Shown here: positions 1 through 64,000 of the stretch, one piece after another
How the letters are laid out: every line of letters starts with the position of its first letter
Position numbering within the stretch: position 1 is the stretch's first letter
Assembly (NCBI RefSeq): GCF_029490015.1
Contig: NZ_CP120468.1
Location: 2,356,001 to 2,420,000, forward strand
Direction: 5' to 3'
DNA length: 64,000 nucleotides
Source: Halobaculum limi
GTDB taxonomy: Archaea; Halobacteriota; Halobacteria; Halobacteriales; Haloferacaceae
Program-made: the position numbers and the translations under genes
Notes under the pieces: model-generated
The model's database searches: none
What the model saw: the letters and a program-made list of their open reading frames with translations, nothing else
What the model was told of the DNA's origin: nothing

Positions 1-348
1 CACGTCGCGGGCGTCGCGCTGGTCGGGTTCGCAGTCGCGGGCGTCGGTCTCGACTACGTCGCCAACGGGGTCAACCTGTTCTGGCCGCTCCACGACCAGT
101 TCTACACGCTCAACGGACGTGCGGGCCTGTCGAACCAACGCGGCTTCTTCCAGACGTTCGTCGACCTGACGCCCGACCGCGTCCGAACGACGGAGAACCT
201 CCACTATTCGACCGGAATCGACCCGTCGCCGGGGAAGGAACCCGAGAACGTTGAGCGAGTGTTCCCGTTGGTGTGGGCCGGGTGGCAACTCCTGCTCGTC
301 GTGACGAGCATGGGCGTCCTCACCGCGCGGTTCGTCCGCGAGGAGTGA
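1..348 (+). CDS. Membrane protein, possible YdjM/DUF457-type metal-dependent hydrolase (C-terminal part)
   Basis: Frame 1 is open from the window edge to the TGA at 346-348, giving 115 residues with no start in view. Two hydrophobic stretches are visible, one at the very beginning (residues about 1-20) and one near the end (about 94-109), around a polar segment containing NLFWPLHDQFYTLNG. The tail resembles the C-terminus of haloarchaeal membrane-bound proteins annotated as metal-dependent hydrolases, in which LFWPL followed by His recurs. The metal-binding N-terminal half is outside the window, so the assignment is tentative; the reading frame itself is secure. Confidence 0.5.
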   Translation, partial: HVAGVALVGFAVAGVGLDYVANGVNLFWPLHDQFYTLNGRAGLSNQRGFFQTFVDLTPDRVRTTENLHYSTGIDPSPGKEPENVERVFPLVWAGWQLLLVVTSMGVLTARFVREE

Positions 349-415
349 CGGTGGGGCGAGCCAGTGACCTCGCCGCGACCGAGGGGTTGATTCGGCCCGC
401 CGCGGACCTCCGGAT

Positions 416-958
416 ATGACCGACGCTTCTGCCGAGTCCGTGACCGTCAGACCGTTCGATTCCGACGACGCCGCGTCGCTGTGGGACCTCAAGCGCGGCT
501 TCGAGACGGGCCTGGGCACGGGCACCGGCGGTGACGACAAGGCGACCAAGTACGAGGCGAAGTTGACCGACGAGTACCGGCAAGCGTGGCTCGACTGGGT
601 GGACCGCTGTGTCGACGAACAAGCGGCCACCGTGTCGGTCGCGGCGGTCGACGCTGCGGAGGATAGCGAGACCGCGGGCGACTCCCCGGCCCTCGCGGGC
701 TACGTGTTCGTCCTCCCTGAATCGCTGTCGTTCATCTGGGACGCGGCGGTCCTGAACGAGGTGTACGTCCGCCCCGCGTATCGCGGCACGGGCGTCGCCG
801 ATGACCTGATGGACGCGGCGCTGGCTACCGTTCGCGATCAGAGCCTCCCGCTTGACCGGATGGTTCTCGACGTGGACAGAGAGAACGACCGCGCACAGTC
901 GTTCTACGACAGATACGGCTTCACTCACTGGGGCGAGATGGTCGCCCGGGACCTCTGA
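416..958 (+). CDS. GNAT family N-acetyltransferase
   Basis: A 180-residue protein with a single GNAT fold. The acetyl-CoA binding motif A is visible near residues 115-130 (VYVRPAYRGTGVADDLM), and the C-terminal motif B follows (NDRAQSFYDRYGF, about 157-169). Proteins of this family transfer an acetyl group from acetyl-CoA to an amine; nothing here identifies the acceptor. The start is the ATG at 416, preceded by a 67-nt gap after the partial gene. It stands alone in orientation, with the next gene converging on it. The family is clear and the substrate is unknown. Confidence 0.85.
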   Translation: MTDASAESVTVRPFDSDDAASLWDLKRGFETGLGTGTGGDDKATKYEAKLTDEYRQAWLDWVDRCVDEQAATVSVAAVDAAEDSETAGDSPALAGYVFVLPESLSFIWDAAVLNEVYVRPAYRGTGVADDLMDAALATVRDQSLPLDRMVLDVDRENDRAQSFYDRYGFTHWGEMVARDL

Positions 959-993
959 GCGAACGCGGACCCGACCGACCTGCCGCGACCGAC

Positions 994-1614
994 CTACCGT
1001 GACCGGACGACCGCGCCGACCGCACCGCCGATACCGCCGAAGACGGCCGGGTAGACGAGGCCCGCGAGCAGTGCCGCGGTGACGTAGTCCGGGTGGATGC
1101 TTCCCACGTCGCCGCCGCCGTAGGCGAACAGGAACGCCCCGACGAGTGCGAGGAGGAAGTACGCGGGAACGACGCCGAGGGCGGCGATACTCCCGTCGGC
1201 CGGCGACTCGGCTTCGGCGACGAACGCGATTGCTGCACCTGCCGCGAGCAACGCTACGGGCGGAACGAGATACAGATAGCCGAGCGACGCCTCGGCACTC
1301 GCCAGGAGGTCGACTGCCCGCGTCCCGCCGCCGAGCGTCGGGACTACCGTCGAGACGAAGTGCGCGTTGTAGAAGTACCAGCCGACCCCCTGCCAGGCGG
1401 CCGCCGGGTCCCCGCCAAACAGACTGGCGACGAAGTTCAACGCGCCGAGACGGTCGCGAACCGCGCTCGCCTGCGTGAGGTACGTGACGAGGTAGCCGAG
1501 GAGATACGCGCCGACCCCACCTCCGACGCCCGCCCCGACGGCGACCCGTGAGAGCAGGTCGCTCGACTCGTTCCCAGTCGCTGTTCCGTCGCTTCGCTCG
1601 AATGCCTCTCCCAT
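994..1614 (-). CDS. Haloarchaeal multi-pass membrane protein of unknown function
   Basis: About 206 residues starting at the ATG at 1614 (MGEAFERSDG); an upstream in-frame extension to 1704 has unlike, arginine- and threonine-rich composition and was rejected. The protein has a short polar N-terminus and then about five hydrophobic segments (near residues 22-42, 80-95, 112-130, 144-164 and 176-200) rich in Gly and Ala. The architecture resembles DUF7978-type haloarchaeal membrane proteins, but I cannot confirm membership. No catalytic motif is visible. It converges with the GNAT gene at 416-958 and is divergent from the amidohydrolase. Confidence 0.7.
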   Translation of the reverse strand: MGEAFERSDGTATGNESSDLLSRVAVGAGVGGGVGAYLLGYLVTYLTQASAVRDRLGALNFVASLFGGDPAAAWQGVGWYFYNAHFVSTVVPTLGGGTRAVDLLASAEASLGYLYLVPPVALLAAGAAIAFVAEAESPADGSIAALGVVPAYFLLALVGAFLFAYGGGDVGSIHPDYVTAALLAGLVYPAVFGGIGGAVGAVVRSR

Positions 1615-1736
1615 ACACCCGGCCAGCGCTGGCTGAAATAAACTCGTTGTGGCCGTCGAGGCGTGCGTTCGATGTGGTGTCTCTGCGCTAATTCCGAGTC
1701 GCAACCCTCATTCACCGTGGTTTCCGAGCGGTGACC

Positions 1737-2930
1737 ATGTTACTACGAGACGCGACCCTCGTCGACGCCGACGGCGTGAGGGTCGGTGACCTCCGAGTCG
1801 ACGGCGACCGGATCGCCGACGTCGGTGACCTCGCGCCGCGATCTGACGAGTCCGTCCTCGACCTCGACGGCCGGACGCTCCTTCCGGGCCTCGTCGACGC
1901 GCACATCCACTACTCGCTGTCGGGCGAGCGAAGCGTCGAAGACGTGGTCGGGATGAGCGACGCCGAACTCGCACTGGTCGAAGCACGAAACGCCCGCAAG
2001 ACGCTGGAAGCGGGCGTCACAGGCGTTCGGGTGATGGGCGCACGCGACGTCGACGTGCACGTGCGCGACCGCATCGCCGCAGGCGAGATACCCGGCCCGC
2101 GAACCGTCGCCAGCTGTCGGTCTATCACCGCCACCGGTGGCCACGGCCATCACCTCGGGCGGGAGATAACCGGCGCGGACGACGCCCGTCGCGCTGTCCG
2201 CGAACAGGCGAAGCGCGGAGCCGACTTCACGAAGTTCATGGTCACCGGCGGGGTGACGACGCCGGGGTCGGACCCGAACGAGACGGCCCTGACCGACGCC
2301 GAAGTCGAGGCACTCGTCGACGAGTCACACCGCCGCGGGATGCACACGGCCACACACGCCCACGGCGCGGCGGGCGTGAAGGCGGCCGTCGAAGCGGGCG
2401 TCGACACGGTCGAACACGGCACGCTCCTCGACGACGAGGCTATCGAGATGCTCCTCGCGGCGGACGTGACGCTCGTGCCGACGCTGTCTGCACCCCACCA
2501 CATCGTCCGCAACGTCGACGCCGCGACGGAGGAGGACCGCACGAAGACCGAAGCAGTGTACGACCGCCACCTCGACTCGTTCCGTCGCGCAGTCGACGCG
2601 GGCGTTCGGATCGCCGGCGGGACCGACGCGGGCACGCCGTTCAACATGCACGGCGGGAACGCAGCGGAGGTCACGTTTATGATCGACAACGGGATGGACC
2701 CGCTAGCGGCGCTGACGGCGATGACGAAGACGGCCGCCGAGACGGTCGGCCTCCAAGATCAAGGAACGCTCGAACGGGGGACGTACGCCGACCTCCTTGT
2801 GTGTGGGAGTGACCCGACCGAAGATCCGAAGACGCTGAACGACCCGCAGGTCGTCCTAAAGGGCGGCGCGGTCGTCGCTGGCGGCGACGAGCGAACGAAG
2901 CGAGCGGTCGCGGACACCCGCGACTCGTAG
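1737..2930 (+). CDS. Amidohydrolase superfamily metal-dependent hydrolase (prolidase/imidazolonepropionase-like)
   Basis: A 397-residue protein with the composite-domain amidohydrolase layout. It has an N-terminal beta sandwich, then GLVDAHIH (metal site HxH, about residues 49-56), a Lys in FTKFMVTGG that would be the carbamylated bridging ligand, THAHG and EHGT histidines, and the terminal GGTDAG aspartate. The C-terminal sandwich ends with the ADLLVCGSDP motif of the family. This set of ligands indicates a binuclear-metal hydrolase, usually annotated as Xaa-Pro dipeptidase-like in haloarchaea; the substrate is not determined by the sequence. The start is the ATG at 1737; a GTG two codons upstream (1731) is an alternative. 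Confidence 0.85.
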   Translation: MLLRDATLVDADGVRVGDLRVDGDRIADVGDLAPRSDESVLDLDGRTLLPGLVDAHIHYSLSGERSVEDVVGMSDAELALVEARNARKTLEAGVTGVRVMGARDVDVHVRDRIAAGEIPGPRTVASCRSITATGGHGHHLGREITGADDARRAVREQAKRGADFTKFMVTGGVTTPGSDPNETALTDAEVEALVDESHRRGMHTATHAHGAAGVKAAVEAGVDTVEHGTLLDDEAIEMLLAADVTLVPTLSAPHHIVRNVDAATEEDRTKTEAVYDRHLDSFRRAVDAGVRIAGGTDAGTPFNMHGGNAAEVTFMIDNGMDPLAALTAMTKTAAETVGLQDQGTLERGTYADLLVCGSDPTEDPKTLNDPQVVLKGGAVVAGGDERTKRAVADTRDS

Positions 2931-2962
2931 GTCGTTCTCGTCCGACCGCAGTCACCGCGTCG

Positions 2963-3616
2963 CTACTCCGCCGCTCTGAAGTCGACGTCGTCGACGAACT
3001 CGACGGTATCGTCGATGGCCGTGCCGACAGTCTCGGCGTACTCGTCTCGATGGACCGAGAACCGGCGCAGGTCGTGAACCTCGCCGTCGCCGTCGCGGAT
3101 ACGGTTGCGAAGCAGTCGCTCCTCGCGGCCACCCATCGACTCGATGTACTTCGTGATGGCGCGAACCGACTGCTCGTTGTCCGGCATCGCCGCCACCGAG
3201 AGGACGTCGAGGTCGAGTCGCTCGAACGCGAGCGCCGCAAGTGCCCGCGCACGCTCGCCCGAGTAGCCGCGCCCCCAGAACGACTTTCTGAGCCAGATGC
3301 CGAGCGTCGCCGTCCGCAGATCCCAGTCGAGCATCAGGCCGGTGTTGCCCGCGTACTCGCCGGCCTGCTCCTCGCCCTCACGTGGGAAGACGGCGTACGT
3401 CGCCGACTCTCCATCCTCCCAGTTCTCACGAAACTGGTCGAGGACGTCGGCGCTCTCCTTCGGGTGCTCGTGTGGTGCCCACGAGAGGCCCTCGCACTCC
3501 TCGGCGATGGTGTCGGAGCGGCGCTCGCCCGCGTGGTCGTAGAACGACAGCGCGTCGACAGCGGCGTCGTGGCGGTCCAACCGGAGACGGTCGGTTCTGA
3601 TACGGTCGGGGAACAC
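2963..3616 (-). CDS. GNAT acetyltransferase, RimJ/RimL type
   Basis: About 217 residues. The sequence RIRTDRLRLDR at the N-terminus and the motif A region WLRKSFWGRGYSGERA, followed by NEQSVRAITKYIESMGG, are typical of the ribosomal-protein/spermidine-type GNAT subgroup that acetylates N-terminal or side-chain amines. The start is assigned to GTG at 3616 because a TATA-like TTTTTA lies 24-29 nt upstream, as expected for a leaderless haloarchaeal transcript. The longer ORF to 3739 would begin with an unrelated basic segment. It is divergent from the glutaredoxin-like gene. The acceptor substrate is unknown. Confidence 0.8.
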   Translation of the reverse strand: MFPDRIRTDRLRLDRHDAAVDALSFYDHAGERRSDTIAEECEGLSWAPHEHPKESADVLDQFRENWEDGESATYAVFPREGEEQAGEYAGNTGLMLDWDLRTATLGIWLRKSFWGRGYSGERARALAALAFERLDLDVLSVAAMPDNEQSVRAITKYIESMGGREERLLRNRIRDGDGEVHDLRRFSVHRDEYAETVGTAIDDTVEFVDDVDFRAAE

Positions 3617-3639
3617 ACCCAGGCAGATGGCGAGGGAGC

Positions 3640-3645
3640 TAAAAA
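3640..3645 (-). promoter_or_regulatory. TATA box of the 2963-3616 GNAT gene
   Basis: On the minus strand the sequence reads TTTTTAGC. It lies 24-29 nt upstream of the GTG at 3616, the spacing of an archaeal TATA box to a leaderless transcription start. Its position is the main argument for the shorter GNAT start. Confidence 0.5.
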
Positions 3646-3751
3646 GCGTAGTTCGGGAGAGTGGATGGGTGACACACCGCACGACGGCTCCGCAGGTGGA
3701 ACGCACACCCCGACGGAGTTTAAGTTCGGGGCGGCGCAAGGAGCGAGTGCA

Positions 3752-4009
3752 ATGGCGAATCTCGTCCTCTACGAACTCGAAGGCTGTCCGTACTGCGCGA
3801 AAGTCACCAACAAACTCGCGGAACTCGGCCTCGAGTACGAGTCGGTGATGGTCCCTCGCTCACACAGCGACCGGACCGAAGTCGAAGAAGTGTCCGGACA
3901 GACTGGCGTCCCCGTCCTCGTCGACGAGGACAACGGCATCGAGGGGATGCCCGAGTCCGACGACATCGTCGAGTACCTCGAAGAGACGTACGGCGACGCG
4001 GCGGCGTAA
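3752..4009 (+). CDS. Glutaredoxin-like / GST N-terminal domain protein
   Basis: An 85-residue single thioredoxin-fold domain. It begins LVLYELEGCPYC, placing the redox pair CPYC at residues 12-15, then has the cis-proline region TGVPVLVDED and a helix ending EYLEETYG. Small proteins like this act as thiol-disulfide oxidoreductases in the cytoplasm; haloarchaea use gamma-glutamylcysteine rather than glutathione, so the physiological thiol is likely that (family knowledge, not seen here). The start is the ATG at 3752. A much longer in-frame ORF beginning at 3050 is antisense to the GNAT gene and was rejected. Confidence 0.9.
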   Translation: MANLVLYELEGCPYCAKVTNKLAELGLEYESVMVPRSHSDRTEVEEVSGQTGVPVLVDEDNGIEGMPESDDIVEYLEETYGDAAA

Positions 4010-4143
4010 GCGACGGTCGAACGGCCGTTCGTTTTCTGCGGAGTCGTAGTACAGTAGTGCGACTGCGACAGTCACGACTAGTGACAGCTACGACTCAGCG
4101 ACTGGTACTTGCTCGAAGAACCAATATCGTGCGAGCGGCCGTA

Positions 4144-5127
4144 TTACGCCTCTGCGGGTTCGTCCGACCGCTCACGGATGAGTTCGCGGATGCGCTCGGG
4201 GTCGTCCGCCCGCGACAACTCGAAGGCGGTGACGATTGCGGTGCCGTCGACGGACTCCTTCTTGGGTTCGTCCTCACCTTCTGTGAAGTACACCGCGCGC
4301 GTGCCGGTGACGCGCCCGAGGGACCCCATCAGTTTCGCCCGCTTCTCGGCCGTTCGGGTGAACGGAGAGTGGCCGGTCAACAGCGTGAACTCGACGCGTG
4401 GTTCGGCCTCGTCCTCGCTCACCGCGGTGAACGGGGCGCGTTGGGTGGGGTGGACCGCGAACCCGGCGCGCGAGAGGACCGCGTACACGTGTTCGTCGTC
4501 GGGTGACACCTCCGGTGGTTCCGGCGTCGGGTCGGACTCGCGCACCTCGCGAGCGCCCTCCAACACCCTGACCGGGTCGGAGAAGGGACGGTCGAACAGG
4601 TCCTCCAACTGGACCGCGACTTCGACGGAGGCGTTCATCCCGTTCTCGTACTTGGCGACCGTGCGGCGGGAGACGCCGAGTTCGTCGGCGAGGCGGCCCA
4701 GACTCCAGCCACGCTCCTTCCGCTCGTCGGCGACGGTGGTACCGTCTATGTTCACGTACAGGCCGCCGGGCGCGGCGTAGATGAGCGGCGGCACCTCCTC
4801 GATGAGGAGGTCGTACAGCGTGTCGGGGTGGATTGCGGGCACGCCGTGGCGGAAGTAGACGACGCCAGGCTTCAGGTCCTCGTCGCGCGTGCGGAGGCCG
4901 ACGAGGATGGGCGTCGCTGAGAGGTACTCACCGAGTCGGCGCATCTCCGCGCCGGTCGGTCGGTCGAAGGCGTCGACGTTGCCGAGCACCTTCACGAGCA
5001 GGAGGTCCTCCCCGCGTCTGGCGGCCACGTCGAAGCTCTTGGGCCGCACGGCGCAGCGTTCGCTGACGAGGAAGTCCGCGTCCGCGAGCATCGCGGTCAC
5101 GTTTCCAATCAGCGCCGTCCGGGACAT
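4144..5127 (-). CDS. Archaeal HTH-type (XRE/Cro) transcriptional regulator
   Basis: A 327-residue protein starting [14 protein letters not shown]. The N-terminal third ([27 protein letters not shown]) resembles a nuclease-like/ligand domain, and a Cro/C1-type helix-turn-helix is at about residues 128-165 ([20 protein letters not shown] followed by KYENG). A C-terminal domain (about 210-320) carries the segment [15 protein letters not shown]. This arrangement matches the conserved archaeal 'putative HTH-type transcriptional regulatory protein' family of about 320 residues. A TATA-like ATATAA lies 25-30 nt upstream of the ATG at 5127, so an upstream GTG start is less likely. It is divergent from tiaS. 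Confidence 0.85.
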
Positions 5128-5151
5128 ATCGATATATACGCCGCTGATCAC

Positions 5152-5157
5152 TTATAT
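5152..5157 (-). promoter_or_regulatory. TATA box of the 4144-5127 regulator gene
   Basis: On the minus strand this reads ATATAA, 25-30 nt upstream of the ATG at 5127. The spacing suits a leaderless transcript and supports the assigned start. Confidence 0.5.
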
Positions 5158-5286
5158 GGGTTGTGCCACTCTCCGAAATCGGCAACACGACGCCCACAGG
5201 CGGTCTCCGCGACGCTGTGGCCGGTAGAGGTATATACTCGGTCGTGACGCGAAAGGCACAACTCCCGACACCGACTTCCTCGCGGT

Positions 5287-6615
5287 GTGACCGTCATCGG
5301 CCTCGACGACACCGACTCGCGGACGGCGGGGATGTGCAGTACGTACCTCGCGACGCTGGTGGCCGAGGCCATCGAACGCGCGGGTGACCGCGTCGACCGG
5401 CGACTGCTCGTTCGCTTGAACCCCGGCGTTGAACACAAGACGCGAGGGAACGCGGCGCTGGCGCTTCACACCGACGCCGACCCGGAGACGGCGATGCGTC
5501 TCGCGAGCGAGTTGGTCGAATCGTACGCCGTCGATACCGACCCCCGGACGTCGCCCGGCGTCGTCGTCGCCGACTGCGACCCAGAGGAGATTCCCGATAC
5601 TGTCGCCGACTTCGCTCGTGAGGCGGTTCGGGAGTTCCACGACCTCGACGCGGCGTTGGCGCTGGCCGACGATGCGGGCTTCGAGACGCGAGGGTGGGGC
5701 GGTGCGGACACCACCGGCGGCGACGACGTGGTCGGCCGCGGTCGGATCGGTGCGCTCGCCGCGGTCGGCGCGTGGCGGGCGTTCGACGACTGGACGTACG
5801 AACGCATCTCGTATCGGGAGTTCGACCGCTGTGGGACGCCCCGCGAGGTAGACGCCGAGAGCGTCTTCGCGGCCGCCGCCGACCAGTATCCCCGTGCGTG
5901 GGACACCGTCGACCGCGGCGAAGGTGAGACGGTGTGCGTCCCGAACGCGCCCGGCCCCATCCTCCACGGCATCCGCGGCGACGACCCCGAGGCGGTGACG
6001 GTGCTCGCCGCTGCTATCGAGAGCGAACCCGTCGAGCGGTCGGCGCTGTTCGTGACGAACCAGGGAACGGACGCACACCTCCGAGATGGGTCGCTCGGTA
6101 GTCTCCGTGACCGCCGCGCGTACCGTGTCGACGTGACCGTCGTGGAACCACCCGAGACACGACGTGGCGGACACGTGTTCTTCGGTGTCGACGGTTCCGA
6201 AGCGGCACCAGTCGACAGCCACGACCGAGCGTCCGACCTCCGCTGTGTCGCCTTCGAACCGACCAAGCGGTTCCGTGACCGCGTTCGCTCACTCCGCGTC
6301 GGCGACCGCCTCACCGTCTGTGGCGAGGTGGACGACGGGACGATCAAACTGGAGAAATTCGCCATCCGCGACCTCGTCGAGACGGACCGCGTCGTGCCCA
6401 CCTGCCCCGACTGCGGACGGTCGATGAAGTCGGCGGGCGCAGACCAAGGCTACCGCTGTCGCGACTGCGGGACCAGCGAACCCGGAAAACGCGAGGTGTC
6501 CGTCGACCGCGACCTCGAACCCGGCTGGTACGAAGTGCCGCCGTGTGCGCGACGCCACATCAGCAAGCCGCTGGTTCGGGGTGGCTTCGACGCGCCGACC
6601 CACCCGGAGCGGTGA
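5287..6615 (+). CDS. tiaS: tRNA(Ile2) 2-agmatinylcytidine synthetase TiaS
   Basis: A 442-residue protein starting at GTG 5287 (VIGLDDTDSRTAGMCS). TiaS uses ATP and agmatine to modify C34 of the tRNA-Ile with CAU anticodon so that it reads AUA. The family's kinase-like N-terminal domain is recognisable by GLDDTDS and the Arg-rich RRLLVRLNPGVEHKTRGNAA region. Next come GRIGALAAVGAW and a middle domain, an OB-fold at about 290-360 (GHVFFGVDG onward) and a C-terminal zinc ribbon with CPDCGRSM and CRDCG. Length matches archaeal TiaS. It is divergent from the HTH regulator; a TATA-like TATATAC sits near 5231. Confidence 0.93.
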   Translation: MTVIGLDDTDSRTAGMCSTYLATLVAEAIERAGDRVDRRLLVRLNPGVEHKTRGNAALALHTDADPETAMRLASELVESYAVDTDPRTSPGVVVADCDPEEIPDTVADFAREAVREFHDLDAALALADDAGFETRGWGGADTTGGDDVVGRGRIGALAAVGAWRAFDDWTYERISYREFDRCGTPREVDAESVFAAAADQYPRAWDTVDRGEGETVCVPNAPGPILHGIRGDDPEAVTVLAAAIESEPVERSALFVTNQGTDAHLRDGSLGSLRDRRAYRVDVTVVEPPETRRGGHVFFGVDGSEAAPVDSHDRASDLRCVAFEPTKRFRDRVRSLRVGDRLTVCGEVDDGTIKLEKFAIRDLVETDRVVPTCPDCGRSMKSAGADQGYRCRDCGTSEPGKREVSVDRDLEPGWYEVPPCARRHISKPLVRGGFDAPTHPER

Positions 6616-6633
6616 CGCGGCCCGCGCGACTGC

Positions 6634-7143
6634 TCACTCGAACACGGCGTCTAACTGCTCCTCGTCCCACGGATTGATCTCGTCATCTGCACGGAACCCG
6701 GCGAGCGTGTCGAACCGCACCGCGGTTGTCTCCTCGCGAGCCTCCGGCACGCCTTCGGCTAGTTCGCGGTCGACGACGTAGCGGACGGCGACGATAGCGC
6801 GGTCGCCCGTCGTCGCGTGGTCGACCCGGAACAGCGTCAGGTCGGCGGGGCCGGCGCGGAGGCCGGTCTCCTCGCGGAGTTCCCGAACTGCGCCGTCTGC
6901 GGGGTGTTCGTCGTACTCGAGGTTGCCGCCGGGCACGCCCCAGAACCCGCGATGCGGGTCGACCGCTCGCTTCCCGAGCAACACCTCGTCGCCGTCGCGG
7001 ACGACGACGCTCGCGACGGGTTTGGAGTTCTGCCAGACGATCCGGTCACAGGTGGGGCAGTGGCGACGCTCGCGTTCCTCGACCGTGATGCGGTCGAGTT
7101 CCGTCCCGCACAGCGGGCAGTAGTCGCCGGCGACGGTGATCAT
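6634..7143 (-). CDS. NUDIX hydrolase with N-terminal zinc ribbon
   Basis: A 169-residue protein. The first 35 residues form a zinc ribbon with CPLCG and CPTCD, followed by WQNSKPVASVVV, the usual beginning of the domain. The Nudix box is intact: GG at about residue 71, then REL-REETGL with the two catalytic glutamates of REUXEE (about residues 87-93). Such enzymes hydrolyse nucleoside diphosphates linked to another moiety; the ribbon-bearing subgroup includes NADH pyrophosphatase-like and ADP-ribose pyrophosphatase-like proteins. The substrate is unresolved. It lies 18 nt from the tiaS stop on the opposite strand and 34 nt downstream of the threonine-synthase-like gene, so co-transcription with that gene is plausible. 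Confidence 0.9.
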   Translation of the reverse strand: MITVAGDYCPLCGTELDRITVEERERRHCPTCDRIVWQNSKPVASVVVRDGDEVLLGKRAVDPHRGFWGVPGGNLEYDEHPADGAVRELREETGLRAGPADLTLFRVDHATTGDRAIVAVRYVVDRELAEGVPEAREETTAVRFDTLAGFRADDEINPWDEEQLDAVFE

Positions 7144-7177
7144 CGCTGCTCGCCTCCGGAGTTCGGTCGGCTCCGGC

Positions 7178-8263
7178 TCACGTCTTCAACCCACTCCCAG
7201 TCAGCGGAACGACGACGTCTTCGTCGCCAGCGAGGACGCCACGCTTGCGGTACTCGCGGAGTGCTGCGGGCGCGATAGCGCACGTCGGTTCCGTGTAGAA
7301 GCCGGCGGCGTGCAGAGCGTCGAGTTCCGACTCGACGGCGTCGCCGTCGAGTGCGATGGCGTCGCCGCCGGTGTCCGCGATAGCGTCGAGGATCTGGTCG
7401 CCGCGAACCGGGTCCGGAATCTGGATACCGTCGGCAGCGTCGTTGGTGCCGGCGGCCGCCTCGGGACCGTGCAGTGATTCGACGATGGGCGCGTAGCCCG
7501 CTGCCTGTGCGCCCAGCAGTCGGGGGACATCGTCGATCCAGCCAGCGTCGGCGAGCGCCCGGAAGCCGCGGTACGCACCGAGAAAGAGGGTGCCGTGACC
7601 AAGCGGGAGGACGACCGCGTCCGGGGCATCCCAGTCGCGCTGGAGCGCCGTCTCGTAGGCAACCGTCGCGGTACCCGCGAAGAACGCGGGGTTCCACGCG
7701 TGGCTGGCGTACCAGCCAGCGTCGACTTCGACGGCGTCGATGCAGGCGTCGGTCGTCGCCTGTCGCGGGCCCTCGGTCTTCACGGGTGTCGCGCCCGCCC
7801 GTCGGATGGCACGGAGTTTGGCGTCTTTCACCGACGCGGGGACGTATATCTCGGCGTCGATGCCGGCGCGGGCGGCGTAGGTGGCGATGGCCGCGCCCGC
7901 GTTGCCCGAGGAGTCCTCGACGACCGTGTCGACGCCGAGCGCCTCCGCCCGCGAAACGGTCGTCGTCGCCCCCCGATCCTTGAACGACCCGGTGGGGAAG
8001 ACGTACTCCAGTTTGAACTGGGCGTCCCAGTCGTCGGCGTCGACGAGCGGCGTCATCCCCTCGCCGAGCGTCACCGACGGCGACTCCGGGAGGAACTCGT
8101 CGAACGACCAGAGGCCGTCGCGCGTGTCGAACGTGCTCGGGTCCGGCGCGGGGCCGTCGGGGAGCGGTCGCTCGGCGTACTCCAGCGGGTGGCCGCAAGA
8201 GCACCGCCAGCGGTCGGCGTACTCGGCCCCGCAGTCGGGACAGTAGAGCGAGGGAGCGGTCAT
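7178..8263 (-). CDS. Threonine synthase-like PLP-dependent enzyme
   Basis: A 361-residue fold-type II PLP enzyme. The N-terminus has paired cysteines CPDC and CSCG as in archaeal threonine synthases. It is followed by TPLVDADDW, the PLP lysine in PTGSFKDRGA (about residues 91-100), the phosphate-binding SSGNAGAA, and a C-terminal LTGSGLKT that matches the end of threonine synthases. Threonine synthase converts O-phosphohomoserine to threonine. Haloarchaea often carry several paralogs, so this may be a side copy rather than the pathway enzyme; homoserine kinase (54248-55126) is far away. The ATG at 8263 fits the family start. Confidence 0.85.
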   Translation of the reverse strand: MTAPSLYCPDCGAEYADRWRCSCGHPLEYAERPLPDGPAPDPSTFDTRDGLWSFDEFLPESPSVTLGEGMTPLVDADDWDAQFKLEYVFPTGSFKDRGATTTVSRAEALGVDTVVEDSSGNAGAAIATYAARAGIDAEIYVPASVKDAKLRAIRRAGATPVKTEGPRQATTDACIDAVEVDAGWYASHAWNPAFFAGTATVAYETALQRDWDAPDAVVLPLGHGTLFLGAYRGFRALADAGWIDDVPRLLGAQAAGYAPIVESLHGPEAAAGTNDAADGIQIPDPVRGDQILDAIADTGGDAIALDGDAVESELDALHAAGFYTEPTCAIAPAALREYRKRGVLAGDEDVVVPLTGSGLKT

Positions 8264-8432
8264 AGCGGAACCGGCGGCCCGAGGGGACCAGTAGGTGACG
8301 GTTCAGGGAGCCACGCGAACCCCGACGTTGGCGGTCCGAGAACTGTTCGGCGACTGGTAGCGACCAACGCGTTTGCTGTCGCGGTACTGTTCGGCGAGCG
8401 AAGCGAGCCGATTCACCGCGAGCGAGGCTTCC

Positions 8433-8452
8433 GGCCGAGCGAGCGGCCTTTT
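8433..8452 (+). terminator. GC stem followed by TTTT (terminator-like, orphan)
   Basis: GGCCG (8433-8437), a six-base loop and CGGCC (8444-8448) are followed by TTTT. It has the form of an intrinsic terminator on the plus strand, yet no plus-strand gene lies upstream, so the role is uncertain. Confidence 0.3.
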
Positions 8453-8459
8453 GATCATC

Positions 8460-8510
8460 ATCAGAATCACTCTACGATTCTGATTAGCAGTCAGACTCTC
8501 CGAGTCTGAC
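8460..8510. repeat. Two adjacent perfect 9-bp inverted repeats
   Basis: ATCAGAATC (8460-8468) pairs with GATTCTGAT (8476-8484) across a 7-nt loop. Five bases later GTCAGACTC (8490-8498) pairs with GAGTCTGAC (8502-8510) across a 3-nt loop. The two stems are related in sequence (TCAGAATC and TCAGACTC), which suggests duplication with compensatory change. Confidence 0.75.
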
Positions 8511-8529
8511 GGCATCGACGGGGTTTGGC

Positions 8530-8564
8530 TGGGGTCGAGTGCGCCGAAGGCGCACGAGGCCCCA
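8530..8564. repeat. Composite hairpin next to an A/T run
   Basis: The inner stem GTGCGCC (8539-8545) and GGCGCAC (8549-8555) is extended by TGGGG at 8530 pairing with CCCCA ending at 8564, with a G-U pair and a 2x2 internal loop between. On the minus strand the stop codon at 8580 is followed by ACTTTTTAC and then this hairpin, so it lies in the 3' region of the 8580-9539 gene. Confidence 0.65.
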
Positions 8565-8579
8565 GTAAAAAGTGGTCGG

Positions 8580-9539
8580 TTAGAACGAGTCGATGTCTGT
8601 CCCGACCGAGCAGACGTACTCGCCGGTCGCGACCTGCGGGAGACGACGCGAGCGCCAGAGGATGCCGTCGCTGTCGGCAGTCACACGCGCTTTCAGTTCG
8701 CCGAACGGGTCTGAGACTTCGAACAGCGTGTCGCCGCGGGAGACACGTTCCCCGAGGTCGGCGTTGTACGTGACGAGACCACCCGACGGAGAGCCGTACT
8801 GGTCGAACCCGGAAGCGCGTGTCTGCACCTCGCGGTCGACGTCGCCGTCGAGGAAGCCGTAGTACTTCAGCACGCGGAACATCCCGTCGACGCCGATCTC
8901 GATGGACTCCTCGTCCCACCCGACAGAGCCGCCGAGTTCGGGGTCGATGGTCGGGATACCTTTGTCGGGGGCGGCGCGGGCGAGTTGGCCGTCCGGCCCC
9001 TTCTGGTCGAGGACGTAGCCGGTGCCGAACACCTTCGCGAGTTCGAGACACTCGCGGTGGAGGCGGTGGCGCGGGCCACAGCGAACGCGCACCTCGTTGA
9101 TCATCCGGGAGGTGCGCCCCTGGTGGAGGTCGATCACGAGGTCGGCACGCTTGGCGGCCTCGAACGTCGCCGCCGCGATGCGCTCGGAAGACGTGCCGTT
9201 CGCAGAACCGGGGTACGCCCGGTTCATCTTCATGTCGTCGATGGGGTTGCGGTGCTCGGCTACCTGGAAGCCGTGGAAGTTGACGATGCCGACGAACAGA
9301 ATCTCACCAGCGATCTCTGCGGGGTCGAGTTGCGGGACCAGCCGATTGAGGACACCGAGGCCGTTGACCTCGTCGCCGTCGCTGACCGCCTGCACGTAGA
9401 GGGTCTTCCCGTCGTCGGCACCGTTGAGCACCGCGACCGGAAGCCCGACCGTCGAGCCGTCGCGAGTCTCCCCGACTTCGAGGCGACCGGTGTCGAATTC
9501 CCCGGGTGGCGCGCTCGCGCTCCCGAGTGTCGTCATCAT
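8580..9539 (-). CDS. Succinylglutamate desuccinylase/aspartoacylase family protein (M14-type)
   Basis: A 319-residue protein. After an N-terminal strand region come HGFQVAEHRNP-type and NRAYPGS motifs, and DLHQG contains the expected metal-binding histidine. The family uses a Zn site (His-x2-Glu...His) to hydrolyse amide bonds of N-acylated amino acids. The C-terminal part (about 225-319) has the lipoyl/biotinyl-like beta segment SGGLVTYNADLGERVSRGDT found in the long AspA/AstE-like proteins. The start is set at the double ATG (9539/9536) because a TAAAGA-like TATA element lies about 28 nt upstream; the extension to 9647 has poor coding character. The exact substrate is unknown. Confidence 0.82.
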   Translation of the reverse strand: MMTTLGSASAPPGEFDTGRLEVGETRDGSTVGLPVAVLNGADDGKTLYVQAVSDGDEVNGLGVLNRLVPQLDPAEIAGEILFVGIVNFHGFQVAEHRNPIDDMKMNRAYPGSANGTSSERIAAATFEAAKRADLVIDLHQGRTSRMINEVRVRCGPRHRLHRECLELAKVFGTGYVLDQKGPDGQLARAAPDKGIPTIDPELGGSVGWDEESIEIGVDGMFRVLKYYGFLDGDVDREVQTRASGFDQYGSPSGGLVTYNADLGERVSRGDTLFEVSDPFGELKARVTADSDGILWRSRRLPQVATGEYVCSVGTDIDSF

Positions 9540-9689
9540 TACGTCACCTGTTGCGGGTATCCCCTCTTTAGGGGTTCGGTCCGGACCCTCGGGTGTCGCA
9601 TCGAAGGCGACGCGATAGACGCCGAAGTGGACGGGCGACCGCGTCACCGATGTCGCGGGGTTGAAGCCGTGTCGCTCGCACCCCCGGAT

Positions 9690-10787
9690 ATGGTCGATAT
9701 CGCGGAACGAGAGGAACGGTTGGAGCGGTTCCTCGACGAGGGGGGATACGAGGCCGTCTGGTTCGCGCGTCCGAACGCGTTCGCGTGGGCGACCGGCGGG
9801 TCGAATCGCGTCGACGACGCTGCGGACGTGGGCGACGCGGCCGCAGGCTACCTCGGCGACGGCGAGTGGACCGTCGTGACGAACAACGTCGAAGCCGAGC
9901 GCATCGCCGCCGAGGAACTCCCGGCGGAACTGTCGATGTCGGTCACGGCCGACGACTGGTACGAGACGGACCTCGCGGGGTCGGTCGCCGCACGGTCGCC
10001 GACGCCGGCGGCCGCTGACTTCGACGTGCCCGGACTCGACACGGTCGATCCGATGCGACTGCGCCTCCGTCTCGGTGAGGACGACCTGCGTGCGTACCGG
10101 GACCTCGGGCGAGAAGTCGCCCTAGCGGTCGAGACGGTCTGTCGAGAGTTACAGCCAGGAGACACCGAACACGAAGTCGCCGCCGGCCTCCGTATCTCGC
10201 TGGCCGGACGGAACATCGACGCGCCGGTCGTCCTCGTCGGCGGGGGCGAACGGGCACCCGAGTATCGCCATCCGACGCCGACCGACGCCGCCCTCGGTGA
10301 CTACGCCGTCGTCATCGTGACGGCACGGCGCGGTGGTCTGCACGCTTCCTGCACCCGGACCGTCGCGTTCGACCCACCCGAGTGGCTGGCCGAGCGACAC
10401 CGGGTCGCCCAGCGTGTCGAGACGCGAGCGCTCGCAGCGACCCGGGAGGCGGCCGGACGCGACGACGGGACCGCAGGCGACGTGTTCGACGCCATCCAAG
10501 ATGCTTACGCCGACGAGGGATTCGAGGGCGAGTGGCGCAAGCACCACCAGGGCGGCGCGACTGGCTACGCGGGGCGAGAGTGGTTCGCCACCCCCGACAG
10601 CAGCGCACCCGTCGCGAGCGAGGCGGCGTACGCGTGGAATCCGACAGTTCAGGGTGCAAAAAGTGAGGACACAGCGTACGTCACCGACGACGACGTAGCG
10701 GTGCTGACCGACTCGGGGCGATGGCCGACGGACACTGTCGAAGCCGGTGGGCTGACGCTGCAGCGGCCGTCTATCCTGGAGAACTGA
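9690..10787 (+). CDS. M24-fold (Xaa-Pro peptidase-like) protein with degenerate metal site
   Basis: A 365-residue protein starting at ATG 9690. The N-terminal half resembles the creatinase-N domain (EERLERFLDEGGYEAVWFAR) and the C-terminal half has the pita-bread order of M24 peptidases. The expected ligands are mostly replaced: the strand that normally carries two aspartates reads VIVTARRGGLHASCTRTV (about 207-224), the HG-D-HE region reads HHQGGATGY (about 285-293), and the first metal glutamate position reads AWNPTVQG. Only the last glutamate (SEDTAYV, about 325-331) looks intact. It may bind a ligand rather than cleave peptides, or use altered chemistry. It is divergent from the M14-type gene. 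Confidence 0.8.
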   Translation: MVDIAEREERLERFLDEGGYEAVWFARPNAFAWATGGSNRVDDAADVGDAAAGYLGDGEWTVVTNNVEAERIAAEELPAELSMSVTADDWYETDLAGSVAARSPTPAAADFDVPGLDTVDPMRLRLRLGEDDLRAYRDLGREVALAVETVCRELQPGDTEHEVAAGLRISLAGRNIDAPVVLVGGGERAPEYRHPTPTDAALGDYAVVIVTARRGGLHASCTRTVAFDPPEWLAERHRVAQRVETRALAATREAAGRDDGTAGDVFDAIQDAYADEGFEGEWRKHHQGGATGYAGREWFATPDSSAPVASEAAYAWNPTVQGAKSEDTAYVTDDDVAVLTDSGRWPTDTVEAGGLTLQRPSILEN

Positions 10788-10845
10788 CGCACAGGCCGAC
10801 CGACCCAAGCACAAGGTTCATGTCGTGGGGATGTGAGATTCGGCT

Positions 10846-12201
10846 ATGAGCTGGAACGGCGTCGATGCGGTCGACGACGCACTCGACGCGACCCGAGCGT
10901 TTCTGTTCCCCGCGACGTTCGGCCGCTGGGCGCGCCTGGCGGTAGTGACCCTCTTCGGACGCGGTGGCGGCGGCGCCTCCCGAGTCGCCAGCAACGGAGC
11001 GAACCTCGCCGCACAGGCAGGCAACGGATCGGTCCCCACTGGCGCAGGCGGAACCGCCGCAGTCGCGGTGGTGATCGCGGCGCTGGCAACACTCGTAGAC
11101 GGGTCGCTGCTGTCGATAGCGACACCCACCGGACCGCTGCAGGTGGGGGATGTGCCCGACGTCTCGTCGACGCTTGCGATCGCGGCCGCCGCGGCAGTCC
11201 TCTTGATCATCCTGTTGTTCGCGATCATCTCGTCGGTGTTCGAGTTCGTGCTCGTCGACGCGATCGCGCGAGACAGCATCAGACTCGTCCGCGACACACG
11301 CCGACACCTCTTGAACGGCTTTCGGTTCCTGGGCTTTCAGATCGGATTGACAGCGGCGTTCGTCGTCCCACTCGCGGCGGTCACGGCAGCACTCGTCCTC
11401 TCGGAGACGTCCCCGATGGCGATACTCGACCGACCGCTGGTCGTCGTTGCTGCAGTGCTCGCCATCCTCGTGTACGTCCTCGTGTTCGCGTTCATCTCCC
11501 GGTTCACGCGCGAATTCGTCGTCCCAGCGATGGTCGCCGACGGTAGCGGCGTCATCGACGGCTGGCGACGCGTCTGGCCGCTCCTCCGCGGCAACCTCGG
11601 ACAGACGCTGGTGTATCTCGTGATGCACCTGCTCGTGGGTATCGGTATCGGCATCGTCGGGGCGGTGCTGACGCTCGTCGGGTTGGTGGCGGTCGGGACC
11701 GTCGCGGGCATCGTCGGCCTCGTCGTCGGCGCAGTCGTCGGCGGAACCGGCGGCGACCTCGGTGTCGGGGCCGGGGCGCTCGCGGCGGTAATCGTCGGCG
11801 TCCCGCTTCTGGTCGTCGCCGTCTTCCTGCCGATTCGGGTGTTGACCACGACGTACTTGCGCGCGTACGAACTGGCCGCGTTGGGTCGCTTCTCCGAGCG
11901 CCTCGACCTCCTCGGTCGGTATCGCGACCTCGGTGTCGAGCGAGCAGCCGATTCAGACGAGCGTGACGACGGGATATCAGGCCTCAGCGGCGACGACGAC
12001 GGCGACGACGGCGGCGACGGTGACGGCACGCCAGATGCTCGTCTCGACGACAGCGGTGAGTCGGCCGACGACGACACCACATCGGACGCCACCGACGACT
12101 TCGGTGGCTTCGTGCCAGCGTCAGTATCGGATGACGACGAAGCCGACGAAGACAACCGCGACGACGACGACACGAGCGACGACCCCGGACGCCGAAACTA
12201 A
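10846..12201 (+). CDS. Haloarchaeal integral membrane protein with acidic cytoplasmic-type tail (DUF7544-like)
   Basis: A 451-residue protein starting MSWNGVDAVDDALDATRAFLFP. About six hydrophobic segments are visible (near residues 66-85, 105-135, 163-185, 195-215, 258-305 and 312-330), with the recurrent polar segment WRRVWPLLRGNLGQT between them. The last 90 residues are extremely rich in Asp, Glu and Ser and predicted disordered. The N-terminal and TM pattern resembles a widespread haloarchaeal family (DUF7544) of unknown function. It stands alone, with the malic enzyme 87 nt downstream in the same orientation. Confidence 0.75.
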   Translation: MSWNGVDAVDDALDATRAFLFPATFGRWARLAVVTLFGRGGGGASRVASNGANLAAQAGNGSVPTGAGGTAAVAVVIAALATLVDGSLLSIATPTGPLQVGDVPDVSSTLAIAAAAAVLLIILLFAIISSVFEFVLVDAIARDSIRLVRDTRRHLLNGFRFLGFQIGLTAAFVVPLAAVTAALVLSETSPMAILDRPLVVVAAVLAILVYVLVFAFISRFTREFVVPAMVADGSGVIDGWRRVWPLLRGNLGQTLVYLVMHLLVGIGIGIVGAVLTLVGLVAVGTVAGIVGLVVGAVVGGTGGDLGVGAGALAAVIVGVPLLVVAVFLPIRVLTTTYLRAYELAALGRFSERLDLLGRYRDLGVERAADSDERDDGISGLSGDDDGDDGGDGDGTPDARLDDSGESADDDTTSDATDDFGGFVPASVSDDDEADEDNRDDDDTSDDPGRRN

Positions 12202-12288
12202 CTCGGTATCGAGTTTACGTCGGGCGATTCGGCGACGGAGGAGTTGTCTGCTCGGTAGCTTTTTCTCTCGGCCTGCGGTCGCTCTCGT

Positions 12289-14556
12289 ATGGGACTTGAC
12301 GACGACGCGCGGGAGTATCACCGATCTGACCCGCCCGGCAAGATCGAGATTTCGACGACGAAGCCGACGAACACCCAGCGTGACCTCTCGCTGGCGTACT
12401 CGCCCGGTGTCGCAGCGCCGTGTCGCGACATCGACGAGGACGCCGAACGGGCGTTCGAGTACACCGCGAAGGGGAACCTCGTGGGCGTCGTCTCCAACGG
12501 GTCGGCCGTTCTCGGCCTCGGCGACATCGGCGCACAGGCGTCCAAGCCCGTGATGGAGGGGAAGGGCGTCCTGTTCAAGCGATTCGCCGACATCGACGTG
12601 TTCGACATCGAACTCGACGAGAGCGACCCCGACGCGATCATCGAGTCGGTCGCCGCGATGGAACCGACGTTCGGCGGGATCAACCTCGAAGACATCAAAG
12701 CACCCGAGTGCTTCGAGATCGAAGAACGCCTCCGCGAGCGGATGGACATCCCGGTGTTCCACGACGACCAACACGGCACCGCGATCATCTCCGGCGCGGG
12801 TCTGATCAACGCCGCCGACATCGTCGACAAGGACCTCGCCGACCTCGACATCGTCTTCTCCGGGGCGGGCGCCTCCGCGATTGCAACCGCTAAATTCTAC
12901 GTCGAACTCGGCGCGGACGCGAGCAACATCACGATGTGTGACTCCTCGGGGATCATCACCGAGGAGCGTGCGGCCGCCGGCGACGTGAACGAGTACAAAG
13001 CCCAGTTCGCGAGCGAGGGCGCGGGCGGCGACCTCGCGGACGCTATGGTCGACGCGGACGTGTTCGTCGGCCTCTCCATCGGCGGCATCGTCAGCCAGGA
13101 GATGGTCCGGTCGATGGCCGCCGATCCGATCATCTTCGCGATGGCGAACCCCGACCCCGAAATTACCTACGAAGACGCCAAAGACGCCCGCGACGACACC
13201 GTCATCATGGGTACCGGGCGCTCGGACTACCCGAATCAGGTGAACAACGTCCTCGGGTTCCCGTTCCTGTTCCGCGGCGCACTCGACGTGCGCGCGACTG
13301 ACATCAACGAGGAGATGAAACGCGCCGCCGCCGAAGCCCTCGCAGACTTGGCCCGGCAAGACGTACCCGACGCCGTCGTGAAGGCGTACGGCGACCAACC
13401 GCTCCAGTTCGGCCCCGAGTACGTCATCCCGAAACCGCTGGACCCCCGTGTGCTGTTCCAGGTTGCCCCCGCGGTCGCGGAGGCGGCGATGGAGTCGGGC
13501 GTCGCCCGCTTCGACATCGACACCGACGAGTACGCAGAGCGACTGGAGGCACGCCTCGGCAAGAGCCGCGAGATGATGCGCGTCGTCCTCAACAAGGCGC
13601 GTTCGGAACCCAAGCGCGTCGCCCTCGCGGAGGGGACAGACGAGAAGATGATCCGCGCGGCCTACCAGATGCAAGAACAGGGCATCGCCAAGCCCGTCCT
13701 CTTGGGCGACCGCGACGACATCGAGACGACGACCAAGCGCCTCGGCCTCGACTTTATCCCGGACGTGGTCGACCCCGACGAGGAGGGGGCGACCGACGGC
13801 TACGCCGACCGTCTCCACGAACTCCGCAAGCGAAAGGGCGTCACTCGCTCGGAGGCCGGCGAACTGATCCGCCGCGACACCAACTACCTCGGGAGCGTGA
13901 TGGTCGAACAGGGCGACGCTGACGCCCTCCTCACGGGGCTGACTCACCACTACCCGAGCGCCCTCCGGCCGCCGCTTCAGGTCGTCGGGACGGCCGACGA
14001 TGCCGAGTACGTCGCCGGCGTCTACATGTTGACGTTCAAGAACCGCGTCATCTTCTGCGCCGACACGACGGTGAACCAAGACCCCGACGCAGAGGTGCTC
14101 GCAGAGATTACCCGACACACCGCGAAACTGGCACGCCGGTTCAACGTCGAACCGCGGGCGGCGATGCTGTCGTACTCCAACTTCGGCTCCGTCGACAACG
14201 AGGGGACGAGAAAGCCGCGTGAAGCTGTCGACCTCCTGCACAACGACCCCGAAGTCGACTTCCCCGTCGACGGTGAGATGCAGGCTGACACCGCAGTCGT
14301 CGAGGAGATTCTCGAAGACACCTACGACTTCTCGGACCTGGACGGTCCCGCGAACGTCCTCGTGTTCCCCAACCTCGAAGCCGGGAACATCGGCTACAAA
14401 CTCCTCCAGCGTCTCGGCGGCGCGGAGGCCATCGGCCCGATGCTCGTCGGGATGGACCAGCCAGTCCACGTGATGCAACGGGGCGATGAAGTGAAAGACA
14501 TCGTCAACCTCGCGGGCGTCGCCGTCGTCGACGCTCAAGACGAGACCGAGGAGTAA
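12289..14556 (+). CDS. maeB: NADP-dependent malic enzyme fused to phosphotransacetylase-like domain
   Basis: A 755-residue two-domain enzyme. Residues about 1-430 are the malic enzyme: the N-terminal Tyr region [29 protein letters not shown], the metal/substrate segment FHDDQHGTA and the nucleotide loop [10 protein letters not shown]. Residues about 435-755 form a phosphate acetyl/butyryl-transferase-like domain ([12 protein letters not shown] onward, ending [19 protein letters not shown]), which in MaeB-type enzymes is usually regulatory. The reaction is malate + NADP+ to pyruvate + CO2 + NADPH. Full length is as expected. A TTTTT-containing TATA-like element lies about 25-30 nt upstream. 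Confidence 0.94.
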
Positions 14557-14617
14557 CGACGGCTCGGAGACAGTTCCTCCGGCCGGACGTGTTATTACAA
14601 CGTACTTTCTCGATGGA

Positions 14618-14624
14618 TTTTTAA
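14618..14624 (+). promoter_or_regulatory. Possible TATA box upstream of the pilin-like gene
   Basis: TTTTTAA lies 79-85 nt upstream of the pilin-like ATG. If used, it would give a transcript with a leader of about 55 nt, unlike the leaderless genes around it. Confidence 0.3.
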
Positions 14625-14702
14625 TGAGTGACCATCGCAGTAGCATCACGCCCGGTCTCGACGTGAGGGGGGAGAGACCTCGTGTCGGCAGGGCAGACAC
14701 CC

Positions 14703-15113
14703 ATGAACCTGCACACGATACTTACGGAGGAACGAGCCGTCTCGCCAGTCATCGGCGTCATCCTGATGGTCGCGATCACCGTGATCCTCGCGGCGGTCGT
14801 CGGGTCGTTCGTCCTCGGAATCGGGGGCGACGTACAGCCGAGTTCGCCGAACGCGAACTTCCAGTTCTCGTACGCGACGAACGGGGCGAACTACGACGTG
14901 ACGGCGACACACGGCGGCGGCGACACGATTCCCGCAACGGAACCTGTCGAACTGTCGACCGCCAACGGGACGGCGACGTTCAACGGGTCGGTGTCGGCCG
15001 GGTCGGCGGCGACTGTCGCCGACGTGCCTGCCGGGTCGACGGTCCGTGTCGTCTGGCGATCCGAGAACGGCGAAGACTCCGCGGTGTTGGCCGACGACGA
15101 GGTACCCGCGTAA
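14703..15113 (+). CDS. Type IV pilin/archaellin-like N-terminal domain protein
   Basis: A 136-residue protein. The N-terminus MNLHTILTEERAVSPVIGVI carries a class III signal peptide, with likely cleavage by the prepilin peptidase (PibD) after Arg, leaving AVSPVIG. A single hydrophobic helix (about residues 12-38) follows, and then a Gly/Thr/Ser-rich beta-type exported domain. It is expected to be membrane anchored or assembled into a pilus-like filament. GTG at 14682, in frame seven codons upstream, is an alternative start, but ATG 14703 gives the canonical short leader. No pilus assembly ATPase or membrane platform gene is nearby, so it is an orphan pilin. Confidence 0.9.
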   Translation: MNLHTILTEERAVSPVIGVILMVAITVILAAVVGSFVLGIGGDVQPSSPNANFQFSYATNGANYDVTATHGGGDTIPATEPVELSTANGTATFNGSVSAGSAATVADVPAGSTVRVVWRSENGEDSAVLADDEVPA

Positions 15114-15215
15114 GTCGGTCCTCCGATGACCCCGGTGGTTGGTCGCGTCAATTGCCGATATGCAACCTGTTTTGAGTTTCCGCTTCGTTGTCTGGTAGCC
15201 CATCACAGACCCCAG

Positions 15216-15223
15216 CATATAAG
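15216..15223 (+). promoter_or_regulatory. TATA box of the peptide ABC transporter operon
   Basis: CATATAAG ends 25 nt before the ATG at 15248, the spacing of a leaderless haloarchaeal promoter. It fixes the start of the binding-protein gene and is the only strong promoter seen for the five-gene operon. Confidence 0.65.
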
Positions 15224-15247
15224 GCTACGTCCCGTCTTCGTCAGGTT

Positions 15248-16897
15248 ATGTCTGAAGAAGACACTAGCAGACGGCGGTTCCTGCAAGCGGCGGGTTCGGC
15301 GACCGCAGCGGTCGCACTCGCTGGCTGTGCGGGCGGTGGCGGTGAGTCCGAGACCACGGAGGGTGGGATGGAGACGACCGAGGGTGGGATGGAGACCACC
15401 GAGGGCGATATGGAGACGACCGAACGCCCCGAGCCGACGACGCGCGAGGGCTACCTCCAGCGTGCCAACCGGCACTGCAACGAGCAGGCGCCGTGGGTGT
15501 TCCTCCACCGGCAGTTCTCCGTGTACGGCCAGTCCAGCAACATCGAGTGGCAGCCGCGCACCGACGAGCGCGTAGCCGCCTACGGGATCGAGCCAGCGAC
15601 GGACGCCGGCGACGACGTCGTGATGACGCAGTCGCAGATGGACTCCGGGCTCGACCCGCAGGACCACCGCGAGACGCCGACGGACAACATCGTCCTGCAG
15701 GCGTACGAAGGACTGCTCGAGCGTGACGCAGATGGTGCAATCGTCGAGACGCTGGCGACCGACTACCAGCGCCTCGACGAGACGACGGTGCAGTTCACCG
15801 TCCGCGACAACGTCTCGTTCCACTCGGGCGACTCGCTCACTCCCGAAGACGTTGCCTTCTCGATCAATCGGATCGTGCAGGAGGACGTCGGCATCGCCTC
15901 CCCGCAGGTCGACCAACTCATCGGCGTCGACGGCGCGGAGGTCGCGTCCACCGACGACCGCACGGTGAACGTCAACCTCTCGGGGCTCAACCCCATCGTG
16001 TTCGCGTCGTTCGCGACGTACTGCGACGTGATGAACAAGTCGTGGGTCGAGAGCAACGACAACGCCTACGTCAACCAGAACATGGAGGGCACCGGCCCGT
16101 TCGTGCTCACGAACTACGAGCAGGGCGTCGAAGTCGCGTTCGAACGCAACGACGACTACTGGCAGGAGCCAGCGGCGATTTCGACGTTCACGATCAACTC
16201 CGCGAGCGAGCCGTCGACCCGTGTGAATCGCCTCATCGCAGGCGAGTCCGACATCGCGGTGAACGTACCCCCACAGGAAGTGTCGCGCGTCGAGAACAAC
16301 GACGGCACCTCCATCACGGCAGTGCCGTCCACGCGCGTCATCTTCAACGCGATGCGCTACGACGTCGAGCCGTTCGACTCGCCGCAGTTCCGTCAGGCCG
16401 TCAACTACGCGGTCGACCTGGACGCGATCATCGAGAACGTCCTCCAGACGTTCGGGAGTGCCACGGGTCAACCGACTCTGGAAGGCTTCTTCGGCTACAA
16501 CGAGGACATCGATCCGTACCCACGTGATCTGGACCGCGCCGAGCAACTCGTCGAGGAGTCCGGCTACGCAGGCGCCGAGATCGAACTCGTGACGCCGATC
16601 GGCCGCTACCTGAAGGACGTCGAAATCGCACAGGCGGTCGCCTCACAGGTCAACGAACTGCCGAACGTCTCGGCAACGGCCCGCCAGATCGAGTTCTCGA
16701 CGCTCGTCAGTCAGGTCACCACGGGCAGCATCGAGGACAAGCCGCACTGGTACCTGCTGGGGTGGGGTAACGCGACCTTCGACGCGATCCAGACGATTCA
16801 GCCGCTCCTCGCGAGCGACGGGTCGCTCTCGTCGTACAAGAACGAGGAACTGGACCGCCTGCTCGACGAAGCGCAGAGCCTGCCGAGCGAATCATAG
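15248..16897 (+). CDS. ABC transporter solute-binding lipoprotein, SBP_bac_5 family, apparently permuted
   Basis: A 549-residue Tat lipoprotein: the twin-arginine leader TSRRRFLQAAG and lipobox LAGC (Cys27) are followed by a Thr/Glu/Gly repeat linker (residues 35-59). Residues about 63-115 (REGYLQRANRHCNEQAPWVF, then FLHRQFSVYG and EWQPRTDERV) look like the segment that closes the C-terminus of dipeptide/oligopeptide-binding proteins. The usual N-terminal start of the fold (TQSQMDSGLDPQDHRETPTD) comes after it, near residue 127. The protein then ends early at LDRLLDEAQSLPSES, exactly where that segment would normally follow. It delivers substrate to the permeases 16904-18966. The substrate may be a peptide, a sugar or nickel-like ligand; it is not determinable here. 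Confidence 0.9.
   Translation: MSEEDTSRRRFLQAAGSATAAVALAGCAGGGGESETTEGGMETTEGGMETTEGDMETTERPEPTTREGYLQRANRHCNEQAPWVFLHRQFSVYGQSSNIEWQPRTDERVAAYGIEPATDAGDDVVMTQSQMDSGLDPQDHRETPTDNIVLQAYEGLLERDADGAIVETLATDYQRLDETTVQFTVRDNVSFHSGDSLTPEDVAFSINRIVQEDVGIASPQVDQLIGVDGAEVASTDDRTVNVNLSGLNPIVFASFATYCDVMNKSWVESNDNAYVNQNMEGTGPFVLTNYEQGVEVAFERNDDYWQEPAAISTFTINSASEPSTRVNRLIAGESDIAVNVPPQEVSRVENNDGTSITAVPSTRVIFNAMRYDVEPFDSPQFRQAVNYAVDLDAIIENVLQTFGSATGQPTLEGFFGYNEDIDPYPRDLDRAEQLVEESGYAGAEIELVTPIGRYLKDVEIAQAVASQVNELPNVSATARQIEFSTLVSQVTTGSIEDKPHWYLLGWGNATFDAIQTIQPLLASDGSLSSYKNEELDRLLDEAQSLPSES
15350..15424 (+). repeat. 21-nt tandem repeat in the lipoprotein linker
   Basis: The unit encodes ETTEGGM and is present three times (third copy ETTEGDM), followed by a partial fourth unit. 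It lies within the linker between the lipobox and the folded domain of the binding protein. Its likely role is a flexible spacer, and the copy number could vary by slippage. Confidence 0.85.
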
Positions 16898-16903
16898 GCC
16901 GTT

Positions 16904-17896
16904 ATGGGCTACGGTCGTTTTCTTCTGAAGCGCGGCGTGCAAGGGGTCGGTGTTGTCTGGGGAGTCGTGACTGTCGTGTTCATCCTGCGATTCATCACGC
17001 CAGGATCACCGATCGACACGGTTGCCCCGCTCGACGCCAGCCAAGAGACACGCCAACGGATCGCCGAGGAACTGGGACTCAACCAGCCGCTGTGGGTCCA
17101 GTACCTCGATTACCTCTGGGAGTTGCTCAACGGGAACATGGGCTATTCGTACATCTCGAGTATCCCCGCGTCCGTGCAGGTGTTCCAGAAACTCCCGGCC
17201 ACGCTGGAGTTGGCGGTCGCAGCCAGCATCGTCGCCGTCGCGTTATCGATCCCCCTGGGGGTCATCTCCGCGACGCGACGCCACCAGCCAGCGGACTACG
17301 GAGCGACGACGTTCTCGCTGTTGGGCATCTCGACGCCGAACTTCTGGCTTGGCATCATGCTCGTACTCGTGTTCGCCGTCGAGTTCAACGTCTTCCCGAC
17401 GAGCGGTCGGGCGTACGGCTTCATGCAGACGCTCGCGGCGATTACCGGGCCGGAGCCGTTCTTCGAGGTGGCGACCGCGTTCGTCGCCTCGCTGGTCCTC
17501 CCGGCGATCACGTTGGGAACGTACTTCACGGCGCTCATCACGCGTCTCGTTCGCTCGGGGATGCTCGACGAACTGTCGCAGGGGTACGTTCGCGCGACGC
17601 GCGCGAAGGGGTTACCCGAGACGCTCGTGCGCTACAAACACGTGCTTCGAAACACGCTCGTTCCCGTCGTGACCGTCCTCGGTCTGCAACTGGGGACGCT
17701 CATCGGTGGTGCGGTCATCACTGAAGCCGTCTTCGCGTGGCCGGGGCTTGGCTCCGAGATCATTCGCGCGATCAACGCGCGTGACTGGCCCATCTTGCAG
17801 GGGAGTCTGATCGTCATCGGCACCGGGTTCGTCCTGTTGAACATCGCAGTCGACGCACTGTACGCGTACCTCGACCCGCGGGTGGTGGCAGAATGA
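16904..17896 (+). CDS. dppB: ABC transporter permease, DppB/OppB family
   Basis: A 330-residue inner membrane permease with the family start (GRFLLKRGVQGVGVVWGVVT) and the large loop GLNQPLWVQYLDYLWELLNG. Six hydrophobic segments follow. The EAA motif contacting the ATPases is YVRATRAKGLPETLVRYKHVLRN (positions about 227-249; quoted here only as landmarks YVRATRAKGL and VLRN). The start lies 7 nt after the binding-protein stop and its end overlaps the next permease by ATGA, so the genes are translationally coupled. The symbol follows the family; substrate specificity is inferred only. Confidence 0.9.
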   Translation: MGYGRFLLKRGVQGVGVVWGVVTVVFILRFITPGSPIDTVAPLDASQETRQRIAEELGLNQPLWVQYLDYLWELLNGNMGYSYISSIPASVQVFQKLPATLELAVAASIVAVALSIPLGVISATRRHQPADYGATTFSLLGISTPNFWLGIMLVLVFAVEFNVFPTSGRAYGFMQTLAAITGPEPFFEVATAFVASLVLPAITLGTYFTALITRLVRSGMLDELSQGYVRATRAKGLPETLVRYKHVLRNTLVPVVTVLGLQLGTLIGGAVITEAVFAWPGLGSEIIRAINARDWPILQGSLIVIGTGFVLLNIAVDALYAYLDPRVVAE

Positions 17897-18966
17897 AGAT
17901 CGGACCGCTCACCATCTCGCCGCGCACGCTCCGCAACCTGCGCCGTGAGTTCCAGTCGTCTGGACTCGCGAAGATCGGTGTGGTGCTCGTCGTGTTGGTG
18001 ATGCTCGTCGCGGTGTTCGCACCGATGATCGCGCCGCACAACCCGCGGACGCAGAACCTCGACGAGGCGCAGTTGCCGCCGCTCGGGTTCACCGACACAG
18101 AAGAACAGACGCGAACCGAGATGGTCAACGGGAGCGTCCAGACCGTGACCGAGAACGTCACCGTCAACGCGACCGCCAAGTATCCGCTCGGGACGAACTC
18201 GCTCGGACAGGACATGCTCTCGCGGGCCATCTACGGCGCGCGAACCTCGCTGTTGGTCGGGTTCTTCGGAACCGTCCTCGCGGCGTTGCTGGGCGTCACC
18301 GTCGGCCTGACCGCGGGGTACTACCGCGGTCGTGTCGACGACGCGCTGATGCGTATCGCCGACGTGTCGCTAGCGTTCCCATCGCTCGTCCTGGCCATCG
18401 CGCTCATCGGACTGTTCAGCCGGTTCCAGGCGGACGTGGCCTACGCGGTCACCGATCCGCTCGTGACCAGCGGCATCGCGGGCGCGTTCCGCGAGGCCGT
18501 CGGCTTGCCGACGCCGATGCCCGAGTCGTTCGTGTTGCCGACGGTCGTTATCTTGGTCGTCGGCTTCGTCAACTGGGTGTGGTTCGCCCGTATCGCACGC
18601 GGCGAGGCACTCTCCATCCGCGAGGAGGAGTACGTGAAGGCCGCCCGCGCACTGGGTGGGAGCGACGTTCGGATCGTATTCCGGCACGTCCTTCCGAACG
18701 CCATCACGCCTATCCTCGTACTCGCGACCATCCAGGTCGCGGCGATCATCCTGTTGGAATCGGCGCTGTCGTTCCTGGGCTTCTCCGGGACGACGCTCTC
18801 GTGGGGCTTCGACATTGCACAAGGACGTGGCTACCTCTCGTCGTCGTGGTGGATCGCAACCGTGCCCGGACTCGCTATCGTGCTGTCCGTCATCGGCATC
18901 AATCTCGTGGGCGACTGGCTCCGCGACGCACTCGACCCCGGTATCGAAGGGGAGGGGGGTCTGTAG
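17893..18966 (+). CDS. dppC: ABC transporter permease, DppC/OppC family
   Basis: A 357-residue permease. The N-terminal TM (IGVVLVVLVMLVAVFAPMIA) is followed by an extended hydrophilic loop (about residues 50-110) typical of DppC, with HPLG-type landmark KYPLGTNSLGQDMLSR. Five further TM segments and the EAA loop (EEEYVKAARALGGSDVRI, about 238-255) complete it. It starts by ATGA overlap with dppB and ends directly against the dppD start codon (TAG-ATG), so the operon has essentially no gaps. It forms the translocation pore together with the preceding permease. Confidence 0.9.
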   Translation: MKIGPLTISPRTLRNLRREFQSSGLAKIGVVLVVLVMLVAVFAPMIAPHNPRTQNLDEAQLPPLGFTDTEEQTRTEMVNGSVQTVTENVTVNATAKYPLGTNSLGQDMLSRAIYGARTSLLVGFFGTVLAALLGVTVGLTAGYYRGRVDDALMRIADVSLAFPSLVLAIALIGLFSRFQADVAYAVTDPLVTSGIAGAFREAVGLPTPMPESFVLPTVVILVVGFVNWVWFARIARGEALSIREEEYVKAARALGGSDVRIVFRHVLPNAITPILVLATIQVAAIILLESALSFLGFSGTTLSWGFDIAQGRGYLSSSWWIATVPGLAIVLSVIGINLVGDWLRDALDPGIEGEGGL

Positions 18967-20211
18967 ATGAGCGATTCATCCACGGCCCACGACGCCGCAG
19001 GCGTTCCGGAGGGCCACGCAGACGACGTGCTTCGCGTCCGTGACCTGTCGACCCGCTTTTTCACCGAAGAGGGGCAGATCAACGCCGTCGAGTCCGTAGA
19101 CTTCAACGTACGCGACGGCGAGATTTTCGGCATCGTCGGCGAGTCCGGGTCGGGCAAGTCCGTGACCGCCCTCTCGCTCATCGACCTGGTCGACTCCCCC
19201 GGTCGGATCACGAGCGGCGAGGTGTGGTACCGTGACGCCGACCTCGCGGAGGAGTTCCGCGACAGCACGCCCGAGGCGGTCGACGGCGAGTTCGTCGACA
19301 CGCGCCAACTTCCGAAGGGCGTTCGTCGCTCGCTTCGCGGCCCGGCGTTCTCGATGGTGTTCCAGGACCCGATGTCCTCGTTGAACCCGTCGGTCACCGT
19401 CGGCGAACAGATCGCCGAGGCCGTCGAGGTCCAGCGTCGTGCGCGGTCGAACCCGCGCCGGACGCGGTCTCGAACCCAGGGGTACGGAATGGGTCGGCTC
19501 ATCGCCGACACGCTGCTCCCGAATCGAGGCTACACCTCAGAGAAGAGCGAGGCACGCGCCATCGAACTGCTCGAACAGGTCGGCATCCCCGACCCCGCAG
19601 AGCGGGCAGACGAGTACCCCCACCAGTTCTCGGGCGGGATGCTCCAGCGTGCGATGATCGCGCAGGCGCTGGCTGGCGAACCGGACATCCTCGTCGCCGA
19701 CGAACCGACGACGGCACTCGACGTGACGATCCAAGCGCAGATCCTCAATCTGCTCCGCGACCTGCAAGAAGAGCAGGACACCTCCGTCGTGATGATCACC
19801 CACGACCTCGGCGTGATCGCTCGGATGTGCAACCGCGTCGGCGTGATGTACGCCGGAGAGATAGTCGAGCGCGGGACGCTATCGGATGTGTTCGAGACGC
19901 CCGTCCATCCGTACACGGAGGGCCTGCTCGGGTCGATTCCAGACTTGGACGACCCGGCCCCGCGCCTTCAGCCGATAGAGGGGAACGTCCCGTCGCTGTT
20001 GGACGACGAGATGGGCGACCGCTGTTACTTCGCCGACCGCTGTCCGAAAGCGATGACAGACTGCCTCCAACCGATTCCCGAATACGACGCGGAACCGGGC
20101 TCCGACGACCACGCGACTCGCTGCGTGCTTGCACAGCGAGAGTTCAGCGAGGCCGACGCGTTGCCAGCCGACCACTTCGACCGGAACGCAGAGGTGCGCA
20201 GCGATGACTGA
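18967..20211 (+). CDS. dppD: ABC transporter ATP-binding protein, DppD/OppD family
   Basis: A 414-residue ATPase. Walker A is GESGSGKS (about residues 59-66), a Q-loop is in SMVFQDPMSSLNP, the signature is FSGGMLQR (about 221-228) and Walker B ILVADEPTTALD follows. A stretch of about 45 residues (RRARSNPRRTRSRTQ and onward) is inserted between the Q-loop and signature. The C-terminal oligopeptide-transporter domain (oligo_HPY) contains the cysteines DRCYFADRCP and TRCV. These proteins energise solute import at the cytoplasmic face. It follows dppC with no spacer and overlaps the next ATPase by 8 nt. Confidence 0.92.
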   Translation: MSDSSTAHDAAGVPEGHADDVLRVRDLSTRFFTEEGQINAVESVDFNVRDGEIFGIVGESGSGKSVTALSLIDLVDSPGRITSGEVWYRDADLAEEFRDSTPEAVDGEFVDTRQLPKGVRRSLRGPAFSMVFQDPMSSLNPSVTVGEQIAEAVEVQRRARSNPRRTRSRTQGYGMGRLIADTLLPNRGYTSEKSEARAIELLEQVGIPDPAERADEYPHQFSGGMLQRAMIAQALAGEPDILVADEPTTALDVTIQAQILNLLRDLQEEQDTSVVMITHDLGVIARMCNRVGVMYAGEIVERGTLSDVFETPVHPYTEGLLGSIPDLDDPAPRLQPIEGNVPSLLDDEMGDRCYFADRCPKAMTDCLQPIPEYDAEPGSDDHATRCVLAQREFSEADALPADHFDRNAEVRSDD

Positions 20212-21637
20212 AGAGCCACTGCTGAAGGTCCGCGGCCTCAAGAAGTACTACTTCGAGGACGACACGCTGTTCGACCGTATCCTCGGCAACGAGCCAACGA
20301 GCGTGAAAGCCGTCGACGGCGTCGACCTCGACGTCCACAAAGGCGAGACACTCGGCGTCGTCGGCGAGTCCGGGTGTGGGAAATCTACGACCGGCGAGAC
20401 GCTCCTCCGCCTCCGTGAGGCGACCGAGGGGACCGTGGAGTTCGACGGCGAGAACGTCTTGGAGATGTCCAGCGACGAACTGACGCGCTTCCGCAAGCGC
20501 GCGGGCATCGTCTTCCAGGACCCGTTCTCCAGTCTCGATCCGCGGATGACCGTCGGCGACATCGTCAGCGAGGGGCTGAAGATCCACAACCTGCCAGAGG
20601 AGTCGCCCGACGACCGCTCGAAGCGGGAGTGGCGGCGCGACCGCGCGAAGGAACTGCTCGAACGGGTCGGTCTCTCGGGCGATCAGATCGATCGCTACCC
20701 ACACGAGTTCTCTGGTGGACAGCGCCAGCGCGTCGGTATCGCGCGAGCGCTCGCACTCGATCCGGAGTTCATCGTCCTCGACGAACCCGTGTCGGCGCTG
20801 GACGTGTCCGTGCAGGCGCAGATCCTGAACCTGCTCGAAGACCTGCAGGAGGAATTCGGGCTGACGTACCTGTTCATCGCGCACGACCTCTCGGTCGTGC
20901 GGCACATCTGCGACCGCGTCGCCGTGATGTACCTCGGCGAGGTGGTCGAGACGGGCGCGACCGACGACATCTTCGAATCGCCCAAACACCCCTACACGGA
21001 GGCGTTGCTGGATTCGGTTCCACGCGCGTCCGTCGAAGAGCAGGGGCGTCGCGTCGACGCTCTCTCCGGGGACGTTCCGTCGCCGCGGAACCCGCCGTCG
21101 GGGTGTCACTTCCGAACGCGGTGTCCGAAGGTGATCCAACCGGTGACCGTCGATATCCCGCAAGAGCAGTACCGCGGGATCATGGACCTCCGTGACCGCC
21201 TCGAACGCGAGGGGTTCTCCGCGGAGTCCGTGTGGGAGACGCTCCGCTCGGAGTCCGACGACCCGCAGTCGTTCGAACGCGACCGGGTGGCGTTCAAGGA
21301 GGCGCTTCGCGGTGAGTTCGACCTCCACGGCCTCTCGGGTGCGACGATGGACACGGTCGAGGACGCCCTCGAGATTCTCGCGAACGGCCGCGAAGACGAG
21401 GCGGCCCAACGCCTCCGCGACGGGTTCGCCTCGCCCTGTGAAGAGGAAGACCCCGTGCTCACGCCGGGAGCACACGCCGTCGCGTGTCACCTGTACGCCG
21501 ACGAGGACTACGACACCACCGTCGACCCCGACTCGGTTTCGAACCCGATGAGTGGGATGGCACCCGACGTGGCCGCGACCAACGCAGACGACGGCGACGA
21601 CGATGCCGACGCCGCGTCGAGCGCCGGCGGCGACTAG
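20204..21637 (+). CDS. dppF: ABC transporter ATP-binding protein, DppF/OppF family
   Basis: A 477-residue ATPase starting MTEEPLLKVRGLKKYYF; the start overlaps the dppD stop by 8 nt. Walker A is GESGCGKST, the Q-loop VFQDPFSSLDPR, the signature FSGGQRQR and Walker B FIVLDEPVSALD. In the C-terminal oligo_HPY region a roughly 110-residue, charged helical stretch is inserted between CHFRTRCPKV and the later ACHLY segment, which explains the large size (typical DppF is about 330 residues). It completes the five-gene importer with 15248-20211. A haloarchaeal feature of this family is likely, but I cannot check how widespread the insertion is. Confidence 0.92.
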   Translation: MTEEPLLKVRGLKKYYFEDDTLFDRILGNEPTSVKAVDGVDLDVHKGETLGVVGESGCGKSTTGETLLRLREATEGTVEFDGENVLEMSSDELTRFRKRAGIVFQDPFSSLDPRMTVGDIVSEGLKIHNLPEESPDDRSKREWRRDRAKELLERVGLSGDQIDRYPHEFSGGQRQRVGIARALALDPEFIVLDEPVSALDVSVQAQILNLLEDLQEEFGLTYLFIAHDLSVVRHICDRVAVMYLGEVVETGATDDIFESPKHPYTEALLDSVPRASVEEQGRRVDALSGDVPSPRNPPSGCHFRTRCPKVIQPVTVDIPQEQYRGIMDLRDRLEREGFSAESVWETLRSESDDPQSFERDRVAFKEALRGEFDLHGLSGATMDTVEDALEILANGREDEAAQRLRDGFASPCEEEDPVLTPGAHAVACHLYADEDYDTTVDPDSVSNPMSGMAPDVAATNADDGDDDADAASSAGGD

Positions 21638-22148
21638 CGGCCACTCTGTTATCTGCGCGGCAGTCATCCCGTTTCGCTCGATCTGTCGTCGACCAGTTGA
21701 TTCGCTCGGGGTTGAGCCAATACGCCCGTTCGACGGCACTATCCAGTCAGCGCGCGTTCACGTTCTGCCGCGCAGTCGATGTCGAAGCCTGGGTACCGAC
21801 CCGTAGTCGACCAGTCGAAACCACGAGTCTACTCGAACGGTACCCTGTCACCGGTCGTTGGTAATCGACGATCATCTGAGGTCGGTTTTCGACTATCCGA
21901 TGCTAGTAATCCCCAGGCGGCGGGGCAGCCAGCTGAATACGCAGGTTGTGAGGGGGTATTCTCCGGCGATAATTTGCGATATAGATACTACTGCAACGAA
22001 AGTTTAGAGTCGGCTATAAATAGTCTACATTGTTTTGAAGCGTCTATGAACAGTGGGTTCGACTGGTGTAATTCCCGGTGAAACGTCCGAATGAACTCGA
22101 ATGCTCGTCATACTATATGTGGGTAGGGGGTGTCCGTTGAGATGCGCG
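21638..22148. other. Intergenic region, lower GC
   Basis: About 510 nt between the dppF stop and the next gene. GC falls visibly after about 21,860, with A/T-rich runs around 21,970-22,130. A 100-codon ORF at 21779-22081 has no recognisable domain and unusual composition, so it was not called. A TATA-like TATAT at 22114-22118 precedes the gene at 22149. No repeat or tRNA-like sequence was found in it. Confidence 0.6.
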
Positions 22149-22427
22149 ATGAGCCAATCAAACTCCCTCCCATCCGTTGCGACGGTCCGCGACGCGATGA
22201 CCCGACCTCAACTCAAGAACGCCCTCTCAGGCCTCACGGTGACTGGCCGTACCGTTGCAGTCGAACCGATCAAGGCAGCCGCATTCTACAGCGCCATCGT
22301 CCTCCCGTTGGTGTACCTCCCGATGCTCGCGGGCGGTATCTCCACTGGAAAACTGACCGTCCTCGTTGGCCTCCTCCTCGCCAACGCGGCGGCGCTGGTC
22401 CTCGGCCACGACTACGGCAGTAACTGA
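22149..22427 (+). CDS. Small two-TM membrane protein of unknown function
   Basis: A 92-residue protein starting MSQSNSLPSVATVRDAMTRP. A soluble N-terminal half (about residues 1-42) is followed by two hydrophobic segments, KAAAFYSAIVLPLVYLPML and LTVLVGLLLANAAALVLG, ending HDYGSN. TATA-like bases at 22114-22118 lie 31-35 nt upstream of the ATG. An ATG-containing extension to 22101 would start with a Cys-rich, unlike segment, so the shorter start is preferred. Homologs of this form occur in haloarchaea; I do not recognise a function. Neighbours give no clue. Confidence 0.7.
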   Translation: MSQSNSLPSVATVRDAMTRPQLKNALSGLTVTGRTVAVEPIKAAAFYSAIVLPLVYLPMLAGGISTGKLTVLVGLLLANAAALVLGHDYGSN

Positions 22428-22586
22428 ACCGTCGAACAAACGGTCCCCGCGGTCCCCCTTCCTACACACACAGTACGCTGAGCCTACACGCTCGGGTCAA
22501 AGGTACCGGCTGCGACCGACTGTCGTGTTCTCAACCCGTCCCCACTCGACTCATCATCTCGGAGCGGTCGAAGTACTAGCACCGAC

Positions 22587-23678
22587 CTACTCGTCGAGTG
22601 TGACCGGCGAGCCACGCTCGGCAGACTCGTACAGCGCATCGAGTGCAGCCATATCGACGAGTGCGTGGTCGCCGTCCGGGTAGAATGACTCGCCGGCCAA
22701 GAGTTGGTGCCCGAAGTACGCGAACTCCTCTTCGGGTTGATGGACTTGCTCGAAGTCGACGTCGACGCGAGTGCCGTCGCGGACGACCGCGAAGCCGCGG
22801 TCCTCGCGTTCGTAAAACGCCGGGTCTAGGATCAGTCTCGCGTCCGTCCCGGTGACCTCGAGGCGACTCGCGTGCTGGGCGTTCTGACTGACCGTACACA
22901 TCGCGTCGACGCCGTCGGGAAACTCCAGAGTGTACGTCGCGTGTTCGTCGACCCCGGCGAACGCCTCGTGCTCGGTTCGGGTCCGTCCAGACACTCGGAC
23001 CGGGTCGGCGTCGAGGACGAACCGCGTCGTGTTGAGCGGGTAGACACCGATGTCCATCAGCGCACACCCACCCGAGACGTCGGGGTCGAGTCGCCACTGG
23101 TCGTGGTCGCCGCCGAGTTCGCCGAGCATCGTCTGCGACATCGTCGCGTGCACGTGAACCACGTCGCCAGCGACGCCCGCTTGGAGGAGGTCGCGGAGGC
23201 GACGAACTGCGGGGTCGGTCTGCATCCGATAGCCGACCATCTGCTGCACGCCCGCGTCCTCACACACGTCGACGAGTTCCCGCGCACGCGAGAGGGTAGA
23301 CTCCAGCGGCTTCTCACACAGGACCGCTTTCCCCTGCTGTGCGGCCGCACGCACGTACTCCAGGTGCGTCGCGTTCGGCGTCGCGACGTACACCGCGTCG
23401 TACTCGCTCGCGACCGCGCCCGCACGGAACTCCTCCGGCGACACACCACGCACGTCGTGTTCGGCCGCGGCCGCCTCGACGGTGGCAGGTTTGATGTCCG
23501 TGACGACGGTCGCCTCGGTGAACGCCGACCGGGCGATGCCCGGCAGCGCCCACTCCCGGGCGAACCACCCGAGGCCGACGACGGCGACCCGAACGGGGTC
23601 GTCGACGGCGTCGGGAGCGAGCGTCTGCCAGTCTCGGCGTGTGAACTCGTCGAGGTACTCCGCGAGGGCAGTGTCCAT
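22587..23678 (-). CDS. Gfo/Idh/MocA oxidoreductase, D-xylose 1-dehydrogenase (Gfo6/XacA)-like
   Basis: A 363-residue NAD(P)-dependent dehydrogenase. After a 30-residue leader (EYLDEFTRRDWQTL) comes the Rossmann motif VAVVGLGWFAREWALPGI, then the family catalytic-site element CEKPLE (about residues 114-119), MVGYRMQTDPAVRR and DIGVYPLNTTRF. The N-terminal segment and these motifs are close to what I recall of the haloarchaeal D-xylose dehydrogenase that starts the oxidative pentose pathway. Related paralogs act on other sugars, so the substrate is inferred. No other sugar-pathway gene is adjacent. The ATG at 23678 begins right after a purine-poor leader; an extension upstream was rejected. Confidence 0.85.
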   Translation of the reverse strand: MDTALAEYLDEFTRRDWQTLAPDAVDDPVRVAVVGLGWFAREWALPGIARSAFTEATVVTDIKPATVEAAAAEHDVRGVSPEEFRAGAVASEYDAVYVATPNATHLEYVRAAAQQGKAVLCEKPLESTLSRARELVDVCEDAGVQQMVGYRMQTDPAVRRLRDLLQAGVAGDVVHVHATMSQTMLGELGGDHDQWRLDPDVSGGCALMDIGVYPLNTTRFVLDADPVRVSGRTRTEHEAFAGVDEHATYTLEFPDGVDAMCTVSQNAQHASRLEVTGTDARLILDPAFYEREDRGFAVVRDGTRVDVDFEQVHQPEEEFAYFGHQLLAGESFYPDGDHALVDMAALDALYESAERGSPVTLDE

Positions 23679-23783
23679 ACTGGGGCGTCGCGAGCGGGGG
23701 AGGAATAACTCGGGGTGGACGACGGTGGGAGGCAGGAAGACGAGAGTGTGAACTCGACGTGGTAGTTCGACGGAGAACGAAAG

Positions 23784-23858
23784 TGGGTTGGGGCGGATTT
23801 GAACCGCCGGCCTCCTCCATGTCAAGGAGGTGTCATAACCGGACTAGACTACCAACCC
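23784..23858 (-). tRNA. tRNA-Val (anticodon GAC)
   Basis: Read on the minus strand the molecule begins GGGTTGG at 23858 and its acceptor 3' strand CCAACCC ends at 23785, with discriminator A at 23784. The anticodon arm is CTCC-TTGACAT-GGAG, giving anticodon GAC, and the T arm GGCGG-TTCAAAT-CCGCC is canonical. 75 nt, with no intron and no encoded CCA. It lies between the Gfo/Idh gene and the SAMP gene. Confidence 0.95.
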
Positions 23859-23917
23859 GACCGGGCTTCCTCTGCACTCACTGGTTCCGCTGGGACGTAA
23901 TTAAGGCTTCCGAAAGG

Positions 23918-24229
23918 TCACCGCTCCGTGCCGCCGTCACACGATTTTCCACCACTCCCGCCGCTGACCGGTGGGAACAGTGCGAGTTCGTCGTCGTCGT
24001 CGACGGGCGTCGCCAGTCCCTCCGCCTCGCGCACGTCGCGTCCGTTGTGCAGGAGGTTGATGTGCCCCGCGAGGTCGCCGTCGTCGTCGAGGACGCGCAT
24101 CGCGAGCGCCGGATACGCGTCGAGGAGGGCGTCGAGTGCGTCACCGACCGTCTCGGCGTCGGCGGCGTCGACGGTCGGTTCCGAGTCGCCGGCCGCCTCC
24201 GCGAGGTCGGCGAACAGTCTCCAGTGCAT
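23918..24229 (-). CDS. Ubiquitin-like SAMP/MoaD family protein with C-terminal tail
   Basis: A 103-residue beta-grasp protein beginning MHWRLFADLAEAAG. The helix TVGDALDALLDAYPAL and strand HINLLHNGRDV are standard for SAMP1/MoaD, and the expected terminal FPPVSGG is at residues 85-91. Unlike typical SAMP1, translation does not stop at the diglycine but continues for 12 residues (SGGKSCDGGTER). SAMPs are adenylated at the terminal glycine by the E1-like UbaA for protein conjugation or sulfur transfer to molybdopterin and tRNA; here maturation would require cleavage after Gly91. ATG 24229 is preferred over an upstream start at 24277. Confidence 0.9.
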   Translation of the reverse strand: MHWRLFADLAEAAGDSEPTVDAADAETVGDALDALLDAYPALAMRVLDDDGDLAGHINLLHNGRDVREAEGLATPVDDDDELALFPPVSGGSGGKSCDGGTER

Positions 24230-24273
24230 ACGCAGTCGTCCCGTCCCGGGGGGTAAGAGCGTTGCGACGGTGG

Positions 24274-25602
24274 TCACTTCGCCGCGGTATCGCTCTTCGC
24301 GTCGGCGGTCGCGCGGCGTTCGACCTCCCGCAGCGTCTCTGGACGTGCGACGAGATACACCGTCTCGTCGGCGGCGAGGACGTACCCCCGTGGCGGAATC
24401 GGTTGTACCGACCGGTCGGCCGACTCGACCGCCACGACTGATCCCGTGACCTCGCCGACAGTCGCGCCGTCGAGGGCGCTCCCCGCCTCGACGTGGAGGA
24501 CCGCCATGGTCTCGTCGGCGAGTCGCAACAGCGACGCGAACTCTCGGTCGGTGCGTGGACTCCGCGGCATCGTCACGAGTCGATACGTGCCGTCGGCGTC
24601 GAACGCCTCGACGTCGGCGGCGTCGACGGCGAGTGTCACCACGTCGCCCGCGACTGCCCGCAGTTCTGCCGTGGCGACGCGTTCCGCCTGGACTCCCTCG
24701 AGCCCTCCGTCCGATTCCGTCGCCTCGATACCCACGCGCTCTTCGTCTCCGTTCGCAGCACCCACCCCGTCGACTGCTGCCCGGGCGTTCTCACCCTCGT
24801 CGGGGTTCGGCGGATGCCGCCACACCTGCACCACGTCTCCGGGGCCCGCGCCGTTCGGCGGGTCGGCGCGGACCGCCACCGCACGGGCACTCGGCTCAAG
24901 CGTCGGTCCGATCCCGGCCATCCGTCGACCGACGGCGAGACGGGTTACGTCGGTTCCGTCGAACTCCGCGTCGACGTGTCCGACGCCGTATTCCTCTTTC
25001 AGACGCGTCACCAGCCTGTCACGCAATTCTGCGTCTGAGAGTCGCCGCGGGAACAACAGCGTCTCACCCGCGAGTCGCTCTCTCGTCGCGTCGTCGACCG
25101 GGTCGTACCCGTCGATGTCGCTCACCTCGTCGGGGAGTTCGACCGGACGAATCCGCCCGACGCGACGCGCGAACCGGCTCAGTTCTCCCTCGACTCTGTC
25201 GCCGCCGGCGACAGCGGTCACGTTGGTCGCAAACGCGTCGCCCGCACGCCGACCGACCGGCGTCGACCCGGCGGCGACGAGGAGGCTCACGACGTTGCGG
25301 AGGACGGTCATCGGTGCGAACGGGTCCGTCGCGACGACGCCACCGACCGGCAGAACCGACGAGAACAAGCCGACCGTGTTGAGATACACTGCGACCGTAG
25401 CCGTCCCGAGCAACGTCGTCAGGCCACGCGGAACCGGTTCGCTGACGTACCAACGGTACACCGCGGCGGCGATGGCGGCGACGAGGAACGCGACGGCGGC
25501 GAACCCAACCAGTCGCGGCAGGTTCACCAGTTCGAACACGTCGGCGGCCGACTGAAGCGGAGAGACGGAGACTGGCAGGCGAGCAGTAGCGAATCGCGTC
25601 AC
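24274..25602 (-). CDS. Membrane protein with RCK_C (TrkA-C)-type domain
   Basis: A 442-residue protein starting at GTG 25602, which overlaps the stop of the next upstream gene (GTGA). Three hydrophobic segments are visible at about residues 30-48, 59-82 and 95-110, followed by a long soluble region with charged, low-complexity stretches (about 240-300). The C-terminal segment DGATVGEVTGSVVAVESADR and the ending YVLAADETVYLVARPE have the strand pattern of TrkA-C domains, which sense ligands in potassium transport proteins. It forms a probable two-gene operon with 25599-26819. Function in K+ handling is inferred from domain and context. Confidence 0.75.
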   Translation of the reverse strand: MTRFATARLPVSVSPLQSAADVFELVNLPRLVGFAAVAFLVAAIAAAVYRWYVSEPVPRGLTTLLGTATVAVYLNTVGLFSSVLPVGGVVATDPFAPMTVLRNVVSLLVAAGSTPVGRRAGDAFATNVTAVAGGDRVEGELSRFARRVGRIRPVELPDEVSDIDGYDPVDDATRERLAGETLLFPRRLSDAELRDRLVTRLKEEYGVGHVDAEFDGTDVTRLAVGRRMAGIGPTLEPSARAVAVRADPPNGAGPGDVVQVWRHPPNPDEGENARAAVDGVGAANGDEERVGIEATESDGGLEGVQAERVATAELRAVAGDVVTLAVDAADVEAFDADGTYRLVTMPRSPRTDREFASLLRLADETMAVLHVEAGSALDGATVGEVTGSVVAVESADRSVQPIPPRGYVLAADETVYLVARPETLREVERRATADAKSDTAAK

Positions 25603-26819
25603 GCCGCCACCTCCTGCGTGAATCGGTCGAGGTCGCTGTGCGTCCCGACGAGTATGAGGTCGTCGTTCGCCGCTGGACGAACAGCACCGTCGGGCGCGAG
25701 TCGCCAGCGACCGTCGTGTCGAACGGCGAGCACGGCGACGCCGTACTCGTCGCGCACGGCCGCCTCTCGCAGACTCACGCCGTCGAGTGGTCCGCTACTG
25801 CGGACCGATACCCTACGAAACCGCTTGCCAGCCCGTCTGAGCAACGACACCAACTCGAATTCCCGGCGCGTGCCGCGCGAGCGGACGACGACCCGGCGGA
25901 CCGACGCACCGAGCAACGTCTTCGCGGTGGAGCGGTCGACGGCGAGGGTGAGTCGCCCGTCTCCCCCTGCCGTCGTCGGCGACGCTGGAACTGAGGGAAC
26001 GTCGGTTCCGCCGTCGGTCGCAGCAGGCTTACCGTCCGACTTCTCCCGACTCTTCGCGGCGACGACGGTCCCGTCGAACGAGTCCCCAGCGTCGGTGAAC
26101 ACCGTTACCTCGTCGCCGCGTGCCAGCCCCGTCGGAAGGAGTGCGTCGACGGAGACGGCGCGCTTCCCGTTCGGAACGCGCTTCGAGACGCCCGCAAGCG
26201 GCGGCGCGGCGGCGACGGTCGCCTTCCCGCGTTCGTCGAGTCTGACGGTCACCTCCGAGAGGTCGAACTCCGAACGGAGTCGCTCCCCGACGGCCGTCTC
26301 CAGTTCCGAGAGCAGCAGGTCGGCTTGGAAGTCGTCCTCGAACGCTCGGACCGCCGCGCGGAGGTCGGTACCGAGTGCCGGGTACCCCTCGATGTCGCCC
26401 ACCTCGCCGACGACGGTGACGTGGACCTGCCCCCGCCCGTTCGCGAGGTCGACAACGTCCGTCGCGAGGGTTCGCTCGGTGAGTCGCTTGAGCGTCAGTC
26501 GCTTCGGAAGCGACGCACCCATCGCGTCGCCTTTCGCATGCGCATACAGTGACACCATCAACACGACGATGATCGCGATGAGCAGGGCGGTGCCGTTCGC
26601 TGAGTCGCGGATCGTCTGATCGTTGAGGGCGAGCAAGCCCCCGTTGACACCGGCGATGGCCAGCGCGAGGACGACAACACCGAATCCGGGTATCGACACC
26701 CCGGTAAAGTACTTGAAGACGAATCCCAGCGTCCACGCGACGAGCGCCGGGACAATCCCGGTGAGCAGCCCGAGATACACCCCGAGCAAGACCTGGACCG
26801 GGAGCGAGAGTTCGACCAT
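25599..26819 (-). CDS. Membrane protein with TrkA-C (RCK_C) domain
   Basis: A 406-residue protein starting MVELSLPVQVLLGVYLGLLT. Three TM segments lie in the first 90 residues (about 7-27, 36-62 and 70-88), then a segment KRLTLKRLTERTL, a soluble region containing GDIEGYPALGTDLRAAV and a C-terminal RCK_C-type domain ending APDGAVRPAANDDLILVGTH. Haloarchaeal proteins of this layout are annotated as TrkA-C-containing potassium transport proteins. A TATA-like GATTAGTA 23-30 nt upstream supports ATG 26819 over 26831. It is the first gene of a pair with 24274-25602 and is divergent from the channel gene. Confidence 0.8.
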   Translation of the reverse strand: MVELSLPVQVLLGVYLGLLTGIVPALVAWTLGFVFKYFTGVSIPGFGVVVLALAIAGVNGGLLALNDQTIRDSANGTALLIAIIVVLMVSLYAHAKGDAMGASLPKRLTLKRLTERTLATDVVDLANGRGQVHVTVVGEVGDIEGYPALGTDLRAAVRAFEDDFQADLLLSELETAVGERLRSEFDLSEVTVRLDERGKATVAAAPPLAGVSKRVPNGKRAVSVDALLPTGLARGDEVTVFTDAGDSFDGTVVAAKSREKSDGKPAATDGGTDVPSVPASPTTAGGDGRLTLAVDRSTAKTLLGASVRRVVVRSRGTRREFELVSLLRRAGKRFRRVSVRSSGPLDGVSLREAAVRDEYGVAVLAVRHDGRWRLAPDGAVRPAANDDLILVGTHSDLDRFTQEVAA

Positions 26820-26841
26820 AGCCAGTGGCAAACACCCGACG

Positions 26842-26849
26842 TACTAATC
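26842..26849 (-). promoter_or_regulatory. TATA box of the RCK_C gene pair
   Basis: Minus strand GATTAGTA, 23-30 nt upstream of the ATG at 26819. With the element at 26929-26934 it marks a compact divergent promoter region between the potassium-type genes. Confidence 0.45.
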
Positions 26850-26928
26850 CCTACCTCTCCCCGAATCCCCGCCGAGTGCCGCTCTGTGTGGACGCTCGGA
26901 CGGCTCTACTCGCCGCTGTGTCGTGTCG

Positions 26929-26934
26929 TTTATA
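26929..26934 (+). promoter_or_regulatory. TATA box of the channel gene
   Basis: TTTATA lies 25-30 nt upstream of the ATG at 26959, the position expected for a leaderless transcript, which supports that start over the longer frame. Confidence 0.6.
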
Positions 26935-26958
26935 CACACGCCACCGGTGAGTCCAGCT

Positions 26959-28149
26959 ATGGAACGGTGGCGACAACGCTTCGGCGGCCGGATCGCGGTG
27001 TTGCTCGTCGGCGCCGCCGCGCTGTTCTCGATCGTCACCGGCATCGGCGGGATCATCACGCGCCCGACGCCCAGGCTGCCGTTCGTCGCGCTGCTCCCGG
27101 ATAGTGTCGTCGTCCTCGCTGGGTTCACTGGCGCGTTGACGGGGTTCGCCCTGCTCATCGCCGCCTACGGACTCCGCCGGGGCCTGCGCGCTGGCTGGTA
27201 CGCGGCCGTCGTCCTGTTGCCGCTGACCGCGGTACAGGGACTCGTCGCCTCGACCGTCATCGGGCCGGTGTTGGTCGTCCTCTCGCTGATCGCGTTGATC
27301 GCCGTCGTGATCAACCGGAGCGTGTTCACCACCGAGTTGGACCTCACGACGACGCAGTGGGCCTCTATCGCGGGCCTCGTCGGGTCGCTCGGCTACTCGA
27401 CGGCCGGCGCGTTCGCACTCGCCGACGACTTCACCAACATCGTGACGATCACCGACGCGGTGTACTTCTCGGTCGTGACCGCCTCGACCGTCGGCTACGG
27501 CGACGTGACGCCGACCACGCCGCTGTCGAAGTGGTTCGCGATGTCGGCGCTCGTCCTCAACGTCGCCGCCTTCGCGGTCGCCCTCGGTGTCTTGTTCACG
27601 CCCGCCATCGAAGCCCGCCTCACCAACGCCTTAGGACGTATGACCGACTCAGATATCGACCTCCTCACCGACCACATCATCGTGCTCGGCCACGGCGAAC
27701 TCACCGAACCGCTCATCGACGAACTCATCGCGGCCGACGTCGACTTCCTCGTCGTCACGCCCGATGAGGCCGTCACGCGAACGCTTCGCGAACGCGAGGG
27801 CGTCCGCGTGCTCACGGCCAACCCGTCCGACGAGGAACCGCTCGAACGCGCGAAGGTCGCCAGCGCTCGCGCCGTCGTCGCCGCGACGAACAACGACGCG
27901 GAGGACGCGCTCGCAATCTTGACCGCGCGACAACTCAACCCCGAAGTGAACATCGTCGCCGCCGCGACCGACCGCGAGAACGTGAACAAACTCAAGCGAG
28001 CGGGCGCGAACACGGTCATCTCCCCGGCGTCCATCGGCGGGCACCTCCTCGTCGAGTCGGCGCTCGGCGACGAGAACACTGAGGCCATCGCGGAGCGACT
28101 GCTGCACGAAGGAACGTCGGGGAGCGACGACCCCGGCCGCGACGACTGA
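26959..28149 (+). CDS. Potassium channel-type protein with RCK_N (TrkA-N) domain
   Basis: A 396-residue protein with about six TM segments in the first 215 residues and a pore loop with the K+ selectivity signature TVGYGDVTP (about residues 178-186). It is followed by the inner helix (KWFAMSALVLNVAAFAVALG). The cytoplasmic domain (about 230-375) begins HIIVLGHGELTEPLIDEL and continues with FLVVTPDE and ARAVVAATNNDAED, a NAD/nucleotide-binding RCK fold that gates or senses ligand. No RCK_C segment is present. It is divergent from two genes that carry RCK_C domains without channels, suggesting shared control of K+ flux; that link is inference. Confidence 0.88.
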   Translation: MERWRQRFGGRIAVLLVGAAALFSIVTGIGGIITRPTPRLPFVALLPDSVVVLAGFTGALTGFALLIAAYGLRRGLRAGWYAAVVLLPLTAVQGLVASTVIGPVLVVLSLIALIAVVINRSVFTTELDLTTTQWASIAGLVGSLGYSTAGAFALADDFTNIVTITDAVYFSVVTASTVGYGDVTPTTPLSKWFAMSALVLNVAAFAVALGVLFTPAIEARLTNALGRMTDSDIDLLTDHIIVLGHGELTEPLIDELIAADVDFLVVTPDEAVTRTLREREGVRVLTANPSDEEPLERAKVASARAVVAATNNDAEDALAILTARQLNPEVNIVAAATDRENVNKLKRAGANTVISPASIGGHLLVESALGDENTEAIAERLLHEGTSGSDDPGRDD

Positions 28150-28201
28150 CTGTTCTACGGTCGCGATCAACAGACCTCCGGACGAGAACTGAGCCGTCGA
28201 C

Positions 28202-28927
28202 TTACAACGACGCGACCGCGTCGAGTGCGATGTCGATGGCGCGACCGACGTTGTTCTTCGCCTTCTCTGGGAGTTCGTCGTCGGAGTCGGCGCCCTTCTG
28301 CGTGCCAGCGACGAGGTTGCCGTCGGCCGTACAGATGGCGCCGGCGTTCATCCCGCGGCGACGCGCCAGCGAGAAGACGGCCGACGCCTCCATCTCGATA
28401 GCCAGCAGGCCTGCCTCCTCCCAGTCGGCGACGAACTCGTCGGACTCGTTGTAGAAGGCGTCGTCGGAGACGATGGGGCCGACGTGGACCTGTTCGTCAC
28501 GCGCCTCCGCGGCGTCGACGAGGGCGGTGAGCGTGCCATAGTCGGGAACGGCGGGGTACGTCTCGGATTCGTAGCGCTTGCTCGTGCCCTCCTCTTTCGC
28601 GGATCCGGTCGCGACGACCATATCGCCGATTTCGACGTCCGTCTGGAGGCCGCCGCACGTGCCGACGCGAATGACCGTCTCGACGCCGACGTTGTGGAGT
28701 TCTTCGATAGCGATTGCTGCGGACGGACAGCCGATGCCGGTCGAACAGATGGTGAGGTCGACGCCGTCGTAGGTCGCGTTTACGATGCGGTACTCGCGGT
28801 TCTCGGAGACGAGTTCTGACTCGTCACAGTGGTCGGCGATCCGGTCGACGCGGTCGGGGTTGCCCGGGATGAGCGCGATGTCGTGGACGTCGCCCTCCTC
28901 GACGAGCAGGTGCGGCTGTTTTGCCAT
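28202..28927 (-). CDS. udp: Uridine phosphorylase
   Basis: A 241-residue PNP/UDP-family phosphorylase that cleaves uridine and phosphate to uracil and ribose-1-phosphate in pyrimidine salvage. Visible family features: DIALIPGNPDRVDRIA near the N-terminus (phosphate-binding Gly-Asn-Pro), STGIGCPSAAIAIEEL (about 71-86), VIRVGTCGGLQ with the phosphate Arg (about 93-103) and GLLAIEMEASAVFSLA with the ribose-binding Glu-Met-Glu (about 176-191). The start is ATG 28927 (MAKQPHLLVEEGDVHDI); the longer frame to 29233 is non-homologous. Nucleoside phosphorylases also feed the archaeal pentose bisphosphate pathway. Confidence 0.93.
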   Translation of the reverse strand: MAKQPHLLVEEGDVHDIALIPGNPDRVDRIADHCDESELVSENREYRIVNATYDGVDLTICSTGIGCPSAAIAIEELHNVGVETVIRVGTCGGLQTDVEIGDMVVATGSAKEEGTSKRYESETYPAVPDYGTLTALVDAAEARDEQVHVGPIVSDDAFYNESDEFVADWEEAGLLAIEMEASAVFSLARRRGMNAGAICTADGNLVAGTQKGADSDDELPEKAKNNVGRAIDIALDAVASL

Positions 28928-29038
28928 ACCACCGCTCCCCCCGCGCTCGGCAAAAAGGCCGCGAATGAACCGCCCCGGCCGCCGCGAACGGCGTCGGGCG
29001 GCGAGTGTGTTCAAGTTACCTGGCGTCGAGAGGTCGGT

Positions 29039-29212
29039 ATGGACATCTCTGAACCGACCGACGCACTCGGGGTCGGCGTCGGCGTCGGCGCTGTCGCGGC
29101 ACTGCTCGCGTACGTCGCAGAACTCCCCACCGTCTTCGCGCTCGGAACGGGCGGATTCGTCGCCATCGTCGTCGCGTCGGTGTTGCTCGGACGGGTGCTG
29201 GAGTTCGAGTAA
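29039..29212 (+). CDS. Small two-TM membrane protein
   Basis: 57 residues beginning MDISEPTDALGVGVGVGAVA and ending GRVLEFE. Two hydrophobic segments (about 11-29 and 31-51) are separated by a short LP turn, leaving almost no soluble part. Too small for a domain assignment; related short haloarchaeal proteins exist, but I do not recognise a function. Start ATG 29039 is in the divergent spacer upstream of udp. It converges with ppk1, whose stop is 17 nt beyond its own. Confidence 0.65.
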   Translation: MDISEPTDALGVGVGVGAVAALLAYVAELPTVFALGTGGFVAIVVASVLLGRVLEFE

Positions 29213-29229
29213 CGGCGGTCGCGGCGAGG

Positions 29230-31698
29230 TCACTCCCCGAGGTCGGTGTACACTTCGTCGAGGTCGACCTCGGGTTCGCGGCCAGGGTCGCTCGACGAAC
29301 GCCGTCGCTCACGCTCGGGTGCGCCCTGCCGGGCACGCTCGGCGAGGCGTTCGTGCGTGTCGAGCGTCGGGTCGCCCTCACCAGGTTCCAACTGGACGTA
29401 CCGACCGTCCGAACGCATCACCCACCGACGGCGGTTGTCGGCGAGCATATGCGCGAGGACGGTCTCTAACTCGGCGCGGATGTCAGGGTCGTCGACGGGC
29501 GTGACCGCCTCGACCCGACGGTCGAGATTGCGCGTCATCCAGTCGGCCGACCCGACGAAGTACGCTGGGTCGCCCTCGCCCTCGCCGTTCGCGAAGTAGA
29601 AGATGCGCGAGTGTTCGAGGAAGCGTCCGACGATGCTGTGGACACGAACCGTCTCCGAGAGGCCGGGAACGCCGGGGCGGAGGCGACAGATGCCGCGAAC
29701 GACGAGGTCGATGTCGACGCCAGCCTGTGCCGCCCGGTACAGTTCCCTGACTATCTTGGGGTCCTCCAGCGCGTTCATCTTCGCGACGATACGGCCGCGG
29801 CCGCCCTCGCGTGCGACCGCCGCCTCGCCGCGGATCAGGTCGGTAATCTGCGAGCGGAGGTTCTCGGGGGCGACGAGCAAGCGGTCGTACGCTCGGCTTC
29901 GGGCGTGAGTCGTGAAGGAGTTGAACAGGTTCACCAGGTCGCCGCCGATCTCCTCGTCGGCGGTGAGGAGGCCCAAGTCGACGTACCCTTTCGCCGTCTC
30001 CGAGTGGTAGTTGCCAGTGCCGATGTGGGAGTAGGTGGCCACGTCGCCGTTCTCTTCGCGGACGACGAGTGCGACCTTCGAGTGCGTCTTGAGGCCGATG
30101 GTGCCGTAGGCGACGTGGATACCCTCCTCTTCGAGTCGCTTGACCCACCGGAGGTTGTTCTCCTCGTCGAAGCGGGCCTTCAACTCGACCATCACGGCGA
30201 CCTCCTTCCCGTTTTTCGCGGCGTCGATGAGGCTGCCGATGACTTTCGAGTCGGGCGCGGTCCGATAGATGGCGGCTTTGATCGCGAGGACGTCGGGGTC
30301 GTGGGCGGCGGCGTCGAGGAACGCCTGGACGGTGCCGCTGAACGACTGGTACGGGTGGTGGACGAGGACGTCGTCCTCGCGCAGTTCTGCGAACAGGTCC
30401 TGCGGATGTTCGGCGTCGACGGCGTCGAACCGTGGGTGTCGCTGGGGCGTCCACGGATCCAGTTTGAGGTCGGGACGGTCGAGGTCGATGAGCGAGTCGA
30501 AGCCGTCGAGTGCGAGCGGTTCCGGGCGCTCGAACGTCTCGCTGTCGGTGACGTCGAGGTGGTCGACGAGCAGGTCACGCACCTCCTCGGGCATGTCGTC
30601 GGCCACTTCCAGTCGGACGACCGTCGCGAACCGACGCTGTCTGAGGACGTCTTCGATCATCTCGATGAGGCCCTCGGCGACCTCCTCGTTGCGCCGGACC
30701 TCGGCGTTGCGCGTCACGCGGAACGTCGAGGAGTGACACACCTCTGCCTCGGGGAACAGGATATCGAGGTTCGCCTCGATGAGTCGCTCCAACGGGAGGA
30801 AACGCGTCACCTCGCCGCTCGTCTCCGCGGCCGTCTCGGTGCCGCCGGGGTTGGCACACACCGCGTCGACCGGGACGAGTCGCGGGCGGTTCTGCGGCAC
30901 CTTCACCCGCGAGAAGCGTTTCTCCCCGTCGCCGTCGTCGCGCGTGAGCACCGCGACCGACAGCGAGAGGTTCGAGATGAACGGGAACGGGTGGGCGGGG
31001 TCGAACGTCAGCGGCGTCAGCGTCGGCATCACCTGTCGCTCGAAGTGCTCCGACAGCAACTCGCGTTCGCGGTCGGAGCAGTCCTCCCACGAGACGATTC
31101 GGATTCCCGCCTCCCGCAAGGCCGGTTCGACCGACTCCGCGAAACACCGCGACTGTCGCTCGAAGATGTCGCTGGCGTGGTCGAGGACGGCCTCCAACTG
31201 CGCGTGCGGCGTCCGTCCGTCGGGCGTCGTCTCGGTGACGCCGGCGGCGAGTTGCTGTTTCAGCCCACCGACCCGTTTCATAAAGAACTCGTCCATATTC
31301 TTCGTCGTGATGCCGAGGAATCGCAGGCGGTGCAACAGCGGATTCCGCTCGTCGACTGCCTCGTGGAGGACGCGTCGCTGGAAGGCGAGTTCGCTCAATT
31401 CCCGACTCAGTTGCACGCGCGTGCCGTTCAGGTCGACGTCGCCGCCCCACTCGATGTGGTCACTGGTCAACGGCGGCGTCTCCGTGCCCAGTCTCGCCCA
31501 CGGCACGGGGGCAGTGAGGTCACTGTCGGACCCGTCACCGTCTCGGGTGTCGGACGCGAACGCCGAGAGGTCGCCGTACGATAGCCCGTCGGTGTGCACG
31601 TCCACGTCGTCACCGACCGCCGACTCCGTGACGTCGTCGTCTCCAGTATCGCTGCCGGGAATCGAGGTATCGGTTCCGTTGGGATCGCTATCGGTCAT
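29230..31698 (-). CDS. ppk1: Polyphosphate kinase 1
   Basis: An 822-residue PPK1 that reversibly transfers the gamma-phosphate of ATP to inorganic polyphosphate. Residues 1-75 are an acidic, low-complexity N-terminal extension. The four-domain enzyme then starts near GGDVDLNGTRVQLSRELSEL. Catalytic landmarks of the phospholipase-D-like C1/C2 domains are present: THSKVALVVR and SHIGTGNYHSE, containing the histidines implicated in phospho-enzyme formation, plus DAAKNGKEVAVMVELKARFD. It is longer than E. coli PPK1 (about 690) mainly because of the N-terminal and C-terminal extensions. A GATAATTC element about 19-26 nt upstream could be its TATA box. Confidence 0.94.
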   Translation of the reverse strand: MTDSDPNGTDTSIPGSDTGDDDVTESAVGDDVDVHTDGLSYGDLSAFASDTRDGDGSDSDLTAPVPWARLGTETPPLTSDHIEWGGDVDLNGTRVQLSRELSELAFQRRVLHEAVDERNPLLHRLRFLGITTKNMDEFFMKRVGGLKQQLAAGVTETTPDGRTPHAQLEAVLDHASDIFERQSRCFAESVEPALREAGIRIVSWEDCSDRERELLSEHFERQVMPTLTPLTFDPAHPFPFISNLSLSVAVLTRDDGDGEKRFSRVKVPQNRPRLVPVDAVCANPGGTETAAETSGEVTRFLPLERLIEANLDILFPEAEVCHSSTFRVTRNAEVRRNEEVAEGLIEMIEDVLRQRRFATVVRLEVADDMPEEVRDLLVDHLDVTDSETFERPEPLALDGFDSLIDLDRPDLKLDPWTPQRHPRFDAVDAEHPQDLFAELREDDVLVHHPYQSFSGTVQAFLDAAAHDPDVLAIKAAIYRTAPDSKVIGSLIDAAKNGKEVAVMVELKARFDEENNLRWVKRLEEEGIHVAYGTIGLKTHSKVALVVREENGDVATYSHIGTGNYHSETAKGYVDLGLLTADEEIGGDLVNLFNSFTTHARSRAYDRLLVAPENLRSQITDLIRGEAAVAREGGRGRIVAKMNALEDPKIVRELYRAAQAGVDIDLVVRGICRLRPGVPGLSETVRVHSIVGRFLEHSRIFYFANGEGEGDPAYFVGSADWMTRNLDRRVEAVTPVDDPDIRAELETVLAHMLADNRRRWVMRSDGRYVQLEPGEGDPTLDTHERLAERARQGAPERERRRSSSDPGREPEVDLDEVYTDLGE

Positions 31699-31918
31699 CT
31701 GTTCGTCGATGACTGAGAATTATCCGGCGCTCGGGTAAGCCTTCCTGTCAATACGGTAATAGTAGAGCGTTCCAACGGGGACGATCGGGGGTGATCCCGG
31801 GCGGAATCGACCGACATCGACCGACAGCAAGCAACTGAGACACGACGGCGTCGCTGTCTATCGAACACAGGCGCGAAGATGCGGAGACGCAGTCGGAGTC
31901 GTGCGTCGACCGGTGGTG

Positions 31919-32683
31919 TCAGTCGGACTCGCTCTCGACGGTGATCGTCGGTGAGTCGGTGTCTGAGGGGCTCGTAAACGGCGTATCCAAGATCTTTCGC
32001 TCGGCGCGTTCCTCGGCGGTGTCGTCGGGAGAGATGGCGTGGAACGTGTCGGCGTGCCAGTCGTAGGCGGTGAGTTCGCCGCCGTACACACAGCCAGTGT
32101 CGAGGCCGACGGCGAATTCACGGACGACCGGGCGCGCGAGGACGGTGTGCCCGAAGAAGACGCGGTCGGGGCCGTCGTAGCGCTCCCACCAGTACGGTCG
32201 GTCGCCGTAACTCCCGCCGGGGACGAGCGAGCGGTTGTTCTGAAGGTCGTCGACCGAGTGGTCGGTCAGCGGAACGCGCGGGTCGATGCCGCCGTGGACG
32301 ACGAGCGCCCCAGGCGTGTCGCCGTCGCCGGCCCACGAGATAGCGACCGGCAGCGACGCCATCCACTCGAGGTCGTCGTCCGAGAGTTCGGGGAGCGTCT
32401 TGTCGCCGCGGAGGAGTTTCTCCTCGTTGTTGCCGCGAACCGTGAGGAAGTTGTCGGCCGCGCGCACGCGGTCGACGACGGCCTTGCTGTCGGGGCCCTT
32501 GCGAACGAGGTCGCCCACGAACACCACGAGGTCGTCGTCAGTGACGTTTAGGTGGTCGAGAAGGCGGTCTAAGGCGTCCGGACAGCCGTGAACGTCGCCA
32601 ACGACGTACACGTCGTCCCACTCGTCGATGTCGACCCGTCGATGCATCGGTTCGACCTCCGGCCCGAATCGCGGCGCACTCAT
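31919..32683 (-). CDS. PPP-family metallophosphatase (serine/threonine phosphatase or Ap4A hydrolase-like)
   Basis: A 254-residue calcineurin-like phosphoesterase. All core motifs are visible: VVGDVHGC (GDxHG), VFVGDLVRKGPDS (GDxVxRGPxS), VRGNNE (GNHE with Asn replacing His) and VVHGGIDPRVPL. The PPP family either dephosphorylates phosphoproteins or hydrolyses diadenosine tetraphosphate, and length is within that range. A TATA-like run TAAATA (32709-32714, plus-strand orientation) is 26-31 nt upstream of ATG 32683; a second ATG directly before it (32686) is also possible. The region 31699-31918 downstream holds nothing recognisable apart from the ppk1 promoter. Confidence 0.88.
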   Translation of the reverse strand: MSAPRFGPEVEPMHRRVDIDEWDDVYVVGDVHGCPDALDRLLDHLNVTDDDLVVFVGDLVRKGPDSKAVVDRVRAADNFLTVRGNNEEKLLRGDKTLPELSDDDLEWMASLPVAISWAGDGDTPGALVVHGGIDPRVPLTDHSVDDLQNNRSLVPGGSYGDRPYWWERYDGPDRVFFGHTVLARPVVREFAVGLDTGCVYGGELTAYDWHADTFHAISPDDTAEERAERKILDTPFTSPSDTDSPTITVESESD

Positions 32684-32872
32684 CATCCGCTCAGATGACC
32701 TCCAGCCGTAAATACGCCGCCGAATAGTGCTATTGTGCCATCCGTAGACACGGGTGCCGATCGGTGAGACGAAATGCCACACGGTTCGTGCGGAGGCAGT
32801 TCCGCCCCCGCACGTCGATCTGCGTCCGCACAGAGCGCAATCCCTTTGGCCCGTTCAGTCGAAGCCCCGTCT

Positions 32873-33766
32873 ATGAGTGCCCTCGACGAGGACGTCATCG
32901 CGAAGTACCGCGAGGCGGGTGAGATTCTGACGACGGTGATGGCTGAGGCGCGCGAGATGGTCGAACCGGGCGTGACGCACCTCGAAGTCGCGGAGTTCGC
33001 CGAAGAGCGGATCCGCGAGGAGGGTGCAGGCATCGCGTTCCCGGTGAACATCTCCATCGACGAGGAGGCGAGTCACGCGACGCCCGAACGCGACGACGAG
33101 ACGGAGTTCGGCGAGGACGTCGTCTGTCTCGACATCGGCGTCCACGTCGACGGCTATATCGCCGACGCCGCGGTCACCGTCGACCTCGCGGGTGAGACGG
33201 AACTGGTCGAGGCCGCCGAACAGGCGCTGGAGGCCGCCGTCGAGGCCGCCGGGCCGGGTGTCCCCGTCGGCGAAATCGGCGCAGAGATCGAAGACGTGAT
33301 CGACGCGTACGGGTACACGCCCGTGTACAACCTCTCGGGCCACGGCGTCGAGCGATTCGACGCCCACACCGGGCCGAACGTGCCGAACCGGGGCGTCGAC
33401 CGCTCGGTCGAACTCGAACCGGGGCAGGTCGTCGCCATCGAACCGTTCGTGACGACGGGCCGCGGGAAGGTCGGCGAGGGGAGCGACGAGGAAATTTTCG
33501 AGTTGACGCAAGACGTGTCCGTGCGAAATCGGGCGGCGCGGCAAGCGCTCGAACAAGTGCGGGAGTTCGACGGCCTACCCTTTGCCGCGCGGTGGCTCGA
33601 CTCCTCGCGCGATGAGATGGCGCTTCGCCGCCTCGTCCGGCAGGGGGCAGTGAAGGGGTACCCCGTCCTGAAGGAGGCCGACGGCGAACTCGTGAGTCAG
33701 GCCGAACACACGCTCATCGTCACCGAGGATGGCGTCGAGGCGACGACCGCCGGCCTCTTCGAGTGA
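32873..33766 (+). CDS. map: Methionine aminopeptidase, type II
   Basis: A 297-residue M24A peptidase that removes the initiator methionine from nascent proteins. The five metal ligands are present: two Asp in CLDIGVHVDGYIADAA, His in LSGHGVERFDAH, Glu in VVAIEPFVTTGRG and Glu in SQAEHTLIV. An insert of about 60 residues (DGLPFAARWLDSSRDEMALR) between the fourth and fifth ligands identifies the archaeal/eukaryotic type II enzyme. Start ATG 32873; the frame to 32774 is probably the 5' region. It is divergent from the phosphatase gene. Confidence 0.95.
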   Translation: MSALDEDVIAKYREAGEILTTVMAEAREMVEPGVTHLEVAEFAEERIREEGAGIAFPVNISIDEEASHATPERDDETEFGEDVVCLDIGVHVDGYIADAAVTVDLAGETELVEAAEQALEAAVEAAGPGVPVGEIGAEIEDVIDAYGYTPVYNLSGHGVERFDAHTGPNVPNRGVDRSVELEPGQVVAIEPFVTTGRGKVGEGSDEEIFELTQDVSVRNRAARQALEQVREFDGLPFAARWLDSSRDEMALRRLVRQGAVKGYPVLKEADGELVSQAEHTLIVTEDGVEATTAGLFE

Positions 33767-33908
33767 GGAGAGCCGCCACTGACGCCACGCGCGAGGCCGC
33801 GCCCAGTCGACAGCGTCGATGCTGTGGGTCGTCGGTAACTCGATAGTGAGTCCCGGTGGCCGCTCCGGTTCGGCCGCGGGATAGTCGTCCGATACAGGCA
33901 GTCTGGTG

Positions 33909-34109
33909 TTACGCGTTGTTCATCCGGGTCGCCGTCTCGGACCCACACTCGTTACACGTGGTAATCCGGTAGGGTTCTCGGGAGAACTCCGCGTTTTCCT
34001 CCTTCTGACTCTCGGTGCGGATCTCCACCCGCACGTCGTGGGCCGTCTCCCCGCCGCAGTCGCCGCACCGCTCAGTGACGCGTTCGGGGTCGGAGGGTTG
34101 GGTCGCCAT
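33909..34109 (-). CDS. Small zinc-ribbon protein (DUF7835-like)
   Basis: A 66-residue protein with two knuckles, CGDCGGETAHDV and TTCNECGSETATRM, forming a likely Zn-binding beta ribbon. The intervening strand region is charged (EIRTESQKEENAEFSREPYRI split by motifs). Proteins like this are common, uncharacterised haloarchaeal zinc ribbons that may bind nucleic acid or a protein partner; none is shown here. It shares a 180-nt spacer with the divergent HIT gene. Confidence 0.82.
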   Translation of the reverse strand: MATQPSDPERVTERCGDCGGETAHDVRVEIRTESQKEENAEFSREPYRITTCNECGSETATRMNNA

Positions 34110-34290
34110 GCGGTGACGCCTACAACGCTAAGACCGATAAAGATGGTACCTGCAGTATAAAGGTTCGCATACCACAGCGTAGAACGACTGAGCGGCCACG
34201 GAACCCGGAGACTGCGCGGAGGTCGGCGTCCGTTGCGGTCGCCGAACGACCTCACAGGGGTTGAATACCGGGCCGGTCGACGCCCGTCGT

Positions 34291-34839
34291 ATGGATCAGG
34301 TGTTCGCGCCGTGGCGCATCGAGTGGGTCGAACGCGAGGACGACGAGGACGCTATCGACGGCTGTCCGTTCTGTGTCCTCCCCGACCGCGACGACGACCG
34401 CGCCTCACGCATCGTCGCTCGCTCCGAGCACTCGTTCGTCCTCCTCAACAACTACCCGTACAACCCCGGTCACGTGATGGTCATCCCGCGCGCCCACGAG
34501 GGCGAGTACCCCGCACTCGACGAGGCGACCCTGTTCGACCACTCACGACTCACACAGCGAACGATCAGTGCGCTCGAAACTGCGATGGATCCGCACGGCA
34601 TCAACGCAGGATTGAACCTCGGCGGGAGCGCCGCCGGTGGCTCAATCGACGACCACCTCCACACCCACGTCGTCCCGCGGTGGACGGGCGACACGAACTT
34701 CATGCCGGTCGTCTCGGACACGAAGGTCATCGTCGAGGCGCTCGACGACACGTGGGAGCGCCTCCACGAGGCGTTCGCACAGCAAGACGGCGCGAGCGTC
34801 GGCGGCGACGACGAGGCAGTTCAGATCTCGTTCGAGTGA
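34291..34839 (+). CDS. HIT family hydrolase
   Basis: A 182-residue histidine-triad protein. An N-terminal zinc-type CPFC (about residues 28-31), the segment LLNNYPYNPGHVMVIPRAH (split in two here: LLNNYPYNPG, HVMVIPRAH) and the catalytic HIT box DDHLHTHVVPRW (about 124-135) are clear. The family hydrolyses or transfers nucleotidyl groups (Ap4A, AMP-amidates), and the CxxC-containing form is usual in archaea. It starts at ATG 34291, after a short AT-rich region. The downstream GNAT gene begins 52 nt later in the same direction. Confidence 0.92.
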   Translation: MDQVFAPWRIEWVEREDDEDAIDGCPFCVLPDRDDDRASRIVARSEHSFVLLNNYPYNPGHVMVIPRAHEGEYPALDEATLFDHSRLTQRTISALETAMDPHGINAGLNLGGSAAGGSIDDHLHTHVVPRWTGDTNFMPVVSDTKVIVEALDDTWERLHEAFAQQDGASVGGDDEAVQISFE

Positions 34840-34891
34840 GTGGCGCGAGACGTGCCCCGGTGCTTAATCCGTTCCCGTCCGATCCGCCCGC

Positions 34892-35377
34892 GTGCAGATT
34901 CGCCCACTCGCCGCCGACGAGGTGGAGTCGTTCGTCGAGGAGTTGTGGGTCCCGTTCACCCGCGCCAGCGCCGAGGCCGAACCGTTCCACCCGCTCGCAG
35001 ACGACCTCCGCGGCCCGGGGATCGAGCATCGTCGTGACCGTCTCGCCGACGGCGCGACGGCGGACGTCGTGGCCGTCGTCGACGGCGACCTCGTCGGGTT
35101 CGCGTCGGCCGAACGCGAGTCGATGCCGCCCATCTTCGACCGCGGGCCCGACTGCCACGTCTCCGAACTGTACGTCGCCCCCGACTACCGACGCGACGGC
35201 ATCGGGGCGGCGCTGCTCGACGCCTGTCGCGAGCGGGGTGCGGCGTGGAACTGTGCAACGCTGTCCATCTCGGTGAGCGTCGAGAACGAGGCGGCGCAGC
35301 GACTCTACGAACGGGAGGGGTTCACGCCAAACCGAACCCGTCTCGTGCAGACCATCGACGGTGAGTCACCGAGTTAG
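34892..35377 (+). CDS. GNAT family N-acetyltransferase
   Basis: A 161-residue protein starting at GTG 34892. Motif A is YVAPDYRRDGIGAALLDACR (about residues 94-113), the acetyl-CoA binding region, and motif B ENEAAQRLYEREGFTPNR follows. The GTG lies 52 nt past the HIT stop, so the two genes may be co-transcribed. Its stop overlaps by 4 nt the 3' end of the convergent amidohydrolase. The substrate is unknown. Confidence 0.85.
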   Translation: MQIRPLAADEVESFVEELWVPFTRASAEAEPFHPLADDLRGPGIEHRRDRLADGATADVVAVVDGDLVGFASAERESMPPIFDRGPDCHVSELYVAPDYRRDGIGAALLDACRERGAAWNCATLSISVSVENEAAQRLYEREGFTPNRTRLVQTIDGESPS

Positions 35378-36909
35378 CGGCCGTCGTACACCACGTCGCC
35401 GTCGACAGCGGTCGCCGCCACGTCGATGTCTCGAATCGCATCGGGGCGGTCCCACGGCGACTCCTCGAGGACGACGAAGTCGCCGCACTTGCCGACCTCG
35501 AGCGTGCCGAGGCGATCCTCGTCGAAGCCCGCGTACGCCGCGCCAGCGGTGTACGCCCGGAGCGCCTCAGTGACGCCGAGCAACTGGCCCTCGCTGGGAG
35601 CGTTCACGGCGTAGTGGACGCCCAGCAATGGGTCGAGCGGCATACAGTCGCTCCCGAACGCAAGCGGCGCGCCCGCATCGAGGTACTCGGGCAGGCGGTT
35701 CGCGTCGGTGCGGCGGTCGCCGAGGCGAGCGTCGTACAGGCCGCCCTCGAAGCCCCACTTGTGGAAGTTGGGCTGCATCGAGGCGACGACGTCCATCTCG
35801 GCGAACCGATCGATGGCCTCGTCGCTGGCGAGTTCGCAGTGTTCGATCCGGTGGCGAGACTCGCCGGGTGCGTCGGTGTCCGCGTAGGCGTCGAGGACGG
35901 CGTCGATGGCGGCGTCGCCGATGGCGTGTAGCGTCACCTGGAAGCCGTGGGCATCTGCGCGCGCGACGAGACCGTCAATATCGTCGGGGTCGAGCACCCA
36001 CGTCCCGGTCTCCTCCTCTGTGTCGGCGTAAGGGTCGTGCAGTTTCGCGGTTCGCCCGCCGAACGTGCCGTCGGTGTACGACTTGACCGCGCCCGTCTGG
36101 ACGAACTCGCTGCCGTGGTTCGTGCGGAGACCGGCGTCGACGAGCGAGTCGAGGTGGTCGGCCCAGTAGTTGATCCGGACGCGCAGGGAGAGGTCGCCCG
36201 CCATATCGAGGTCCCGGTACACTTCGGGCGCTTTCGACTGGCGGACCATGTCGTGGATCATCGTCACGCCGCGTTCGTTCGCGTTGCGCTGTGCCGCACG
36301 GACGAGTTCCTCGGCCTCTTCGACGCCGGGTTCGATCGCCTCGTAGACGGGGTCGACTGCCTCCTCGACGACGACGCCAGTCGGTTCGCCGTCTTCGGTG
36401 TGCACGTCGTCGTCGGGCATCTCCTCGCGCAGGCGGTCGAACACGGCGTCGTTGACGGAGGCGACGTGCATGTCCTCGCGGAACGCGACGACGGGCGCAG
36501 ACTCGGAGACGGACGCGAGGTCCTCGGCGGTGAGGTAGCGCGACTCCGCCCACGTCGACTCGTCGTAGCCGAACCCGAGGACCCACTCCCCCTCCTCGAC
36601 CTCCGCGGCCCGCGCTCGGAGCAACTCGACCGCCTCCTCGGGTGAGTCAGCCACAGAGAGGTCGGCGTGGACGAGATACCGCCCCGAGTTGAGCAGGTGC
36701 GTGTGGGCGTCGATGAAGCCGGGGAGGACGACCCGGCCCTCCGCGTCGAACGTCTCCGTCTCCGCGCCGGCGAGAAACTCCACGTCGTACGTCGTCCCGA
36801 GTCGGACGATACGGCCGTCGCGAACGGCGAACGCCTCGTACGTCTCGTCGGGGTCCGCGAGCGTGTGGACCTCGGCGTTCGTGACGACGAGGTCTGCGGG
36901 GTCGGTCAT
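35374..36909 (-). CDS. YtcJ-type amidohydrolase
   Basis: A 511-residue amidohydrolase starting MTDPADLVVTNAEVHTLADP. The metal motif GFIDAHTHLL (about residues 64-73) is present, followed by GFGYDESTW, MHVASVNDAVFDRL, the MIHDM region, LHAIGDAAID (metal His) and RIEHCEL, with SDCMPLDP near the end. These are the features of the long YtcJ-like family (often about 510-560 residues), which hydrolyses amide-type substrates that are mostly undefined. It converges with the GNAT gene, overlapping its stop by 4 nt, and is divergent from hmgA. ATG 36909 is chosen; the longer frame to 36981 is poor. Confidence 0.85.
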   Translation of the reverse strand: MTDPADLVVTNAEVHTLADPDETYEAFAVRDGRIVRLGTTYDVEFLAGAETETFDAEGRVVLPGFIDAHTHLLNSGRYLVHADLSVADSPEEAVELLRARAAEVEEGEWVLGFGYDESTWAESRYLTAEDLASVSESAPVVAFREDMHVASVNDAVFDRLREEMPDDDVHTEDGEPTGVVVEEAVDPVYEAIEPGVEEAEELVRAAQRNANERGVTMIHDMVRQSKAPEVYRDLDMAGDLSLRVRINYWADHLDSLVDAGLRTNHGSEFVQTGAVKSYTDGTFGGRTAKLHDPYADTEEETGTWVLDPDDIDGLVARADAHGFQVTLHAIGDAAIDAVLDAYADTDAPGESRHRIEHCELASDEAIDRFAEMDVVASMQPNFHKWGFEGGLYDARLGDRRTDANRLPEYLDAGAPLAFGSDCMPLDPLLGVHYAVNAPSEGQLLGVTEALRAYTAGAAYAGFDEDRLGTLEVGKCGDFVVLEESPWDRPDAIRDIDVAATAVDGDVVYDGR

Positions 36910-37012
36910 ACGCGAAGCGGTGGTCGCCCGCGGCAAAACCGTTCGGGAAGCGGGCGACCCTCGGGCCGCGAGAACCGACACGACTTAGCGCCCGCCGCCG
37001 TCACGGCGACGT

Positions 37013-38230
37013 ATGACCGACACCGACGCCGAGACGCTCGCGGAACGCGTCCGCGAGGGCGACCTCCGCCTGTACGAACTGGAGGAGCACGCGGACGCCG
37101 ATACCGCCGCCGCCGCCCGCCGCCTCCTCGTCGAGGACCACTCGGGCGCAGATCTGTCGACCAGCGGCGACTACGCCTTCGACGCCGCCGAGGCGGAGTC
37201 TGCCATCGAGAATATGGTCGGCGCGATCCAGATTCCGCTGGGCGTCGTCGGCCCGGTCGAGATCGACGGCGGCGCCATCTCCGGCGAACACTACCTCCCG
37301 ATGGCGACGACGGAGGGGGCGCTACTCGCCTCCGTCAACCGTGGCTGTGCCGCGCTCAACACCGCCGGTGGCGCGGGCGCGCGCGTCCTCAAGAACCGGA
37401 TGACCCGTGCCCCGGCGTTCCGCGTGGCCGACGTGGCCGAGTCAGAGGCGCTCTCCTCGTGGGTGCGCGACCACGTCGACACGCTCCGAGAGGCCGCCGA
37501 GTCGACGACGAGTCACGGCGAACTCAAAGAGGCGACGCCGTACGTCGTCGGAAACACCGTGTTCGTCCGCTTCGCCTACGACACGAAAGACGCGATGGGG
37601 ATGAATATGGCCACCATCGCGACCGAGGAGGCCTGCGACGTCATCGAGGCCGAGACCACCGCGGATCTGGTCGCGCTCTCGGGCAACCTCTGTACCGACA
37701 AGAAGCCCGCCGCCGTCAACGCCGTTGAGGGGCGCGGACGCACCGTCGCCGCCGACGTCACTATCCCCCGCGAGACGGTGAAGGAGACGCTGAAGACGAC
37801 GCCGGAAGCCGTCGCAGAGGTGAACACGCGCAAGAACCTCGTCGGGTCGGCGAAGGCCGGGAGCCTCGGATTCAACGCCCACGTCGCCAACTCCGTGGCT
37901 GCGATGTTCCTCGCGACGGGGCAGGACGCCGCGCAGGTCGTCGAGGGGGCCAACGCCATCACGACTGCCGAAGTTCGCGACGGCGACCTCTACGTCAGCG
38001 TCACCATCGCGTCGCTGGAGGTGGGGACGGTCGGCGGCGGAACGAAACTCCCCACCCAGTCAGAGGCGCTTGACGTCCTCGGGGTGCGCGGCGGCGGTGA
38101 CCCCGCCGGGAGCAACGCCGACGCCCTCGCGGAGGCCGTCGCGGTGGCGTCGCTGGCGGGCGAGTTGTCGCTGTTGTCGGCGTTGGCCTCGCGTAACCTC
38201 TCGTCGGCACACGCCAGCCTCGGGCGCTGA
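37013..38230 (+). CDS. hmgA: 3-Hydroxy-3-methylglutaryl-CoA reductase (NADPH)
   Basis: A 405-residue class I HMG-CoA reductase that converts HMG-CoA to mevalonate, the committed step to the isoprenoid chains of archaeal lipids. Catalytic residues are visible in order: Glu in MATTEGALLASVNRG (about residues 99-113), Lys in SGNLCTDKKPAAVNAVEGRG, Asp in ATGQDAAQVVEGANA and His in SSAHASLGR at the C-terminus. The nucleotide site DTKDAMGMNM is intact. The start at ATG 37013 fits the family. It is divergent from the amidohydrolase; a TATA-like TTAGC lies about 25 nt upstream. Confidence 0.96.
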   Translation: MTDTDAETLAERVREGDLRLYELEEHADADTAAAARRLLVEDHSGADLSTSGDYAFDAAEAESAIENMVGAIQIPLGVVGPVEIDGGAISGEHYLPMATTEGALLASVNRGCAALNTAGGAGARVLKNRMTRAPAFRVADVAESEALSSWVRDHVDTLREAAESTTSHGELKEATPYVVGNTVFVRFAYDTKDAMGMNMATIATEEACDVIEAETTADLVALSGNLCTDKKPAAVNAVEGRGRTVAADVTIPRETVKETLKTTPEAVAEVNTRKNLVGSAKAGSLGFNAHVANSVAAMFLATGQDAAQVVEGANAITTAEVRDGDLYVSVTIASLEVGTVGGGTKLPTQSEALDVLGVRGGGDPAGSNADALAEAVAVASLAGELSLLSALASRNLSSAHASLGR

Positions 38231-38270
38231 GCAGGGCGTCGACGACGGGCGCCAGAGCCTCTTCTCCCGG

Positions 38271-38639
38271 CTATCGTTCGTCGAGTCTGACCACGAGCGC
38301 GTGAATTACTAGCCAGCCACGCCGTCGGAGTTCGAGCGGGTCGCCCCAGATGTGGGCCGCCAGCGGTGCTTGAAACGCTGCCGCCGCGAACAGGAACGCG
38401 CCGACGTACGGGTGGACGAACATCCACGCGACGACGCCCGCCGTCCCCTCCCACACTAACAGCGCGTACGCGGCCGCGCCGTTGAAGGTGAGAAACACGC
38501 CGAGGAGGGAGACGAACGCCGCGAGGAACAACAGCGCGGCGAACGGTCGCTCGTCGCCCGACGCGACGAGTGGAAGCGAACCCGTGACCAGGACCGACTT
38601 GTGAGCGGCGGCGACGAGGCCGGTCGTGGTCGGAAGCAT
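38271..38639 (-). CDS. Small multi-pass membrane protein of unknown function
   Basis: A 122-residue protein starting MLPTTTGLVAAAHKSVLVTG. Three or four hydrophobic segments (about 14-25, 34-55, 57-75 and 79-95) end in a polar segment DPLELRRRGWLVIHAL. A TTTATTT-type TATA box sits 24-30 nt upstream of ATG 38639, so an upstream extension to 38723 was rejected. The family is not recognised. It lies 40 nt from the convergent hmgA stop. Confidence 0.65.
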   Translation of the reverse strand: MLPTTTGLVAAAHKSVLVTGSLPLVASGDERPFAALLFLAAFVSLLGVFLTFNGAAAYALLVWEGTAGVVAWMFVHPYVGAFLFAAAAFQAPLAAHIWGDPLELRRRGWLVIHALVVRLDER

Positions 38640-38662
38640 AGCGGGGACTGCCTCCCGATGTG

Positions 38663-38669
38663 AAATAAA
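38663..38669 (-). promoter_or_regulatory. TATA box of the 38271-38639 gene
   Basis: Minus strand TTTATTT, 24-30 nt upstream of the ATG at 38639. It overlaps the space just downstream of the 38683 gene's stop codon, so the two minus-strand genes are independently transcribed. Confidence 0.5.
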
Positions 38670-38682
38670 CCCTCGCCTGTCG

Positions 38683-39207
38683 TTACAGCAGGCGATACTC
38701 GCCGCGCGACTCCGTCGCCTCACCGCGGCGCGTCAGGCGGTCGAGGATGGTTCGCGCCGCCTCCGCGGGCACGCCCCGGTCTGTCGCGTACTCGACGATG
38801 GCTTCCTCCGTCTCGTTGCCCGCGCGGAGGGCGTCGCGGACCCGCTGTTCGCGCGAACGCGACCCACCGCTGTCGTCTGATCCCGCGTCGGCCACCTCGT
38901 CGGCGTCCAATCCCGAGCCCTCGAGGTACTCGCGGTCGTCGACCGCACCCTCGAACGCCTCGACCTCGCGCTCTAACTCCGCGACGGTGCCCGCACGTTC
39001 GAAGGCGTCCGACTGCCCCTGCTTGTCTGCGAGGAGTTTCGCGCGCGCCTGCGCCGCGGCCGCGCGGTCCTCCGACTCGTAGAAGCGGTGGAGGCGACGG
39101 ATCGGATGGCGAGAGCCACACTGCGGGCAGGTGGCGGAGTCTTGCCCGTCCGGGTCCGAGAGCAGCCAGTACGTGCCACAGGAGCGACAGCCGACGACCG
39201 CGTACAT
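38683..39207 (-). CDS. Zinc-ribbon and helical protein (DUF5817-like)
   Basis: A 174-residue protein starting MYAVVGCRSCGTYWLLSD. Paired cysteines CRSC and CPQC form an N-terminal zinc ribbon (about residues 7-32). A helical region with YESEDRAAAAQARAKLLADKQ follows, then an Asp/Ser-rich linker, and a C-terminal segment (about 125-174) resembling a winged-helix, with EYATDRGVPAEAARTILDRL. The layout matches the haloarchaeal DUF5817 family, for which a nucleic-acid role is plausible but unproven. The much longer frame to 39804 reads over the cupin gene and was rejected. It is divergent from the cupin. Confidence 0.82.
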   Translation of the reverse strand: MYAVVGCRSCGTYWLLSDPDGQDSATCPQCGSRHPIRRLHRFYESEDRAAAAQARAKLLADKQGQSDAFERAGTVAELEREVEAFEGAVDDREYLEGSGLDADEVADAGSDDSGGSRSREQRVRDALRAGNETEEAIVEYATDRGVPAEAARTILDRLTRRGEATESRGEYRLL

Positions 39208-39285
39208 ACGCGACGCTTGCGCGGCCTCTGAGTTGAACGTTGCTTCCGTGACCACACCTAAGTTCGCGGCCGTCGCCGACCCGGT

Positions 39286-39627
39286 ATGAACCACGAACCA
39301 CACGACCCGAGCCAGGACACCGAAGCCGTCCCCGGCGCCCACCTCGCACAACTCGCGACGGGCGAGGAGATGAGCGTCCAACACTTCAGTATCGACCCCG
39401 GCGCGGAGGTGCCCGAACACAGCCACCACCACGAACAGGCGGGCTACATCACGAAAGGAGCGCTGACGTTCCTCCTCGCGGACGGCGAGGAAGTCGTCTG
39501 TGCGGCCGGCGACTCGTACGTGCTTGCGGGCGAGGAGGTCCACGGTGCGGTGAATCGTGGCGACGTCCCCGCAGAGGGTATCGACATCTTCAGTCCGCCG
39601 CGGCCGAACCCCGACTGGCAGGAGTGA
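39286..39627 (+). CDS. Cupin domain protein
   Basis: A 113-residue single-domain cupin. The first conserved motif, HSHHHEQAGYITKGALTF, carries three histidines and the glutamate of the metal site (about residues 45-62). The second motif is SYVLAGEEVHGAVNRGDV with a histidine in place (about 84-101). Such small proteins bind a divalent metal and can be enzymes or sugar-binding proteins; the role is unknown. The stop is a few bases from the right-end hairpin of the TnpB element, so the insertion lies immediately after the gene and did not disrupt it. Confidence 0.88.
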   Translation: MNHEPHDPSQDTEAVPGAHLAQLATGEEMSVQHFSIDPGAEVPEHSHHHEQAGYITKGALTFLLADGEEVVCAAGDSYVLAGEEVHGAVNRGDVPAEGIDIFSPPRPNPDWQE

Positions 39628-39631
39628 ACTA

Positions 39632-39681
39632 CCCCACCCTACTCGCTCACGGCTGACGCCGTTCGCTCCTTGAGGGTGGGG
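39632..39681 (-). repeat. Right-end hairpin of the TnpB element (likely omega-RNA end)
   Basis: CCCCACCCT (39632-39640) pairs perfectly with AGGGTGGGG (39673-39681), with a smaller inner hairpin ACGGC/GCCGT. It overlaps the 3' end of tnpB. In IS200/IS605 elements this position holds the right end and the scaffold end of the omega (re) RNA that guides TnpB; that role is inferred here. Confidence 0.7.
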
Positions 39682-40851
39682 CTTCCTGTTTCTACGACGC
39701 GCTTTGCATCCACAACAGAGGACACAGGGAGCACAGTCTCCACAGGCGGTGATTCGGAGCGTCCCGCTCCTAACAGCTTGATACCGCGAGACAGGATGTT
39801 CCACGCCGCGTTCGCGTCTCTATCCGCCTCGAATCCGCACGCCGGACAGGAGTGTTCGCGCACCCACAGCGGCTTATCCGTCGAGACGCCGCAGGACGCA
39901 CACTCTTTCGTCGTCCCACGCGGATTCACGGCGACAAAGTGAGCCCCTTCGCGTTCGCACTTGTATTCGAGCATCCGCAAGAACGTCCCCCATGCCGCAC
40001 CTGCCCGGTTTCGAGAGTTGCCCGGCAGTTCGACCAGTCCCTTCGTGTCTAATTTCTCAACGGCCACGAGGTCGTACTCTCGGGCATAGTAGTTCGAGAG
40101 TTTGTGCAAGAAGTCTCGCCGCTTGTTCTTCAACTCCGCGTGTCGTTCGGCCACGACTCGGCGCTGTTTCTCCCAATTGTTCGACCCGTATTTCTTCCGT
40201 GAGAGGTTGCACTGTGCGCGTTCCAAGCGATCGCGTTCGTCCGAGAGGTCAAGCGATTCGACGGCAGTTCCGTCGGTGTCGTGGGCGTACGTGAGAATCC
40301 CCACGTCGATGCCGACGCACCGCTCGAGATTCTCGGGTTTCTCTGGTGGGTCGGTGGACGTCTCGACGCCGAGGACGGCGTACCACTTCCCGGTCGGTTC
40401 TTGCTTGACCGTGACAGTCTTGATTTTGGCGTCGTCGGGCAGGTCGCGGTGGAAAGTGAGTGGAATTTCACCGAGTTTCGAGAGCCACAGTTCAGTCCGA
40501 CCGCCCGTGTTCTTGAGCTTGAAGCCGGATTGACTATAGGTGAAACTGCGGTACTCGCCCGGTGCCTTCCATTTGAGCGTGCCGACGCGGTAGCCGTTTG
40601 CTTTGCGCCCGCGAAGCGTCGAGAGGTTGTCGTACAACCGCTGAACGACTTTCTGGAGAACTTTCGAGTGAACGCTTTTCAGGTCGTTCCACCACTTCTT
40701 GAGGCTCGGAAGGAGCTTCTGTTCGGAGTATGCGGAGGTGTCGTCGGTGCAGAAAGTGGTTGTAGACCTGTCTACAGGTATCGACAGTCCACACTAACTG
40801 TTCTTCGAGGGCGTCGGACGGTCGGAGCCGATACCTGTAGTTGTAGTTCAT
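39639..40851 (-). pseudogene. tnpB: TnpB (OrfB) with an N-terminal frameshift
   Basis: The N-terminal frame starts at ATG 40851 (MNYNYRYRLRPSDALEEQLV) and matches TnpB through YNHFLH, at about 40745. It then shifts: the correct continuation TDDTSAYSEQKLLPSLKKWW is in the +1 frame, which runs on through YDNLSTLRGRK to the stop at 39639. Three or four codons also appear to be missing at the junction, so a short deletion is likely. Downstream, RuvC residues are intact: Asp in CVGIDVGILTYA, Glu in LVAVEKLD and Asp in DRDANAAWNI, plus a CASC...CPAC zinc finger. TnpB is an RNA-guided nuclease; this copy should be unable to make it unless translated by recoding. Confidence 0.85.
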
Positions 40852-40974
40852 CTACGAGCGTTCTTCGATGAGTTCGTCGAGTTTCTCTTGGACGAACGAG
40901 GACAGACTCAGGTGATTCTCCTGAATCCACTCCTCTTGGTCGTCTCTGATAGAGATGGTCTTGCGCGTTGCCAC
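40852..40974 (-). CDS. Ribbon-helix-helix-like small protein upstream of tnpB
   Basis: 40 codons from GTG 40974, ending TAG directly against the tnpB ATG (TAG-ATG, no spacer). The sequence MATRKTISIRDDQEEWIQEN followed by HLSLSSFVQEKLDELIEERS has one strand (KTISI) and two amphipathic helices, the pattern of MetJ/Arc ribbon-helix-helix DNA-binding proteins. Tight coupling to tnpB suggests co-expression and control of the element, by analogy with small ORFs next to other haloarchaeal tnpB genes. The reading frame is intact while tnpB is not. Its shortness limits certainty. Confidence 0.6.
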   Translation of the reverse strand: MATRKTISIRDDQEEWIQENHLSLSSFVQEKLDELIEERS

Positions 40975-41024
40975 ACCCTAAATTATGCAAACAACGTAAT
41001 AAACAGTTGCGATTGCGTAGCCCT

Positions 41025-41117
41025 ATGGGCCAAGCGACGAACGTGTTTGAGAACTATGCGGCGCTGTATCCCCTCCCTACTCACTCGCTTCGCTCGTCGT
41101 TGAAGAAGGGGCCTTAG
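41025..41117 (+). other. Left-side hairpin of the TnpB element, with a 30-codon ORF
   Basis: CCCCT (41069-41073) can pair with AGGGG (41107-41111), enclosing a sequence resembling the right-end hairpin. An open frame from ATG 41025 (MGQATNVFENYAALYPLPTH onward) runs to TAG at 41115 and reads through it. It resembles short translations often seen at element ends in haloarchaea, so I treat it as terminus sequence rather than a gene. Confidence 0.5.
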
Positions 41118-41170
41118 CACCTCAATTCAGGTAAATAGAGCGGTCGAGGCCGGCGCGCCGTGCAGTCGCG

Positions 41171-41785
41171 TCAGTCCGCCTGCGCCTCGTCGTCGGCGTC
41201 GATATTCGCCTCGTCGGCGCCGGGAGCCATCTCGATGTCGACGTCGTCGGGTTCCTCGGTGCCGCCGATGTGGACGTCACCGTCTGCATCCTCGACGTAG
41301 GCGTCGTCCGCGAAGCCGGCGACGGCGTTCTCGAACTCGCCTTCGGCCATCCGCTCGGGCGTCGCCGGCGCTCCGGCGACCCCGTCTGCGGGGTAGAATT
41401 CACCGAGGGGATCGTCGATCGTGATACCGTATCGCTGGAAGAACTGCTCGTAGCGCCGGTAGTGCTCTTCCAGTTCGTCGCCGGGGAACTCCATCATCTC
41501 GGCCCACCCGTGGTTGAAGAAGTCGAAGTTCGCTTGGATGTGGGTGACCTCGCGAGCCTCCGCTTCCGGGTACCCGGCGTCGAGTGCGGCGACGTACGTG
41601 TCCATCGTCGCGTCGAAGAAGTCGTCGAGGTGGTCGCGTCGGTCCTCGCGGTGGGCCTCGTCGGCCTTCTCGAGGAAGATACTCGTGTGCAGGCCGACGA
41701 GTTTGTCGTTGACGTAGCCACCGACGACCGGCGTCGTGAGCGCACGCTTCGCGGCCCAGTGACGGACGTTCTGCCGGAGTTTCAT
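41171..41785 (-). CDS. DUF6149 family haloarchaeal protein
   Basis: A 204-residue protein starting MKLRQNVRHWAAKRALTTPV. The conserved part is mostly helical and includes VNDKLVGLHTSIFL, HREDRRDHLDDFFDATMDTY, EAREVTHIQANFDFFNHGW and MEFPGDELEEHYRRYEQFF. The pattern is that of the haloarchaeal DUF6149 family, whose function is unknown. The C-terminus (about 140-204) is acidic and low complexity. ATG 41785 is chosen; an ORF to 41914 has no similarity upstream. It is divergent from the FAD oxidoreductase gene. Confidence 0.82.
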   Translation of the reverse strand: MKLRQNVRHWAAKRALTTPVVGGYVNDKLVGLHTSIFLEKADEAHREDRRDHLDDFFDATMDTYVAALDAGYPEAEAREVTHIQANFDFFNHGWAEMMEFPGDELEEHYRRYEQFFQRYGITIDDPLGEFYPADGVAGAPATPERMAEGEFENAVAGFADDAYVEDADGDVHIGGTEEPDDVDIEMAPGADEANIDADDEAQAD

Positions 41786-41945
41786 CTGTGAACGCGATTG
41801 GGGCCGCGTCGTCTTGAATGTGCGGCGAACCGGAGCACGTCCGTGGAGGCACGCGATTCGGTGGCCCATCCTGTCTGGGTTACGTAGCCGCGTGAACTCC
41901 CACGAGGATAGCAACCCACATTAACCCCGAATCCGAAGCCCGGGT

Positions 41946-43190
41946 ATGAGCGAGTCGTTCGTCATCATCGGCGACGGGATCGCCGGTAGTTCCGCCGCCG
42001 AGACCCTCCGGGAGGAGGCGCCGGACGCCGACATCACCGTCATCACTGACGAGGGAGAAGCCCTCTACAATCGCATCCTCATCAAAGAGTTCGCCAAAGG
42101 GAAACTCCCCGAGGCGCCCATCTCGATCCACGAGACGAGTTGGTACGAGGACCGCGACATCGACCTCGAACTCAACACGCTCGTCACGGACATCCGCACC
42201 GACGAGCACGAGGTCGAAACGCACACCGGTGACGTCATCGAGTACGACAAACTGCTCCTCTCGGTCGGGGGAACGCCACAGCAGCTCCCCGTCGAGGGAA
42301 GCGACGCCGACGGCGTCCACCACTTCTGGACGTTCCAGGACGCCCGTCGCATCCGCGAGTCCGCCGAGGGCGCAGAGAACGCCGTCATCGTCGGCGCGGG
42401 TCTGCTCGGGATCGACCTGGCCGCTATCTGCGGCGCACAGGACGTCGAAGGCAAGTACCTGATGCGCGGCAACTCTTGGTGGCGCTACGCCCTCGACGAG
42501 GAGGGTGCAGAGATTATGCACGAGGCGATGCGCGAACGCGGCGTCGAACCCGTGTTCGACTCCGGCGTCGACCACTTCGAGACTGACGACGACGGTCACG
42601 TGACCGCCGCGGTCGACCCCAACGACGACCGCTTCGAGGCGGACTTCGCGGGCGTCGCCATCGGTCTCAACCTCAACACCGAACTCGTCGAGGACACGCC
42701 CATCGAGACGGACGACGGCATCCTCGTCGACGAGTACATGCAGACGAACGACCCCGACGTGTTCGCCGCGGGCGACATCACCCGCTTCTACGACGTCATC
42801 CTGGGCGAACAGGCACAAAACGGCGCGTGGGGGAGCGCGAAAGAGCAGGGGACCATCGCGGCGAAGAACATGCTGGACCACGGCAGCGAAGAGTTCCGCT
42901 GGGTCTCCTCGTACTCCATCACTCACTTCGACTTCCCGTTCCTCTCGTTTGGCCACCCGACGCTCGGCGACGACGAGGTGACGAAGAAGTTCGGCGACGA
43001 CGAGTGGCGGCGTCTCGCTCTGAAAGACGGCAAGGTCGTCGGCGGCGTCCTCATCGGCAACCTCGCGCCGCAGTCGGCGTACAAGAAACTGATGCGCGAA
43101 CAGGTCGACGTGAGCGGACAGAAAGACCTCCTGATGACCGACGGGTTCTCCGCGGACGATCTTGAAACCGAAGGCGCGACCGCCGAGTAA
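41946..43190 (+). CDS. FAD/NAD(P)-dependent oxidoreductase
   Basis: A 414-residue flavoprotein with two Rossmann motifs: the FAD site FVIIGDGIAGSSAAETLRE at the N-terminus and the NAD(P) site AVIVGAGLLGIDLAA (about residues 146-160). The second FAD motif is NDPDVFAAGDIT (about 270-281). This is the pyridine nucleotide-disulfide oxidoreductase fold without the redox-active Cys pair; it resembles NirB-type or ferredoxin-reductase-type subunits. The electron partner is not encoded nearby. The C-terminus (residues about 310-400) carries conserved FPFLSFGHP and GGVLIGNL. Confidence 0.88.
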   Translation: MSESFVIIGDGIAGSSAAETLREEAPDADITVITDEGEALYNRILIKEFAKGKLPEAPISIHETSWYEDRDIDLELNTLVTDIRTDEHEVETHTGDVIEYDKLLLSVGGTPQQLPVEGSDADGVHHFWTFQDARRIRESAEGAENAVIVGAGLLGIDLAAICGAQDVEGKYLMRGNSWWRYALDEEGAEIMHEAMRERGVEPVFDSGVDHFETDDDGHVTAAVDPNDDRFEADFAGVAIGLNLNTELVEDTPIETDDGILVDEYMQTNDPDVFAAGDITRFYDVILGEQAQNGAWGSAKEQGTIAAKNMLDHGSEEFRWVSSYSITHFDFPFLSFGHPTLGDDEVTKKFGDDEWRRLALKDGKVVGGVLIGNLAPQSAYKKLMREQVDVSGQKDLLMTDGFSADDLETEGATAE

Positions 43191-43381
43191 CGCCGCGTCG
43201 ACGCCGTACTCTCCACGTTCTGCAGCCGTTTCCGTGAAGCGCTGCTGTCGCCAGCGGTGGCCTCGTTGGGAACGACGCTGCCGCCGGCTACATCGCTCAC
43301 CAGCCGTGTTTACGGCCTCCCTGCGGGTGACCAGTCACGCGCGACGCAAGAACTACATACGATTATGTGGTATGGTATAGC

Positions 43382-43672
43382 GTGGCACGAAGCGATCAGC
43401 CGCTGACGGTACGTCGCGCCGAGACGGTTCCGGAGGACGCGACCGTGCGGCACGTCGACCAGTTGAGCGAGTCAGCGCGTACCGCCTTCCGCGACCTGCG
43501 TACTGGTGAACGGACGCCCGCCCCCGATTTCAACCCTGGAGAGGTAATCGTGTTCACATCGTACTACCGGGTTGTTCGTGCACCGGCCGCGCGTCGGACT
43601 GACGCTCACGCCGACGTAGACGAGCCAGCGAGGAGAAGTGAGGGCGGCGGCGGGTCGACCGTTCGCCAGTAG
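43382..43672 (+). CDS. Small protein with a C-terminal YYRV motif (DUF7979-like)
   Basis: About 96 residues starting at GTG 43382 (ARSDQPLTVRRAETVPEDAT). The core HVDQLSESARTAFRDLRTGE with the later FNPGEVIVFTSYYRV is the pattern of a haloarchaeal family of short proteins of unknown function. The last 25 residues are arginine- and glycine-rich and appear disordered. GTG 43367 in frame is another start. A TTATG-like element at 43363 may be a TATA box. The function is unknown. Confidence 0.6.
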   Translation: MARSDQPLTVRRAETVPEDATVRHVDQLSESARTAFRDLRTGERTPAPDFNPGEVIVFTSYYRVVRAPAARRTDAHADVDEPARRSEGGGGSTVRQ

Positions 43673-43713
43673 CGGACCGACACCGTTTTCGGCGTCTCCG
43701 ACCGAATTCGCGT

Positions 43714-44130
43714 ATGGACAGCGGTGGGTCGAGCGACATGACGCTCGCTTTCGAACTGGACGCGCTCAAGTCGTTAGCCGACCCGAACGCGGTGTTCAAC
43801 GACGCTCGGGGGTGGACCAAGTACGTCGGCGTCGTCTCCGAGAAGCCGACGTACGTCGTCACGAACTTCACGCGCAAACATCGCGTTCGGCAGGACTTCT
43901 TCTCCGGGCCACGCGGCGTCGAAGAGTCACTGGAGAACGTGAAACGGCAGTTCGACACCGACCGCCACGTCTTCGTCGGCACGAGCGACGAAGACCGAAC
44001 GGTCGCCGAAGCCACCGACTGGGAGTTTCTCCCGCTTGAACAGGCCGCAGTGGCCGCAGGTTGGGAGTTGACCGACCCCGAAACGGAGTCAGACCCGTTC
44101 GCCGAAGAGACCCGCGACGACTGGCCCTGA
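43714..44130 (+). CDS. DUF7124 family haloarchaeal protein
   Basis: A 138-residue protein starting MDSGGSSDMTLAFELDALKS. The conserved core includes ADPNAVFNDARGWTKYVGVV, TYVVTNFTRKHRVRQDFFSG (split in the motif) and ESLENVKRQFDTDRHVFVG. The fold appears mixed alpha/beta, and the pattern is that of a well conserved, uncharacterised haloarchaeal family. A second ATG at codon 9 is a possible start. It is 103 nt upstream of mptA and in the same orientation, so joint transcription is possible. Confidence 0.8.
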   Translation: MDSGGSSDMTLAFELDALKSLADPNAVFNDARGWTKYVGVVSEKPTYVVTNFTRKHRVRQDFFSGPRGVEESLENVKRQFDTDRHVFVGTSDEDRTVAEATDWEFLPLEQAAVAAGWELTDPETESDPFAEETRDDWP

Positions 44131-44233
44131 ACTGACGCCGGCAGCGGCGGGCGGCGTGCGATCGCGGCCGCTGTCACAGGACTTCACCTTTCGAAACCAC
44201 TAATCAGCGTCGTCCCGTGGAAACATCTACTCA

Positions 44234-45160
44234 ATGAGTCACCAGTTGCCGGACGTGCAGGCCAGTCGGCCGGACGTCTCCGTCGGACTGAGCCAGGTCG
44301 GTGTCACCGGCGTCGAGAAACTCGTCAAGATCGACCGCGGTGCCGACCGGCCGTGGGTGTTTATGGCTGAGTTCGCCGTGTTCGTCGACCTCCCCGGCGA
44401 GCGCAAAGGGATCGACATGAGCCGTAATATGGAGGTCATCGACGAAGTGCTGGAGGCCGCCACCCGCGAGGAGGCCTACCGCATCGAGGACGTCTGCGGC
44501 GACGCCGCCGAGCGACTCCTCGCGAAACACGACTACACGTCGACGGCGGAGATCGAGATGACCGCCGAACTCGTCACGCGCGAGGACACGCCCGCCTCGG
44601 GTCGCGAGACGCAGTCCACCTCGACGGTCATCGCGAGCGCGGTCGCCGACGAGGAGGGTACGCGCGAAGAGATCGGTGCGGAGGTAACGGGAATGACGGT
44701 GTGTCCCTGCTCACAGGGGATGTCCGAGTCGCGGGCCCGTGAGAAACTCGACGACCTCGGCGTCGACGACGAGACGGCCGAGGCGTTCCTCGACGCGGTT
44801 CCCCAACCGGGACACTCCCAGCGCGGTCACGCCACCCTGACGTTCACCGCCGAGGGGACGCTCGACGTCGACCTCCTCGACATCATCGACACGGCCCGTG
44901 ACGCGATGAGCGCCCGCATCTATAACTACGCGAAACGGCCCGACGAGGACCATATGACCTACGAGGCCCACGCCGACGCGAAGTTCGTCGAAGACTGCGT
45001 CCGGACGATGGCCGAAGACGTGGTCGAGCGATACGACCACCTCGCAGACGACGTGGTCGTCCATATGAAGCAGTCGAACGACGAGTCCATCCACCAGCAC
45101 AACGCCCACGCGGAACGCGACATCACGATGGGCACGCTCCGGTCGGAACTGAGCGAGTAA
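44234..45160 (+). CDS. mptA: GTP cyclohydrolase MptA
   Basis: A 308-residue archaeal GTP cyclohydrolase of the FolE2/MptA type, which opens GTP to give 7,8-dihydro-D-neopterin 2',3'-cyclic phosphate, the first step of pterin cofactor synthesis. The signature metal Cys is in [17 protein letters not shown] (about residues 154-170), and the histidines HSQRGH and [11 protein letters not shown] are conserved. Length and start ([21 protein letters not shown] with the usual [10 protein letters not shown]) match the family. It uses Fe(II) in the archaeal enzyme (family knowledge). Confidence 0.93.
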
Positions 45161-45210
45161 CGGCGACGGTCCACCCCGACCACAGCTTCGATTCTTCTGG
45201 CGCGGAGCCG

Positions 45211-46014
45211 TCAGTCCAACAGCGGAGTTGCGTCAGTCCAGCGGTCGTGGAACGACTGGCGAACGTCGGCGGCGAACTCGGGGTCTTTCAGGTCGATCAT
45301 CGCGAAGGAGGCGTCCGGGTCGACAGGGCTGGGAACCTCCATACACACCTCCGCATCGTCGACGAGCGTGAACGTGCCGCGCAGTCGCGGTGCGGTCCGC
45401 ACGGCGAAGTTCGGGTGGTCGGCCATCCGGTCGAGATAGCGCCGTTCGACGCTCTTCGGGAGTTGTGCCGGGAGGTCCTCGGACAGCAGCAGCGACACGT
45501 CGACACCGCGTTCGAGTGCGGCCTCCAGTTCGGCGGCGATTGCCTCGCCCAAATCGCCGATGTCCAGTCCCGACGCAGGAGCGGCCGCAATCATCACGAC
45601 ACGCTCGTCGGCCGCCGACAGTCGCTCCAACAGCAGGTCAGCCGTCTCGTCGGGGCCGAGCGCCGCCGTCCAGAACTGTTCGTCCGGCGGGTCGCCCGCC
45701 TCCAGTTCCGAGGTGAGTTCCTCAACGACCGCCTCGTACTGGTCGGCCTGTTCGTCGAGTTCCCGCTTTCGCTCCTCGAGCAGTCGGTCCAGCGCCGCGT
45801 CGGGTTCGACCGCGAGGTACTTCTTCGGACGACTGGCCGCCTGACTTCGAGCGAGACGGTGCCGTTCTAAACTGTTGAGTACGTCGTACACGCGACCCAT
45901 CGGGACGCCGCTGGCGTCGGACAACTCCTTGGCCGTCGCCGGCCCGGAATCGAGCAGGGCACGGTACGCGCGGGACTCGTACTCGGAGAGCCCCAAGTCA
46001 CGGAGATTCGCCAT
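45211..46014 (-). CDS. TrmB family transcriptional regulator
   Basis: A 267-residue regulator. The N-terminal winged helix-turn-helix is DLGLSEYESRAYRALLDSGP, with ASGVPMGRVYDVLNSLERH as the recognition region (about residues 32-50). A central coiled-coil (about 75-110) links it to a C-terminal sensor of the phospholipase-D-like TrmB type (LLLERLSAADERVVMIAAAP onward). TrmB proteins control sugar uptake and metabolism in archaea. A TACAAAAA element 22-29 nt upstream (minus strand TTTTTGTA) may be its TATA box. The genes it controls are not evident. Confidence 0.88.
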   Translation of the reverse strand: MANLRDLGLSEYESRAYRALLDSGPATAKELSDASGVPMGRVYDVLNSLERHRLARSQAASRPKKYLAVEPDAALDRLLEERKRELDEQADQYEAVVEELTSELEAGDPPDEQFWTAALGPDETADLLLERLSAADERVVMIAAAPASGLDIGDLGEAIAAELEAALERGVDVSLLLSEDLPAQLPKSVERRYLDRMADHPNFAVRTAPRLRGTFTLVDDAEVCMEVPSPVDPDASFAMIDLKDPEFAADVRQSFHDRWTDATPLLD

Positions 46015-46099
46015 AGGCGTGGGTGGGAACGGGGATACAAAAACTCATCCCCAGTTTACAGTGGTCGGTGCCTACCGCTCGTCGTCTCGACTGCGAGCG

Positions 46100-47665
46100 T
46101 TACCTGACGGTGTCGGCGACGCGGTCCATCAGGGCCGCGGGCGTCTCCGCGGGGTCGGTGTCGCGGCCCCGGAGCGCCGCCGTCCCCTCAGGGGCCCGGT
46201 CGCTGTCGGGGACGACCACCTTCTCGTGGTCGGCGACGCGGAGGGCGGCGCGGTGGAGGTCTGATCCGGCCGGCGTGCCCACGTCGACGACGAGTGGGTC
46301 CCGGGTGAGCCGGGCGGCGACAGAGCCGTAACTGGCCACCTGCGCGCCCATCCGGTCGGCCGCACCCGCGAACGCGCCGACCGCGGCCTCCGCGCGGTCG
46401 CGGTAGCGCTGCTCCCCGGTCAGTGCCGCCACGTCGAGGAGTGCGTCCGCGAACTCGACGACGCTGTCGATAGGGCGAAGCGGGCGGTCGAGCATCGCCG
46501 GCCCCGACGCCGGACCGTCGCGGAAGGCGTCGTCGTCGCCGAGGACGTCGATACCACGGTCGGCGACCGCCTGTGCAACGTCGCCTCCGTCGCCGAGGAC
46601 GGACTCCGCGCGGCAGAATGCCGCCGTCACCCGGGCGACGTCGGCGAGGAGGTCCGTCTCGGTGTCGTCGTCGTCGACGTGGCGGACGGTGCCGTCGGCG
46701 TCGACGAGCGTCTCGCGGAGGTACGCCAGCGCACGCTCGGCGGAGTCGCGGGCGGTGTCGTCGTCGGTGTAGGCGGCGAGCGTGAGGAGTGCGTCGGCCG
46801 CGAGCGCGTTGCCCCCGGCGTACGCAGTCAAGTCGACTCGCTCGCCATCCGGGCCGACGCTCGCGCCGTAGGCGAACCCCGACCAGAGTTCGGCGTCGAG
46901 GAACTGCCCGATGCGCTCGGCCGTCTCACGGTAGGTGTCGTCGCCGGTGTAGAGGTAGGCGTTGGCGAACGCGCGGAGGACGCCCGCGTCGTCGGACAGG
47001 AGTTTCTCGCGAGCGGGGTCCGACCAGTCGCGGGCGGCGGCGTAGCGGAACACGCCGCCGTCGTCGTCGACCAGATTGCGCTCGACGGCGCCGAGCGTCT
47101 GCGTCGCCTTGTAGCGGTCGCGCTTGAGGGCGAACTCGATGGTTCGTGGCATCGGGAACTTGGCGTCGTCGCCCCACCCGGCGAAGTCGGGGTCCCACTG
47201 GGCGTCGAGTTGCCCCGCGAGGTGTTCCTCGATGGCAGTCGTGACGGGTCCGGCGGGCGTCTCGTTGCCCGCGAGGGCACGAGGAACGCGCCCGGCGTCC
47301 TCTCCTTGGGAATCCCACGTCTCGCGCACGCGGTCGAGGACCGAGCGGAAGCCACCCGGCCCGAGGTACGTCGCACCCGTGAGGAGCTCGCCGCTCGGGG
47401 TGGTGAACACCGTCGAGGGAAACCCGCCCATGTTGTACCGCTCGCGGACGCGCGGTTCTCGATCCACGTCGACTTTCACGGGGACGAACCCGTCGTTGAC
47501 GTTCGCGGCGATGCGCGGTTCGCCGAAGGTGTCGAACAGCATCGCGTGGCAGTCGTCACACCAGTTTGCCGTGAGAAACAGCAAGACGGGCTTGTTCGTT
47601 CGCTGCGCCTCGGCGAACGCGTCGGCGCCCCACTCGCGCCACTCGACGCGCGTCTCGTCGCTCAT
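46100..47665 (-). CDS. Thioredoxin-domain protein fused to DUF255/YyaL-like glycosidase fold
   Basis: A 521-residue protein starting MSDETRVEWREWGADAFAEA. The N-terminal thioredoxin-like domain has TANWCDDCHAMLFDTFGE with the CxxC at about residues 35-38. The C-terminal part is an alpha/alpha toroid typical of YyaL/spermatogenesis-associated protein 20 homologs (WGDDAKFPMPRTIEFAL, EKLLSDDAGVLRAFANAYLY and repeated helical pairs). It is shorter than the full-length members (about 700 residues). Function in thiol redox control is inferred. The annotated start is ATG 47665; the longer frame runs antisense to fxsA and is rejected. Confidence 0.85.
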   Translation of the reverse strand: MSDETRVEWREWGADAFAEAQRTNKPVLLFLTANWCDDCHAMLFDTFGEPRIAANVNDGFVPVKVDVDREPRVRERYNMGGFPSTVFTTPSGELLTGATYLGPGGFRSVLDRVRETWDSQGEDAGRVPRALAGNETPAGPVTTAIEEHLAGQLDAQWDPDFAGWGDDAKFPMPRTIEFALKRDRYKATQTLGAVERNLVDDDGGVFRYAAARDWSDPAREKLLSDDAGVLRAFANAYLYTGDDTYRETAERIGQFLDAELWSGFAYGASVGPDGERVDLTAYAGGNALAADALLTLAAYTDDDTARDSAERALAYLRETLVDADGTVRHVDDDDTETDLLADVARVTAAFCRAESVLGDGGDVAQAVADRGIDVLGDDDAFRDGPASGPAMLDRPLRPIDSVVEFADALLDVAALTGEQRYRDRAEAAVGAFAGAADRMGAQVASYGSVAARLTRDPLVVDVGTPAGSDLHRAALRVADHEKVVVPDSDRAPEGTAALRGRDTDPAETPAALMDRVADTVR

Positions 47666-47746
47666 ACCTCCGCTCCGGGACCGCCGGGCGTAAAGTCGGC
47701 GTTCGCGGCGAGGGAGCGTCGTGCCCGTCGGATCAACGAAAAGGGC

Positions 47747-47750
47747 TATA
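47747..47750 (+). promoter_or_regulatory. TATA box of fxsA
   Basis: The TATA at 47747-47750 (context GGCTATACAG) lies 24-27 nt upstream of the ATG at 47774, supporting a leaderless transcript. Confidence 0.5.
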
Positions 47751-47773
47751 CAGCACGCACGGGTAGCCCGTGT

Positions 47774-48358
47774 ATGCGCATTCGGCCACGCTACCTGCTG
47801 GTGGCGCTGTTGGCGATTCCCCTCGCCGACATCGTGTTCCTGCTGTGGGTGGCGACGAATCTCCTGACGCCGGTGCAGACGGTCGCCGTAGTCGTGTTGA
47901 CCGGGCTGGTCGGGATGCTCTTGGTCCGCGCGGAAGGTCGCCACACCCTCCGGTCGGTCCAGCGCAAACTCGCCAGCGGCGAAGTGCCGACCGGCGAACT
48001 CCTCGACGGCGGCCTGCTCATCGCCGCCGGCGCGTTCCTGCTCACGCCCGGCATCGTCACCGACGCCATCGGCTTCCTCCTGGCGTTGCCGCCGACGCGG
48101 TACCCGATCCGCGAGGCGCTTCGCCGCTACGTGGTCGTCCCGTACGTCGACACGCAGATGGACGGCTTCGCCACCGGGAATGTGTGGACCGCGGGCTTCC
48201 CGAGCGGCGACGGCGACGGGATGGGCGGCTTCGGCGTCGACGCGGACGGCGGCCACACGCGAACCGACACCGCGACGCGCGAGGGTGAGGACTTCGTCGA
48301 CGTAGACTTCGAGGAGGTCGACGACGACGCCGACCGCGACGCCGAACGCGAGCGGTGA
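47774..48358 (+). CDS. fxsA: FxsA family membrane protein
   Basis: A 194-residue membrane protein starting MRIRPRYLLVALLAIPLADI. TM segments at about 8-26 and 34-52 are followed by HTLRSVQRKLASGEVPTGEL and a third hydrophobic region, GGLLIAAGAFLLTPGIVTDAI, then PPTRYPIREALRRY. This is the FxsA/YtzA-type arrangement (in E. coli FxsA affects phage T7 exclusion). The last 55 residues are hydrophilic and acidic, a haloarchaeal-type extension. It is divergent from the thioredoxin/DUF255 gene and lies just upstream of tRNA-Ile. Confidence 0.88.
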   Translation: MRIRPRYLLVALLAIPLADIVFLLWVATNLLTPVQTVAVVVLTGLVGMLLVRAEGRHTLRSVQRKLASGEVPTGELLDGGLLIAAGAFLLTPGIVTDAIGFLLALPPTRYPIREALRRYVVVPYVDTQMDGFATGNVWTAGFPSGDGDGMGGFGVDADGGHTRTDTATREGEDFVDVDFEEVDDDADRDAERER

Positions 48359-48469
48359 CGAGCCTCCGACGACGGCGTCCGGCTGTGGTGTGCAATCGCA
48401 CGACGTGACGACGGTGGCGAACGGAAACCCTTAAACAATCTCTCCCACTACACGGAAATGCGCTCACCT

Positions 48470-48543
48470 GGGCCAATAGCTCAGTCAGGTTGAGCGCTCG
48501 GCTGATAACCGGGAGGTCCGCGGTTCAAATCCGCGTTGGCCCA
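48470..48543 (+). tRNA. tRNA-Ile (anticodon GAT)
   Basis: The acceptor strand GGGCCAA starts at 48470 and pairs with TTGGCCC ending at 48542, discriminator A at 48543. The anticodon arm CGGCT-GATAA region gives anticodon GAT, and the T arm GCGG-TTCAAAT-CCGC is standard. 74 nt without intron or encoded CCA. A TTAAAC element about 30 nt upstream may be the promoter. The gene marks the edge of the lower-GC patch downstream. Confidence 0.95.
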
Positions 48544-48549
48544 TCCACT

Positions 48550-48609
48550 ATCCGGCTGCTGACTGGCCGGATGAAATTGGGGCCGGGAACTCCCCAGCCA
48601 ACCAATTTC
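48550..48609 (+). terminator. Two hairpins downstream of tRNA-Ile
   Basis: ATCCGGC (48550-48556) pairs with GCCGGAT (48566-48572). Directly after it GAAATTGG (48573-48580) pairs with CCAATTTC (48602-48609) across a loop that itself contains a GGG/CCC stem. Together they are good candidates for tRNA transcription termination, or remnants of an insertion; no U-tract is obvious. Confidence 0.45.
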
Positions 48610-48822
48610 CGTCGACACAACATCTCACAGTGACGACGTTCGCGAGCGAGTTCTATCGCTCGTGTCGTGAGTTCCAGACTCTCGGCTACTCGCAAGGTCG
48701 GCTTATCCCAACGAGCGATTCCGATCGGTAGTGGGAGACAGGGATCGTGTCCAGCAGCGACACGAGCGCATTACTTCACATACCGCCTGAGTAACAATCC
48801 GTCTTGTGGGTGTGGGCTACGT

Positions 48823-49110
48823 ATGGACTGGGAGAATCCGGCGTACGAGATCAACAAGGGGTTGCTCGCGGCTGGCGACGAGCGGATCGACCCGGACCCC
48901 GACGACCAGCGGTTGAACGTGTTCGAGCGAGGGTGGAGTGAAGCCGTCGACAGCGAGAAGGACGACTTCGGAGAGCAAGCGTTCAAGACGCTGTCGTGGC
49001 GGAATCTCGGATACAGGCTCGGACTGTTGTTCGGGGAGACGTCCGAACCGATGCAACGAGAACTGTACGACTGGTGTGTGCGGCAGATGCGGGAACAGCG
49101 GACGTCGTAG
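48823..49110 (+). CDS. Conserved-looking hypothetical protein
   Basis: 95 residues starting MDWENPAYEINKGLLAAGDE. The N-terminal half is acidic and the C-terminal half is helical (NVFERGWSEAVDSEKDDF, then LSWRNLGYRLGLLFGE and YDWCVRQMREQR). Composition is normal for haloarchaea and there is no frameshift. I do not recognise the family. It is the first gene of a patch downstream of tRNA-Ile that includes a broken gene and AT-rich sequence, so it may have been acquired. No TATA box at the standard distance was seen. Confidence 0.6.
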   Translation: MDWENPAYEINKGLLAAGDERIDPDPDDQRLNVFERGWSEAVDSEKDDFGEQAFKTLSWRNLGYRLGLLFGETSEPMQRELYDWCVRQMREQRTS

Positions 49111-49133
49111 CGACGGGTGTGGTGAGTCGTTAG

Positions 49134-49361
49134 AGCGATTCACGGCTACTCGGCGTTTGTGACGACTGCGAGACGGCCGTCTTCTGGGACAACATCTGGC
49201 GCGGCGTCGTTGAGGTCGGGTTCGACGCACACGGCGTCGACGAACTCGACGCGGCGCGGACCGAGACGACGGACGAGTTCGGGAAGGGAGAGTATCTGGA
49301 GAATGCAGCGTTAGAGGAATGGGATTTGGTGCATTCGAAGCACCAGTGGTTACTTGAGTAA
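49134..49361 (+). pseudogene. Headless gene remnant (75 codons)
   Basis: An open frame from just after a TAG (49131-49133) to TAA at 49359-49361 encodes GVCDDCETAVFWDNIWRGVV and, further on, EYLENAALEEWDLVHSKHQW. The composition and codon use look fully coding, and a zinc-type CDDC is visible, but no ATG, GTG or TTG occurs near its beginning. It is probably the C-terminal end of a lost gene. It lies 23 nt past the stop of the 48823 gene. The family is not recognised. Confidence 0.5.
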
Positions 49362-49389
49362 TCTCAGAGTGCGGCAACTAGCAAGGAAA

Positions 49390-49407
49390 CCACAGCAGTA
49401 ACTGTGG
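49390..49407 (-). terminator. Hairpin terminator-like site after the 49412 gene
   Basis: CCACAG (49390-49395) and CTGTGG (49402-49407) form a 6-bp stem with a 6-nt loop. On the minus strand it lies 4 nt after the stop codon at 49412-49414 and is followed by TTTCC. It may end transcription of that gene. Confidence 0.4.
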
Positions 49408-49411
49408 ATAT

Positions 49412-49867
49412 CTATGCATAAGCGAGTCGAGAACGTAGGTCACTTGATGATGAGGTGTTGTATTTTATCGCTTTACTATGTTGTTCTGCGATTTGTTGGT
49501 ACACATTTCCATCACGCTCACTCATCAACAGCTCGTAAGACTCCGGTGCTATTCCAGTCTGCAAATCGACTGTCCAGTAGGTGTACATTGAGAGTGCAAT
49601 TGAAGTGACTATCATTCCAGCCCCGAGAAAGACCAGTCCGGTTTCCCCAAGTAGTCCTGGACGAAAGGCTAGAACTGAGAGAAGCAGACCGAGGACTGTA
49701 AGATCAATCTTGAAGAGGTCAACGGACTCTGACCTTAGTTGGCGCTGTGTCTCAATCTCAATTTGCAATAGGCGTGTGCTTTCTTCAGCTGCAGCCATTG
49801 CTGCCTCCTCACGAATCTCTTCGCCTTGGTTACACTCTCCAGCAGGTGCGAAGCTCTGACCATCCAT
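49412..49867 (-). CDS. Two-TM membrane protein in a low-GC segment
   Basis: About 151 residues starting at ATG 49867 (MDGQSFAPAGECNQGEEIRE). A helical soluble half (about 1-55, QLRSESVDLFKIDLT at its end) is followed by two TM segments (LTVLGLLLSVLAFRPGLL and GLVFLGAGMIVTSIALSMY), then a cytoplasmic-type tail. The architecture recalls small 2-TM proteins sometimes found near defence loci, but no specific family is visible. GC is clearly below that of the neighbours, suggesting recent acquisition. A longer start (49936) is possible. Confidence 0.6.
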   Translation of the reverse strand: MDGQSFAPAGECNQGEEIREEAAMAAAEESTRLLQIEIETQRQLRSESVDLFKIDLTVLGLLLSVLAFRPGLLGETGLVFLGAGMIVTSIALSMYTYWTVDLQTGIAPESYELLMSERDGNVYQQIAEQHSKAIKYNTSSSSDLRSRLAYA

Positions 49868-50161
49868 CAGCCGACCCCCGCGTACCAACTCAGCCGAGTC
49901 CACCCACCGGGCCACATCCCCGAAACAGACACCCAATGATAAGTGTCCAGTTCACCGGCGAGACAGGGCACGACCCCAGCGAGAACGCGACACTCGGCCC
50001 GACCGAAGCCACACCCGAGGTCCCACATACTCGTCTGTCGATTGCCCCTACCTGTTCAATAAGATGATAGTCGCGTTCACGGACACGTTCGAGAATCGGC
50101 GTCTCACCAACCACCTGCTCTGGCACACACCCACCGTCAGAAAAGTCGCCCGCAAATCGAC
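49868..50161. other. Gap without a supported gene
   Basis: About 294 nt between two minus-strand genes. ORFs of 93-106 codons run through it on both strands, but they have no recognisable motif and conflict with each other. The plus-strand fragment reading VQFTGETGHDPSENATLGPT is coding-like in composition, so decayed coding sequence is possible. Confidence 0.4.
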
Positions 50162-50509
50162 CTACGGCCACGATATCTGCAACGTCTCACGGGCGCTCCC
50201 GACGAGTCGCAACAGCGGCAGGATCGTCTGGAACTCTGGACCCTGTCGGATCTGCCGCGTCTCCATCGAGTAGTCGATGAACTCGCGGGCCGCGAGGTAG
50301 GGAAGTTGCGTGTGGTACAGCACCGTGCCCACGTACTCGGTGTCGGCGTTTATCCGGTCGGTGAGCGTGGCACACACCTCGTCGAACGTCGTCTCCGGTG
50401 ACTGGACGAGCGTGGTCAACACCGTCCGACGGTAGGTGTCACTCAGTGCATCGAAGAGGTCATCAGTCAGTTCTGCTGGGTTTGGGACGCGGGTTGGGTT
50501 GGATTGCAT
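50162..50509 (-). CDS. DUF7344-type HTH protein
   Basis: A 115-residue protein starting MQSNPTRVPNPAELTDDLFD. The core DLFDALSDTYRRTVLTTLVQ, TFDEVCATLTDRI and LYHTQLPYLAAREFIDYSME (about 17-95) is the winged-helix pattern of the DUF7344 family, which haloarchaea use in large numbers as presumed transcription regulators. The terminal segment after FIDYSMETRQ is short. No autoregulatory operator is obvious. An upstream start at 50572 is possible but has unlike composition. Confidence 0.75.
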   Translation of the reverse strand: MQSNPTRVPNPAELTDDLFDALSDTYRRTVLTTLVQSPETTFDEVCATLTDRINADTEYVGTVLYHTQLPYLAAREFIDYSMETRQIRQGPEFQTILPLLRLVGSARETLQISWP

Positions 50510-50694
50510 AGCGGTACCTCTGGCATTGATCCGACATTTCTGTGAGAACTCGCGGGGCGTTCCAACTGTCATCGTCCTCCCGGAGTGTGGTCACAGACTG
50601 CCACGGACACCCATCGGATACGGACGGTAATACGCTCGCATTTGGCTTAAATATCTACTGTCCGGCAAGCACAGGAACCGCCGTCGAACGTGCC

Positions 50695-51954
50695 TCAGAA
50701 GCCCTCTCTGAGGTACGGGTCGGTCGTGGGAAACAGCGCCGCGAGCGTCGCCCGACGCTCGGCGTCGAGGCCCTCGACGTGTCCGAGGTCGGCCAGTCGG
50801 TCGACGCTGTGTGACCCGACGACCAATCGCGTCAGCGTTCCGATGTCGAGCGGGACGGCCGACGCCTCGGCGTCGTCGCTGGTCGCCTCGGTCACGGTTC
50901 CTTCTCCGTCGCGCACGCGGAGGCCGACGACGCGGTCGTTCCACGGACACGTCTCGTCGGTGACGTCGAACTGGACCGTTCCGGTCACGTCCTCGGGGTA
51001 CGACACCGCCGAGAGCGCCGCGGGTACGTCGACGATGCGGGCCATCGGCCCGGCCCGAACCTCGGTGTCGACCGCTCGGGGGTCGTCGAGTTCGTCGAAC
51101 AGGCGAGCGTCTGCGGGCCCCGAGATGCGGACCGACCCAACCTGTGAGTCGTGGTTGCGACAGAACCGAAGCAGGTGTCCCCGAGCCTCGCGGTCGCAGA
51201 ACGCGAGTTCGTTGACGAGCATCGACTTGTCGTCGCGGCCGTCGTCGTCGCCGGAGTCGACGGTGAACACGAGGTAGCCACGGAGGTCGCCGTCGTCGTC
51301 GCGCCAGCCGTAGACGTACGGGTCGGTCCCCCACGACTGGAAGACGCGACAGCGCCACCAGTCCTCGCCGCGGTTGAGGCCGAAGTCGCCGTCGGCCCAC
51401 GCGGCGTGGACGGCGTCGACGGCCGCCCAGTCGTCGGCGGTGAGTCGCTCGAACGACCCGGCCGCGGGCGGGCACGCCCCCGAGAGCGCGTCGGGGTCGA
51501 CAGTCAGTCGCGTGTAGTCGTTGATCCGAGCGTAGCCGAGTCGCTGGTAGAAGGGGAACTCGAAGGGCCACAGCGCCGCGAAGGCGACGCCCTCCTCGCG
51601 GAGTTCGGCGTGGAGGTCCGTGAGGAGGTCGCGGACGAGACCACGCCGACGATACTCCGGTGGCGACGCGACGGCCGAGACGCCCGCGACCGGGCGATGG
51701 TCTCCACGGATGCGCGCCGAGAAGGCGTAGTACGCACAGACGACCGCGATAGCCTCGGGATCGAGTTCTGCCGCATCCGCCGCGCGGTCGGCCGATACTC
51801 CGTCGTCGGTGTCGTACAGCGCACGAGGGTGGAACGTCGATGGCCGGTCGGGGCCCTCCGTGTCGTCGTCGGGGCCACGCTCTGGCGAGAACGCGTACCG
51901 GAGGACGCCGTCGAACGCCGCCTCGTGGTCGTCGGGGACCGCGTGATACTCCAT
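50695..51954 (-). CDS. Eis-like GNAT acetyltransferase
   Basis: A 419-residue protein of the enhanced-intracellular-survival (Eis) type: tandem GNAT domains followed by a C-terminal sterol-carrier-like domain. The N-terminal GNAT has VSAVASPPEYRRRGLVRDLL, with the acetyl-CoA loop at about residues 92-111, and FPFYQRLGYARIN. The central GNAT starts near RLTADDWAAVDAVHAAW. The C-terminus ends AALFPTTDPYLREGF, typical of the family. It acetylates amines; the substrate is unknown. Start ATG 51954. Confidence 0.82.
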   Translation of the reverse strand: MEYHAVPDDHEAAFDGVLRYAFSPERGPDDDTEGPDRPSTFHPRALYDTDDGVSADRAADAAELDPEAIAVVCAYYAFSARIRGDHRPVAGVSAVASPPEYRRRGLVRDLLTDLHAELREEGVAFAALWPFEFPFYQRLGYARINDYTRLTVDPDALSGACPPAAGSFERLTADDWAAVDAVHAAWADGDFGLNRGEDWWRCRVFQSWGTDPYVYGWRDDDGDLRGYLVFTVDSGDDDGRDDKSMLVNELAFCDREARGHLLRFCRNHDSQVGSVRISGPADARLFDELDDPRAVDTEVRAGPMARIVDVPAALSAVSYPEDVTGTVQFDVTDETCPWNDRVVGLRVRDGEGTVTEATSDDAEASAVPLDIGTLTRLVVGSHSVDRLADLGHVEGLDAERRATLAALFPTTDPYLREGF

Positions 51955-52055
51955 ACCCGAAACGCCGCCGCGGGGGTGAAAGCGGTTGCGCCACCGTGGA
52001 ACTGCTTCACATCCCGAACCGCGGGATACTACTCTACGCGGCCCCGAGTGGTGGT

Positions 52056-52442
52056 ATGGCCGACAACTCCCGGCTTCGCGACCGGATCACTCGCGACCGA
52101 CTCCTGCTTGCGACGGTGTTGCTCGTCGGTATCGCGGGCACCGGAATCGTCCGTCGGCAACTCGGCGTGTTGGGGTACAACGGACTCGGGCGACTCGTGT
52201 TCATCCTCGGGTACGGCGGGATGGTGTTTCTCGTGTGGTACATCTGGATTCGACCGCTCGACATCACTGGCCCGAGTGAGGAGCGACAGGTGTCGCGCGA
52301 GGTGACTGCGAGCGACGCCGGGCAACCGACCGAACGCGAGGGAGACGCGGACACAGACGTGCACACCGCGTCGAACGAGACGGAATCGGCGACGACAGAC
52401 GACACGACCCGCGACGACAGCCGAACCGACGCCTCGAACTAA
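52056..52442 (+). CDS. Small membrane protein with acidic tail
   Basis: A 128-residue protein starting MADNSRLRDRITRDRLLLAT. Two TM segments (about 17-36 and 46-66) are separated by GVLGYNGLGR. The remaining 60 residues are Thr, Asp, Glu and Ser rich and disordered. Members of this type occur in haloarchaea but have no known function. It is 101 nt from the divergent Eis-like gene and 48 nt upstream of the phosphatase-superfamily gene. Confidence 0.7.
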   Translation: MADNSRLRDRITRDRLLLATVLLVGIAGTGIVRRQLGVLGYNGLGRLVFILGYGGMVFLVWYIWIRPLDITGPSEERQVSREVTASDAGQPTEREGDADTDVHTASNETESATTDDTTRDDSRTDASN

Positions 52443-52490
52443 CCTGCCGATTCCACAACACCTTCGAACCGGCCAGTCGAGCGGTGGGAT

Positions 52491-53801
52491 ATGAGCGACG
52501 ACGACGCCGACCGCGCTGGCTCCGACCCACTCGCGGACCCGACCCTCCCGGGGATGCGGCGCGACGGCTACGTCTTCCCCGACTACGAGAACTACTGTTT
52601 CGCGAACGTCCCCGGAACCGTGGCCGACGTCCTGGGCGTCGAATCCGGACGACGACTCCCGGACGATGCCGTTCCCTCGGGCGACTACTCGACCGTTCTG
52701 GTCGTCCTCGTCGACGGCTTCGGACTCGACCAGTTCCGCACGCGGCGTGCGTCGATTCCCTTGCTCGACTCGCTGGCGACCGCCGGGACGTCGACCCCGC
52801 TGACCTCGGTGTACCCCTCCGAGACGGCGGCGGCGATCACCAGTGTGCACACCGGCGCGACCCCCGCCGAACACGGCCTGCTCGGGTGGAACCTCCGCCT
52901 CCGTGACCACGACCTCACCTGCGAGTCGCTCCCGTTTCTCGCACGCGAGGGCGGCGACCTCGGTGAGGCGACCAGCGGCGAGGTGACGGGCGACGACCTG
53001 TTCGACGCCGACCCGGTGTATCGAGACCTCTCGGCGGCGGGTGTCGACAGTCACGTCGTCCAACACACCAGCATCGCGGACGGCCCGTACTCGGAGGCGG
53101 CGACGGCGGGCGCGACGGTCCACGGGGTGGAGTCGCTTCCGGACCTCGCAGTTACCGCGCGTCGACAGGTCGAGACGACCGACGAACCGACGTACGTGTA
53201 CGCCTACTGGTCGGACGTCGACAGCACCTCTCACGCGAGGGGGACGGACTCCGACCGGTACCGCGCGGAACTGGAGACTGCGTGTGCGACCATCGAACGG
53301 GAGTTGGCCCGCATCGACCCCTCGGCGGCCGAGGACACGCTTGTCGTCCTCACGGCCGACCACGGGCATCTCAACGCCGACCCGGCAGCGGCGGTCGACC
53401 TCGAAAGCTACCCTGAGGTGTGGAACGCCCGCGACCACCATCGTACCGGGAAGCCGGTCCTCCCGACCGGCGGACCGCGGAACGTCCACCTGCACCTCCG
53501 TGACGGCGCGAGCGTCCAGCGGGCGCGTGAGACACTCGTCGAGGCCTCGTTCGACGCCCGCGTACTCACCGGGACCGAGGCGTTAGAGGCGGGGCTGTTC
53601 GGCCCTGGCGAGCCGTCAGACCTGCTCCGAGCGCGCGTCGGTGACTTGGTCGTCGTCCCGCGTGACCGTGACGTGTGGTTCGCGGGCGAACAGCGCAAAC
53701 TCGACTTCGTCGGCACTCACGGCGGGCAAAGCCCCGAAGAGATGTACGTCCCGTTCCTCGCGGCCGACCTCGAAACGTGGCAGGCGTCGCGAACGGCGTG
53801 A
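52491..53801 (+). CDS. Alkaline phosphatase superfamily phosphodiesterase/pyrophosphatase
   Basis: A 436-residue protein. The metal/nucleophile motifs are VLVVLVDGFGLDQFR (first Asp) and SVYPSETAAAITSVHTG, the expected nucleophile Ser/Thr region (about residues 104-120). Further on come YWSDVDSTSHARG (two metal ligands, about 240-252) and VVLTADHGHLNADP (Asp-His-Gly-His, about 284-297), ending GTHGGQSPEEM. This is the type I phosphodiesterase/nucleotide pyrophosphatase arrangement. No signal peptide is visible, so it is probably cytoplasmic. The substrate is unknown. It lies 48 nt after the small membrane protein gene and may share its transcript. Confidence 0.88.
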   Translation: MSDDDADRAGSDPLADPTLPGMRRDGYVFPDYENYCFANVPGTVADVLGVESGRRLPDDAVPSGDYSTVLVVLVDGFGLDQFRTRRASIPLLDSLATAGTSTPLTSVYPSETAAAITSVHTGATPAEHGLLGWNLRLRDHDLTCESLPFLAREGGDLGEATSGEVTGDDLFDADPVYRDLSAAGVDSHVVQHTSIADGPYSEAATAGATVHGVESLPDLAVTARRQVETTDEPTYVYAYWSDVDSTSHARGTDSDRYRAELETACATIERELARIDPSAAEDTLVVLTADHGHLNADPAAAVDLESYPEVWNARDHHRTGKPVLPTGGPRNVHLHLRDGASVQRARETLVEASFDARVLTGTEALEAGLFGPGEPSDLLRARVGDLVVVPRDRDVWFAGEQRKLDFVGTHGGQSPEEMYVPFLAADLETWQASRTA

Positions 53802-53877
53802 GGGGGTGTGCGCCCCCGCAGGAAACGAGCGAGAACGGAACGTTAATGCAACACGCCGGGCCATCTTCGGGTAACAG

Positions 53878-54126
53878 ATGATCCCGCTCCAGGTCGTCGA
53901 CAGCTTCCTGCTCCCGTACAACGTCGGACAGGCGCTGCTCCTCGGATTCATCCTGACGACGGTCGCCACGTTGCCGGTGTCGCGCAAGGCGATGGCGCTC
54001 AACACGATGCTGTTCGGCATTATCTTCCTGCTGACGCCGCAGTCGCTCGTGCCGGTCCACTACCTGTTCCTCGGCATCGTGCTGTGTGTCGTCGGACCAC
54101 TCGTGTACGTCGTCTCGAAGAAGTGA
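53878..54126 (+). CDS. Small three-TM membrane protein (DUF8006-like)
   Basis: An 82-residue protein starting MIPLQVVDSFLLPYNVGQAL. Three hydrophobic helices (about 18-33, 41-53 and 59-77) are separated by short loops PVSRKAMALN and TPQSLVPVHY. It has no soluble domain. The pattern is repeated in haloarchaea, and the function is unknown. It is 76 nt from the phosphatase-superfamily stop and 121 nt upstream of thrB. Confidence 0.72.
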   Translation: MIPLQVVDSFLLPYNVGQALLLGFILTTVATLPVSRKAMALNTMLFGIIFLLTPQSLVPVHYLFLGIVLCVVGPLVYVVSKK

Positions 54127-54247
54127 GGCGGTGATCCCACCGCGCTGACCGAGTAGCCTGCGTTCTCCCGGCCTCCGTAGCCGACGGCGAACCGGGGTTC
54201 CTGCGTCGAACGTCATCCTTTTGCCCGCCGCGTCGGACCGACGCGGC

Positions 54248-55126
54248 ATGGTATTCGCCCGCGCCCCCGCCACGAGCGCGAATCTCGGTAGCGGCTTCGA
54301 CACGTTCGGCGTCGCTCTTTCACACCCGGCCGACACCGTCCAGGTCGAACGCGCCGAGGAGACGAGTATCGAGGTGAGCGGCGCGGGCGCGCAGTTCATC
54401 CCGACCGAACCGGACAAGAACGTCGTCGGCGCCGTCGCCGACGCACTCGACGCGCCAGCGCACATCCACATCGACAAGGGCGTGCGTCCCTCTTCGGGGC
54501 TCGGATCGTCGGCCGCCTCCGCCGCGGCCGCCGCGGTCGCACTCAACGCACTGTACGACCGGGGGTACAGCCGTGCTGACCTCGTCTCGGTCGCCGCCGA
54601 AGGCGAGGCGGTCGTCTCGGGCGAGGCACACGCCGACAACGTCGCACCGGCGTTGCTGGGTGGGTTCACCATCGTCCGCAGCGACGACACCACGACGAGC
54701 ATCGACGCGGACCTGCCGCTGGTGGCGTGTCTGCCGGAGGTGGTCGTCTCGACGCGCGACGCCCGCGGCGTCGTACCCGACGCCGTCTCGATGGACGACC
54801 ACGTCGAGACTGTCGGCAACGCCGCGACGTTGACTGCCGGGATGTGTCGCTCGGACGCCGACCTCGTCGGCCGAGGTATGGACGACCCCGTCGTCACGCC
54901 GGCGCGCGCGGAACTGATCACCGGCTACGAAGCCGTTCGGGAAGCGGCACTCGATGCGGGCGCGACCGGCGTCAGCGTGAGCGGCGCCGGCCCGAGCATC
55001 CTCGCGGTGTGTCGGGAGGGACAGCGACGCTCGGTCGCAGCGAGAATGGTCGAGGCGTTCGCGGACGCCGGCGTGGGCGCACGCGCGTACCAGACGCGCG
55101 TCGGCGAGGGCGCGACGGTGTTCTGA
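54248..55126 (+). CDS. thrB: Homoserine kinase
   Basis: A 292-residue GHMP kinase that phosphorylates L-homoserine with ATP in threonine synthesis. The start MVFARAPATSANLGSGFDTF is the characteristic N-terminus, the ATP loop RPSSGLGSSAASAAAAAV is at about residues 79-96, and GVSVSGAGPSILAV near the C-terminus is the GHMP motif 3. Length matches ThrB (about 300). The start is ATG 54248. Threonine synthase-like 7178-8263 is more than 45 kb away, so the pathway is not clustered here. Confidence 0.95.
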   Translation: MVFARAPATSANLGSGFDTFGVALSHPADTVQVERAEETSIEVSGAGAQFIPTEPDKNVVGAVADALDAPAHIHIDKGVRPSSGLGSSAASAAAAAVALNALYDRGYSRADLVSVAAEGEAVVSGEAHADNVAPALLGGFTIVRSDDTTTSIDADLPLVACLPEVVVSTRDARGVVPDAVSMDDHVETVGNAATLTAGMCRSDADLVGRGMDDPVVTPARAELITGYEAVREAALDAGATGVSVSGAGPSILAVCREGQRRSVAARMVEAFADAGVGARAYQTRVGEGATVF

Positions 55127-55132
55127 TCGCGG

Positions 55133-55594
55133 CTACTCCAGTGCACGCTCGGCGAACCGTTCTCTGACCTCCGGTTCCGGAACCTCGCAGGCGTCTTTCT
55201 TCCCGAACACGTCGTAGCGATACTCGGCGACGAGGTCGTAGAGCGTGTCACGAACCGAGCGCGGGACGGCCCGAAGCGCCCACGCGAGACTCCACGGGAG
55301 GCCGAGGCCACGGGCGACGCGGAGCGCGGCCGTCGACTTCTGGTGGGCCCCCTCGCTGTCGATGAGGACGAACGACTCGTGGTCCGCCGTCGGGAGGTCG
55401 TGTTCGCGCAGCAGCGCCTGTCCAACAGGCGAGTCGAGCGGTGCAAACCGGAAGACACCCGCGTGGTCGTAGCGGACGAGGAAGCGGATACTGCGGTGAC
55501 AGAGGTTGCAGACCCCGTCGAAGAGGATGACCGGGTGTCGCTCGGGGTCGACGTCCGCGAGTGGGTCGGCTGTCGCGGTGTCGTCGTCGCTCAT
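55133..55594 (-). CDS. DCC family thiol-disulfide oxidoreductase-like protein
   Basis: A 153-residue protein of the DUF393/DCC family. The motif VILFDGVCNLCHRSIRFLVR carries the CxxC of the family (about residues 29-32) and FVLIDSEGAHQKSTAALRVA follows. The C-terminal helical part (RAVPRSVRDTLYDLVAEYRY) is typical. The role is a predicted thiol redox function. It converges with thrB, whose stop is 7 nt away. The start is ATG 55594. Confidence 0.85.
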   Translation of the reverse strand: MSDDDTATADPLADVDPERHPVILFDGVCNLCHRSIRFLVRYDHAGVFRFAPLDSPVGQALLREHDLPTADHESFVLIDSEGAHQKSTAALRVARGLGLPWSLAWALRAVPRSVRDTLYDLVAEYRYDVFGKKDACEVPEPEVRERFAERALE

Positions 55595-55814
55595 ACCTGC
55601 AGTAGGAGTGGGACGCGTATCAACGCGCGGGCTACCGGAAGGACTCGACCGTGCTGCTGGCGGCGGTGCGGACAGGCGACACGCTTGGACACCTCCGGAG
55701 CGGCGTGTCGCACACCCGCGTACGCCCCGCGGCAGTCGTCAGAGCACGGACTGGGCGTGGTGGACCGGGCTTCGGATAAAAACGTTCACGCGGTCGAGGA
55801 AGTCGAGAACTGAC

Positions 55815-56723
55815 TTAGACGCCGCGGCCCTGGAGTTTCTCCTCCTCGGGCATCGTCTCGTTGGCTTGGCCCTTCATGCCGGCGCCGATGTCTTTCGCGA
55901 TGTCGACGAGCGTCTCGGGGTCGTCGTAGTTGTTGACCGCCTGCACGATGGCCTCGCCCATCTGCGTCGGATCCTCTGCGCCGAAGATACCGGATCCGAC
56001 GAAGATGCCGTCACAGCCGTGTTGCATCATCAGCGCCGCGTCGGCGGGCGTCGCGATGCCGCCGGCGGCGAAGTTGACGACCGGGAGGCGGCCCATATCC
56101 GCCGTCTCGTGGACCAGATCTCGGGGGGCCTCGTTCTTGCGGGCCCACTCCTCGCGTTCCTCGTAGGCCATCCCGGAGAGTTTGCGGATGGCGCGCTGGA
56201 TGTTGCGCTGGTGGGTGACGGCCTGGTTCACGTCGCCGGTGCCGGCCTCGCCTTTCGTCCGGATCATCGCTGCGCCCTCGTCGATGCGGCGAAGCGCCTC
56301 GCCGAGGTTGCGTGCGCCACAGACGAACGGCGCGGTGAAGTCGCGCTTGTCGATGTGGTAGCGCTCGTCGGCCGTCGTCAGCACCTCGGACTCGTCGACC
56401 ATGTCCGCACCCGCGGCCTCCAGAATCTGCGCCTCGGCAGTGTGGCCGATGCGCGCTTTCCCCATCACCGGGATGGACACTTCGTCGATGACCTCCTGCA
56501 GTTTGCCGGGGTCGGCCATCCGCGCGACGCCGCCGCGCTTGCGGATGTCCGCCGGCACCGATTCGAGGTGCATCACCGCGACCGCACCTGCGTCCTCCGC
56601 GATGCGAGCCTGTTCGCGGCTGACGACGTCCATAATGACGCCGCCTTTCTGCATCCGTGCGAACCCGCGCTTCACGAGGTCCGTCCCGCGTCGAAGCTCC
56701 TCAAGATCGGTCTCGTCAGCCAT
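55815..56723 (-). CDS. pdxS: Pyridoxal 5'-phosphate synthase subunit PdxS
   Basis: A 302-residue TIM barrel that makes PLP from ribose 5-phosphate, glyceraldehyde 3-phosphate and ammonia, with ammonia from PdxT. Visible signatures are [20 protein letters not shown], the lysine-bearing [17 protein letters not shown] (about residues 79-95), [17 protein letters not shown] and [20 protein letters not shown] (split) near the C-terminus. No pdxT is present in the window. A TATA-like GTTAAGTA lies 22-29 nt upstream of ATG 56723. It is divergent from the S9 peptidase. Confidence 0.96.
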
Positions 56724-56744
56724 ACCTTTCCTTGCGGGTGTGCG

Positions 56745-56752
56745 TACTTAAC
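56745..56752 (-). promoter_or_regulatory. TATA box of pdxS
   Basis: Minus strand GTTAAGTA, 22-29 nt upstream of the pdxS ATG, the spacing of a leaderless or nearly leaderless transcript. Confidence 0.45.
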
Positions 56753-56907
56753 GGGTGTCCTTCCCCCCGGTCTCGGCGGTTGGTACGACACACAGACGGC
56801 ACGGCTCTCGGGTCGCTTCGTCCCTCGCTCGCACCGGGGACGCAGGTGCGCTCGACCCCACGTGCCGCCACCCGGAGATACAAGCCTCGCCGCGTCAACC
56901 GCAGAGC

Positions 56908-58776
56908 GTGTACCGACGAGACCTCCGCGACACCGACCACGACGACCTGTTGGCAGCGATGGCCAGCGCCGACACGGTCGTGCAGGCGGCCTCGGCCCCC
57001 GACGACGACCGCATCGCCTACGCGAAGACCCGCGAGGGACAGACCGACCTCTGGCTGTGGGACGGGACGACCGACACCCGACTGACGAGCGACGGGATAT
57101 CGGCCCAACGGTACGGCCGCGGCGACCCAGCGTGGTTCGACTGGCACCCCGCAGGCGACGAGGTGGCGTTCCTCTCGGGCGACGGCGACCTCTCGACGGT
57201 CGACGTCGAGACGGGCGAGGTGACCGCGCTCACGACGTACGACGACCCCGACCTGGGCCTCGCGTACGGTCCCGACGGTGACGCCATCGCCGTCGTCACG
57301 AACCACTTCTCGCGGGGGTCGCTCGCACTCGTCGCTTCGGATGGCTCTCGGATCGAGGCGCTCGCGGACGACGAGTATCTGTACGGCGATCCCGCCGTCG
57401 CCGACGACGGGACGGTGTACGCGACCCGTGCCGAACACCGTCACCTGTTCGACTACGAGGCCGATCTCGTCGCCGTCGACCGCGACGACGCCGGGCGTGG
57501 TCAGGGCGTCCGTGCGGTGTACGCCGAGGAGGGCGTTCGCGTCCAGAACGTCCGTCCACGCCCCGACTCGACGGAGGTGGCGTTCGTCCACGATGCCGAC
57601 GGCTTCGATGCGGTTGGCGTCGTCGACGGTCACGCTGGCGGCGACCCGGAGACGCTGTACGCCGTCGACGAGGCGGAGGTCGCCGATCCCGCGTGGAGTC
57701 CCTCCGGCAAGACACTCGCCGTGACCGTGACCGACGACGCCCGCGCGAACGTCCACGTCGTCGACCGCGACGGCTTCTCCGAGGAACTGACCGACGAGGA
57801 CGCCTTCCACACCGCGCCTCGCTGGGTCGACGGCGACGTACTCACAGTTCGAGACACTCCGCACGACCCACCCGTGGTCTGGAACGCGAACGATGGCGAA
57901 CAGGTTTCTCCCAGCGCCGCGCCCGATTTCGGCGCGCGCATCCCAGAGCCGACGACTATCCGCTACACGTCCAGCGGGATGGAGATACAGGCGGTCGTCT
58001 ACCCGCCCGCCGCAGAGGCCGACGACGAGTCGGTGCCGCTCTTGGTGAAAGCCCACGGCGGGCCGACCTCCTTCGACCGCTTCCGCTTCGACCACCGGGC
58101 GGCGTACCTCGCAGCGCTGGGCTACTGTGTCGTGCTCCCGAACTACCGGGGGAGCGACGGCTACGGCCGCGCGTTCCGGATGGCCAACGACCACGACTGG
58201 GGCGGCGGCGACCTCGACGACGTCATCACGGCGGCCGACGCCGCGACCGAGGCGTTCGACGCCGTCGACGGCGACCGCGCGGGTATCTACGGCGGGTCCG
58301 GCGGCGGCCTGATGACCGTGAACGCGCTGGGTAACTCCGACCGCTTCCGGGCGGGTGCGGCTTTCTACGGCGTGTACGACTACGAGACGTTCCTCGACGA
58401 CACCGACGACATCGGCTGGCAGTTGATGAAGCGCGAACTCGGCGACGTCGCGACGGACTTGGAGAACTACCGCGAGGCGTCGCCCATCCGGCACGTCCCG
58501 GACATCGAAGACCCGTTGCTCGTCCTCCACGGCGAAGCCGACGTGCGCGTGCCCATCAGCCAGTCCGAGCAGTTGTGCGACGAACTGGACAAGCACGGCA
58601 AACGCTACGAGTTCCGCCGCTACGAGGGCGAGCCACACGGCTTCGGACAGCGAGAGAACGTCGTCGACGCGTACACCCGAGTCGCGGACTTCTTCGCCAA
58701 GTACCTCCAGGTCGACCCCGACGATGGGAGCAGTCGCCCGCATCCAACAGACGAACCCGACCGCACCTCGAACTGA
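56908..58776 (+). CDS. S9 family prolyl oligopeptidase-type peptidase
   Basis: A 622-residue serine peptidase. Residues about 1-360 form the beta-propeller (VVQAASAPDDDRIAYAKTRE and repeated WSPSG-like blades). The alpha/beta hydrolase is C-terminal, with nucleophile YGGSGGGLMTVNALG (Ser about residue 457), Asp in VLHGEADVRVPISQSEQL and His in EPHGFGQRENV. Acylaminoacyl-peptidase-like enzymes of this type release peptides in the cytoplasm, and no signal peptide is present. GTG 56908 is taken as start (YRRDLRDTDHDDLLAAMA); in-frame upstream codons to 56755 are unlikely. Confidence 0.88.
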   Translation: MYRRDLRDTDHDDLLAAMASADTVVQAASAPDDDRIAYAKTREGQTDLWLWDGTTDTRLTSDGISAQRYGRGDPAWFDWHPAGDEVAFLSGDGDLSTVDVETGEVTALTTYDDPDLGLAYGPDGDAIAVVTNHFSRGSLALVASDGSRIEALADDEYLYGDPAVADDGTVYATRAEHRHLFDYEADLVAVDRDDAGRGQGVRAVYAEEGVRVQNVRPRPDSTEVAFVHDADGFDAVGVVDGHAGGDPETLYAVDEAEVADPAWSPSGKTLAVTVTDDARANVHVVDRDGFSEELTDEDAFHTAPRWVDGDVLTVRDTPHDPPVVWNANDGEQVSPSAAPDFGARIPEPTTIRYTSSGMEIQAVVYPPAAEADDESVPLLVKAHGGPTSFDRFRFDHRAAYLAALGYCVVLPNYRGSDGYGRAFRMANDHDWGGGDLDDVITAADAATEAFDAVDGDRAGIYGGSGGGLMTVNALGNSDRFRAGAAFYGVYDYETFLDDTDDIGWQLMKRELGDVATDLENYREASPIRHVPDIEDPLLVLHGEADVRVPISQSEQLCDELDKHGKRYEFRRYEGEPHGFGQRENVVDAYTRVADFFAKYLQVDPDDGSSRPHPTDEPDRTSN

Positions 58777-58816
58777 AGAGCGAACTGCGGGAGGCCTGAG
58801 CGGGCGGCGCGACCGA

Positions 58817-61132
58817 TCAGGCGTCTTGCTCCAACGCTTGGTCGATCCGTTTCTCTACCTGCGGGAGCCGTCGCTCGACGAGTTCCGGTAACTGGTCGGG
58901 GAGGTTCTCGCGGTTGCGTTCGATGTTGTCTGCGATGGCGGCGGTCCGCTGGCGCAGGCCGCGAAGTCGGTTGTCTGCGCCGGCCGCGTTGCCCGACTGG
59001 GCGGCGTCGTTCGCTCGCTTCGCCGCGAGCGTCCCCGCCTCCAGCGCGCGCAAGAGGCCCGTGAAGCCGCTTGGCGAGCCGCCACCGCCGCCCTCGTCGC
59101 TGTCGTCGTCTCCGTTGGCACCCGCGCCGTTCCCACCCGCGCCGCCGGACCCGGATCCGGAGTCGGTGGCCGCCCCGTCGCCGCTCGTCTCGGTCGTCGT
59201 CTCCACCACGCTGTCGACGACGTCTGCGGCGGTCCCCGACTGCTCGGCGGTGCTGTCTGGCACGTCCACGTCGTCGATACCGTCGGCGTCGCCGTCCTCG
59301 AACACCTGCGCCTGTGCCGTCGTCTCGGTCAAGATGGTGAACAGGAAGTCTGTGAGCGACGCCTTCCCCGTCTTCGGGTCGGGGATAGTCGCCGTCGACT
59401 GGTCGGCGCGGGGGTTCACCCGGAATGCGCCGATGCCGCCGTCCTCGTCTTCGACCTCGGTCGTGTACGCGCCGTCGCGGTGGGCGTACACTGCGAACTC
59501 GGAGCCGGTGTCCTCGCTGTCGCCAGCCAGCGACGTTGGCGGCGGCGCGTCGAACACCGTGCCCGCCACGTCGTCATCGACGGCGACGCGGGCGACTCCC
59601 GGACCGTCGCTCGTCGCCGCTGCCCGTACTTTCACGGCGTCCTCGTTGGCGACGACGACCACCTCACCGTCGACGCCGGCGGCCGTCGCCTCACCGTCCT
59701 CCTCGTGCGCGAGGCCCTGACTGTACGGGGCGACGCCCGCGCCGTTGACCGTGAGGCGGTGGTCGCCCGCGGGTACGTCGCGGAGGGCGACGACGCCGTT
59801 GAACGTCGGCGCGGGCGTCGGGTCGGACTCCAGAAGCGCCATCCCTTCGACTGTCGGTTCGCTCGTCTCGATACCGTTGCTCCCGGGCGTCTCGTCGGTC
59901 CCACCCGCCTCCCTCAACAGGCCGACCACGTCGCCCGCGAAACCAGTCACGTCGATGTCGAACCGCTCGGAGAGTGCAGAGCGGTGGCGCGGGTCGGTCA
60001 CGTCGGCGACTGGGTTGGTGTACCGGGGCTGGGCTTTCGGCGTCCCCGTCGTCGTGAGGTGGGAGGCGAACGCGTCCTCCGCGAACGAGGGGACGGCGTA
60101 CTCGAACGACAACTGTGGGCCGGTGAACTCCTCGACGCCCATCTCGGCCATCGGTGCGAGCGCGTAGTCGTAATCGGCCTCGTCGACGTTCTCGGCGTCT
60201 TCGAACGCGAAGTAGTGACCCGTCTCTCGAAGTGGGAGGTCCGTCGGCGGGGCCGGGATGCCCTCGAACGACTCGATGGTCATCTCCGCGGGGACGAGGT
60301 GCTCGCGCCTGACGTTCGGCAGGTCCGGGTGCTCGTGGATCGGCGTCCCGTCGAGTTCGGGCAACGAGAACGGCAGGCGGTAGCCTTCGCCGCGCGGCAG
60401 GCCGTACGCCGCCGGGATGTCTGAGATGGCGAGTGCGCCGTTCGAGACGTCTGCAATGGCGGTCGTCACCGGGAGTCGCTCGAAGGCGTCGCGCGTCTCG
60501 TTGACGCCCAGGGCCGAGGAGTGACTCCCGACCTCACTGATGACGCTCGCGCGCTCCGTCTCGGGGTCGAGGAACTCGTTGTTCGGAATCTTCCGGGCGT
60601 GCGCAGACGCGGCGAACAACTGCGGGGTGCCCGTCTCGGGGTCGCCCGACGACTCGCTCACGTCGAGAAACACCTGCAGGAGTTCCCAGTCGTGCCAGTG
60701 GAAGTTCGTCGTGAACTGGTCGAACGCCGAGTAGATCCAGTACTGGACGACGACGAGGTCGGTGTCTGGGTACTCGACGACGTTGTAGAACACCGTCCTG
60801 TGTGGCGGTTCTCCGGCGTCGTCGATGTCGCGGGAGTAGCCATCGAACGCGTCGAAGCCGTCGAGTACCGAGTCGTCGCCGCTCTCGCTGGCGTACACGC
60901 GCGGGTCGGTGGGGAACCAGCGCTCGCCGACACCGAAGTACAGGTCCGGCGCGTGGGCGGCCGCGAGCGTTCGGCCACGCTCGCCGTCGACGGCGGTAGT
61001 CTCGGGTGCGTCGCCGCCGCCACCGAGCAGGCCTGCACAGCCAGCCAGCGACGTGATGCCGGCGGCCGTGCCGCCAGCGAGGAGGTCGCGCCGGGAGAGC
61101 GATCCGTCGTCGGAGGACCGATCGTGGCTCAT
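58817..61132 (-). CDS. Tat lipoprotein with Vps62/NPP1-like N-terminal domain and helical tail
   Basis: A 771-residue lipoprotein: SLSRRDLLAGGTAAGITSLA with the lipobox LAGC is the leader (Cys about residue 32). The N-terminal half contains HAPDLYFGVGERWFPTDPRV, VVVQYWIYSAFDQF and HWHDWELLQVFLDV, resembling the Vps62/NPP1 type of fold. A second region holds TFNGVVALRDVPAGDHRL (beta domain). The C-terminal 150 residues contain a Gly/Ser/Asn linker, then helices NDAAQSGNAAGADNRLRGLR and RRLPQVEKRIDQALEQ. It is exported and lipid anchored, with role unknown. ATG 61132 lies 15 nt from the lipoprotein gene 61147-61821, so they form an operon. Confidence 0.75.
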   Translation of the reverse strand: MSHDRSSDDGSLSRRDLLAGGTAAGITSLAGCAGLLGGGGDAPETTAVDGERGRTLAAAHAPDLYFGVGERWFPTDPRVYASESGDDSVLDGFDAFDGYSRDIDDAGEPPHRTVFYNVVEYPDTDLVVVQYWIYSAFDQFTTNFHWHDWELLQVFLDVSESSGDPETGTPQLFAASAHARKIPNNEFLDPETERASVISEVGSHSSALGVNETRDAFERLPVTTAIADVSNGALAISDIPAAYGLPRGEGYRLPFSLPELDGTPIHEHPDLPNVRREHLVPAEMTIESFEGIPAPPTDLPLRETGHYFAFEDAENVDEADYDYALAPMAEMGVEEFTGPQLSFEYAVPSFAEDAFASHLTTTGTPKAQPRYTNPVADVTDPRHRSALSERFDIDVTGFAGDVVGLLREAGGTDETPGSNGIETSEPTVEGMALLESDPTPAPTFNGVVALRDVPAGDHRLTVNGAGVAPYSQGLAHEEDGEATAAGVDGEVVVVANEDAVKVRAAATSDGPGVARVAVDDDVAGTVFDAPPPTSLAGDSEDTGSEFAVYAHRDGAYTTEVEDEDGGIGAFRVNPRADQSTATIPDPKTGKASLTDFLFTILTETTAQAQVFEDGDADGIDDVDVPDSTAEQSGTAADVVDSVVETTTETSGDGAATDSGSGSGGAGGNGAGANGDDDSDEGGGGGSPSGFTGLLRALEAGTLAAKRANDAAQSGNAAGADNRLRGLRQRTAAIADNIERNRENLPDQLPELVERRLPQVEKRIDQALEQDA

Positions 61133-61146
61133 CGTCGACTCACCGG

Positions 61147-61821
61147 TTACCCACCGTCGTGCGTGACCGCGCCCATCATCGTGCGCACGTCGTCGGCCTG
61201 CCCGGAGAGGAGCGTCGGATACGCGCCGATGGTGACGACGAAGTCGCCTCCGGCCTGTACGGCCTCCGAGACGTGGAGTCTGACGGTGGTCGTGACGCCC
61301 TCCGAGATGGTCGCGTCCGCGGTGAACAAGCCGACGGTCGTGTCGGTGCCGAGGACCTGCACCGTCTCCTCGCCGTCCGACTGGAGGTTGCTGATGCCGT
61401 CGTAGCGGGTGAGCATCCGCCGGGCGAGTTCGCGCGTGCTCAGTTCGCCGACCGGGTTGAGGGTCTGCCCCGCGATCTCGACGGCCGGCGTCGACAGCAC
61501 GACGAACATCGCCGCGCGGAGGCGTTCCCCGGCGAGCTCTGCGGCCTTGTCGTACTGGGCGAGTTGGTTCGTGACCTTCACCTCGCGGGTCTCGCCGGCG
61601 ACGGTGAACTCGCGGGTGACTGGCAACGGCTCGACTCTGTACTCTTGGAAGCCAGTCGATTCCAGCGTCGAGTCGGGGACCGACGCGACGCTCGCGGAGA
61701 ACTCCAGCGCACCGGATCCAGTGATCGCACTGAGACAGCCGCTGGTTGCGGTTAGACCCCCGAGCGCCAACGCGCCGGTGGCCGAGCGGAGGAACTCCCG
61801 TCTGCGTGCCTCTCGTGACAT
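61147..61821 (-). CDS. Tat lipoprotein, DUF6517-like
   Basis: A 224-residue protein starting MSREARRREFLRSATGALAL. The Tat motif RRREFL and lipobox TSGC (Cys about residue 29) mark export and membrane anchoring. The mature part is beta-rich with TREFTVAGETREVKVTNQLA and RLRAAMFVVLSTPAVEIAG and has a conserved DGISNLQSDGEETVQVLG segment. This resembles the DUF6517 haloarchaeal family. It is transcribed before 58817-61132 (14 nt between stop and start), so the two lipoproteins are likely co-expressed and may act together at the outer surface. Function unknown. Confidence 0.78.
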   Translation of the reverse strand: MSREARRREFLRSATGALALGGLTATSGCLSAITGSGALEFSASVASVPDSTLESTGFQEYRVEPLPVTREFTVAGETREVKVTNQLAQYDKAAELAGERLRAAMFVVLSTPAVEIAGQTLNPVGELSTRELARRMLTRYDGISNLQSDGEETVQVLGTDTTVGLFTADATISEGVTTTVRLHVSEAVQAGGDFVVTIGAYPTLLSGQADDVRTMMGAVTHDGG

Positions 61822-61984
61822 GCCCGAGGCGTGGAACCGAAGCGGTATCAGTCTCGTGGCTTTCGACGGCGCGCGTGGGCCTGACACTCGGGCGGCCGCC
61901 ATTCGACCCGCCGAGAATCGCCGGGTGAACCACTCACACGCTCGTACGCCGGGTATCGCACGGTTTTTGCCGCTCGCCACGGAA

Positions 61985-61991
61985 GGAGGTG
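61985..61991 (+). promoter_or_regulatory. Strong Shine-Dalgarno site of the radical SAM gene
   Basis: GGAGGTG with 6 nt to the ATG at 61998, complementary to the 3' end of 16S rRNA. Most genes in the window lack such a site, so this gene is probably translated from a leadered mRNA. Confidence 0.75.
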
Positions 61992-61997
61992 TACTGA

Positions 61998-62993
61998 ATG
62001 ATCTCGAAGGGCTGTGAACAGTGCTCCAAGGGCGGGAAGATGGTGCTGTTCGTGTACGGCTACTGCGACCAGCGCGACTGCTTCTACTGTCCGCTCGGGG
62101 AGAACCGCAAGAACGTCACCGACGTGTACGCCAACGAGCGACTCGTCGAGTCCGACGAGGACGTCATCGAGGAGGCCAAGCGGATGTCGGCGCTGGGCAC
62201 CTCCATCACCGGCGGCGAGCCACAGGAGGCGATGGCGAAGACGTGTCGGTACCTCCGTCTGCTGAAAGACGAGTTTGGCGAGGACCACCACACCCACCTC
62301 TACACGGGGATTCCGGGTGGCCGCGAGAATATGCGCCGCCTCTCGGAGGCCGGTCTCGACGAGATTCGCTTCCACCCGCCGGTCGAGCAGTGGGGCGACC
62401 TCCACGGCACCGAGTGGGAGGACATCCTCTACATCGCCCGCGAGGAGGGACTGACGCCGGCGTTCGAGATTCCGGGCATCCGCGCCGAAGAGGAGTTCCT
62501 CGAGTTCCTCGACGAGGGTGCGGCCGAGTTCTGCAACGTCAACGAATTCGAGATGTCCGACGGGAACTACCGGCGGATGCAAGAGCAGGGCTTCGAACTG
62601 CAGGAGGGCCACATGTCCGCCGTCGACGGATCGAAAGAGGCCATCCTCGACGTGATGGGCGACCACCCGAAGGTGTACTTCTGTACCTCGGTGTTCAAAG
62701 ACGCCGCCCAACACCGCAACCGCTTGAAGCGGATGGCGCGCAACCTCCGTCGCCCGTTCGACGAGGTGACCGACGACGGGACGCTCGTGTACGGCAAGAC
62801 GTACGCCAGCCCCGACCGCATCGCGGAACTCGGCGTGCCCGAGGAGTTCTACTCCGTCAAGTCGAACCACGTCGAGGTCGCGTGGTGGCTATTGGAGGAG
62901 ATGATCGAAGAGGGTGACCTCGACGACGGCGAAGTCGTCGAACAGTACCCGACCTACGACGGGACGGTCGTCGAGCGGACGCCGCTGGCGTAA
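61998..62993 (+). CDS. Radical SAM protein (COG2108-like)
   Basis: A 331-residue protein starting MISKGCEQCSKGGKMVLFVY. The iron-sulfur cluster cysteines are GYCDQRDCFYCPLGEN, spaced C-x4-C-x2-C, different from the usual C-x3-C-x2-C. The SAM-binding SITGGEPQEA follows (about residues 69-78). Additional early cysteines CEQC (about residues 6-9) may bind metal. It resembles an archaeal radical SAM family with unknown substrate. No maturation partner is next to it. The strong Shine-Dalgarno site is unusual in this window. Confidence 0.85.
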   Translation: MISKGCEQCSKGGKMVLFVYGYCDQRDCFYCPLGENRKNVTDVYANERLVESDEDVIEEAKRMSALGTSITGGEPQEAMAKTCRYLRLLKDEFGEDHHTHLYTGIPGGRENMRRLSEAGLDEIRFHPPVEQWGDLHGTEWEDILYIAREEGLTPAFEIPGIRAEEEFLEFLDEGAAEFCNVNEFEMSDGNYRRMQEQGFELQEGHMSAVDGSKEAILDVMGDHPKVYFCTSVFKDAAQHRNRLKRMARNLRRPFDEVTDDGTLVYGKTYASPDRIAELGVPEEFYSVKSNHVEVAWWLLEEMIEEGDLDDGEVVEQYPTYDGTVVERTPLA

Positions 62994-63036
62994 GGCGGCA
63001 GAAGACACTTACTGCGGTTCTCGGTATGGTTGCGCC

Positions 63037-63516
63037 GTGATCAGTGCCCTCCGTCTGCTCGTGGTCTGTTGTCTCGTCGCGTCGGCGGGGTGTCTCGGTC
63101 CCTCCGGCGCAGCTCCCTCCACGACTGACGCGCCCACCGACTCGCCAGCCGCGACGCCGACCGTGACGCCGACAGCGACACCCACGCCTCCCGTCTCGGC
63201 CGAGGCCGCGGGTGAGCGAGCCATCGCCGCCGAGAAAGACCGGATCGAACGGGTCGCTGCGGACGACGACACGCTCACGGGGCTCGCATTCGGTATCCTC
63301 CGTCCCGCCGAGTTCGAGGTCGTAGAGTGGAACCGAACCAGCATCACCGTTCGCGTGCGCGTCGGCTACAGCGTCTCGTTCGACTGCGACGGCGACGGAG
63401 ACCCGGAGTCGTCGGCCGACGGCGCGTACACCGAGGCGACGTATCTCGTCACGGAGACGGAGACGGAACTGCGAACCATCTCGCAGGAGTTCCTACCGAG
63501 CGGTGGGCACTGCTAG
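63037..63516 (+). CDS. Small lipoprotein with Thr/Pro-rich linker
   Basis: A 159-residue protein starting at GTG 63037 (ISALRLLVVCCLVASAGCLG). A Sec-type leader and lipobox ASAGC (Cys about residue 19) imply membrane anchoring. It is followed by a Thr/Pro/Ala linker of about 35 residues and a beta-type domain with FDCDGDGDPESSADGAYTEA, where a calcium-like DxDxD motif is visible. The end GGHC is unusual. An ATG at 63026 is out of frame. No relatives are recognised; it is 43 nt from the radical SAM gene and may be in its operon. Confidence 0.72.
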   Translation: MISALRLLVVCCLVASAGCLGPSGAAPSTTDAPTDSPAATPTVTPTATPTPPVSAEAAGERAIAAEKDRIERVAADDDTLTGLAFGILRPAEFEVVEWNRTSITVRVRVGYSVSFDCDGDGDPESSADGAYTEATYLVTETETELRTISQEFLPSGGHC

Positions 63517-63518
63517 AG

Positions 63519-64000
63519 TTACTCCCCGAGTGTCACCGCGTCGTCGGCACTCCGGCGGAGTGCGTCCGACCGCCCGTAACTGCCCGGCGCGATAGCGAGC
63601 GTGCGCAGGCCGTACTCGTTGGCAGCCTCTAGCGCGGGCTTGAAGTCGGTGTCGCGCGAGGCGACGGCGACCGTCGCGGCGCGGCGTTCGGCCGCGAACG
63701 TCGCCACGTCGACGGCGAGTTTCACGTCCACGTCGCCGCTGGTGGTGACGACCTGGAAGCCGTTGGCTTCGGCGGCTTGGATGAGGCCAGGCGTCGCGTG
63801 TTCGTCGAGGTACAGGCGGGCGGTCACGAGGTCACCGTCGGCTTCCGCGGCCGCACGGAGGTCTGCGAAGTCGACGTCGAACTCGTCGCGAAACACGTTC
63901 GGCCCGTCGACGAACAGGGCGACGCCGCGAGGTTCGGCGTACGACCCGTCGGCGTCGTGCCACGGTCCGTGGGGGCCGGCGTGCCCCGCCCCGGCGGGGG
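63519..64000 (-). CDS. NYN domain (PIN-like) protein, N-terminus outside window
   Basis: A 5'-truncated gene ending at 63519 with about 160 residues in view. The N-terminal part of the NYN fold is GVALFVDGPNVFRDEFDVDF (first catalytic Asp), upstream of the GTG at 63896 and hence in frame to the edge. The central strand TTSGDVDVKLAVDVATFAAE and VASRDTDFKPALEAANEYGL carry the other acidic residues (DVDVK and SRDTDF). NYN proteins are PIN-like RNases of the LabA/COG1432 type. The stop is 2 nt from the small lipoprotein stop on the other strand. Confidence 0.85.
   Translation of the reverse strand, partial: PAGAGHAGPHGPWHDADGSYAEPRGVALFVDGPNVFRDEFDVDFADLRAAAEADGDLVTARLYLDEHATPGLIQAAEANGFQVVTTSGDVDVKLAVDVATFAAERRAATVAVASRDTDFKPALEAANEYGLRTLAIAPGSYGRSDALRRSADDAVTLGE

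Follow-up and report, generated by a model that had tools for sequence, protein, structure and literature searches.

Does the first gene of a Dpp/Opp-type operon in Halobaculum limi encode a substrate-binding protein whose chain has been reordered? The preliminary description of this locus had pointed out that residues ~63–115 of the predicted lipoprotein lie before the start of the binding-protein fold, while the C-terminus lacks the usual final stretch, and it offered two alternatives, a permuted gene or an assembly error that had moved ~160 bp. The window referred to below is the entire 64,000-nucleotide stretch that was analysed, and positions are counted from its first letter.

The gene, its operon and its locus

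The open reading frame at 15248-16897 (+) is intact, with an ATG at 15248, a stop codon at 16895-16897 and a product of 549 residues. This product is a Tat lipoprotein of the SBP_bac_5 family (PF00496), with the Tat motif RRRFLQ and the lipobox LAGC, in which the cysteine is Cys27. The PF00496 match covers only residues 165–525 (230.6 bits vs. a cut-off of 32.4; E = 4e-68). Directly after the binding-protein gene come the B, C, D and F genes of a Dpp/Opp-type importer, encoding two permeases and two ATPases, and these four were found intact, as had been described. All NCBIfam equivalog matches were far below their cut-offs, and it is from the operon that we predict the binding protein to be a component of a Dpp/Opp importer. 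The features of the region are as follows.

15248..15328 (+), Tat signal peptide and lipobox (residues 1–27, LAGC, Cys27), from the translation; the motifs are also present in permuted relatives
15329..15433 (+), low-complexity tether linker rich in T, E and G (residues 28–62), under weak constraint (dN/dS in Halobaculum orthologues 0.64)
15434..15595 (+), relocated C-terminal segment of an SBP_bac_5 protein (residues 63–116), matching unpermuted C-termini (dN/dS 0.26)
15596..15613 (+), new junction joining the old C-terminus to the old N-terminus (residues 117–122, ATDAGD), short and variable, between the two profile pieces
15614..16882 (+), core of the SBP_bac_5 protein with its internal order unchanged (residues 123–545), with PF00496 at 165–525 and the unpermuted-orthologue profile matched at 3–424
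16883..16897 (+), new C-terminus (last four residues and stop), just past the end of the LDRLLDEAQSL helix; permuted relatives end at or shortly after the same loop
16904..17896 (+), DppB/OppB-type permease of the same operon, from PF00528, an NCBIfam Opp2B match below cut-off, and synteny
17893..18966 (+), DppC/OppC-type permease, from NCBIfam matches below cut-off and synteny
18967..20211 (+), DppD/OppD-type ATPase, from NCBIfam matches below cut-off and synteny
20204..21637 (+), DppF/OppF-type ATPase, from NCBIfam matches below cut-off and synteny

When loci were compared, the gene order SBP-dppB-dppC-dppD-dppF was found with both permuted and unpermuted binding proteins. The malic enzyme gene maeB lies upstream in permuted genomes (Halobaculum, Halolamina, Halobonum) and also in unpermuted ones (Haloferax, Halogranum, Haladaptatus and others). 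These shared maeB-SBP-dppBCDF surroundings place the permuted gene at the locus that an unpermuted orthologue occupies elsewhere. The binding-protein tree is mirrored by one built from subunits B, C and D. Between maeB and the operon, the window also holds a 143-residue ORF with a GTG start (14682-15113) and a type IV pilin-like N-terminal segment; relatives of this ORF adjoin the binding-protein gene in only some Halobaculum and Halobonum loci.

The C-terminal segment lies in front of the core

The canonical order of segments is usual in SBP_bac_5 proteins, though the Pfam model does not require it. In the H. limi protein, the C-terminal segment is N-terminal of the core. Aligned on their own by blastp, residues 59–120 matched the last ~50 residues in all 20 of the 20 unpermuted relatives tested (44–65% identity, E = 1e-11 to 1e-20), and the front residues are thus the missing C-terminal piece that they had been taken for. 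The observation that the chain lacks its usual final stretch also held up, as the protein ends where the C-terminal segment of ~55 residues would start.

For a formal test, 42 unpermuted orthologues were combined into a profile of 481 positions. The H. limi protein in its natural order matched it in two pieces that were out of order, profile positions 420–479 aligning with residues 56–115 and positions 3–424 with residues 123–545. Together, the pieces cover positions 3–479 of 481, with an overlap of ~5 positions (420–424) in a loop. Reordered in silico, the protein matched as one piece with 763 bits, compared with 688.6 bits when the segment was deleted and 689–691 bits when it was shuffled. 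The match of the segment to the unpermuted C-terminus is far beyond chance.

Comparisons with known structures and library models gave a similar picture. With phmmer against the Protein Data Bank (PDB), residues 69–107 aligned to positions 441–479 of 490 on an AccA-type chain, in an order that disagrees with the main match, and a profile built from the permuted segments matched AccA-type chains (490–499 residues) at 432–482 with E-values of 0.03–0.19, both matches being weak when taken alone. All PDB sequence matches of the permuted protein belong to SBP family 5. NCBIfam full-length models reach nearly to the profile end on an unpermuted orthologue and stop short on the permuted protein; the GsiB model, for example, was matched to position 481 of 512 by the former and only to 427 by the latter. 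Every complete protein that was classified has exactly one copy of the segment, on either the N-side or the C-side of the core. Judged from its sequence, the permutation is real: this is an SBP_bac_5 lipoprotein with its last ~55 residues moved to the front.

Distribution among haloarchaea

A sample of 170 genomes of the GTDB family contained 107 with a close relative, of which 31, from six genera, had the permuted match over the full length, and the rest matched only from residue ~115 onward. Elsewhere in the order, permuted forms were found in other families (coded f4, f5, f7, f10 and f15). Near relatives therefore share the order, in complete chromosomes, drafts and metagenome-assembled genomes (MAGs) from many projects. 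The same order across independent genomes excludes an assembly or annotation error, for which we see practically no chance. Between the two alternatives raised at the outset, it is the permuted gene that stood.

In a class-wide sample, a profile of the junction found 43 permuted genomes out of 391, each with an E-value of 8.5e-40 or better over the full junction, separated by a clean gap from the next best match (5.8e-26), which covers the segment only. A phylum sample searched at E = 1e-28 contained no permuted form beyond the order, and plasmid records gave none either, their two matches covering only the segment. Named records with the permuted form belong to Halobaculum, Halolamina, Halobonum, Halobium, Halorarius, part of Halorubrum, Halomarina, Halosimplex and Salinarchaeum; those with the unpermuted form belong to Haloferax, Halogranum, Haladaptatus, Halorussus, Haloquadratum, Haloprofundus and others. 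The closest named relatives of the window are from Halobaculum, and the twin-arginine motif and lipobox are also present in the permuted relatives. The permuted arrangement is old, conserved and at the orthologous locus.

Several individual genomes show further variation. An S/G/N-rich extra tail of ~20–30 residues is found on the new C-terminus of some permuted proteins (L125, L128 and L167, from two Halomarina and one MAG). Halobium salinum (L115, L169) has a permuted protein and an unpermuted relative in one genome, with maeB upstream of the unpermuted copy and dppBCDF not detected beside it. A frameshift or in-frame stop appears to disrupt the gene in Halolamina pelagica CDK2 (L114/L028), in genome G324 (L076) and in the MAG QS_9_68_17 (L162); it is intact in other Halolamina genomes.

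Conservation and predicted structure of the moved segment

Among ten orthologues from the genus Halobaculum, dN/dS (Nei-Gojobori, ratio of means) was lowest in the core (0.19), intermediate in the moved segment (0.26) and highest in the linker (0.64). The relocated stretch is subject to purifying selection. Its per-column variability correlates between permuted and unpermuted proteins with a Spearman coefficient of 0.82 over 53 columns, and the residues R..L..AN, APW.FL, QYS.YG and W.AR.DE are kept in both. That the same columns and residues are conserved in both forms indicates the same structural role.

An AlphaFold model of the permuted protein, made to see if the segment completes domain I as the preliminary description had proposed and generated from a shallow alignment of 26 rows, was of low confidence (pTM 0.44, mean pLDDT 60.5). 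Its best PDB match was 5u4o (TMq 0.47, rmsd 7.6), and the fold matches, coming from this low-confidence model, were to SBP family 5. An unpermuted Halogranum protein with a similarly shallow alignment (21 rows), used as the control, gave a pTM of 0.73, a TMq of 0.76 and an rmsd of 3.4. In the low-confidence model the moved segment has a helix at 66–80 and a strand at 86–96, resembling those at the C-terminus of the control, with a pLDDT below 50 in the strand. That the segment would complete the usual fold rests on sequence conservation, and the low-confidence model did not confirm it. The low AlphaFold confidence in this part of the chain could also be taken to mean that the front segment plays no part in completing the binding-protein fold and is instead a vestigial or regulatory pro-segment. 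Purifying selection on the segment, conserved columns that are the same as in unpermuted proteins, and the lack of a second segment copy in the chain make this very improbable.

The number of origins

The permuted group tested in the trees was defined by architecture before the trees were seen. In a core tree of 74 rows, 31 permuted proteins were in one group, whose monophyly is compatible with the data (AU p = 0.525), and four others formed a distant second group, clade 2. The core data reject a single clade for all permuted proteins (p = 6.4e-6, and 4.6e-110 with added rows). In the segment tree, the clade-2 segments grouped with those of the unpermuted proteins L092 and L095 (100/99), and the main-clade segments were monophyletic (96/89) inside this subfamily. 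The closest relative of the clade-2 core is an unpermuted protein with 58% identity, the identity to main-clade permuted proteins being 42–47%, and the clade-2 segment bears the LHQQ[YF]SIYG...DEDI signature of its unpermuted relatives. These results indicate at least two probable permutations at the same loop, and reversions or recombination may explain the remaining tree placements.

The unpermuted proteins L192 and L203 nest within clade 2 with support, but a single clade of clade-2 permuted proteins is only marginally disfavoured (p = 0.053), and these permuted proteins have one linker motif in common. We do not claim three or more origins, since the nested unpermuted rows (p = 0.525 and 0.053) and the common clade-2 linker can be accommodated by two origins together with reversion, recombination or errors in the tree. 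The unpermuted proteins L046, L047, L051, L152, L158 and L160 (Haloprofundus, Halegenticoccus) have cores and transporter subunits that fall among or beside the main permuted clade; they are possibly its closest unpermuted sister or a reversion.

Alternatively, there might have been one ancient permutation, with later reversions or with gene conversion that replaced the shared core by that of unpermuted paralogues. In both permuted clades an ELP-like motif precedes the moved segment and the last helix is often followed by a P, a few unpermuted rows do nest among permuted ones, and with the segment alone (53 columns) a single origin was not rejected (p = 0.21 and 0.08), all of which would agree with one event. 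Against this, the core trees reject one clade, and both the core and the segment signature of clade 2 side with unpermuted proteins, so that we regard a single event as unlikely.

Origin and consequences of the rearrangement

We assign a probability of about 0.9 to the reading that the product of this gene is a genuine and working lipoprotein, circularly permuted, that binds substrate for a peptide/nickel-type (Dpp/Opp) ABC importer, its function being predicted. The ~55 residues that moved form a helix and a long strand and end in the terminal W..R.DE stretch; they now lie between the linker of the lipid anchor and the old mature N-terminus. The old termini are joined by ~6 variable residues, and the chain ends at the loop where the segment formerly began. 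The segment would pack in its former place, the binding protein would keep the usual two-lobed Cluster C fold, and it would capture substrate and deliver it to DppBCDF. The main consequence would be that the membrane tether joins the protein through another surface loop, the one preceding the last helix.

The likeliest route appears to be that the mature region was duplicated in frame and that the first core and the second C-terminal segment were then lost, because both new ends seem to retain loop residues, as seen in the profile overlap at 420–424. Duplication with partial deletion had already been suggested in the preliminary description and is plausible on the present comparisons; none of the complete proteins classified was an intermediate carrying the segment twice. 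The same topology could arise by recombination between two genes, with the front segment fused from a paralogous binding-protein gene and the protein's own C-terminal segment lost later. Haloarchaea have several SBP_bac_5 paralogues, and Halobium salinum has both forms. However, the segment tree follows the core, both in the main clade and in clade 2, where the segments fall beside those of unpermuted proteins related to their own cores. A close paralogue could still have been the donor, but we consider such a fusion improbable overall. As for why permutation should have occurred more than once, we offer only tentatively that it was convergent at the same loop, favoured because the lipid tether then sits at a site on the protein that suits its work with the membrane transporter better, and that re-siting the anchor may be adaptive in archaeal cell-surface binding proteins.

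Comparison with known systems

The Halobaculum protein resembles DppA, GsiB (YliB), NikA and AccA, all of the SBP_bac_5 family, in its core sequence, its DppBCDF-type operon and the presence of all conserved segments. It differs from them in having the C-terminal ~55 residues in front and its termini in the loop before the last helix. The unpermuted orthologues at the same locus, such as those of Halogranum rubrum and Haloferax spp., are ~60–66% identical in the core and have the maeB and dppBCDF flanks in many genomes, while their segment is at the C-terminus, in canonical order.

A natural circular permutation in a tethered ABC binding protein has been described in TpMglB-2 (Tp0684) of Treponema pallidum, a lipid-tethered glucose-binding lipoprotein termed 'Type Ic / Cluster Bc' and conserved in its clade (PMC4990184). 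Three N-terminal strands have been moved to the C-terminus, and both ligand binding and a conformational change were demonstrated for the permuted protein (PMC4990184). Its permuted part has only 13% identity, so that the homology of that part is uncertain, and the authors raised anchoring as a possible reason for the permutation (PMC4990184). In contrast to this sugar-binding protein of Type I / Cluster B, the Halobaculum protein belongs to the PF00496 family and falls outside Cluster B. Our search of the literature on permutation in SBP_bac_5, in oligopeptide-binding proteins or in haloarchaea, with most subscription papers outside its scope, returned nothing relevant. TpMglB-2 of Cluster B is the sole natural precedent found among ABC-transporter binding proteins, and the SBP_bac_5 case, itself well supported, appears to be new.

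Most natural circular permutations are old, and many have been deduced only from structure. Here, permuted and unpermuted orthologues occupy the same locus with ~60% core identity, and sequence gives access to the ancestral order, the direction of change, the selection acting on the segment and the number of events. The example carries a warning for annotation that depends on segment order, which misses part of permuted proteins, as the library models stop short of the moved segment. Both forms could be compared in one laboratory host, and such a pair makes it testable whether topology and the position of the anchor matter in a surface-tethered ABC binding protein, providing a clean case for studying how proteins survive rewiring.
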